A stretch of DNA of 34,620 nt from Candidatus Ligilactobacillus excrementigallinarum. GTDB lineage: Bacteria > Bacillota > Bacilli > Lactobacillales > Lactobacillaceae. The notes under the pieces are model-generated. The model was not told where the DNA came from, did no database searches, and worked only from the letters and a program-made list of their open reading frames with translations. Where the stretch lies: assembly GCA_019114385.1 (NCBI GenBank), contig DXFP01000017.1, forward strand, positions 1 through 34,620, written 5' to 3'. Shown one piece after another: positions 1 through 34,620 of the stretch. The first letter of the stretch is position 1; each line of letters starts with the position of its first letter. The translations under genes were made by a program, and so were the position numbers.

Positions 1-1
1 C

Positions 2-1534
2 TCAGCGGTATTAACTTTCATTCAACGGGTAATCATGAACTATATGTCACAGCATACAGTTTATAAATTACGTAAACAAATGAAATATAAGATGAAAACC
101 GTTCCAGTTAACTATTATGATACTCATTCAAATGGTGATATCATTAGCCGTGCTATTAATGATATGGATAACATTTCATCTACTTTGCAACAAAATTTGA
201 TGCAATTAGTTACTTCTATTGTTCAAATTATTGGAACGTTATGGTTGATGTTGACCATTAGTTGGAAATTAACACTGATTATTGTTTTAATTGTCCCATT
301 AAGCATGATTGCGGTTAGTTTTATTGCTCCAAAGGCACAAAAAAATTTTGGTCAGCAACAAAAACATTTAGGTTTATTAAACGGCCAAATCGAAGAAAAT
401 TATGCCGGCCAAAATGTAATTAAGAGTTTTAATCGTGAACAGCAAACCATCAATGAATTTGAAAAAGAAAATGAAAAATTATATCAAGCATCATGGAAAG
501 CTCAATTAGTTTCAGGAATGATGATGCCAATTATGTCATTTATTAGTAATTTAAGCTATGTAGCGGTTGCGATTGTTGGTGGAATGCAAGTTACACATGG
601 TCAAATTTCTTTAGGAAATGTCCAAGCAATGTTGCAATACACAAATAGTTTCTCTCAACCAATTTCTCAATTAGCAAACTTAGCTAACACAATTCAATTG
701 ACAGTTGCTTCTGCAGAACGGGTCTTTGAAGTTTTGGATGAACCAGATATGCAAAATCAACCATCTGGCTTGCCAGTTGAAAAGAACCCAGCAGGCTTAA
801 TAGAATTTGAACATGTTAAATTCGGCTATGATAATGCGCCAATCTTAATGGAAGATTATAATTTAACTGTTAAGAAGGGCGAAATGACTGCGATTGTTGG
901 ACCAACTGGAGCAGGGAAGACAACTATTATTAACTTGTTGGAGCGTTTCTATGATATTAAAGGCGGTTCGATTCGTCTGAAAGGTAAGGATACTCGTGAT
1001 ATGAGCCGTGAAGAATTACGTTCACATTTTGCAATGGTTCTGCAAGATACATGGTTATTCTCAGGTACAATTTGGGATAATTTAAAGTATGGCCGCGAAG
1101 ATGCGACAGATGATGAAATCTTAGCAGCTGCAAAGGCCGCTCACGTGGATGATTTTGTTCGTCAATTACCAGATGGATATGAAACTATATTAGATGAATC
1201 AGCTTCAAACATTTCACAAGGTCAGCGCCAGTTACTGACGATTGCACGTGCATTTGTTGCTGATCCGGAAATTTTGATTTTAGATGAAGCAACTTCAAGT
1301 GTTGATACGCGGACTGAAATTCAAATTCAACATGCAATGGAAAAATTGCTGAAAGGGCGGACAAGTTTCGTTGTTGCTCACCGGTTGTCGACAATTCAGG
1401 ATGCAGATCAAATTATTGTAATGAATCATGGTTCAATTGTTGAAACTGGAACACATGAAGGTTTATTGAAACAAAACGGCTTCTATGCTGATTTGTATAA
1501 TTCACAATTTGACGGCAATGTTTCAATGGAATAG
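2..1534 (+). CDS. ABC exporter (permease-ATPase fusion), 5' partial
   Basis: The frame is open from base 2, so the start codon lies before the window; 510 residues remain and about 80-100 are probably missing compared with usual half-transporters of 580-620. The first part is an exporter membrane domain with several hydrophobic helices. The ATPase domain has Walker A GPTGAGKT (about nt 900-925), signature ISQGQ (about nt 1210-1225), Walker B ILILDE with the catalytic glutamate, and the H-loop VVAHRLSTI. An SQGQ-type signature is common in heterodimeric multidrug exporters of Firmicutes such as YheH/YfiC, so the partner half is probably just upstream; that is inference. The substrate cannot be told. 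The next gene's ribosome binding site overlaps this stop codon, so the two are probably cotranscribed. Confidence 0.93.
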   Translation, partial: SAVLTFIQRVIMNYMSQHTVYKLRKQMKYKMKTVPVNYYDTHSNGDIISRAINDMDNISSTLQQNLMQLVTSIVQIIGTLWLMLTISWKLTLIIVLIVPLSMIAVSFIAPKAQKNFGQQQKHLGLLNGQIEENYAGQNVIKSFNREQQTINEFEKENEKLYQASWKAQLVSGMMMPIMSFISNLSYVAVAIVGGMQVTHGQISLGNVQAMLQYTNSFSQPISQLANLANTIQLTVASAERVFEVLDEPDMQNQPSGLPVEKNPAGLIEFEHVKFGYDNAPILMEDYNLTVKKGEMTAIVGPTGAGKTTIINLLERFYDIKGGSIRLKGKDTRDMSREELRSHFAMVLQDTWLFSGTIWDNLKYGREDATDDEILAAAKAAHVDDFVRQLPDGYETILDESASNISQGQRQLLTIARAFVADPEILILDEATSSVDTRTEIQIQHAMEKLLKGRTSFVVAHRLSTIQDADQIIVMNHGSIVETGTHEGLLKQNGFYADLYNSQFDGNVSME

Positions 1535-1545
1535 AGGTGAGTGAG

Positions 1546-2406
1546 ATGAAGAAAAAATTAGCAGCAGTCCTTTTAACAGGAACATTAGGAATAATATTAG
1601 CTGGATGTTCAAATACAAAAGTCTCAACGAGTAAGACTACTTATCAACCAGACGGCATGACAGCGGTAGTTAAAGGAAAGACTGATAATCAAAATCATTT
1701 AACTTATCAAATTAATCATGGTAAAAAGCAGCATGTATCTGTTAATGATCGAGAATTTGTTTTTCAAGTGCCAGCAGCAGATCATGATCAAAAAGTAACA
1801 ATTACGGCTGAAAACGGCGGTAAAAAATCTTCTGCAACGGTTACAGTTAAAAGCAAGAAGCCATTAGCTAAATATCAAGATGTTCAACAAAAATTTAATC
1901 AAGTAATTGTAATGAGTCAAGTGCCAAAACAAGATCTGCAAGTTTTGCAACAAGCCCAAAAAGCTAATTTGTATGATCCAACGCAATTGATGAAAAATCA
2001 GGCTTTATTAAAGCAAGCGCAACAAGCTCAGGCTAAAATGAAGCAGGTAAAAAGTCAAACTGTTAATCAACAAATTAAAGCCACGGCAACTGGTTTAACA
2101 AACTTAATTGATAATGATGCTTTTACGTTACGTGCAAACATTCAAGATGGACAATTAATGGGCGGAACATTTATTATACCAACTGCAACCTTTAAGCATA
2201 AGGAGCAGGCTAAACAATTTGGAATGACATTTATGGCTTTTAATCAAGCAATTGGCGCAGATGGAAAGCAAGTTATGAAGGATTTTCGCAAAGAAACCAA
2301 GAGCCAAAATAAATCTCAAACGACATCAAAAACAATTAAGAACAATGGAATCACTTATTCAGTAGGTTTTTCTAAAACCGATTTATATATTTATATTACA
2401 AGATAA
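1546..2406 (+). CDS. Secreted lipoprotein of unknown function with Ig-like N-terminal part
   Basis: ATG 1546 is chosen over an in-frame GTG at 1537, because GAGGTG at 1534-1539 sits six bases before it and overlaps the preceding stop. The 286-residue product begins with a lysine-rich lipoprotein signal peptide ending in the lipobox LAGC at about residues 20-23, so it should be lipidated on that cysteine and anchored outside the membrane. Residues about 38-105 look like a small beta-sandwich of bacterial Ig type. The rest is rich in Gln and Lys, probably helical (about 110-185), then a C-terminal region with many Thr and Lys. I do not recognise the family. Its position after an ABC exporter suggests cotranscription but not a shared function. 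Transcription should end at the hairpin at 2413. Confidence 0.85.
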   Translation: MKKKLAAVLLTGTLGIILAGCSNTKVSTSKTTYQPDGMTAVVKGKTDNQNHLTYQINHGKKQHVSVNDREFVFQVPAADHDQKVTITAENGGKKSSATVTVKSKKPLAKYQDVQQKFNQVIVMSQVPKQDLQVLQQAQKANLYDPTQLMKNQALLKQAQQAQAKMKQVKSQTVNQQIKATATGLTNLIDNDAFTLRANIQDGQLMGGTFIIPTATFKHKEQAKQFGMTFMAFNQAIGADGKQVMKDFRKETKSQNKSQTTSKTIKNNGITYSVGFSKTDLYIYITR

Positions 2407-2412
2407 AAAAAT

Positions 2413-2441
2413 GAGGTTGTGACATCAGTCCAACCTCTATT
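2413..2441. terminator. Hairpin terminator between lipoprotein gene and pepS
   Basis: GAGGTTG (2413-2419) pairs with CAACCTC (2431-2437) and is followed by TATTTTTAT, so it should stop transcription from the lipoprotein gene. It is also the distal end of the repeat element that follows pepS on the minus strand. Confidence 0.75.
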
Positions 2442-2574
2442 TTTATATCTGCATAATCGGGTTCCAAAACAAACAGGCATGTCTGTAAATTCAAAAAACT
2501 CCGAATCAATACTACGTAATTCGTTCGTTTTTTTCCTTACAACATGCCTGTTTTTAATGTTTTGTCACACCTTC
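2413..2574 (-). repeat. 3'-UTR hairpin repeat, copy A (downstream of pepS)
   Basis: Read on the minus strand this 162-bp element starts 5 bases after the pepS stop with GAAGGTGTGACA. It then forms a long hairpin: AAACAGGCATGTTGTAA (2553-2537) pairs with its near-complement at 2488-2471, and an inner CGAAT/ATTCG stem lies inside. A linker beginning GTTTTGGAACCCGATTAT follows, then the terminator hairpin at 2437-2413. It is about 85% alike by eye to copy B and clearly related to copies C, D and E. It fills nearly all of the gap between two convergent genes. Confidence 0.88.
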
Positions 2575-2579
2575 ATTTT

Positions 2580-3815
2580 TTATGCCCAATCACCATTACG
2601 GAACACCGGCACAACCGTTCCATCTTTTTTAATTCCATCAATATTCATATCAGCAGAACCCACCATAAAGTCAACATGAGTCTGACTAAAGTTAATGCCT
2701 TTTGCCTTTAATTCGGCTTCACTCATCTTAGTTCCACCCTTAACATTAAATGGATATGCAGCCCCTAAAGCAAGGTGGTCACTTGCATTTTCATCGAAAA
2801 GAGTATTATAAAAGATAATTCCAGATTGAGAGATTGGAGAAGGATCAGGAACAAGTGAAACTTCACCTAATGATTTAACACCATCATCTGTTTGTAATAA
2901 ATGTTCAAGGACTTCTTGCCCCTTCTTAGCAGTAACATCAACTACTTTACCGTCTTTAAATGTAAATTTCATATCTTCTAAGATATTACCTGCATAACTC
3001 AATGGTTTAGTTGAAGTTACATAACCGTTAATGCGGCGATTATCAGGTGCAGTGAAGCATTCTTCAGTTGGCATATTTGCCATAAAAGTGATGCCAGCTG
3101 CGTTTTTACTGCTGCCGCCTTCCCAGACATGATTTTCTGGTAAACCGATTGTCAAGTCTGTTCTTGGAGAAGTGTAATGTAATGCACTGAATTGCTCTTT
3201 ATTTAACCAGTCTTCTTTAGTATGTAATTTTTGATCATGTTCTTGCCAAGCTTTAATTGGATCTGGTTGATCAATACGAGTGGTTTTGAAAATTTCTTCC
3301 CATAAACGATCAACGGCAGCTTCACCTTTCAAATCAGGGAAAACTTTTTCTGCCCATTCTACACTAGCAGCAGCTACTACTGTCCAGCTTAAATCATTGT
3401 TTTGAGTAGCTTTGCGTACAGGCATTAAAGCTTTCCCGTTGGCAGCTTGATATGCAGCTACTCGTTTTTGATCGATTCCGGCAAATGCACCTGGATCTTC
3501 AGACATTACTGAAATGCGGCAGCAACGGTTTTGAGCGATATATTTGGCTTCTTCTTTAGCAAATTCAGGAATTGTTGTTAGATTTTCAGTTGAAGCATGT
3601 GTCAAAAATTGTTGCTGAGCAAAAGTATCGCTCCATTTGACCATAACTTTGCCGGCACCTGCAGCATAAGCTTCTTCAATAATTAAGTGAGCTAGATGTT
3701 GTTGATCAACGTTGATATACAAAACTACTGTTTGTCCTTTTTGGACATTTACGCCTACTTTGACGATTAATTTTGCATATTTTTTTAATTTTTCTTCGAA
3801 ATTTTTCATAACCAT
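2580..3815 (-). CDS. pepS: M29 family metallo-aminopeptidase (PepS/AmpS type)
   Basis: ATG 3815 is chosen because GGAGG (3828-3824) is eight bases upstream; a TTG at 3821 is too close. The 411-residue product matches the cytoplasmic M29 aminopeptidases of lactic acid bacteria, which release N-terminal residues from peptides using a two-metal centre. Family motifs are present in order: TEECFTAPDNRR (metal-ligand Glu), LGEVSLVPDPSPI (Glu), HLALGAAYPF (His), and HVDFMVGSADMNIDG near the C-terminus (His, Asp). Length is normal (about 410). There is no signal peptide. It stands alone on the minus strand, back to back with the epimerase gene and separated from the lipoprotein gene by repeat copy A. 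A role in peptide nutrition is inferred from the family. Confidence 0.93.
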   Translation of the reverse strand: MVMKNFEEKLKKYAKLIVKVGVNVQKGQTVVLYINVDQQHLAHLIIEEAYAAGAGKVMVKWSDTFAQQQFLTHASTENLTTIPEFAKEEAKYIAQNRCCRISVMSEDPGAFAGIDQKRVAAYQAANGKALMPVRKATQNNDLSWTVVAAASVEWAEKVFPDLKGEAAVDRLWEEIFKTTRIDQPDPIKAWQEHDQKLHTKEDWLNKEQFSALHYTSPRTDLTIGLPENHVWEGGSSKNAAGITFMANMPTEECFTAPDNRRINGYVTSTKPLSYAGNILEDMKFTFKDGKVVDVTAKKGQEVLEHLLQTDDGVKSLGEVSLVPDPSPISQSGIIFYNTLFDENASDHLALGAAYPFNVKGGTKMSEAELKAKGINFSQTHVDFMVGSADMNIDGIKKDGTVVPVFRNGDWA

Positions 3816-3892
3816 ATTCAAAACCTCCGCTGATGTATTAATATAATGATAGCATATAAATATTTTTTCATCATAAATAAGGAGAGGAACAA

Positions 3893-5032
3893 ATGAAAAA
3901 AATCAAGATTATGACGGTGTTTGGTACTCGACCAGAAGCAATCAAGATGGCACCGCTTGTTTTAGAATTAAAAAAACATCCTGAAATTGAAACGATTACT
4001 ACGGTAACTGCACAACACCGTGAAATGTTAGATCAAGTATTGGACATTTTTAAGATTACTCCAGACTATGATTTGAATATTATGCATCGTGGACAAACTT
4101 TGACTGATATTACAGTAGAAGTTTTAAATCAATTAAGAGATGTATTGCAAAAAGAAAAACCAGATATGATTTTGACACATGGTGACACAACTACAACTTT
4201 CGCTGCTAGTTTAGCTGCATTTTATGAAAAAATTGCAATTGGACATGTTGAAGCAGGATTGAGAACTTGGAATAAATATTCTCCATACCCAGAAGAAATG
4301 AATCGTCAAATGACGGATGCACTTTCTGATTTGTATTTTGCGCCAACAGAACAAAGTAAACAAAACTTGTTGAAAGAAAATCACCCTGAAAAGGAAATTT
4401 TTGTTACAGGAAATACAGCAATCGATGCGTTGAAGCAAACTGTTCAGGAAAATTACCATCATGATGTTTTAGATGAAATTAATCCTGAAAATAAAGTTAT
4501 TTTGGTTACAATGCACCGCCGTGAAAATCAAGGCCAACCAATGCATCAAGTTTTCAAAGCAATTCGCAAAGTGGTGGATCAAGAACCAAATGTTGAAGTT
4601 ATTTATCCAGTTCACTTGAGCCCGGCTGTTCAAAAAGCTGCTCACGAAGAATTGGGCGGCGATCCACGGATTCACTTGATTGATCCATTGGATGTGGTTG
4701 ATTTCCATAACTTGGCAGCGAAAAGCGATTTCATCATGACTGATTCTGGTGGTGTTCAAGAAGAAGCTCCAGCATTAGGAAAGCCAGTATTGGTATTACG
4801 AGATACAACAGAACGACCAGAAGGAATTAAGGCTGGAACCTTAAAATTAGTTGGAACTGATCCAAAAAATGTTGAAAAATGGATGAACAAGTTATTACAT
4901 GATCAAGCAATTTATGATGAGATGAGTCATGCACGCAATCCATATGGTGATGGCGAGGCTTCAAGAAGAATTGTTGAAGCCATTAAATACCACTTTGGCT
5001 TACAAGATCATCGTCCAGAGGAATTTAAATAA
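3893..5032 (+). CDS. mnaA: UDP-N-acetylglucosamine 2-epimerase (non-hydrolysing)
   Basis: This 379-residue cytoplasmic enzyme interconverts UDP-GlcNAc and UDP-ManNAc. In Firmicutes it feeds TagA, which builds the GlcNAc-ManNAc linkage unit of wall teichoic acid, and in some strains capsule synthesis. The start follows AAGGAGAGG by a proper gap. Motifs seen: GTRPEAIKMAPL at the N-terminus, HGDTTTTFAASLAAF, HVEAGLRTWNKYSPYPEEMNRQ around the active-site region, MHRRENQG, and DSGGVQEEAPALGKPVLVLRDTTERPEG for UDP binding. Length matches the family. It is monocistronic: pepS is divergent upstream and yfhO convergent downstream. Repeat copy C starts two bases after the stop codon. Confidence 0.95.
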   Translation: MKKIKIMTVFGTRPEAIKMAPLVLELKKHPEIETITTVTAQHREMLDQVLDIFKITPDYDLNIMHRGQTLTDITVEVLNQLRDVLQKEKPDMILTHGDTTTTFAASLAAFYEKIAIGHVEAGLRTWNKYSPYPEEMNRQMTDALSDLYFAPTEQSKQNLLKENHPEKEIFVTGNTAIDALKQTVQENYHHDVLDEINPENKVILVTMHRRENQGQPMHQVFKAIRKVVDQEPNVEVIYPVHLSPAVQKAAHEELGGDPRIHLIDPLDVVDFHNLAAKSDFIMTDSGGVQEEAPALGKPVLVLRDTTERPEGIKAGTLKLVGTDPKNVEKWMNKLLHDQAIYDEMSHARNPYGDGEASRRIVEAIKYHFGLQDHRPEEFK

Positions 5033-5033
5033 A

Positions 5034-5184
5034 AAGGTATTATAAAAGCATTGAAAGAGTATGCTATAAGGAAAGAGCGCACGAATTATGCAATGTTGAT
5101 TCAGAGAGCTTTAAACTTATAGACATGTTCGTTTAAATTATTCAAATATATAATAAATAGAGGTTGTGACATAAGTCCAGCCTC
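5034..5184 (+). repeat. 3'-UTR hairpin repeat, copy C (downstream of mnaA)
   Basis: This is a more diverged copy in plus orientation, beginning two bases after the mnaA stop. It keeps the hairpin arms (GTATGCTATAAGG near 5060 against CTTATAGACATGTTC near 5115), the core CACGAATTATGCAATGTTGATTC, a linker ATTATTCAAATATATAATAAATA, and the terminator hairpin at 5160-5184. The GTAAG/CTTAC pair of other copies is ATAAG/CTTAT here, so pairing is kept. It overlaps copy B, which shares the same terminator hairpin on the opposite strand. Confidence 0.8.
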
Positions 5185-5187
5185 TAT
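5160..5187. terminator. Shared bidirectional terminator between mnaA and yfhO
   Basis: GAGGTTG (5160-5166) pairs with CAGCCTC (5178-5184) allowing one G-T pair. It is flanked by AATAAATA on the left and TATTTCTATA on the right, so it can act for both converging genes, with weak U tracts. It lies at the exact centre of the two facing repeat copies. Confidence 0.68.
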
Positions 5188-5324
5188 TTCTATATTTGAA
5201 TAATCGGGTTTCAAAACAAACAGGCATGCCTGTAAATTCAAAAACCTCTGAGTCAATACTACGTAATTCATTCGGTTTTTCCTTACAACATGCCTGCCTG
5301 TTTTTGGTGTTTTGTCACACCTTC
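5160..5324 (-). repeat. 3'-UTR hairpin repeat, copy B (downstream of yfhO)
   Basis: Read on the minus strand it starts six bases after the yfhO stop with GAAGGTGTGACAAAACACC. It continues with a hairpin whose arms are GCATGTTGTAAGG and TTTACAGGCATGCC, enclosing AAAAACC/GGTTTTT, then a linker GTTTTGAAACCCGATTAT, and ends in the terminator at 5184-5160. One arm carries an extra CAGG (GCCTGCCTG on the plus strand), a small duplication. It is the closest relative of copy A. Confidence 0.88.
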
Positions 5325-5330
5325 TTATTT

Positions 5331-8165
5331 TTAACGTTTAATTTTAATTAAGCAGCAGATTGCACTTAAAAGCGTTAAGCATAACCCACATAGCGTAATC
5401 TTGAAGCCTAAAGTTAATCCGGGTGTATGATATTCGAAGCGAATTTGATGTTTGCCGGGATTAAGCTTTAACCCAAGGAATGCTTGATTCGTCCGAATAA
5501 TATTTTGCTTTTGCCCATCAACTGTTGCTGTCCAGCCTTTAGAATATGGAATTGAAGATGTTAAAATCCCTGAACGGTCAGTATTAATTTGTCCGCTAAA
5601 TCCTGAAGCAGTATAATGAGCGTTCTTTAATGCATGACGTTGAATAGTGTCAACTTGTTGCTGATAAGCCTTTCCAAGTGGTTCTGCAACGACTTTTAAC
5701 TTAAATGAATAGGTTCCTAATTCTTTTAAGTTTAGTTGAATTTGTTGCGGAATTTGACGTGGAAAATATCCTAAATTCAGCGTTCCATTTTTAACTTCCT
5801 TGAAGAAAGAAAGAATATATGGTTTGGGTTGTTTTAATTGCTCTTTTCCAAGACTAGTTTGAACTTCAATTGTAAAACCGGTATTGGGGCGTCCGTTTAC
5901 AATATTGTTGCGCCAATACTTATAACTGTTGAGGGCTTGGTCTTGCGTTAAAATTCCACTGGTTAACTGGTAGTCAGCAGCAGATTGTTGTAATTTAACT
6001 TGTTGTATCAATTTCAAAGGCTGATATTTAATATTTTGAAATTCAAGATGCAATTCACAATTCTTTAACGCTTTTTTCTCAACTGTGGATAATTTAGTTT
6101 GATCAATTACAATTTGGTAGTTCTCATTTGGATCAAGCTGCTCAATTTTATCTGGATTAATCTGATTACCGTTACTTGAAATCAATTTAAAAGGTAATGA
6201 GATAACCTGATTTTTAACTGAAGCTTTAGGTAAATTAGTGTGGGCATTAACTAAAACGCCATCTGCTAAGGCTCGTTCTTTTTGTGTTGGTCCGAATTTA
6301 TAATACTGTTTTGGATTGAACACCTTATCTTGCCAGTAAACAAGTGGGAAATTATCCTTACTGCGATACCGCAACAATTCATTGTTATCATAAGTGTTTT
6401 GCCAATCAGCTTTATCCAAGTCAAATGAAAATGGAATTTTGTCGGCATTTGGTCGTTTACTTTGAACGAATAAGTATTTTACGCCAAAGAAATTATTGAT
6501 TACACTGCGGTCATTAAATTGTCGAATCGGAAAGTTAGCCTCAAACTGACTATTTTGGAGCTCATTTGCAAATTTTCCTAAATATTGATTTTGCAATGAG
6601 TAGTATGATGAAATATCATTTACTTTCGGATTTAAATTATTGTAATAGCGATAGTCATTTCCAAAAACTTGATTTTGACTAATTGTAGATGTCCGGTATG
6701 TATTTTGATTATTTAAATTAGACGTTAAATTTCCATACTGTGCTGTCACTAATTTTTCATAGCTTCTATTAGGTAACATTTCTTCGGCATAGCCGCCATT
6801 ATATGGAGCTTCAAAATAAACCGCATTTAAAATTACGTTTAATAAAGTAATTCCGAAAATCATTGTGCGGGAATGCTTTACGCGAAATTTCACAATGAAG
6901 AAAATTCCGAATAATGTAATCAATAAGAAGATGACAGGTACAAATAATTTTTCGTTGTTCTGGAAGAAGTAATCTAAAGCTAAGTAACCAAGATAAATTC
7001 CAACTGCAATTCCCAAAATTTTTAAGGTGCGTGTACTTAGTTGCGGTAAATTTTCAACTAAAAGAGCACAACTTAACGCTACTGGCAAACACAACATTAA
7101 TGTCCAACGGTTGGAAGGAGCCATGAGACCATTAAAGAAGGCAGCGCATGCAGGAACTAGCAACATAATGAATCCTAAGATAAAACTTGAATTGATTATT
7201 GGATATTTTTTAAAGTGAATCAAGGTATAGCCAATTCCAAAGAAAGCTAAACTTGCAAATCCAAGCGCGCTCCAAAAGTAAAAGTCGCGATTCCCACCAT
7301 TAATTAATTGACCAGGTAAATTCAAATAGTAATATGCAGGATAAAAATGTAACCCGTTAGCAAATTTGCTGCCCGCCCGTGTTGAATTTTGGACGGCAAT
7401 GACTTCAGGTAACAATAAGATTGCAGCATTTAGAATTGCTAAAAGGGTACTCCAACTTAATTTGAGAAATAATTTCCCATAATTTCGCTTGGTATGGCGA
7501 CTCCAAAATAGGCGTAAACCAAGGTAAATTATGGCACCGATTCCTAGGATATAAGCAAAATAAAAATTATTAACTAACATCCAAGTGAAGGTCAGCATTA
7601 GCGGCCAACTGGATTTTTCCTGAATGACACGTTCTAAATTCACAATTAGAATTGGAAAAATAATAAAGGGAAGGGTGAAAAAAGGTTGCGAAACATTTGA
7701 ATACAGTAAGAAGGCATTAAATAGGTATATCAGTGAGCCAGTTAAAATCGAAATCTGTTTTAATTTAAAATGCTTGGCACACCAGCAAAAAGCCAATCCA
7801 GCACAATACAAACGTAAAATGATCATTAGTTGGTAAGCGAAAATGATTTTACTTGCGGGAAAAAGCAAACTCAGATATGCAAAAATATCCCCCAATAAAT
7901 AGTAGGAATAAATTTGAAATTTGTCATTGCCTAATCCAAGATGGTATGACCAAGTGTGCAGTGTAGGATGATGTAAAAATTGTAAAACATCACTGCGAAA
8001 ACTTTCTAATAATGGTAAATGTTGATTAGCACCATCGATATACCAGATTAGCGAGTGCCCAGTTACCCAAAAAGTGCCATATACAAATAACGCAACAATA
8101 ATAAAAGTTGCGGTGTATTTTAAATAAAGATGTTTTGCTTGTTTTTTTTCAGTTGTAAAATACAC
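5331..8165 (-). CDS. yfhO: YfhO family membrane protein (GT-C-like, wall polymer glycosylation)
   Basis: The 944-residue product starts at GTG 8165, with GGGAGG eight bases upstream. The N-terminal half holds about a dozen hydrophobic helices. A large soluble domain follows (about residues 440-900), and one last helix precedes a short KIKR tail. Length and plan fit YfhO, a family with a GT-C-like fold. YfhO is proposed to transfer a sugar from undecaprenyl phosphate, loaded by CsbB, to lipoteichoic acid or another wall polymer outside the membrane. The early GTFWVTGHSLIWYIDGANQHLP segment has acidic residues in the first outer loop, as expected for GT-C proteins. It is the last gene of the flavodoxin-csbB-yfhO operon, 79 bases after csbB. 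The acceptor polymer is not known from sequence. Confidence 0.88.
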   Translation of the reverse strand: MYFTTEKKQAKHLYLKYTATFIIVALFVYGTFWVTGHSLIWYIDGANQHLPLLESFRSDVLQFLHHPTLHTWSYHLGLGNDKFQIYSYYLLGDIFAYLSLLFPASKIIFAYQLMIILRLYCAGLAFCWCAKHFKLKQISILTGSLIYLFNAFLLYSNVSQPFFTLPFIIFPILIVNLERVIQEKSSWPLMLTFTWMLVNNFYFAYILGIGAIIYLGLRLFWSRHTKRNYGKLFLKLSWSTLLAILNAAILLLPEVIAVQNSTRAGSKFANGLHFYPAYYYLNLPGQLINGGNRDFYFWSALGFASLAFFGIGYTLIHFKKYPIINSSFILGFIMLLVPACAAFFNGLMAPSNRWTLMLCLPVALSCALLVENLPQLSTRTLKILGIAVGIYLGYLALDYFFQNNEKLFVPVIFLLITLFGIFFIVKFRVKHSRTMIFGITLLNVILNAVYFEAPYNGGYAEEMLPNRSYEKLVTAQYGNLTSNLNNQNTYRTSTISQNQVFGNDYRYYNNLNPKVNDISSYYSLQNQYLGKFANELQNSQFEANFPIRQFNDRSVINNFFGVKYLFVQSKRPNADKIPFSFDLDKADWQNTYDNNELLRYRSKDNFPLVYWQDKVFNPKQYYKFGPTQKERALADGVLVNAHTNLPKASVKNQVISLPFKLISSNGNQINPDKIEQLDPNENYQIVIDQTKLSTVEKKALKNCELHLEFQNIKYQPLKLIQQVKLQQSAADYQLTSGILTQDQALNSYKYWRNNIVNGRPNTGFTIEVQTSLGKEQLKQPKPYILSFFKEVKNGTLNLGYFPRQIPQQIQLNLKELGTYSFKLKVVAEPLGKAYQQQVDTIQRHALKNAHYTASGFSGQINTDRSGILTSSIPYSKGWTATVDGQKQNIIRTNQAFLGLKLNPGKHQIRFEYHTPGLTLGFKITLCGLCLTLLSAICCLIKIKR

Positions 8166-8244
8166 AAAAAAAGCCTCCCTTAGTTTCCCATTCCATTTTA
8201 CTCTAAAACAGATAAGAACGAAAACCTAAGAGAGGACAAAAGTT

Positions 8245-9177
8245 TTATTTCTTTTCTTTTAATATATATATTGGACGTTTTTTAACTTCCATGAAAATCT
8301 TACCAATATATTTACCAACAATTCCTAAACAAAGTAATTGAATTCCGCCGATAAACAAGAAGATGCAGACCATGGATGCCCAGCCGAATGCAGAACCACC
8401 ATAAAGTAATTTGCGGATAATCACAAAGATAATTCCAATGACTGATCCAATTGATGATAATAATCCGACATATGAAGCGATGTTCAATGGAGTTTGAGAG
8501 AAGGAAACAATTCCGTCAATTGAGTATTTCAACAAACTCCAGAAATTCCAACTAGTTTTACCAGCAACACGTTCTTGATTAGTATATTCAAGATACTTGG
8601 TTTTGAAACCAACCCAACTGAAGATTCCCTTTGAGAAACGATTGTATTCGCTCATTGATAAAATTGCATCTACCATTTGCCGCGTCATTAAGCGATAATC
8701 TCGGGCACCATCTACAATTTCGGTATCTGAAATTGTATTGATTAATTTGTAGAAAAGATGAGCAAAGAATGAACGAATTGGAGGTTCGCCTTTACGATTT
8801 ACACGACGAGTACCTACACAATCATATTCGCCAGATTCTAAATAACCAAGCATTTTTGGCAATAATTCTGGAGGATCTTGCAAATCAACGTCCATTACTG
8901 CAACATAGTCACCAGTTGCCTGTTGTAAACCGCAGTATAAACCGGCTTCTTTGCCAAAATTTCGTGAAAATGAAGCATAGTGAACATGTGATGGATCTTT
9001 TTGCTGTAATTTGCGTAATTCAGCTAAAGTATTATCAGTTGAACCATCATCAATAAACCAATATTCTAACTCAATCCCAGGCAATTGTGGAGCAACTTTT
9101 TCCACAGCATCATAAAACAATGGAATGGATTCTTCTTCACAATAACAAGGAACGATAATTGATAATTTCTTTGTCAT
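8245..9177 (-). CDS. csbB: GT2 polyprenyl-phosphate glycosyltransferase (CsbB/GtrB-like)
   Basis: The 310-residue protein has an N-terminal GT-A domain with LSIIVPCYCEEESIP, FIDDGSTDNT, the metal-binding DVDLQDPPEL near residues 96-105, and the core SRNFGKEAGLYCGL. Two C-terminal membrane helices follow (about 225-250 and 265-290), then a basic tail. This plan is that of CsbB/GtrB enzymes, which put glucose or GlcNAc from a nucleotide sugar onto undecaprenyl phosphate at the inner membrane face. Its AGAGGAG ribosome binding site overlaps the stop of the flavodoxin gene four bases upstream, so the two are translationally close. Pairing with YfhO supports a wall-polymer glycosylation route. A GtcA-type flippase, usual in such three-part systems, is not in the window. 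The sugar cannot be read from the sequence. Confidence 0.92.
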   Translation of the reverse strand: MTKKLSIIVPCYCEEESIPLFYDAVEKVAPQLPGIELEYWFIDDGSTDNTLAELRKLQQKDPSHVHYASFSRNFGKEAGLYCGLQQATGDYVAVMDVDLQDPPELLPKMLGYLESGEYDCVGTRRVNRKGEPPIRSFFAHLFYKLINTISDTEIVDGARDYRLMTRQMVDAILSMSEYNRFSKGIFSWVGFKTKYLEYTNQERVAGKTSWNFWSLLKYSIDGIVSFSQTPLNIASYVGLLSSIGSVIGIIFVIIRKLLYGGSAFGWASMVCIFLFIGGIQLLCLGIVGKYIGKIFMEVKKRPIYILKEKK

Positions 9178-9181
9178 TTGA

Positions 9182-9634
9182 TTACTCCTCTAATTTAGCA
9201 ACTAATTCATCTGCAAATTCATCTAAAGTTGCCAAATCTTCATCAGTATCAGGTGAAAGATTGATTTTGACATCTTTTGCACCTTGAGTAGCACCGGCAG
9301 CCTTTAGTACGCGACTGAATTCATCGACTGCCGTACAGTAATATTCACCGTAGAAAGTATCGCCAGAACCAGCAACCCCATAAATTTTTCCGCTTAAATC
9401 AATTTCTTGTAAATCTTCGAAAAAGTCCATACCTTCATCAGGTAAATTACCTTCATCATAAGTATAAGGACATACTACACAAATGTCAGCTTCTTCAAAA
9501 TCACTGACATCAGCCTGTGAAATTTCATCAACTTGAACATCTAAACCGTGATCTTCAAGATTTTCTGCAATAATGTCTGCAATGTCTTCATTATTGCCGG
9601 TAATCGTTGCAAAAACAACTTCAGCTTTTGCCAC
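9182..9634 (-). CDS. Short-chain flavodoxin
   Basis: GTG 9634 is taken as the start because AAAGGAG lies eight bases before it; a TTG at 9640 is less likely. The 150-residue, strongly acidic protein has the FMN phosphate loop TITGNNEDIA after the first beta strand, CPYTYDEGNLPDEG in the 50s loop region and GSGDTFYGEYYCTAVDEF in the 90s loop, all typical of flavodoxins. It should be a cytoplasmic one-electron carrier; its partner is not known. It is the first gene of the minus-strand operon with csbB and yfhO, an odd company for a redox protein. Transcription probably starts from an extended -10 element at 9669-9677. Confidence 0.92.
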   Translation of the reverse strand: MAKAEVVFATITGNNEDIADIIAENLEDHGLDVQVDEISQADVSDFEEADICVVCPYTYDEGNLPDEGMDFFEDLQEIDLSGKIYGVAGSGDTFYGEYYCTAVDEFSRVLKAAGATQGAKDVKINLSPDTDEDLATLDEFADELVAKLEE

Positions 9635-9668
9635 AATCAACGCTCCTTTCCGTTAAACATTTGCTTTA

Positions 9669-9677
9669 ATTATATCA
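9669..9677 (-). promoter_or_regulatory. Extended -10 promoter for the flavodoxin-csbB-yfhO operon
   Basis: On the minus strand TGATATAAT (TG, one base, TATAAT) lies about 35 bases before the flavodoxin start. No clear -35 box is seen, which fits an extended -10 promoter. Confidence 0.55.
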
Positions 9678-9738
9678 AATTTCATTGAAAGATAGTATAG
9701 AATGCTAACTGAATTTAACGAATATCAAGATTTTGGGG

Positions 9739-9744
9739 TATAAT
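9739..9744 (+). promoter_or_regulatory. -10 box of the map promoter
   Basis: TATAAT follows GGGG 37 bases before the map start codon. A -35 box is not convincing (TTTAAC/TTAACG at a spacing of 18-19). Confidence 0.5.
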
Positions 9745-9780
9745 AAAACCGATTAGTGTAAAAAGACGGGAGGAAATCAA

Positions 9781-10575
9781 ATGATTACATTGAAATCACC
9801 GCGTGAAATTAAAGAAATGGCGGTTTCAGGTGCCATTTTAGCTGGCATGCATATTGGTTTGCGCGATATTATCAAACCAGGTGTTTCAAGCTGGGAAGTT
9901 GAAAAATTTGCACGTAAATATTTCAAAGAACATGATGCTATTCCAGAACAAATTGGCTTTGAAGGATATAAATATGCAACTTGTGTAAGTGTGAATGACG
10001 AAATTTGCCACGCATTTCCACGGAAAGATTTAATTTTTAAAGAAGGCGACTTAGTTAAGGTCGATACTGTTGTAAATTATCATGGGGCAATGAGCGACTC
10101 TTGCTGGAGTTACGTTGTCGGCAAGCCTTCACCAGAAGTAGAGCGGTTAATGGAAGTTACTAAAAAAGCCCTTTATCTTGGAATTGACCAAGCTCAAGTC
10201 GGCAATCGCTTAGGTGATATTGGTTACGCTATCCAACATTACACTGAAGATGAAAATGGATATGGTGATGTGCGTGAATTCGTTGGTCATGGAATTGGAC
10301 CTACAATGCATGAATCGCCTAATGTACCGCACTATGGCGAAAAAAGCAAGGGAATTCGGTTGCGTGAAGGAATGACAATTACCATTGAACCAATGATTAA
10401 TACCGGTACATGGCAAGCAGTTATGGATGATCCAAATGGTTGGACTGCTCGAACAGCGGATGGCGGATTATCATGCCAATATGAACACACAATTGTCATT
10501 ACTAAAGATGGCCCAAAGATTTTAACATCTCAAGATCCTTCAATGGATGAAAAATATTTATACAAATTTAAATAA
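9781..10575 (+). CDS. map: Type I methionine aminopeptidase
   Basis: This 264-residue cytoplasmic enzyme removes the initiator methionine from new proteins. All five metal ligands are visible: Asp95 (VKVDTVV), Asp106 (MSDSCWSY), His170 (FVGHGIG), Glu203 (TIEPM) and Glu235 (QYEHTIV), together with His77 near the substrate pocket. The start follows GGGAGG. The domain begins at residue 1 with no N-terminal zinc-finger extension, as in other Firmicutes. It is transcribed alone: the flavodoxin operon is divergent and a strong terminator lies at 10616. Confidence 0.96.
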   Translation: MITLKSPREIKEMAVSGAILAGMHIGLRDIIKPGVSSWEVEKFARKYFKEHDAIPEQIGFEGYKYATCVSVNDEICHAFPRKDLIFKEGDLVKVDTVVNYHGAMSDSCWSYVVGKPSPEVERLMEVTKKALYLGIDQAQVGNRLGDIGYAIQHYTEDENGYGDVREFVGHGIGPTMHESPNVPHYGEKSKGIRLREGMTITIEPMINTGTWQAVMDDPNGWTARTADGGLSCQYEHTIVITKDGPKILTSQDPSMDEKYLYKFK

Positions 10576-10615
10576 GACTAGTTTTATTTTTATTTTGAAT
10601 TATACCAATTAAGTT

Positions 10616-10652
10616 AGAATCCCATAATTTGTGGAAATTATGGGATTCTTGT
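10616..10652 (+). terminator. Terminator of map
   Basis: A perfect 15-bp stem (10616-10630 with 10635-10649) with a GTGG loop is followed by TGTTTCTTT. The U tract is interrupted, but the stem is strong. Confidence 0.8.
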
Positions 10653-10729
10653 TTCTTTACCACTGTAAACAAGCTTACGGATTTTAACGATTGAAAATAA
10701 GGATTTCCTTATCAAAATTTAGAATTTAC

Positions 10730-10757
10730 TTGTCAAACGTTGATTTACTGGTATAAT
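10730..10757 (+). promoter_or_regulatory. Promoter of galU
   Basis: TTGTCA (10730-10735) and TATAAT (10752-10757) are 16 bases apart, and TGG before the -10 makes it also an extended -10. It lies 65 bases before the galU start codon. Confidence 0.75.
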
Positions 10758-10822
10758 TAACCTAGATATTTAGTTATCTTTTTTAGAGAATACATACCAA
10801 TAAGTAGATAAGGGGTATAACT

Positions 10823-11695
10823 ATGAAAGTTAGAAAAGCTGTTATTCCTGCAGCTGGTTTAGGTACTCGTTTCTTACCAGCTACAAAAGCTTTAGCTAAG
10901 GAAATGTTCCCAATTATTGATAAGCCAACAATTCAATACATTGTTGAAGAAGCTCGCAAGTCAGGAATTGAAGATATTTTAGTTGTTACTGGAAAGGGCA
11001 AACGTCCAATTGAAGATCACTTTGACTCAGTTCCAGAACTTGAACAAAATCTTACTGCTAAAGGTAAAACTGGTTTATTGAAGTTAGTTCAACAAACAAC
11101 TGATATTAACTTATACTTCATTCGTCAATCACATCCACGTGGTTTAGGTGATGCTGTATTAATGGCTAAGGACTTTGTTGGTAACGAACCATTTGTTGTT
11201 ATGCTTGGTGACGATATCATGGAAGACAAGGTTCCTTTGACAAAACAATTGATCGATCGTTATGAAGAAACACATGCTTCAACATTAGCAGTTATGAAAG
11301 TTCCGCATGAAGAAGTAAATAAATATGGGGTTATTGATCCTGCTACAGAAACAAAGCCAGGTTTGTTTGACGTAAATCAATTCGTTGAAAAGCCAGATGT
11401 TGACAAAGCCCCTTCTGATTTAGCAATCATTGGTCGTTACTTGTTAACACCTGAAATTTTTGACATGTTGGAAACTCAAAAGCCAGGTGCTGGTAATGAA
11501 ATTCAATTGACAGATGCAATTGATCGTTTGAACCAAATTCAACGTGTATTTGCACATGAATTCAAGGGTGAACGTTTCGATGTCGGTTACAAGTTCGGCT
11601 ACTTGAAGACTTCAATTCAATTTGGCTTGAAGCATCCAGAAGTTAGCGATGACTTGAAGGCTTACATCAAGGAACTAGCAAGCAAGCTTAAATAA
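10823..11695 (+). CDS. galU: UTP-glucose-1-phosphate uridylyltransferase
   Basis: The 290-residue enzyme makes UDP-glucose from UTP and glucose-1-phosphate. It has the N-terminal nucleotide loop [19 protein letters not shown], the [12 protein letters not shown] segment, MLGDDIM for metal and sugar binding, VEKPD and [10 protein letters not shown], all diagnostic for GalU. Length is normal. The start follows AAGGGG at seven bases. In this window UDP-glucose would be used by LafA to glucosylate diacylglycerol and perhaps by the CsbB-like enzyme. It is monocistronic, with its own promoter and repeat copy D in its 3' region. Confidence 0.96.
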
Positions 11696-11707
11696 TTAAA
11701 TATTTAT

Positions 11708-11878
11708 GGGAAAATAAAACATCTTATGAAAAAAAGCGGGTATGCCGTAAGGGAAAACCAGATTAATCACAAAAGATTGGTTTGGCAAATTTCAAACTTA
11801 TAGGTATACCCGTTTGTTTTGGAACGATGTTGAGAATATAAAATAAAGAGGTTGTCACATCAGTCCAACCTCTTTATT
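11708..11878 (+). repeat. 3'-UTR hairpin repeat, copy D, with terminator (downstream of galU)
   Basis: It starts about 13 bases after the galU stop; the left edge is uncertain. Arm AGCGGGTATGCCGTAAG (from 11735) pairs with CTTATAGGTATACCCG (from 11798). The inner stem differs in sequence from other copies but still pairs (AAACCA..ATC with GATTGGTTT). The linker GTTTTGGAACGATG and the terminator hairpin 11842-11878 (GAGGTTG with CAACCTC, then TTTATTTTAT) are as in copies A-C. It is the main content of the 328-bp gap before yihY. Confidence 0.85.
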
Positions 11879-11880
11879 TT
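11842..11880 (+). terminator. Terminator of galU (end of repeat copy D)
   Basis: AATAAAGAGGTTG (11842-11854) pairs with CAACCTCTTTATT (11866-11878) and is followed by T residues. The stem is a perfect 13 bp, so it could act in both directions. Confidence 0.8.
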
Positions 11881-12023
11881 ATGAATAGGCAATTTAGCAA
11901 AATAATTTTGTAAAGAGAATTTAAAATAATAACTTGTAAATTAGTGGTTAAATAGTCTATGTCTAATAAATTAGAGAGTTAAATGTTAATCGATTACTCT
12001 CTTATGCTAAAGGAATTAGTGAA
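11881..12023 (+). other. AT-rich gap upstream of yihY with a 5'-leader hairpin
   Basis: No gene is seen here. AGAGAGT (11973-11979) pairs with ACTCTCT (11996-12002) just before the yihY ribosome binding site AAAGGA (12009-12014). No T run follows, so it is not a terminator. I see no convincing -35/-10 pair, although TTGTAA occurs at about 11932. Confidence 0.4.
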
Positions 12024-12941
12024 ATGAAAAAGCTCGGATGCAAATGTAAGGCCTTTTTTAAAGCGGTCTTAAGCAAAACAATCCAAGGCGATATTTTTAA
12101 TACAGCAATTATTGTTACATATTTTGTATTGTTAACGATTGTACCGATTGTGATTTTTATTGGAAATATTTTGCCAATGATGCATATTAATGCAGCAAAG
12201 ATTATGCCATATTTGAATGTGGCATTGCCGGAACCAATTTATAATTTTTTGGGACCGATTGTACGAAAATTCTTAACTCATGGATCTGGAGGAGTAGCTT
12301 CATTCTCAATGCTGTTTACATTGTGGGCAGGTAGCCGTGCCATTAATGCTTTAAAACGCTCTATGAATCAAATTTTTGGAGTGGGAGACTCGCAAGATTT
12401 TATTGCAACTACTATTTTATCCATATTAATTACGATTAGTTTTGGAGCATTACTGGTTACAGTCTTTGTGATTTACAGTTTTGGACAAATTGTTTTGGAA
12501 TACTTAACTCCAATTTTCCAATTACCATTGAGTTATTTGGAAATTTTCCTGAAATATCGATGGTCGGTTACATTTATTATCATTTTTATTATTTTATGTT
12601 TATTGTATATCGTCTTGCCAAATGTTAAGGTCCACTGGTTATCAGTTTGGCCAGGGGCATTAATTGCCTCATTAGGATGGATGGCATTGACTGGGATTTT
12701 TACGATTTATGTTAAATATTTTGCATATCGTGTTTTAAGTTATGGTACATTAGGAACATTCTTAGTGTTGCTTTTCTGGATGAATTATTCCAATTTGATA
12801 ATTCTCTTTGGCGCGATTGTGAATGCCTTTATTGAGGAGCAACGTTACGGTACGGTTGTACCTAAGGAGCATAAATTTGGTAAAAAAGTACGGCAAAAAG
12901 TACATGAAAAACATATTGAAAAGATTAATAATGCAAAATAA
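12024..12941 (+). CDS. YihY/BrkB family inner-membrane protein
   Basis: The 305-residue protein has about six membrane helices: near residues 26-48, 90-110, 132-160, 180-205, 210-235 and 240-270. Family landmarks include the glycine-rich FSMLFTLWAGSRAINALKRSMNQIF and the last helices YGTLGTFLVLLFWMNYSNLIILFGAIVNAFIEE. The family was once labelled ribonuclease BN, but that link was mistaken and its function is still unclear; a transport role has been suggested. The C-terminal tail is rich in Lys and His and cytoplasmic. The gene is isolated between repeat copies D and E. Confidence 0.9.
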   Translation: MKKLGCKCKAFFKAVLSKTIQGDIFNTAIIVTYFVLLTIVPIVIFIGNILPMMHINAAKIMPYLNVALPEPIYNFLGPIVRKFLTHGSGGVASFSMLFTLWAGSRAINALKRSMNQIFGVGDSQDFIATTILSILITISFGALLVTVFVIYSFGQIVLEYLTPIFQLPLSYLEIFLKYRWSVTFIIIFIILCLLYIVLPNVKVHWLSVWPGALIASLGWMALTGIFTIYVKYFAYRVLSYGTLGTFLVLLFWMNYSNLIILFGAIVNAFIEEQRYGTVVPKEHKFGKKVRQKVHEKHIEKINNAK

Positions 12942-12947
12942 TATAAA

Positions 12948-13054
12948 GTGTGATAAAACACAAAAAACGGGTATGTTGTAAGGGAAGAACGCTCGAATTA
13001 CTAAGTATTGATTCGAAGTTTTTTTGAACTTACAAACATGCCCGTTTGTTTTTA
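12948..13054 (+). repeat. 3'-UTR hairpin repeat, copy E, no terminator module (downstream of yihY)
   Basis: It starts six bases after the yihY stop with GTGTGATAAAACAC. Arm AACGGGTATGTTGTAAG (from 12966) pairs with CTTACAAACATGCCCG (from 13029). The core CTCGAATTACTAAGTATTGATTCGAAG contains a TCGAAT/ATTCGA stem. The linker and GAGGTTG hairpin of other copies are missing, and the recX stop follows at once. The long stem plus TTTGTTTTTATT may itself end transcription. Confidence 0.83.
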
Positions 13055-13061
13055 TTATATT

Positions 13062-13853
13062 TTAGATTATTTGCTCATCAATAAAACGATTAATATCATC
13101 CAGATTAAATCCTTTACGATATAGCGCCATTTTAACTTTTTGATTGCGCTGTGCATTTGGTAATTTAGCATACTTTTTCCAATATTTTGCACCAATTTTT
13201 TGTAACTGTGCTTGTTCCTGTTTCTCATCCTTTTCAAAATTTTGCATAGTGAAAGCCTCATTAATTAAGCCTGAATTAAATCCTTTTGTTAGCAATGCTT
13301 TTTTTGCTTTTTGAATTTGGTTTTTAAAAGCTTCGCGTTGATATTTGTGCATTAATTTAGGAATCAAGTGCGCTAAAGTTTCAAGTTGCATTTGAGTGGA
13401 ATATTCAGTTAACGCTTCATCAATTTCATTTTCGAGGACGCCTTTTTTTCTTAGGTTTTGTCGAATGACACGCGGTCCTTTGTCAGATGTGCGTGCTATT
13501 GTTCTGGTATAACTTTTGGCGTATTCAAGATCATTAATTAAGTTTTGTTCCCGCAATTTTTTAAGAGTAGGTTCAATTTCAAATTCAGTAAAATCGTGCT
13601 TAACTAAATAATCAATGATCTCCTTTTCAGTGCGCAGTTGATATGAAAGAAAATCTAAGGCTTTATTGTATGCTTTTGCAATTTGTTCTGCATTTGTAAT
13701 GGCTTTAATTTCTTGCTTAGTGATTTCCTGGCCTTTATGCAATTGATATTTGATCAAAACTTCTTCGCTTACAGGAAAACGATATTGACCATCGATAAAA
13801 ATATTGTAGCGGCCTTTTCTTTTTTGAGCTTGAATGGCGGTGATTTTTTCCAT
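13062..13853 (-). CDS. recX: Regulatory protein RecX
   Basis: The 263-residue protein is a RecX-type modulator of RecA. It has a short beta-rich N-terminal segment (ITAIQAQKRKGRYNIFIDGQYRFPVSEEVLIKY) and then repeated three-helix modules. The family signature is seen as ALDFLSYQLRTEKEIIDYLVKHDF followed by LIND.EYAKSYTRT and GPRVIRQNLRKKG. Length is usual for Firmicutes, where RecX is longer than in E. coli (166). The start is set by a perfect AAAGGAGG. It is convergent with yihY and divergent from rlmD, an arrangement often seen in lactobacilli. RecX binds RecA filaments in the cytoplasm and limits recombination; this comes from the family, not from the context. Confidence 0.94.
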   Translation of the reverse strand: MEKITAIQAQKRKGRYNIFIDGQYRFPVSEEVLIKYQLHKGQEITKQEIKAITNAEQIAKAYNKALDFLSYQLRTEKEIIDYLVKHDFTEFEIEPTLKKLREQNLINDLEYAKSYTRTIARTSDKGPRVIRQNLRKKGVLENEIDEALTEYSTQMQLETLAHLIPKLMHKYQREAFKNQIQKAKKALLTKGFNSGLINEAFTMQNFEKDEKQEQAQLQKIGAKYWKKYAKLPNAQRNQKVKMALYRKGFNLDDINRFIDEQII

Positions 13854-13886
13854 CTTTATCCTCCTTTGTTTTTTCTTTGTATTTCT

Positions 13887-13908
13887 ATTATAACAAGCAT
13901 GCTATAAT
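13887..13908. promoter_or_regulatory. Interlocked divergent promoters of recX and rlmD
   Basis: On the minus strand TGTTATAAT (-10 at 13892-13887) serves recX, and on the plus strand TGCTATAAT (-10 at 13903-13908) serves rlmD. Both are extended -10 elements. Their -10 boxes are only 10 bases apart and face away from each other. Confidence 0.65.
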
Positions 13909-13942
13909 TATTCTGTCGGAAAGCAGAAAGGAATAAAAAGCA

Positions 13943-15307
13943 ATGAATGTAAAAGTTAAACTTAACCAAATAATTCAATTAAAAATAAAAAAATTAGGAA
14001 TTAACGGCGAAGGAATCGGGTATTACCAGCGCAAAATTGTTTTTGTTCCCGGTGCATTACCAAATGAAATGGTAAAAGTGAAAATTACCGATATTCGTCC
14101 TAAATATTTATCTGCGAAATTAATTAAGGTATTAAAAGCCAGTAAAGAACGGGTTGACCCCCGTGATAAATATGAAGTTGGAGGAATTGAACTCGAAAAT
14201 TTGGCATATCCAGCCCAATTGAAATTTAAACAAGATTTGATTCAACAGGCATTAAATAAATTTGAGCCTCAAGGATATCAACATTATGATGTGCGTCCAA
14301 CTATTGGAATGGAATATCCATATGAATATCGAAACAAGGCCCAGTTTCAAGTACGAAAAATGAAAGACGGTACCATTAAAGCTGGCTTGTATCAGGCTAA
14401 TTCACATTACTTAGTTGACTTGCCAACATTTAGTACACAAATGCCTTTGACTATGAAAATTATGCGAACAATTGTGCAGTTATTAAAGAAATGGAATGTT
14501 TCAATTTATGATGAAAAACGAAACCAAGGCAATGTAAAAACGATTGTGATTCGGCAATCTGCTGCATTTGACCAAGTTCAAGTGGTTTTTGTAACCAATC
14601 AGCGTGCATTTCCGCAAAAGAACGATTTAATTGTAAGTTTGCAGCGAACATATCCTCAGATTGTATCAATTATGCAAAATGTAAATCCGGGACGCAAATC
14701 ATTGGTTTGGGGAACGGAAACTTTTCGTTTAGCAGGCAAAGATACGATTGATGAGCAATTGGGCAATGTAAAATTTAAGTTGTCAGCAAGAGCCTTTTTT
14801 CAATTAAATCCGCAACAAACTTTGAAATTGTATGATGAAGTAAAACAGGCTTTGGATTTGCATCCGGATGAAACTTTAGTAGATGCCTATTGCGGAGTAG
14901 GGACAATTGGATTATATGTGGGACAAAATGCCAAGCAGATTCGCGGAATGGATATTATTCCTGAATCAATTGCTGATGCTCAACAAAATGCGCAAATGTC
15001 TGGAATTAAGAATGTGCATTATGAAACGGGAACAGCAGAAGAGTTGATGACCAAGTGGGCGAAGAATGGATTTGTACCGGATGCATTGGTAGTTGATCCG
15101 CCACGGACAGGTTTGGACAAACAATTAGTTGAAACCATTCATCAATACCAACCGCAAAAATTTGTATATGTTTCATGTAATCCATCAACATTAGCCCGTG
15201 ATTTAGTAAAATTAGTGCGTGATTATGAAGTCGAATATATTCAATCGATTGATATGTTCCCACAAACAGCAAGGTGTGAAGCAATTGTTAAATTTAAGAA
15301 GAAATAA
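13943..15307 (+). CDS. rlmD: 23S rRNA (uracil-C5)-methyltransferase, RlmD/RlmCD family
   Basis: The 454-residue protein has an N-terminal TRAM domain (about residues 8-67), a central domain, and a C-terminal SAM-dependent methyltransferase. Motifs: FFQLNPQQTLKLYDEV, DAYCGVGTIGLYVG (SAM), VDPPRTGL, the catalytic cysteine in VSCNPSTLARDL, and the basic Glu in ARCEAIVKFK. It should methylate uridines of 23S rRNA; Firmicutes enzymes of this group can modify both U747 and U1939. Cysteines that bind the [4Fe-4S] cluster in E. coli RlmD (CxxxxxCGGC) are not present: the matching stretch reads YEVGGIELENL. The next gene's start lies inside this one. Confidence 0.92.
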   Translation: MNVKVKLNQIIQLKIKKLGINGEGIGYYQRKIVFVPGALPNEMVKVKITDIRPKYLSAKLIKVLKASKERVDPRDKYEVGGIELENLAYPAQLKFKQDLIQQALNKFEPQGYQHYDVRPTIGMEYPYEYRNKAQFQVRKMKDGTIKAGLYQANSHYLVDLPTFSTQMPLTMKIMRTIVQLLKKWNVSIYDEKRNQGNVKTIVIRQSAAFDQVQVVFVTNQRAFPQKNDLIVSLQRTYPQIVSIMQNVNPGRKSLVWGTETFRLAGKDTIDEQLGNVKFKLSARAFFQLNPQQTLKLYDEVKQALDLHPDETLVDAYCGVGTIGLYVGQNAKQIRGMDIIPESIADAQQNAQMSGIKNVHYETGTAEELMTKWAKNGFVPDALVVDPPRTGLDKQLVETIHQYQPQKFVYVSCNPSTLARDLVKLVRDYEVEYIQSIDMFPQTARCEAIVKFKKK

Positions 15308-16448
15308 ATTTAGTAAGATATGGCTGGCGATTATTTTGGGTATTGTGTTAATGACTAGTCAAATTAAAGTTAATGCTGCGAACTTGAGTACGCCTAAATT
15401 ACATTCATTTGATGAAAATGTTAATCAGATTAAAGGAACTGCGACTGAAAAACTGATTAATCAGCAAGTTCAAAAGCGCGATTTTATTGGAACAGTAACT
15501 TTAGTAAAAAATGGACATTTAGTATATCAACAAGGCTTCGGGTATGCTAATCGAAACAAAAATTTAAAGAACTCAGGGAACACGACTTTCCAAATTGCAT
15601 CGATTCAGAAAGGTGTAACGGCAATGTTGTTGAAAAAAGCAGCACTTGCTAATCACTTTAGTTTGGATGCACCATTAAGCAAATTTTATCCGCAAATTAA
15701 AAATGCTAATTTAGTAACTTTACGTGATTTATTGACGATGACTTCTGGAATATTGATTCAGCCGTTACCGCGAATAAAAATGTCTGATCAGCAATTTTTA
15801 GACTATACCGTAAAACATACTAAAATTTTAAAATCGCACGTTGGTAATTTACAATATCAACCAGTTAACTTTGTCTTACTAGCAGGAATTGTACAAAAGG
15901 AAACAAAGGAAGGATATTACCAAGCTTTTAAGAAAGAAATTCAAGAACCGTTGAAATTAACTAACACTTATTTTTACCAAGAAATGAAATCTCATGAATA
16001 TCAGCAAGCACAAGGATATCATTTTAGTAGAAATAATCCGTATCGAATATATTCTGAACCAGAATACGGATATACTGATCAATTAGGGACAGGTAATCTC
16101 TATATGTCAAATGGCGATTTGTATCAAATGCTGCATGCCTTTTTAACGGCAAAGTTATTGACACCTGAACAAACGGCAAATCTATATTCAACTGGTAAGA
16201 CGAGGTCGGATTATGAAGCTGGATTGTATCCATTAAACCAGAAAATGCCAGAATTGATGGGAAAGCAATATGCTGGTTATCATTTCCATGGGGCAGAATT
16301 CGGCTTTGAAACCGTTGGCGATATTTCAAAGGATGGACAAACTGCTGTAATTTTTGCATCTAATTCTGCCAACCGGCCAGCTAATAATGATTATCATCTA
16401 GACGTACCGGTATATAAGCAATTGATTGATGATAACAAAATTTTTTAG
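15285..16448 (+). CDS. Secreted serine hydrolase, beta-lactamase class C / PBP4* family
   Basis: TTG 15285 is my choice of start: AAGGTG lies eight bases before it, and the product then starts with a compact signal peptide (basic RRNKFSK, hydrophobic 12-27, VNA-A cleavage at about 31). The gene would overlap rlmD by 23 bases; GTG 15276 is an alternative. The 387-residue protein has the nucleophile motif SIQK (Ser106, Lys109) within TFQIASIQKGVTAMLLKK. The usual YxN appears as YQP, and the third motif may be HGAEFGFET near the C-terminus. Such proteins act outside the membrane as D-Ala esterases or carboxypeptidases; a true beta-lactamase is less likely. Cotranscription with rlmD is expected. 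Confidence 0.82.
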   Translation: MLNLRRNKFSKIWLAIILGIVLMTSQIKVNAANLSTPKLHSFDENVNQIKGTATEKLINQQVQKRDFIGTVTLVKNGHLVYQQGFGYANRNKNLKNSGNTTFQIASIQKGVTAMLLKKAALANHFSLDAPLSKFYPQIKNANLVTLRDLLTMTSGILIQPLPRIKMSDQQFLDYTVKHTKILKSHVGNLQYQPVNFVLLAGIVQKETKEGYYQAFKKEIQEPLKLTNTYFYQEMKSHEYQQAQGYHFSRNNPYRIYSEPEYGYTDQLGTGNLYMSNGDLYQMLHAFLTAKLLTPEQTANLYSTGKTRSDYEAGLYPLNQKMPELMGKQYAGYHFHGAEFGFETVGDISKDGQTAVIFASNSANRPANNDYHLDVPVYKQLIDDNKIF

Positions 16449-16456
16449 GAATTTTG

Positions 16457-16474
16457 TATAATCTTTGGTATAAT
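16457..16474 (+). promoter_or_regulatory. Tandem -10 boxes upstream of the UPF0374 gene
   Basis: TATAAT occurs at 16457-16462 and again at 16469-16474, the second preceded by TGG (extended -10). They lie 57-74 bases before the chosen start codon at 16531. The spacing of 12 bases means they could not be used by polymerase at once. Confidence 0.55.
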
Positions 16475-16530
16475 ATCTGTTGATGATTCGGTGTAATCCA
16501 ACACCTGTGTTTATAGAAAGCAGGTTTAAT

Positions 16531-17076
16531 ATGCGTCATTCAAAAGGACCAAAGGAAGGCGAGTTTATTACCATTAAAAGTTATAAACACGACGGTAGTT
16601 TGCATCGAACATGGCGGGATACGATGGTACTTAAGACTAGTGATAATGCAATCATTGGGTGTAACGATCATACATTAGTGACTGAAGCAGATGGTCGCAG
16701 ATGGGTGACTCGGGAACCGGCTTTGATTTATTTTCATAGACATTACTGGTTTAATATTGTAACGATGATTCGGGACAATGGGGTTTCATATTATTGTAAT
16801 TTAGCATCGCCTTCTGTATTGGATCGGGAAGCATTAAAATACATTGATTACGATTTAGATGTTAAGGTTTTTCCGAATGGAGAAAAAAGGCTGCTCGATG
16901 TAGATGAATATGAAGAACATGGTAAAAAATGGCATTACTCAAGAGAAATTGACAGGATTTTGAAACATAATGTTTTAACATTGGTTGATTGGATCAATAA
17001 TGGTAAGGGTCCGTTTTCGAAAGAGTATGTTGAAATCTGGTATAATAGGTACTTAGAGTTGTCGCGCCGACAGTAA
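16531..17076 (+). CDS. UPF0374/DUF402 nucleoside tri-/diphosphate phosphatase
   Basis: ATG 16531 is chosen because GAAAGCAGG precedes it and family members begin [28 protein letters not shown]; an in-frame ATG at 16480 would overlap the promoter region. The product is 181 residues, the normal length. Conserved parts are [17 protein letters not shown], the acidic [25 protein letters not shown] that holds the metal-binding Asp residues, and the C-terminal helical part ending in [12 protein letters not shown] Staphylococcus aureus member has been described as a nucleoside tri- and diphosphatase. The protein has no signal peptide and should be cytoplasmic. The gene ends at its own terminator at 17099. 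Confidence 0.88.
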
Positions 17077-17098
17077 ATACCGGTTTATAACTCGAAAT

Positions 17099-17133
17099 GA
17101 GGCTGTGACAGAAGTGTTGCAGCTTCTTTTTTT
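17099..17133 (+). terminator. Terminator of the UPF0374 gene
   Basis: GAGGCTGTGACA pairs with TGTTGCAGCTTC (one G-T, one mismatch) and is followed by seven or more T. The stem start GAGGCTGTGACA is the same family as the terminator part of the 3'-UTR repeats. Confidence 0.85.
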
Positions 17134-17175
17134 GAAAATAACCGTTTTACAAATTACACTTTTAGGAGGAAAAAG

Positions 17176-18321
17176 ATGTTTTTTAACGAACAGCGCAAAA
17201 AGAAGCTAATGTTTTGGTCAGCTGAATTATTGCTTTTAGCAGCGTTAATTTTTGTTTTTACAAAAATTCAGTTTGTTTTTAGTCCTGTTTTTACATTCTT
17301 CCAAACATTATTTGCTCCGTTTTTGCTTGCTGGATTTTTATTTTATCTATTAAATCCGCTTGTGAATGCTTTAACACGGATTAAGATTAAGAAATTTAAA
17401 GTTAAGCGGCCGCTAGCAATTGCAGTTGTATTTTTACTGCTGATCTCGATTTTAGCGTTGATTATTTCATTTTTCATTCCAAGATTAGTTGAGCAGATTA
17501 AATCATTGGTAATTGGACTGCCAGGATACTTGCAAGAATTACAGCATTTTTTAACTAAAATGCTCAATAATTCTAATGCTGCCTGGTTGCAAAAGGTCGA
17601 TATTCACTCATACTTTAATAAGTTTGAAGGTTCCTTAACTTCAATGCTGAAAGGATTTATTGTTTCACTAACAAGTTCACTTGGATCAGTTATTGGAACG
17701 ATTACTAATGTAACCGTTACTGCAGTTACAGTTCCGTTTATTTTGTTCTACATGTTAAAAGATGGAGAAAAACTTGTTCCTGCAGTTCAACGGATATTTC
17801 CAAAGCACAATCAAGGTAAAGTAGCCAGCTTAATGCACGATTTAAGTTATACTTTATCACGTTATATTTCAGGTCAAATGATTGAATGCTTATTCGTTGG
17901 GACATTTTCTGCAATTGGATATAGTTTAACGGGGATTCCGTATGCTTTGTTAGTTGGTTTATTTGCTGGATTAACGAATATTATTCCATATTTGGGACCA
18001 TACATTGGATTGATGCCGGCATTATTCTTGGCATTTTCAAAATCATTAACAACTGTATTTTGGGTAATTGTAGTATGTATTGTAGTTCAACAACTAGATG
18101 GCAATTTAGTTTATCCAAATGTAATTGGTAAATCATTGAATTTACATCCATTAACAATTATCATTATCTTGTTAGTTGCTGGAAATATTGCTGGTTTACT
18201 AGGAATGATTTTAGGGGTTCCACTGTATGCTGTATCTAAAGTGGTAATTAAATTTATTTATAATATTGCTAAAATTCAAGATACAAAGCCAAGTTCAAAT
18301 GAACAAAAAATGGAAGATTAG
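17176..18321 (+). CDS. AI-2E family (UPF0118) membrane transporter
   Basis: The 381-residue protein has about eight membrane helices, with a large loop between the early pair and the later group (residues about 100-155). Family marks are PFLLAGFLFYLLNPLV near the N-terminus and the C-terminal GIPYALLVGLFAGLTNIIPYLGPYIGLMPA and GNIAGLLGMILGVPLYAV. The start follows a perfect AGGAGG. Members range from autoinducer-2 exporters (TqsA) to sodium/proton antiporters, so the cargo is not known. It may be cotranscribed with gpsA: only 77 bases and a weak hairpin separate them. Confidence 0.9.
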   Translation: MFFNEQRKKKLMFWSAELLLLAALIFVFTKIQFVFSPVFTFFQTLFAPFLLAGFLFYLLNPLVNALTRIKIKKFKVKRPLAIAVVFLLLISILALIISFFIPRLVEQIKSLVIGLPGYLQELQHFLTKMLNNSNAAWLQKVDIHSYFNKFEGSLTSMLKGFIVSLTSSLGSVIGTITNVTVTAVTVPFILFYMLKDGEKLVPAVQRIFPKHNQGKVASLMHDLSYTLSRYISGQMIECLFVGTFSAIGYSLTGIPYALLVGLFAGLTNIIPYLGPYIGLMPALFLAFSKSLTTVFWVIVVCIVVQQLDGNLVYPNVIGKSLNLHPLTIIIILLVAGNIAGLLGMILGVPLYAVSKVVIKFIYNIAKIQDTKPSSNEQKMED

Positions 18322-18349
18322 CCATAATAATTGCTGAAAGGCTATTTTT
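18319..18349 (+). terminator. Weak terminator after the AI-2E family gene
   Basis: TAGCC (18319-18323, including the stop codon) can pair with GGCTA (18340-18344) followed by five T. The stem is only five pairs with a 16-base loop, so read-through into gpsA is likely. Confidence 0.4.
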
Positions 18350-18398
18350 ATGATAATTTAATCATTAGATATATACCGAAAAAGATAGGATGAATAAC

Positions 18399-19433
18399 AT
18401 GACGAAAAAAATTGCAGTTTTGGGTGCTGGTTCATGGGGCAGCATTTTAGCAAGTGTTCTTGTTCAAAATGGTAACCAAGTAATGTTATGGACCAATTCT
18501 GAAGCACAAGCAAAAGAGTTAAATGAAAAGCATACAAATGAGCATTATATTCATGATTACACATATCCAGAAGCATTAAAAACTACTTTGGATTTGAAAG
18601 AAGCAGTTACGGATGCAGATTTTGTATTATTTGCCGTTCCAACTAAAGTTATTCGGCCGGTTGCACAACAATTAGTTGAAGTATTAAAGGAATTACAAAT
18701 TAAACCAATTTTGATTCACGCAAGCAAAGGTTTGGAATTAGGCACACATAAGCGTTTGTCTCAAGTTATTACTGAAGAAGTTCCAGAAGAATATCGTTCA
18801 GGAATGGTTGTCTTTTCAGGTCCAAGTCATGCTGAAGAAGTTGCCAACAAGGATATTACATTAATCACAGCAGCAAGTGAAAATCTTGAAGATGCTCATG
18901 CAGTGCAAAAAATCTTCATGAATAAATATTTGAGAATTTATACTAATTCAGATGTTATCGGCGTTGAAGTTGGAGCTGCATTTAAGAATATCATAGCAAT
19001 TGGTGCCGGAATTTTGCATGGCTTGAAATACGGTGACGACGCTAAGGCTGCTTTGATGACTCGTGGTTTGGCAGAAATTAGCCGTTTAGGAGTTGCAATG
19101 GGTGCTGATCCATTAACATTTATGGGTTTAAGCGGTGTCGGTGATTTAATCGTTACATGTACAAGTGTTCACTCTCGTAACTGGAGATGCGGTAATCAAT
19201 TAGGACAAGGAAAGAAATTAGATGATATCATTGCTAATATGGGAATGGTAATCGAAGGAATCAATACTTGCAAAGCTGCATATGAATTAAGTCAACAATT
19301 AAACTTAAACTTACCAATTTGCGAAGCAATGTACAATGTATTGTATAACGATGCTGATATTCCAACTGAAATTGAAAACTTAATGGAACGTCCAGGTAAG
19401 TCAGAAATTGAAGACTATGGTTATCGAGAATAA
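18399..19433 (+). CDS. gpsA: Glycerol-3-phosphate dehydrogenase [NAD(P)+]
   Basis: ATG 18399 is preferred to 18390, because AGGA at 18388-18391 sits right at the first ATG but a good distance from the second. The 344-residue cytoplasmic enzyme reduces dihydroxyacetone phosphate to sn-glycerol-3-phosphate. It has the N-terminal dinucleotide fold [28 protein letters not shown], the active-site Lys in [14 protein letters not shown], and [12 protein letters not shown]. Its product is the precursor of phospholipids, and hence of the phosphatidylglycerol used by LtaS, and of CDP-glycerol-type wall teichoic acid. A terminator at 19453 ends the transcript. Confidence 0.95.
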
Positions 19434-19452
19434 ATTAAAAAGCTGAGAATAG

Positions 19453-19491
19453 ATAAGAGGCTGTAACAAAGGTGTTGCAGCCCCTTATTTT
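19453..19491 (+). terminator. Terminator of gpsA
   Basis: ATAAGAGGCTG (19453-19463) pairs with CAGCCCCTTAT (19478-19488, one G-T) and is followed by TTTTG. Its stem begins GAGGCTGTAACA, close to the terminator at 17099. Confidence 0.83.
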
Positions 19492-19577
19492 GCAATCATT
19501 AAGATTAGGCTACTCTTGAAAGAAAGATAAGAATTTTGTAGTATTATTTTTAGAACAAATCATGATTAGGTGAAATA

Positions 19578-20867
19578 ATGGGAAAATTAGAAATTAAGTA
19601 TATTACAAAGGAATTGCCACTCACACTTGATAAAAAAGCGGTAAAGAAAAGTAAAGGGAAAAAGAAAAAGGATGAAGAGCAGCATTTATGGGTTTTACGC
19701 GGGGTTAATTTAAACATTAATGATGGTGAAGCTATCGGAATCGTAGGAACAAATGGTTCTGGAAAGTCAGCTTTAATGCGTATCATTGCAGGAAAGGAAG
19801 AACAGACAACTGGTTTTATTACTAGCAGAGCAAAGATTACATATGCAGGCACTCAGGATGCTTTAGATTCTGATTTAACTGGACTTGAAAATATTCGGCA
19901 AGCAATTACAGATTCTGGAATTGATGATTTTAAATCAGATCATATTATTAATGCAATTTTGAATTTTACTGAATTAGGTGAATGGATTTATACTCCAGTA
20001 AAAGAATATTCAACTGCGCAGTATGCACGGCTTTCTATTGGAATTGCAATGTATTTAGAGCCGGATTTGGTATTATTAGATAATGTTTTTGGAATTTTAG
20101 ATCAGCCATTTTATTTGAAGACCTCAAATAAAGTTCAGGAATTAAAGGATAAGGGTGTTTCATTCTTAATTGCGGATTCTAAAAGTATTGTAGTAGAAGG
20201 TTTCTGTGAACGGGCATTATGGTTGCAATATGGTGAAGTACAAGATTTTGGTCCTACTCAATCTGTAGTGCAACAGTATAATTATTCATTAGATTGGTTT
20301 AATGCATTAACTCATCCGGAAAAGAATGATTTTATTGCGAAAAAACAACAAGAACAGATGGATTTCAATATTGACAGTGTCTATGAAGAATTTAAGATTG
20401 AACAGTTCAAGCATGGATATACTCGAAAAGATGAACCACGGATGCGTAAGGCTTTCTTTGTAGATAAAGGAGTAGATCCAGTATATTTGGATCAGCAGGC
20501 AAAGAAACAACCTAAGAAAAAGAAGAAACGCAAGTGGCCTAAAGTATTGTTTGTATTAATTTTGTTAGCAGTGTTAATATTAGGTGCCGGTTATGTATTA
20601 TCAACACAACATGCTAAGAAAAAGAGTACAGCAGCATCTTCAACAATTTCTGTGAGCCTTGCCCAATCTTCAAGTCAAACTAAGTCAAGCAGCACAAAGG
20701 TTTCAAATCAAACTTCAACAGTTAAGATTGTTGCTCAAAAAGATGAAAGTTTAACAGATTTGGCAAAACAATACGGTACGACTGAACAAAAATTACAAGA
20801 GTTGAATCATTTAGGTTCAAATCAAAACGTCAAAAAGGGACAAACGTTAATTGCTCCTAAAAAATAG
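19578..20867 (+). CDS. TagH-like ABC ATP-binding protein with degenerate catalytic motifs and C-terminal LysM
   Basis: The 429-residue protein has an ABC domain (about 1-245) most like TagH, the ATPase of teichoic acid export, then a charged linker, one membrane helix (322-342), a Ser/Thr-rich stretch (about 349-380) and a LysM domain (382-428) that would lie outside the cell. Walker A is intact (GTNGSGKS, 57-64). The signature reads YSTAQ where TagH has YSSGM, Walker B reads LVLLDN with Asn169 in place of the catalytic Glu, and the H-loop His is Asp200. These suggest poor or no ATP hydrolysis. No TagG permease is adjacent. It lies before prfC, 17 bases apart. TagH of Bacillus also has a C-terminal extension across the membrane, so the plan fits; the role is inferred. 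Confidence 0.82.
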   Translation: MGKLEIKYITKELPLTLDKKAVKKSKGKKKKDEEQHLWVLRGVNLNINDGEAIGIVGTNGSGKSALMRIIAGKEEQTTGFITSRAKITYAGTQDALDSDLTGLENIRQAITDSGIDDFKSDHIINAILNFTELGEWIYTPVKEYSTAQYARLSIGIAMYLEPDLVLLDNVFGILDQPFYLKTSNKVQELKDKGVSFLIADSKSIVVEGFCERALWLQYGEVQDFGPTQSVVQQYNYSLDWFNALTHPEKNDFIAKKQQEQMDFNIDSVYEEFKIEQFKHGYTRKDEPRMRKAFFVDKGVDPVYLDQQAKKQPKKKKKRKWPKVLFVLILLAVLILGAGYVLSTQHAKKKSTAASSTISVSLAQSSSQTKSSSTKVSNQTSTVKIVAQKDESLTDLAKQYGTTEQKLQELNHLGSNQNVKKGQTLIAPKK

Positions 20868-20884
20868 AGGTGGAATAAATTAGT

Positions 20885-22465
20885 ATGATGGATCAAAAAG
20901 AATTGGCATCCGAAATCAATAAGCGACGGACTTTCGCTATTATTTCTCACCCGGATGCAGGAAAAACAACAATTACTGAACAACTGTTATTGTTTGGGGG
21001 AGTTGTCCGTCAAGCAGGAACAGTTAAAGGAAAGAAAACTGGTAATTTTGCCAAATCAGATTGGATGGAAATTGAAAAGAAACGTGGAATTTCTGTAACT
21101 AGTTCTGTGATGCAATTTGATTATGCTGGCAAACGAATTAATATTTTGGATACGCCAGGACACGAAGATTTTTCTGAAGATACATATCGGACATTGATGG
21201 CGGTTGACTCTGCAGTGATGGTCATTGACTCTGCAAAAGGGATTGAACCGCAAACTAAGAAATTATTCCAAATTTGTAAAATGCGGGGAATTCCTATTTT
21301 TACCTTTATGAATAAGCTTGATCGGGATGGTCGTGAACCATTAGATTTGATTGCTGAATTAGAAGAAACCTTAGGTATCGAAGCTTATCCAATGAATTGG
21401 CCAATTGGAATGGGAAAAGGTTTAAAAGGACTTTACGACATTTATAATAATCGAATCGAGCTTTATCAACGTGAAGATCAAGGTGAGAAGTTCTTGCCAT
21501 TAGACAATGAAGGTAAATTAGCAGTTGATGATCCTTTAAAAGAGGAAAGTATCTATGATCAAGTTTTAGAAGATGTTGATTTGATTAAGAACGCTGGAAA
21601 CGAATTTGATGAAGCAAAAATTGCAACAGGTGATTTAACTCCAGTTTTCTTTGGTTCAGCATTGACAAACTTTGGTGTTAAGACATTTTTGGATGCATAT
21701 TTGCAATTTGCACCCGCTCCATCAGCACATAAGACAGCTAATGGCGGTGAAGTTGAACCAATTCAAAAAGATTTTAGTGGTTTTATTTTTAAGATTCAAG
21801 CAAATATGAATCCTAACCACCGTGATCGGATTGCCTTCGTCAGAATTTGTTCAGGTGAATTTGATCGTGGGATGGATGTTCATCTCGAACGAACCGGGAA
21901 AAAGATTCGCTTATCAAATTCTACTCAATTTATGGCTGATTCACGAGAAACAGTTGAAAATGCAGTTGCTGGCGACATTATTGGATTATATGATACTGGT
22001 AATTTTCAAATTGGAGATACAATTTATACTGGTAAGAAGAAAGTTAAATTTGAAAAACTGCCACAATTTACTCCTGAACTATTTGTACGAGTTTCACCTA
22101 AAAATGTGATGAAGCAGAAGTCATATCATAAAGGCATTCAACAATTAGTCCAAGAAGGGGCAGTTCAACTTTATCGTTCATATAGTACAGGTGATTATAT
22201 TCTTGGTGCGGTTGGTCAATTGCAATTTGAAGTTTTCCAATTCCGAATGCAAAATGAATATAATTCAGAAGTTGTAATGACGCCAATGGGACATAAAATT
22301 GCTCGTTGGATTGATCCAGAACAACTTGATGAAAAGATGTCCAGTTCACGTAATATTTTAGTAAAGGATAGCAATGATGAACCATTGTTCTTATTTGAAA
22401 ACGAATTTGCAGAAAGATGGTTTGAAGATAAATATCCAGATGTTAAGTTAACTGCAAAATTATAA
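20885..22465 (+). CDS. prfC: Peptide chain release factor 3
   Basis: The 526-residue GTPase recycles class I release factors from the ribosome. It carries the G1 loop SHPDAGKTT, the switch region [18 protein letters not shown]3 [14 protein letters not shown], and G4 [14 protein letters not shown], followed by the RF3-specific domains 2 and 3 ([17 protein letters not shown]). Length is normal. Two ATGs stand together at 20885 and 20888; GAGGTGG ten bases upstream allows either. It follows the TagH-like gene by 17 bases, so they are probably cotranscribed, though nothing links their jobs. A bidirectional terminator follows. Confidence 0.95.
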
Positions 22466-22466
22466 T

Positions 22467-22501
22467 AAAAAAGAATGTGTCGTGCGACACATTCTTTTTT
22501 T
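22467..22501. terminator. Bidirectional terminator between prfC and the MucBP-type gene
   Basis: A perfect inverted repeat: AAAAAAGAATGTGTCG (22467-22482) and CGACACATTCTTTTTT (22485-22500), with T runs on both strands. It suits both converging genes. Confidence 0.92.
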
Positions 22502-22505
22502 ACCT

Positions 22506-23873
22506 TTAAAATCGTCCTTGTTCTTGGGCAACTTTATGTTCAATATCTAAATCAAGGTATTGACGAATTGTCCATCCACGACCATCTAGGTTAAACCATT
22601 GCATTTCACGGCCGCCTTGACGTTCCGTAATCGTTACAATTGAGCCATCTTCAATTGAATCAACCGGATTACCAAATGGTCGATCATATAATGTCAGTTT
22701 CTTTCCAGGTACAAAGTCAACAATGGCTTGCACATTCAAATTGATTGAGAATTGGTATCCTTCAGTGGAAGCAACTGAATATTGTGGAAGAGAGTCCACA
22801 AATTGAACTTTGTCATAATCTTCTTGAATCCAGAGATTACCGCCTAAGCAGTGCCATCTTTCACCATTTGTTAAATGAACTGATTCAAAGACTTGCCATA
22901 CAGTTCCTTCTGCTAAAGTTACGTAAGTATCATTTCCTTTAGGTGCATCGTAACCTGGTTGAGAAACTTTCATTTTAAGGTACTTAACATTAAAATCGAC
23001 TTCTTTCCAAGTAGCATCGCGATAGTAATATGTAACTACTTGTTGTTTATCAGTGAAGTTTCCCTTTACATTTCCTTCAGCCCGTAAAAGATTATATCCG
23101 ATAAAATCGGGTGGAGTTAATGAATATTTTTCTTCAACTTTTCCAGAAACAAAGCGAGGTTTACCTAACATATGTAAATCATCAATATCTTGACTGAAGA
23201 GCCAAATATTAGCCCCACTTTGTCGACGATAGGTAAGAGTAATTGATCCATATGGTTCAACGAAAACTGATGTAAATCCGTTAATGTTAATTAAATCATA
23301 GTGATCGAATTCTTTAAATTTAAAATTAATGGCTTCACCACGTTTTCCAGAAATAATTTGCGGTGAACTTAAACTATTATGATTTTCATCTTGGTAAATA
23401 ATAATGATTGTTGAATCTTGATGAGTTGAAGCTTTCTTCAATTCCTGTTTAACTGAAGGTGATTGTTCAAAATGTTCTTCAGGAGTCAACGGATGTTTTT
23501 CAGAAGAAATGTCATTCTCGTTTTCAGACTTAACTTCAGATTTTTCGCTTGTATCTCTATCAGCTACAGGTTGATCTAAAGTCGTTTCTGCTTCAGTTGA
23601 CACTGCAGGTTTTTCATCATTATTTTCAGATACTGACTGTTTTTCAGTTGCATTAGTTTCAGTTTCATCTTGATTGGATGACTTAAAGGATGCATGTTGC
23701 TTATTTTCAGTTGCAGTTTCTGTTTTAGTAGAATCGACTAAGTTTTTTGAATCTGATGTTACTTGTGCTTGAGTAGTATCAACTGATCGTTCAAAATTGT
23801 GACGATGCATCCGTTTCCGGTTGGCTCGCCGATTATTAAATGAACGAATTTTTTTCATAAACTTAAATGCCAT
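22506..23873 (-). CDS. MucBP/SH3-domain protein without recognisable export signal
   Basis: The 455-residue protein starts with a very basic segment (residues 1-28) and then a long Ser/Thr/Glu-rich, probably disordered stretch (about 30-150). Two MucBP-like modules follow (about 155-217 and 223-286; motif TIIIIYQDENHN...ITLTYRRQ and VVTYYYRD). The C-terminal part looks like SH3-type domains (about 296-356 and 376-442, ending WFNLDGRGWTIRQYL). Such domains usually bind mucin or wall glycans outside the cell. Yet no hydrophobic signal peptide, membrane helix or LPxTG motif is seen. GGAGGTG gives a clear start, and no upstream in-frame start would add a signal. It is probably monocistronic. I do not recognise a named family. 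Confidence 0.8.
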   Translation of the reverse strand: MAFKFMKKIRSFNNRRANRKRMHRHNFERSVDTTQAQVTSDSKNLVDSTKTETATENKQHASFKSSNQDETETNATEKQSVSENNDEKPAVSTEAETTLDQPVADRDTSEKSEVKSENENDISSEKHPLTPEEHFEQSPSVKQELKKASTHQDSTIIIIYQDENHNSLSSPQIISGKRGEAINFKFKEFDHYDLININGFTSVFVEPYGSITLTYRRQSGANIWLFSQDIDDLHMLGKPRFVSGKVEEKYSLTPPDFIGYNLLRAEGNVKGNFTDKQQVVTYYYRDATWKEVDFNVKYLKMKVSQPGYDAPKGNDTYVTLAEGTVWQVFESVHLTNGERWHCLGGNLWIQEDYDKVQFVDSLPQYSVASTEGYQFSINLNVQAIVDFVPGKKLTLYDRPFGNPVDSIEDGSIVTITERQGGREMQWFNLDGRGWTIRQYLDLDIEHKVAQEQGRF

Positions 23874-23959
23874 TTTTTCACCTCCTAAATTAATAGTTAT
23901 CCTTTCTAATTATAACGTAAAATGCGATTTTTTTTAACAGAAAATTGTAGAAATTCAAA

Positions 23960-24045
23960 AAAGGCTGGAATTTTTGAAATGTCATCAAAATTGTTGCTTC
24001 TTATGCAACAATTTAGGACACTTCACCTCATCCCAGTCTCCTTCT
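23960..24045 (-). terminator. Three-tiered hairpin terminator downstream of the DUF1827 gene
   Basis: Read on the minus strand: AGACTGG pairs with CCAGCCT, then TGAAGTGTC with GACATTTCA, then AAATTGTTGC with GCAACAATTT round a 7-base loop. The whole ends in a run of six T. It starts about 33 bases after the DUF1827 stop. Confidence 0.78.
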
Positions 24046-24077
24046 TTTAAACTTTAAATTATAGTACTTTGCGTGTT

Positions 24078-24353
24078 TTAATGTTCAATACTGATTTCAA
24101 CTAACTTCTTTTCGTTAGTAATGTTAGCTTCGCTTGCCTTATCTCCCAATAACTTATCAGTAACAAAGTTAACTTCTTTATCAGTAATTGGACGAACCTT
24201 ATTTGAAATTACGATTTCCGCAGTATCACGTTTCTTTTTGTAAACAACTTTTGAGTTTCCTAAAGTGTATACCTTAATAAAGTGAGCTGAGGATTGAAGC
24301 AACTCTTGGCTAATCACACGAGCATAACTATTTGTAACATCAATAAGTTGCAT
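24078..24353 (-). CDS. DUF1827 family protein
   Basis: The 91-residue protein (MQLIDVTNSYARVISQELLQSS...) matches DUF1827, a small family found in Lactobacillales, often beside clpE as here. It has no membrane helix or signal and no recognisable catalytic motif; the C-terminal half is rich in Lys and Glu. The start is clear (AAGGAGG at seven bases), with TATAAT at 24391-24386 on the same strand as a likely -10 box. It is separated from clpE by a terminator, so it has its own transcript. The function is unknown. The conserved place next to a stress chaperone hints at proteostasis, but that is only inference. Confidence 0.82.
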   Translation of the reverse strand: MQLIDVTNSYARVISQELLQSSAHFIKVYTLGNSKVVYKKKRDTAEIVISNKVRPITDKEVNFVTDKLLGDKASEANITNEKKLVEISIEH

Positions 24354-24385
24354 AATAATTCCTCCTTACTTCTGATTCCATTAAT

Positions 24386-24391
24386 ATTATA
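24386..24391 (-). promoter_or_regulatory. -10 box of the DUF1827 gene
   Basis: TATAAT on the minus strand, preceded by GG, 32 bases before the start codon. No good -35 box is seen at the right spacing. Confidence 0.5.
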
Positions 24392-24453
24392 CCGTAATAA
24401 TGTTGATTTCAGCTAGTCAGAAGATAATTTATTAATAAAAATCTAACGGAATA

Positions 24454-24492
24454 AAAAAACGAGATTGAACATAAATTCCAATCTCGTTTTTT
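24454..24492. terminator. Terminator of clpE
   Basis: AAAAAACGAGATTG (24454-24467) pairs with CAATCTCGTTTTTT (24479-24492), a perfect 14-bp stem with A and T runs on its sides. It lies 22 bases after the clpE stop. Confidence 0.9.
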
Positions 24493-24514
24493 GTCATGTT
24501 TTCAAAATAAAAAA

Positions 24515-26680
24515 CTATTTATTTTCTTCCTTGCCGATTTTAATTTCATCACTTTCAAGTTTAGCAACAAAATGCTTTACATCAGGGTGATCTAGATAGT
24601 AATCAGCTACTTTATCTTCAATTTGTTCTTGAATTACTCGCCGTAATGGACGGGCACCCATCTTAGGATCGTAACCTAATTCAACTAGCTTATCAGCAAC
24701 TGGAGCAGTTACATGAATTGTCAAACCTTGTTGAGCAAGCATTTGATTTACATCTTTCAACATTAAGTTGACGATCTTATTCAAATCTTCCTTTGATAAT
24801 GGATTAAATTCAACAATATCATCAAAACGATTTAAGAATTCTGGCTTGAAGTAATTTGTTAATCGATTCATGATTGAATTTGATTTTCCAGCACTATCGG
24901 CTCCAAAACCAACATTGACAACTGAATCGCCGCTTCCAGCATTAGAAGTCATGATAATGATTGTATCTTTAAATGAAACGGTTCGACCTTGAGAATCAGT
25001 CAAGCGGCCATCATCTAAGATTTGCAAGAACATATGCATTACATCTGGATGAGCCTTTTCAACTTCATCAAGTAAAATCAAACTGTATGGATGACGCCGA
25101 ACCTGTTCAGTTAATTGACCAGCTTCTTCATAACCCACGTATCCTGGAGGTGAACCAATTAATTTAGAAACTGAGTGCTTTTCCATGTATTCACTCATAT
25201 CAAAGCGAATCATGGCATCTTCAGTTCCGAATAATTCACGAGCCAATTGCTTAGCAGTTTCAGTTTTACCTACACCAGTTGGGCCAACAAATAAGAATGA
25301 TCCGATAGGGCGACCAGATTTATTGAAGCCAATCCGATTCCGGCGAATTGCCCGAGCAACTTTATCAACTGCTTCATCTTGACCAATTACATGTGCTTCA
25401 AGAGATTTACTCAAATTCTTCAATTGTTCTTTTTCCTTGGCTTTCAATTCACCAACTGGAATTCCAGTCTTTTCTTCGACAATTTTTTCCATGTCTTTTT
25501 CAGTGACTGTTGGAACATTTTCATCGTCTACACTGTCTTGTTTCATTTTTTCAAAACGATTTACTTGGTCACGATAATATGCAGCTTTTTCGTAATCTTC
25601 TTCTTTTAAAGCAGATTGCTTTTGTTCTTCTGCATTTTTAATCTTGTCATCAAGTACTTCAGGATCGACTGCTTCAAGAGTCAAGTTCTTTCGTGAACCA
25701 GCTTCATCAAGTAAATCGATTGCCTTATCAGGTAAGAAACGATCCTGAATATAACGATCTGAAAGGGTAACTGCAGCCTTTAAAGCCTCTTTTGTATACT
25801 TCACATGGTGATATGCTTCATATTTAGATTCGATTCCTTCCAAAATCTTGATAGCTTCTTGAATACTTGGTTCGTCAACTTGAACGGGTTGCAAGCGTCG
25901 TGCTAAGGCAGCATCTTTTTCAATTGAACGATATTCATTTAAAGTTGTTGCACCTACCAATTGTAATTCACCGCGTGCGAGGGCAGGTTTCAAGACATTT
26001 CCAGCATCCATTCCGCCTTCAGCATTTCCGGCACCTACAATTTCGTGAATTTCGTCGATGAATAAAATAACATTTTTAGCTTCTTTTAGTTCATTCATCA
26101 ATTGTTGCATTCGTTGTTCGAATTGGCCACGAACGCCAGTGCCTTGAACTAATGAAACGACATCTAAACGAATTACTTTCTTATTAAGTAATTTTTGAGG
26201 TACATCGCCATCTACAATTTTTTGTGCTAAACCTTCAACTACAGCTGTTTTACCAACTCCAGCTTCACCAATTAACACAGGGTTATTTTTAGTTCTCCGA
26301 TTTAAAATTTCGATTACACGTTTAATTTCGGTATCACGACCGATGACAGGATCGATTCGACCTTTGCGAGCTTCTTCCGTTAAGTCTAATCCGTATTGGT
26401 CAAGGATTGAGTTGTTTCCGCGATTTCCACCGCGAACACCTTGAGTAGGCGGAACTTGGGCATTTTCATGTTGAGTGCTTCCGTTTCTTGCCATTGCACC
26501 GAATAAGTCGTTGAATCCGCCAAAATTAAATGGATCTGGAATTCCATTTTCACTGCCATTAATTTGACCTTTTAATTCGCGATAGCAATTTTGACAGAGA
26601 TCAATTGATGCTTGGCGACCATTAATACTAGTTGTCAAATGAATGGTTGCAGGATTCTTATGACAATTTTGACATAACAT
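24515..26680 (-). CDS. clpE: ATP-dependent Clp protease ATP-binding subunit ClpE
   Basis: The 721-residue protein begins with a zinc finger (Cys3, Cys6, Cys29, Cys32), the mark that sets ClpE apart from ClpC. Two AAA+ modules follow, with Walker A GEAGVGKT in the first and GPTGVGKT in the second. Between them is a UVR-type coiled segment ([20 protein letters not shown]). It unfolds misfolded proteins for ClpP and helps restore CtsR repression after heat stress. Length is within the usual 700-750. The promoter region carries a CtsR operator. The ribosome binding site is AAAGGA, ten bases before ATG 26680. Confidence 0.97.
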
Positions 26681-26723
26681 AGACTCACGTCCTTTCCTTC
26701 AATTCGTCAAAAGTCAAAATAAA

Positions 26724-26740
26724 TTTGACCAACTTTGACC
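26724..26740 (-). promoter_or_regulatory. CtsR operator of clpE
   Basis: On the minus strand GGTCAAAGTTGGTCAAA is an exact direct repeat of the CtsR heptad (A/G)GTCAAA with the expected 3-base gap. It lies between the -10 box and the start codon. A tandem GTCAAAAGTCAAAA on the plus strand (26706-26719) is a less regular second copy. Confidence 0.9.
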
Positions 26741-26753
26741 TTTGTTATTTTCT

Positions 26754-26781
26754 ATTATACAAACTTTCTCAAAAAGTGCAA
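26754..26781 (-). promoter_or_regulatory. Promoter of clpE
   Basis: On the minus strand TTGCAC (26781-26776) and TATAAT (26759-26754) are 16 bases apart. The CtsR operator is just downstream, where a bound repressor would block polymerase. Confidence 0.75.
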
Positions 26782-26802
26782 GTCAAAACTTTGGCTTTTG
26801 CA

Positions 26803-26811
26803 TGTTATACT
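26803..26811 (+). promoter_or_regulatory. Extended -10 promoter for the 65-residue protein
   Basis: TGTTATACT (TG, one base, TATACT) lies 33 bases before ATG 26844 on the plus strand, back to back with the clpE promoter. AGTCAAAAC at 26781-26789 lies roughly in its -35 region. Confidence 0.5.
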
Positions 26812-26843
26812 TAGGAATAGTGTAATGAAATGAGGTGAATGTG

Positions 26844-27041
26844 ATGGAAGAAAACTATCAACAGATTTTAGAAGATTTACGTACCGGAAAAATTAAGGAA
26901 TATGAAGTTGATATGGATCACTTTATGGATTTTCAAAAAGTATTAATGAATTATCAATATAAAAAAAGTGTAATTGGTGAAGCGAAGCGCGGTGGCGGTG
27001 CTGTTTATCATTTCGATGATGGAAGCAATTCCAATAATTAA
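26844..27041 (+). CDS. Small conserved-type hypothetical protein, 65 residues
   Basis: ATG 26844 is chosen because GAGGTG (26832-26837) is six bases upstream; an in-frame GTG at 26835 lies inside that site. The product is acidic at the start and basic in the middle, with a helix-like first half (ENYQQILEDLRTGKIKEYEVDMDHFMDFQKVLMNYQYKK) and a GEAKRGGGAVYHFDDGS turn near the end. It has no signal or membrane helix. I do not recognise the family. It is divergent from clpE and precedes ptsH in the same direction, separated by a terminator-like hairpin. Confidence 0.7.
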   Translation: MEENYQQILEDLRTGKIKEYEVDMDHFMDFQKVLMNYQYKKSVIGEAKRGGGAVYHFDDGSNSNN

Positions 27042-27103
27042 AAAAGCGCTTGCTATTTAATTATTTACATGTTAATATTTATGCATGCGGAACGCCTTTT
27101 TTT
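27042..27103 (+). terminator. Terminator-like structure before ptsH
   Basis: AAAAAGCG just after the stop can pair with CGC..TTTTT before a run of seven T (27097-27103). An inner AT-rich hairpin (near ACATGT) and GCATGC lie in the long loop. The stem is imperfect. Confidence 0.5.
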
Positions 27104-27114
27104 GTTAGCGTTTT

Positions 27115-27129
27115 ATGAAAACGTGTTCG
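27115..27129 (+). promoter_or_regulatory. Weak cre-like site upstream of ptsH
   Basis: ATGAAAACGTGTTCG keeps TGxAAxCG and the later C of the CcpA operator consensus, but misses the final A/T and one inner A/T. It lies 66 bases before the ptsH start. It may be chance. Confidence 0.25.
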
Positions 27130-27194
27130 TAAGAAATTAAGGCCTTCGATAATCAATTAAACTAATACATTATTTTTAAAGGAGCATGATAACT

Positions 27195-27461
27195 ATGGAA
27201 AAGAAAGATTTTCACGTAATTGCAGAAACAGGAATTCACGCACGTCCAGCAACATTGTTGGTTCAAACAGCTAGCAAATTCAGTTCAGACATTACATTAA
27301 CATACAACGATAAGTCAGTTAACTTGAAGTCAATTATGGGTGTTATGTCACTTGGTGTTGGCCAAAATGCAGATGTTACAATCAGTGCAGAAGGCGACGA
27401 CGAAAAAGACGCAATTGCTGCAATTGATGAAACAATGAAAAAGGAAGGCCTTGCAGAATAA
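27195..27461 (+). CDS. ptsH: Phosphocarrier protein HPr
   Basis: ATG 27195 is chosen because AAAGGAG lies ten bases upstream, whereas the earlier in-frame ATG 27186 is too close. This gives exactly 88 residues and the standard numbering: His15 in ETGIHARPA takes phosphate from enzyme I, and Ser46 in NLKSIMG is the HPr kinase site used in CcpA-linked catabolite repression. HPr passes phosphate to sugar-specific EIIA proteins. The stop codon overlaps the ptsI start by one base (TAATG), so the two are translationally coupled. Confidence 0.97.
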
Positions 27462-29179
27462 TGTCAAAGAAGTTAACGGGGATTGCTGCAAGTGACGGTA
27501 TTGCTTGTGCTGAAGCATATATGCTTGTAGAACCTGATTTGTCATTTAGTGAAAAAACAATTGACAATCCAGAACAAGAAATTACTCGTTTACATGACGC
27601 AATCGATGCCTCAAAGAAAGAACTTGAAACAATTAAGGAAAAGGCAAAACAAAACTTAGGTGAAGAAGAAGCTGAAGTTTTTGAAGCTCACTTAACAATT
27701 TTGTCTGATCCTGAAATGATTGGTCAAATTGAAAGTAAAATTAAAGATGATCATGTTAACGCTGAATCAGCATTGAAAGCAGTGACTGATACATTTATTT
27801 CAATGTTTGAAGCAATGGAAGACAATGCTTATATGCAAGAACGTGCAGGCGATATTCGCGACGTTACAAAGCGTGTCATGAGTCATTTATTAGGAGTAAC
27901 TTTACCAAGTCCTGCTTTAATTGATAAAGAAGTTGTAATCGTTGCTCATGATTTGACTCCATCAGATACAGCCCAGCTTGATCGTAAATTTGTTAAGGGA
28001 TTTGTAACTGATATTGGCGGACGGACATCACACTCCGCAATTATGTCACGGACATTGGAAATCCCTGCTGTTGTTGGTTCAGGTTCAGCAACTCAAGATA
28101 TCCACGAAGGTGAAAAAGTAATTATCGACGGTATCGAAGGTGAAGTAGTTGTAGATCCTTCTGCTGAAGAAATTGCTGAATATGATCAAAAAGCTAAAGA
28201 ATTTGCTGATCAAAAAGCTGAATGGGAACGTTTGAAGAACGAAAAATCAGTTACAAAAGATGGCAAAGAAGTTATTTTAGCTGCTAATATCGGTACTCCT
28301 AAGGATGTGGATGGTGCAAATGACAACGGCGCTGAAGCGGTTGGTTTGTTCCGCTCAGAGTTCCTATATATGGATGCTACTGAATTACCATCAGAAGATG
28401 ATCAATTTGAAGCTTATAAAGAAGCTTTGGAAGGCATGAATGGTAAGCAAGTTGTTGTCCGGACAATGGATATCGGTGGCGATAAGGAATTACCTTACTT
28501 ACCATTACCACAAGAACAAAATCCATTCTTAGGTTACCGTGCTATCCGGATCTGCTTAGATCGTGAAGAAATTTTTAGAACTCAATTACGTGCTTTATTG
28601 CGTGCTTCACATTATGGTAAATTGGCAATTATGTTCCCAATGATTGCTACTGTCCAAGAATTTAAGGATGCAAAGGCAATTTTTGAAGAAGAAAAAGCTA
28701 AGTTAGTTAAGGAAGGAGTTCCTGTTGCTGACGATATTGAAGTTGGTATGATGATGGAAATCCCAGCAGCTGCAATGCTTGCTGATAAATTGGCTAAGTA
28801 TGCTGACTTCTTCAGTATTGGAACAAACGACTTGATTCAATATTCAATGGCTGCTGATCGTGGAAATGAACGTGTTTCATACTTATACCAACCAACAAAT
28901 CCTTCAATTTTGAGATTAGTTAAGAATATTATTGACGCCTCTCATAAGGAAGGTAAGTGGACAGGTATGTGCGGTGAAATGGCTGGCGATCAAACTGCTG
29001 TTCCATTGTTACTTGGCCTTGGATTAGATGAGTATTCAATGAGTGCAACTTCAATCTTGAAGACTCGTAGTTTTATTAAGAATCTTTCAACTGAAAAGAT
29101 GAAAGAGTTAGCTGATAAAGCACTTGATTGTGAAACAGAACAAGAAGTGCAAGCACTTGTAAAAGAATATACAAAATAA
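27461..29179 (+). CDS. ptsI: Phosphoenolpyruvate-protein phosphotransferase (enzyme I)
   Basis: The 572-residue cytoplasmic enzyme takes phosphate from PEP and gives it to HPr, the first step of the PTS. It has an N-terminal HPr-binding helical domain, the phosphorylated His191 in [15 protein letters not shown], the linker near 240, and a C-terminal PEP-binding barrel with [38 protein letters not shown] and the Cys in GMCGEMAGD. Length is normal. It forms the ptsHI operon, which ends at the hairpin at 29200. Confidence 0.97.
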
Positions 29180-29199
29180 TTAAATTTGAATAATCAGAG

Positions 29200-29234
29200 A
29201 AAGACTGTGGCGTTTTTGTCATAGTCTTTTTTGT
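29200..29234 (+). terminator. Terminator of ptsHI
   Basis: AAAGACTGTG (29200-29209) pairs with CATAGTCTTT (29220-29229, one G-T), followed by TTTTG. A weaker fit than the clpE terminator, but well placed. Confidence 0.8.
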
Positions 29235-29299
29235 TTTGAAATCCAAGTGAATTTAACATTTGTTAAAAGTTAAATTCCATAAATTTTAGCAAACTATCG

Positions 29300-29328
29300 T
29301 TGAAAAGTGATTTTGAAAATAATATAAT
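29300..29328 (+). promoter_or_regulatory. Promoter of lafA-lafB operon
   Basis: TTGAAA (29300-29305) and TATAAT (29323-29328) are separated by the ideal 17 bases. The start codon of lafA is 33 bases further on. Confidence 0.85.
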
Positions 29329-29361
29329 AAACACTGACTAATTGAAATGCGAGGGATGCTC

Positions 29362-30522
29362 GTGAATATTGGAATATTTACGGATACATATTATCCACAA
29401 GTAAGTGGTGTAGCAACCTCGATTAAAACCTTACGTACTCAATTGGAACGTCAAGGCCATAATGTGTATATTTTTACAACAACTGATCCTGGAGTTGATA
29501 AGAATGTATATGAGCGAAATGTTTTTCGTTTTACCAGCATTCCATTTGTGTCATTTACGGATCGGCGGATTGCAATTCGCGGTGTTCACCGTGCATTGCA
29601 TATTGCACAAGCATTAAAATTAGATATTATTCATACGCAAACGGAATTTTCACTGGGAGTGATGGGCAAGTTTGTCGCTAAAAAAATGAAAATTCCGTGT
29701 GTGCATACGTATCACACAATGTATGAAGATTATCTGCATTACGTGGCAAAAGGAAAACTATTGAAACCGGTTCATGTCAAACAGATTTCACGTTCATTTT
29801 TACAAAATATGAGTGGAATCATCGCTCCAAGTCAACGTGTGTTAAATACTTTAAAAGGCTATGGAGTTACTGAACCAATTACAGTTATTCCGACTGGCGT
29901 TGATTTGGTTAAATTTAGAAAACCAGATCATACCAATTATCGAAAGCGTTATGGCTTATCGAATGATACACCATTATTATTAACTTTAAGTCGATTAGCC
30001 TATGAAAAAGATATTGATCAGTTAATCGATGCATTTGTCAAGATTAAAGAGAAGATTCCGGCAGCTCAATTAATGATTTGCGGAGATGGTCCTGCACGTG
30101 AAGACTTGGAAAATCAAGTTAAACAATTGCATTTAACGGATAGTGTGATTTTTACTGGTGAAATAAATAATGATCAAGTAACGCATTATTATCATATGGC
30201 AAACTTGTTTGTTTCAACTTCAATTTCTGAATCACAAGGGCTCACCTATAATGAAGCACTTGCATCTGGTTTAAAAGTTGTGACAACTCACAGTCCATAT
30301 ACAGATGAATTGCTTGATCAACCTTGCTTAGGCAAGACATTCTCATCTCTTGATGAATTTGTTGATGATGTTGTTGAATATTTAAAACATCCACAACAAT
30401 ATGAAAATGAAGAAGTTTTAGATGAAAAATTAACGGCAACTTCAGCAGAATTATTTGGTAAACGAGTGATTGATTTTTATCACCATTGTATTGCTGAATA
30501 TCAAAAGCAAATTGAGAATTAA
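29362..30522 (+). CDS. lafA: Diacylglycerol glucosyltransferase (GT4), lipoteichoic acid anchor synthesis
   Basis: GTG 29362 is taken as start: GAGGG at 29351-29355 is well spaced and family members begin MNIGIFTDTYYPQVSGV; ATG 29347 would lie before that site. The 386-residue GT4 enzyme has the N-terminal acceptor domain and, in the C-terminal donor domain, LSRLAYEKDIDQLIDAF, ICGDGPAREDLE and the EX7E motif SESQGLTYNEALASG. By family and by its place before lafB it should transfer glucose from UDP-glucose to diacylglycerol at the inner membrane face (LafA, also BgsB in enterococci). It starts an operon of three genes. Confidence 0.88.
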   Translation: MNIGIFTDTYYPQVSGVATSIKTLRTQLERQGHNVYIFTTTDPGVDKNVYERNVFRFTSIPFVSFTDRRIAIRGVHRALHIAQALKLDIIHTQTEFSLGVMGKFVAKKMKIPCVHTYHTMYEDYLHYVAKGKLLKPVHVKQISRSFLQNMSGIIAPSQRVLNTLKGYGVTEPITVIPTGVDLVKFRKPDHTNYRKRYGLSNDTPLLLTLSRLAYEKDIDQLIDAFVKIKEKIPAAQLMICGDGPAREDLENQVKQLHLTDSVIFTGEINNDQVTHYYHMANLFVSTSISESQGLTYNEALASGLKVVTTHSPYTDELLDQPCLGKTFSSLDEFVDDVVEYLKHPQQYENEEVLDEKLTATSAELFGKRVIDFYHHCIAEYQKQIEN

Positions 30523-30542
30523 ATTTAATCAAGGAGAATTTT

Positions 30543-31568
30543 ATGTTAAACATTCATATGTACTCTTCTGCATTAAGTGTCAAAGGTCAAGGAGTTGGAA
30601 GTGCTTATGCAGAATTGATTAGATTGTTACAAGAATATTTTCCAGATAAGTTAGAAATTGTCATTAATAAATTAGGAAAAGCGGATATAAGTCATTATCA
30701 TACGATTGACCCGCTTTTTTATTTAGAGACATTTTTACCTGGAAGAGGAGTTAAGGTGGGTTATGTCCATTTTCTTCCTGAAACAATTGAAGGCAGTTTA
30801 AAGTTACCTAAGTTTGCAAAGAAGATTTTTTATAAATATATTATTAGTTTTTATAAGCGGATGGATCAGATTGTGGTCGTTAATCCTGTTTTTGGACAGA
30901 AATTATCCAAATACGGTATTCCAACTGAAAAGATTACATACATTCCAAATTTCGTTTCGAAGAAGGAATTTTATCCTGAATCAGCAAGTAAGAAGCATGA
31001 AATTCGGCAAAAATTAGGAATTAAAGATGATCAATTTACTGTTATCGGAGTAGGTCAGGTTCAAGAACGTAAAGGTGTTCCAGATTTTATCGAATTGGCA
31101 CGCAGACATCCTGAAATTCAGTTTATTTGGGTAGGTGGATTTTCATTTGGCAAAATGACAGACGGCTACGATGAATTAAAGCAAGTAGTAGATAATCCGC
31201 CGGCAAATTTGCATTTTCCAGGAATTTTGGACCGTAATCAGATGAATGATTATTACAATGCTGCTGATTTATTCTTACTGCCTTCTTATAATGAGCTTTT
31301 TCCAATGAGTGTTCTAGAAGCATTTAATGTTGGATTGCCGGTTATGTTGCGCGAATTGGATTTATACCATGCAATTATTGATGGATACTATCAAGGAGCA
31401 AGTGATGTTGACGAAATGGATTGCCTTTTAACAAATTTAAGTGGTGACAGTAATCAACTTGAACAACTGAAACAAAAATCTCACGCTGGGGCAGCATATT
31501 ATTCAGAAGAACGCCTAGCAAAAATTTGGTTAGATTATTACACTAATTTGGTAAAGGATCGAAAATAA
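30543..31568 (+). CDS. lafB: Second glycolipid glycosyltransferase (GT4), LafB/BgsA type
   Basis: The 341-residue GT4 protein adds a second sugar to the monoglucosyl-diacylglycerol made by LafA, giving the disaccharide anchor of lipoteichoic acid. Seen are VKGQGVGSAYAELIRLL near the N-terminus, VGYVHFLPETIEGSLKLP, VIGVGQVQERKGVPDFIELA of the donor site, and the EX7E-like NELFPMSVLEAFNVGLPV. The start follows AAGGAG, 20 bases after lafA. Its stop overlaps the next start by one base (TAATG). Whether the sugar is glucose or galactose cannot be read from sequence. Confidence 0.88.
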   Translation: MLNIHMYSSALSVKGQGVGSAYAELIRLLQEYFPDKLEIVINKLGKADISHYHTIDPLFYLETFLPGRGVKVGYVHFLPETIEGSLKLPKFAKKIFYKYIISFYKRMDQIVVVNPVFGQKLSKYGIPTEKITYIPNFVSKKEFYPESASKKHEIRQKLGIKDDQFTVIGVGQVQERKGVPDFIELARRHPEIQFIWVGGFSFGKMTDGYDELKQVVDNPPANLHFPGILDRNQMNDYYNAADLFLLPSYNELFPMSVLEAFNVGLPVMLRELDLYHAIIDGYYQGASDVDEMDCLLTNLSGDSNQLEQLKQKSHAGAAYYSEERLAKIWLDYYTNLVKDRK

Positions 31569-32611
31569 TGTCAAGAAAAAATAAAATTGTATTAGGGATA
31601 ATGATTGCAATTGGAGTATGCATTTTTGGGTACTCATTACGGGATGTGCCGATGCACTCCTTATTATTGAATTTAAAAGATTTAAAGTGGTACTGGCTAC
31701 TAGTAGCTTTTGGATTAATGTTTTTTTCATTAGTTTGTGAAGCTTGGATAGTGCGTTTTTTGTTAAAGAAACGATATCCTGATTTGCGTTGGCGCGATAT
31801 CTTGCGAGTGCCAATGGTTGAACAACTATTTAACGGAATTACTCCATTTTCATCTGGTGGTCAACCAGCTCAAATTTTAGCTTTAGCACAGACAGGTGTA
31901 GATGGTGGACAAGCAACTTCGATCTTACTGATGAAATTTATTGTTTATCAGGCAATGATTGTAGTGAACTTCATTATTTGTATGTTGTTCGGTTTTCATT
32001 TGATTGCTTCAAAAATGCATGTGATGGCAGTTTTGATTGCCTTTGGATTTTTAATTCACTTTTCTGTAATTGTGGGTTTATTGATGGTTATGTACTGGAA
32101 TAAGTTTACCCGTAAATTAGTAGATATTTGTTTGAAACCATTAAAGTGGTTACCAAATAAGGAATTATATCCAAAGTGGAAAAATAAACTGGATGCAAAA
32201 ATTGACACTTTTTATCAAGAAAGCTTGCGGTTGAAAAAGGATAAAAAGGCGATTTTGAAGATTGCTTTGATTACTCTATTACAATTGATTTTATATTACA
32301 TCATCCCATACTTCATTATTTTGGCGTTAGGTGTGCATCACGTAAACTTAATTGAAGTCACAACCCTGCATGTTTTGATTGTAATGGTAATTTCATTATT
32401 TCCTGTTCCAGGCGGTGCAGGCGGCGCAGAATTTAGTTTTGATGTAATTTTCTCACTATATATTCATTCAAGCAGTAAATTGGTTTTAGCGATGATTTTA
32501 TGGCGGATTGTAACCTACTACTTTGGTATGTTCCTTGGAATGGTTGCGTTGGTTCAAAAACCACATAAAGTTAAAGCGCGTGAACGTGAGGCTGCTGTTG
32601 AAGAAAGTTAA
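31568..32611 (+). CDS. UPF0104/LPG-synthase-type membrane protein
   Basis: The 347-residue protein has about seven to eight membrane helices and matches the membrane part of the UPF0104 family (COG0392), which resembles the flippase half of MprF. Conserved parts are EAWIVRFLLKKRYP, FNGITPFSSGGQPAQILAL and FPVPGGAGGAEFSF. It lacks the soluble lysyl-transferase half of MprF, so aminoacylation is not expected. One-base overlap with lafB shows tight coupling. The context suggests that it handles glycolipids or the lipoteichoic acid anchor, perhaps moving them across the membrane; this is inference. A terminator follows at 32642. Confidence 0.88.
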   Translation: MSRKNKIVLGIMIAIGVCIFGYSLRDVPMHSLLLNLKDLKWYWLLVAFGLMFFSLVCEAWIVRFLLKKRYPDLRWRDILRVPMVEQLFNGITPFSSGGQPAQILALAQTGVDGGQATSILLMKFIVYQAMIVVNFIICMLFGFHLIASKMHVMAVLIAFGFLIHFSVIVGLLMVMYWNKFTRKLVDICLKPLKWLPNKELYPKWKNKLDAKIDTFYQESLRLKKDKKAILKIALITLLQLILYYIIPYFIILALGVHHVNLIEVTTLHVLIVMVISLFPVPGGAGGAEFSFDVIFSLYIHSSSKLVLAMILWRIVTYYFGMFLGMVALVQKPHKVKAREREAAVEES

Positions 32612-32641
32612 AAGTATCCGAATAATAAATTTGAAGATTAG

Positions 32642-32681
32642 TAAAGCGGTTGTGACTTAGATCATAACTGCTTTATTTTTT
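32642..32681 (+). terminator. Terminator of the lafA-lafB-UPF0104 operon
   Basis: AAAGCGGTTGTGA (32643-32655) pairs with TCATAACTGCTTT (32662-32674, two G-T), followed by ATTTTTT. The left arm again contains GGTTGTGA as in other terminators here. Confidence 0.82.
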
Positions 32682-32828
32682 GGAGAAAATGTGCACGCTT
32701 AATGTTTATTTTGTTAAAATCTTGTGAATTTCTTTATTTAGTCTATTGTTATTGTGTAAAATTTGCTAAAATGTCAATGGTTCCTTATTTTTTCTGAGGA
32801 CGAATTAATAAAGAAAGAGGACATAAAT

Positions 32829-33062
32829 ATGGAAAATTCTCAACTTGTAGCAATTATTTCACGTTTAGATGCGATGGTTAAGGCTAGCGGCAATGAACCT
32901 CAATCACGTCGCTTCGAAAAAGATGGTGATGAACGCGGAGTCGTTACATATAATCCATCAAGTGAAACATTTACATTGGAAGAAGTAGCAACTAAACAAC
33001 GGTTCGAATTTGACAACATTGATTTAGCTGCACTTGAAATTTTTGATTTATTGGATGATTAA
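32829..33062 (+). CDS. ykuJ: YkuJ/DUF1797 family protein
   Basis: ATG 32829 follows AGAGGA by nine bases; a longer frame from 32763 has no ribosome binding site. The 77-residue product matches YkuJ of Bacillus: an N-terminal helix (QLVAIISRLDAMVKAS), the basic NEPQSRRFEKDG, a beta-rich middle and the ending FDNIDLAALEIFDLLDD. No catalytic residues stand out and the function is unknown. It stands alone between two terminators, between the glycolipid operon and ltaS. Confidence 0.88.
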   Translation: MENSQLVAIISRLDAMVKASGNEPQSRRFEKDGDERGVVTYNPSSETFTLEEVATKQRFEFDNIDLAALEIFDLLDD

Positions 33063-33079
33063 TAGTCTAACTTATGATT

Positions 33080-33117
33080 AAAAAATATGGCATGTTTTGT
33101 GTGTCATATCTTTTTTA
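33080..33117 (+). terminator. Terminator of ykuJ
   Basis: ATATGGCA (33085-33092) pairs with TGTCATAT (33102-33109, one G-T) and is followed by C and six T; flanking A residues extend the stem. Confidence 0.75.
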
Positions 33118-33143
33118 ATATTTTAAATTTGGAGGCATAAAAA

Positions 33144-34620
33144 ATGCGTACAGCATTAAAAAATATCCGAGATTTTTTCAATAAAAAATTAGGATTTTTT
33201 GCATTAGTAATTGTACTATTTTGGCTTAAGACGTATATTGCCTATCAAACAGATTTCACATTAGGTGTTTCTGGTACAATTCAGAATATTTTGTTAGTAT
33301 TTAATCCAATTCCATTTGCTTTGATTCTGTTTGGAATTGCACTTTTCTTCCGTGGAAAAGTATCGTATTGGATTATGATGATTATTGACTGGATTGAATC
33401 CATTTGGTTATTTGCAAATATTTTATACTACCGTGAATTTTCAGATTTTATTACGTTAGGGGTAGTTAAGTCAACTGGATCGGTTTCGAATAATTTGGGA
33501 TTAAGTATTATGAAAATTATTCGGCCAGCGGATTTTTTTGTTTTTATCGATGTGCTTTTGTTAACGATTTTATTATTAACAAAGGTTATTAAAGTTGATA
33601 AACGTCCAGTTCGATATCGTCAAGGATTGATTTCTGTTGTTTCAGGAATTATTTTATTTGGATTAAACTTAGGCGTAGCTGATAAAGATCGTCCTCAATT
33701 ATTAACGCGGACGTTCGATAACAACTATATTGTAAAATACCTAGGAATGAACTTTTACGCAGGATATAATACATATCAAACAATTAAACAGACAGAAACG
33801 CGTAAAAATGCTAAAAAGAGTGATTTAGATAAAGCTCTAAAATTTGCCCGTAAAAATTATTTACCGCCTAATATGGAATATTATGGCAAAGAAAAGGGGA
33901 AGAATGTCTTTGTAATTCACTTGGAAAGTTTCCAACAATTTATGATTGATTATAAGTGGGATGGCCAAGAAGTTACACCAAATATTAATGCATTTTATCA
34001 CAATAAGAATACTTTATCTTTTGATAATTTCTTTAATCAAGTTGGACAAGGTAAAACTTCGGATGCTGAAACCATGTTAGAAAATTCATTATATGGATTG
34101 CCTTCAGGTTCAGTAATGACTGAATATGGTGGTTCTAATACATTCGATGCAATGCCTGCAATTTTGGATCAACATGGATATACTACAGCATCATTCCACG
34201 GGGATGTTGGTAGTTTCTGGAACCGAATTAATACATATAAGGCATGGGGTTATCAATATTTCTTTGATAAGAACTATTTCACAAGTAAAGAGGACTATAA
34301 TGTCGGCTATGGTTTGAAGGATAAGATTTTCTTGAAACAAGCAGTAAATTATATCCAACAATTACCACAACCATTTTATGCAAAAATTATTACCTTAACG
34401 AACCACTATCCATATGAATTGGATAAGCAAAATCAGTCAATTCCAAAAACTAAGACTGGCGATGATACAGTAGATGGTTATGTACAAACTGCTCGTTATC
34501 TTGACCAAAGTTTTGGAGAATTTATTAATTATTTGAAGAAGACAGGTTTATACAATAATTCAATGATTGTGGTTTATGGGGATCACTATGGAATTTCTAA
34601 TAATCACCCTAAGGCAATTG
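33144..34620 (+). CDS. ltaS: Lipoteichoic acid synthase LtaS, 3' partial
   Basis: ATG 33144 has GGAGG eight bases upstream, and the frame stays open to the end of the window (492 codons), so about 150-200 residues are missing. The first about 200 residues form five membrane helices, followed by an outer linker and an alkaline-phosphatase-fold domain. Key motifs: VIHLESFQQF (metal-binding Glu), GQGKTSDAE with the catalytic Thr at residue 305, FHGDVGSFWNR, and GDHYGIS (metal-binding Asp-His) just before the cut. LtaS moves glycerol phosphate from phosphatidylglycerol onto the glycolipid anchor to build lipoteichoic acid. It lies downstream of the lafA-lafB genes that make this anchor. Confidence 0.95.
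   Translation, partial: MRTALKNIRDFFNKKLGFFALVIVLFWLKTYIAYQTDFTLGVSGTIQNILLVFNPIPFALILFGIALFFRGKVSYWIMMIIDWIESIWLFANILYYREFSDFITLGVVKSTGSVSNNLGLSIMKIIRPADFFVFIDVLLLTILLLTKVIKVDKRPVRYRQGLISVVSGIILFGLNLGVADKDRPQLLTRTFDNNYIVKYLGMNFYAGYNTYQTIKQTETRKNAKKSDLDKALKFARKNYLPPNMEYYGKEKGKNVFVIHLESFQQFMIDYKWDGQEVTPNINAFYHNKNTLSFDNFFNQVGQGKTSDAETMLENSLYGLPSGSVMTEYGGSNTFDAMPAILDQHGYTTASFHGDVGSFWNRINTYKAWGYQYFFDKNYFTSKEDYNVGYGLKDKIFLKQAVNYIQQLPQPFYAKIITLTNHYPYELDKQNQSIPKTKTGDDTVDGYVQTARYLDQSFGEFINYLKKTGLYNNSMIVVYGDHYGISNNHPKAI

Follow-up and report, generated by a model that had tools for sequence, protein, structure and literature searches.

The window, by which we mean the whole stretch of 34,620 nt analysed here, is contig DXFP01000017.1 of assembly GCA_019114385.1, from the 1.47 Mb genome of Candidatus Ligilactobacillus excrementigallinarum (own genome, designated G000). 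It contains five copies of a repeat, A to E, each following a gene. The gene names used here (pepS, yfhO, mnaA, galU and yihY) are assignments made in an earlier note from sequence alone. Matches to the main hairpin of the repeat were found with R1, a covariance model built from 27 sequences and applied at a threshold of E <= 0.001. The features of the five copies are the following.

2413..2574, minus strand: copy A, full element after pepS, whose stop side is at 2580
2559..2574, minus strand: leader of copy A, GAAGGTGTGACAAAAC, its 5' end and an imperfect inverted repeat of its 3' end; conserved across species
2465..2553, minus strand: main hairpin of copy A (R1 match, 110.4 bits)
2444..2470, minus strand: conserved linker of copy A, differing from the 27-mer at 1 position and running into the end of the hairpin match
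2413..2437, unstranded: terminator hairpin of copy A, between pepS and a convergent gene ending at 2406
5160..5324, minus strand: copy B, full element after yfhO, whose stop side is at 5331
5309..5324, minus strand: leader of copy B
5212..5299, minus strand: main hairpin of copy B (R1 match, 100 bits)
5160..5184, unstranded: palindromic terminator hairpin common to copies B and C, which meet tail to tail between yfhO and mnaA
5034..5184, plus strand: copy C, divergent element after mnaA, whose stop is at 5032
5053..5140, plus strand: main hairpin of copy C (R1 match, 72.3 bits)
about 11708..11872, plus strand: copy D, divergent element after galU, whose stop is at 11695
11734..11821, plus strand: main hairpin of copy D (R1 match, 75.8 bits)
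11848..11872, plus strand: terminator hairpin of copy D
12948..13054, plus strand: copy E after yihY, whose stop is at 12941; without a separate terminator hairpin, with a T-rich run after the main hairpin
12965..13053, plus strand: main hairpin of copy E (R1 match, 97 bits)

All five copies begin 1-12 bases from the stop of their gene. Copies A and B are 88-89% identical, while C, D and E are more divergent as judged by eye. Each folds much more stably than its shuffles, with z values of -10.4 (A), -7.4 (B), -5.1 (C), -9.4 (D) and -8.7 (E). Membership in a known RNA family was rejected, since no Rfam family reached its gathering score in the window and the weak matches within 2300-13200 fell far under the cut-off. 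The earlier note had described a repeated element with structure, immediately following stop codons, belonging to no named RNA family and with the terminator hairpin missing from copy E; that description is borne out, and the five places and strands it gave are confirmed.

The plan of the repeat, the same here and in related genomes, is a leader, GAAGGTGTGACAAAAC, a long hairpin, a 27-nt linker, GTTTTGGAACCCGATTATGCGGATATA, and a terminator hairpin, together about 165 nt and non-coding. The relatives include two strains of L. aviarius, DSM 20655 (G003) and UMNLAv11 (G018), and Candidatus L. faecavium (G001). Between G000 and the aviarius group, the leader and the linker have hardly changed. 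The hairpin arms differ between species (CAGGCATGTTGTAAG vs CGAGCGTGGTGGAAG), and their partners have changed to match. In an alignment of 32 sequences, 97.4% of cells are paired, and 12 of the 25 pairs have changed on both sides, compared with 6.8 in shuffles. The covariation score of 0.277 exceeds the 0.163 of shuffles, none of 500 being as high, and it is at most 0.080 when slid; a weaker measure, the number of further pair types, gives 27 against 23.8, with 10 of 500 shuffles as high. Kinship among sequences can lift them above shuffles without any structure; here the result of the slid control speaks against that explanation, as do the rewritten arms. On the sense strand, G-U pairs are common. 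Either RNA or single-stranded DNA could be the molecule that folds, since both give the same covariation signal.

The terminator tail folds at -8 kcal/mol or below in 57 of 64 copies in G000 and in 30 of 31 on aviarius contigs, and a T-run pattern follows the terminator in 47 of 64 and 21 of 31, respectively. The 12-nt ends of the repeat, GAAGGTGTGACA and GAGGTTGTGACA, match at 10 of 12 positions as inverted repeats, the 3' end doubling as half of the terminator stem.

A search of G000 with R1, in which 150 of 1373 first-look candidates were scored, places the repeat family at no fewer than 107 distinct sites (141 rows, from which 25 antisense twins were left out and 9 more rows were merged). 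With copy A as a blastn query, 40 of 138 candidates were scored and at least 46 matches found; the linker 27-mer, allowing up to 3 mismatches, occurs 49 times. Here and in the relatives, the genes around the repeats are open reading frames called by script, without protein evidence. A gene in the sense orientation lies upstream at 97 of the 107 places, with a median of 29 bases from stop codon to hairpin start and a distance of 10-50 bases in 78 of the 97. The gaps occupied are convergent in 60 cases, same-strand with the copy in sense in 33, same-strand antisense in 8 and apparently divergent in 2; at the remaining 4 places there is a sense gene upstream and the downstream neighbour is outside the available sequence. 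Among the 57 places scoring at least 77 bits, the same-strand sense to antisense ratio is 23:1.

R1 matches occur in 7 of 60 genomes, including G000, all from one genus, with G005 represented by a single weak match. The linker 27-mer, again with up to 3 mismatches, is present in 5 of 26 genus genomes (control, 0), with 30 occurrences in G003, 39 in G018, 18 in G001 and 5 in G010. Across a sample of 301 genomes of the family, the linker occurs in three: G000, G010 and, as a single exact match, a member of another genus. The identity of yfhO to the window copy is 62-63% in G001, G003, G018 and G010, 53% in G002, and 71% in G004 and G025; the last two genomes have no R1 match.

Five relatives together have 124 R1 matches (19 in G001, 7 in G002, 37 in G003, 13 in G010 and 48 in G018). 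The best 39 of these comprise 15 in convergent gaps, 14 same-strand sense, 10 same-strand antisense and none in divergent gaps; some are orthologous sites in two genomes and so are not independent, one missing neighbour (L075) was scored as antisense, and six further loci of unassigned strand (one in G005, three in G002, two in G010) are omitted. Long contig stretches of G003 and G018 provide an overlapping set of 28 placed elements, from 31 linker matches: 11 convergent and 17 same-strand, the latter divided into 6 sense and 11 antisense, one antisense call probably being a mis-call. Divergent gaps make up 18,179 of the 69,294 intergenic bases in these stretches (26%) yet hold none of the 28 elements, for which p is 2e-4 under uniform placement. 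A called stop lies within 20 bases of 25 of the 28; the other three are more than 90 bases away, one of them (G018_C16 82535) owing to mis-called genes.

Orientation differs between the high-scoring copies of G000 and the 39 loci in relatives (Fisher p 0.004). Most copies adjoin a stop codon; what holds throughout is the place, not the orientation. The earlier note had the repeat always in sense orientation, which holds for the five window copies and for most of G000 (97 of 107; 33:8 in same-strand gaps) and fails in the relatives (14:10 and 6:11). The covariance search it proposed, of this genome and its relatives with scoring of stop distance and orientation, upholds a mostly stop-adjacent placement and shows a sense bias in G000, with none in the relatives.

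The two L. aviarius genomes are about 94% identical, and contigs G018_C16 and G003_C21 are collinear over some 180 kb, with most long blocks 93-96% identical, so that full and empty alleles can be read side by side. We compared 14 sites between G018 and G003, 13 on C16/C21 plus the pepS site on C17/C20. Nine differ in presence of the repeat, four have it in common in the same orientation, and one has it in common but inverted. In all nine empty alleles an ordinary hairpin terminator, recognised by eye, occupies the slot. No target-site duplication was visible by eye in the nine full/empty pairs; the resident hairpin is either replaced or kept downstream. One of the nine is the pepS pair, in which the hairpin of the G018 allele is shortened and an insertion sequence is present.

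At G018_C16 75867 the empty allele, GAGGCCATGATGAATATCATAGTCTCTTTTT, is homologous in G003, G001 and G010; since three relatives have the homologous plain terminator and G018 alone is full, the element was gained. This is the only firmly polarised gain. With 93 bases between it and the called stop of the gene upstream, the site is a terminator slot by sequence rather than stop-adjacent by gene call. Site 91879 is full in G018 and G001 (L072) and empty in G003 and G010, a pattern that needs recombination or parallel change. Elements have opposite orientations in G018 and G003 at 134631, and in G018 and G001 at 70434.

Partial alleles occur as well. G003 has a whole element at 22765, where G018 and G010 have a linker-like remnant and a locus-specific terminator, and at 97913 G010 has leader and linker with the hairpin deleted. 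The terminator is locus-specific and kept at 82535, 97913 and 22765, so what moves may be no more than the leader, the hairpin and the linker. In the yfhO/mnaA gap, which holds copies B and C in the window, there is a single short, plain terminator in G001, G003, G004, G010, G018 and G025.

Four orthologous pairs of elements were found between 20 copies in G003 and 27 in G018, both sets being incomplete, and on this count vertical inheritance was rejected. Hairpin subtypes differ in two of the four pairs, which suggests gene conversion among copies.

The repeat exchanges with ordinary terminators, by gain, by loss and by adopting opposite orientations in close relatives. We think it likely that it is a mobile but non-autonomous repeat, about 165 nt long, which occupies the intrinsic-terminator slots of genes and brings a terminator with it. 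The stop-adjacent position would then follow because terminators are the slot. The earlier note had argued that random insertion of a mobile element would not be expected to give one orientation and distance; the full, empty and inverted alleles show exchange at terminator slots, in either orientation. The sense bias of G000, 23:1 among high-scoring copies, is not accounted for by random orientation and counts against a mobile element; it leaves room for a selected role that the repeat may have in mRNA 3' ends in its own species.

A more specific proposal, which we make tentatively and hold to be less probable than otherwise, is that the module targets the intrinsic terminator itself, swapping with resident hairpins in either orientation and without target duplication, and is recognised through its folded sense strand, leader and linker by a factor of an undescribed kind, so that terminators turn over as interchangeable parts. 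On the broader reading of a mobile repeat, which we think likely, the sense strand would fold and a factor would recognise it through leader and linker. The repeat might be copied into the slot in place of the resident hairpin, with the A-rich and T-rich flanks of that hairpin on either side, or might instead be joined on upstream of the resident terminator. The repeat's own terminator would render the insertion harmless or neutral, and in convergent gaps two copies could use one common terminator. Any effect on mRNA 3' ends, such as hairpin shielding from 3'-to-5' decay, would be secondary.

No autonomous partner or mobilising enzyme was found. In looking for an autonomous copy we read the letters of 17 linker stretches, each reaching from 160 bases ahead of the linker to 63 bases past it and picked mostly for having the linker without a strong hairpin match; they show full copies of other hairpin subtypes, hairpin-deleted copies and copies interrupted by insertion sequences. 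Copy A had no match in plasmids, a G003 copy had none in phages or plasmids, and an exact 21-nt piece of the linker had none in viral contigs, and a plasmid, phage or viral source was rejected on these results.

The explanation offered by the earlier note, a cis-acting 3'-UTR RNA whose hairpin and terminator set mRNA stability or the 3' end, or bind a regulator, and which would have spread because it is useful, seems to us rather improbable. It draws strength from the sense bias of G000, from the strong covariation with its common G-U pairs on the sense strand, and from the well-folded terminator tail of most copies. The relatives show no such preference of orientation, many positions are unshared at about 94% identity, and orthologous places manage with a plain terminator. 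For antisense copies, moreover, the gene meets the terminator first, so that its transcript would not contain the hairpin. The compensatory helix changes agree with a transcribed role, as they would with single-stranded DNA; a fixed sense orientation in host transcripts is not seen in the relatives. The observations that the earlier note would have taken to favour a MITE-like element are present in part: orientation is mixed in relatives, target duplications are not seen, and copies lie mostly beside stops.

A classical MITE, mobilised by a DDE transposase from an insertion sequence whose ends match, would be short, non-coding and present in high copy with turnover, as this repeat is, and the ends, which may count as imperfect terminal inverted repeats, invite the comparison. 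We regard it as quite unlikely. Target duplication is the expected mark, and since none of the nine full/empty pairs has a visible one, the case for a textbook MITE is not made; instead of being split, the target hairpin either gives way to the repeat or stays downstream of it, and none of the 17 linker stretches revealed an insertion sequence with these ends.

Single-strand mobility of the IS200/IS605 or REP/RAYT type, driven by a Y1 transposase, would fit the missing target duplication, the structured strand, the hairpins near the ends and the G-U pairs on the sense strand, and G000 has one fragment of such a transposase, at the end of a contig, while the gene in G001 is broken. We nevertheless give this explanation very little credence. 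The family PF01797 has no match in G002, G003, G010 and G018, four of the six element-bearing genomes, while it does match in G005, G006, G013 and G023, three of which are element-free. A preference for one replication strand, judged by GC skew, was also rejected as not convincing, being weak in the relatives (22:9, p 0.03) and flat in G000 (26:23, from 49 of the 57 high-scoring places). Least credible of all is mobility of a retroelement-like kind, in which a reverse transcriptase resembling those of group IIC introns would direct the repeat to terminator hairpins. In its favour are the recognition of terminator hairpins by group IIC introns, as far as the consulted parts of PMC3898094 describe it, and one RVT_1 match over the cut-off in G001, but RVT_1 (PF00078) has no match in the other five of six element-bearing genomes (G000, G002, G003, G010 and G018) and the window has no Rfam intron match. 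Y1 transposase and reverse transcriptase were both rejected as mobilisers on these absences.

We place the repeat, as probably mobile, among the small interspersed mobile repeats and not among the MITEs. Small repeats near bacterial gene ends have long been suspected of being mobile and of acting as terminators. Compared by description, the closest known system is SPRITE of Streptococcus pneumoniae, also a small interspersed terminator-like repeat near gene 3' ends. In the portions of PMC3049150 consulted, SPRITE is an 18-bp duplex with a U-rich tract. The genome studied there has 30 copies, which are enriched close to the 3' ends of genes and in convergent gaps, and SPRITE is proposed to be mobile and co-opted as a terminator; its authors could, in those portions, find no comparable empty site. 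Against that description, the present repeat has a leader, a long covarying hairpin, a conserved linker and a terminator, at least 107 places in one genome, and readable empty alleles. We found no description of it in the open-licence literature, which was searched mostly by titles and abstract openings.

Because full, empty, partial and inverted alleles can be read at about 94% identity, entry into and exit from terminators become testable. If the repeat is indeed mobile, many genes of these gut bacteria owe their 3' ends to a mobile element.

Other high-copy, non-coding, folded repeats with MITE-like character are BOX and RUP of S. pneumoniae and bcr1-bcr3 of the Bacillus cereus group (sections of PMC3049150 and PMC3446304). 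According to those sections, terminal repeats are present in BOX and RUP, whose insertion duplicates the target (PMC3049150), and bcr1-bcr3 often form parts of UTRs (PMC3446304). Unlike BOX and RUP as so described, the present repeat takes the place of a terminator with no duplication visible by eye. REP, BIME and REPIN sequences, associated with RAYT, are likewise extragenic palindromes present in high copy number, for which the part of PMC3733652 consulted mentions hypothesised roles in terminating transcription and stabilising mRNA; the present repeat is several times longer than these, and the Y1 match is missing from four of the six genomes that bear it. Group IIC introns, in the same limited portion of PMC3898094 as above, share the terminator hairpin as target, whereas here there is neither an intron RNA match in the window nor a reverse transcriptase match in five of the six element-bearing genomes. 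In the consulted passages of a review on bacterial MITEs, SPRITE is said to have terminator-like sequence, and MITEs possibly to have it too (PMC10969869). A survey of stem-loop families includes L. johnsonii among its genomes, according to the extract consulted (PMC2267715).

In the genome from which the window comes, five pairs of copies of the repeat lie tail to tail in convergent gaps, the window pair included, with a hairpin-to-hairpin spacing of 64-76 bases. The paired copies look as if they had one terminator in common.

Tail-to-tail pairs in convergent gaps (positions of the two hairpins)
Contig C8, 16552/16710
Contig C8, 31005/31160
Contig C8, 38042/38203
Contig C62, 3382/3534
Window, 5053/5212

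Hairpins resembling the element's terminator also occur in the window at three places where the main hairpin is absent; the terminator sequence thus exists independently in this genome.

Solo terminator-like hairpins
Window, 17094-17137
Window, 19452-19495
Window, 24448-24492

Turnover affects plain terminators as well; the slot at 3625 of G003_C21 (L. aviarius DSM 20655) and the orthologous place in L. aviarius UMNLAv11 (G018) and a related Ligilactobacillus genome, G010 (locus L237), carry three different terminators, one of them with the element.

In two genomes, DNA that by eye resembles an IS3-type insertion sequence splits copies of the repeat or lies directly next to them; insertion sequences may thus use the repeat itself as a target.

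Insertion-sequence-like DNA at repeat copies (by eye)
G018_C17, about 5459-6996
Locus L075, downstream
Locus L248, about 2019
Locus L249, about 2036
Locus L250, about 217

The linker also occurs once, without mismatch, in a genome from a different genus (G075, contig C102, 6507-6533), which may reflect contamination or transfer.
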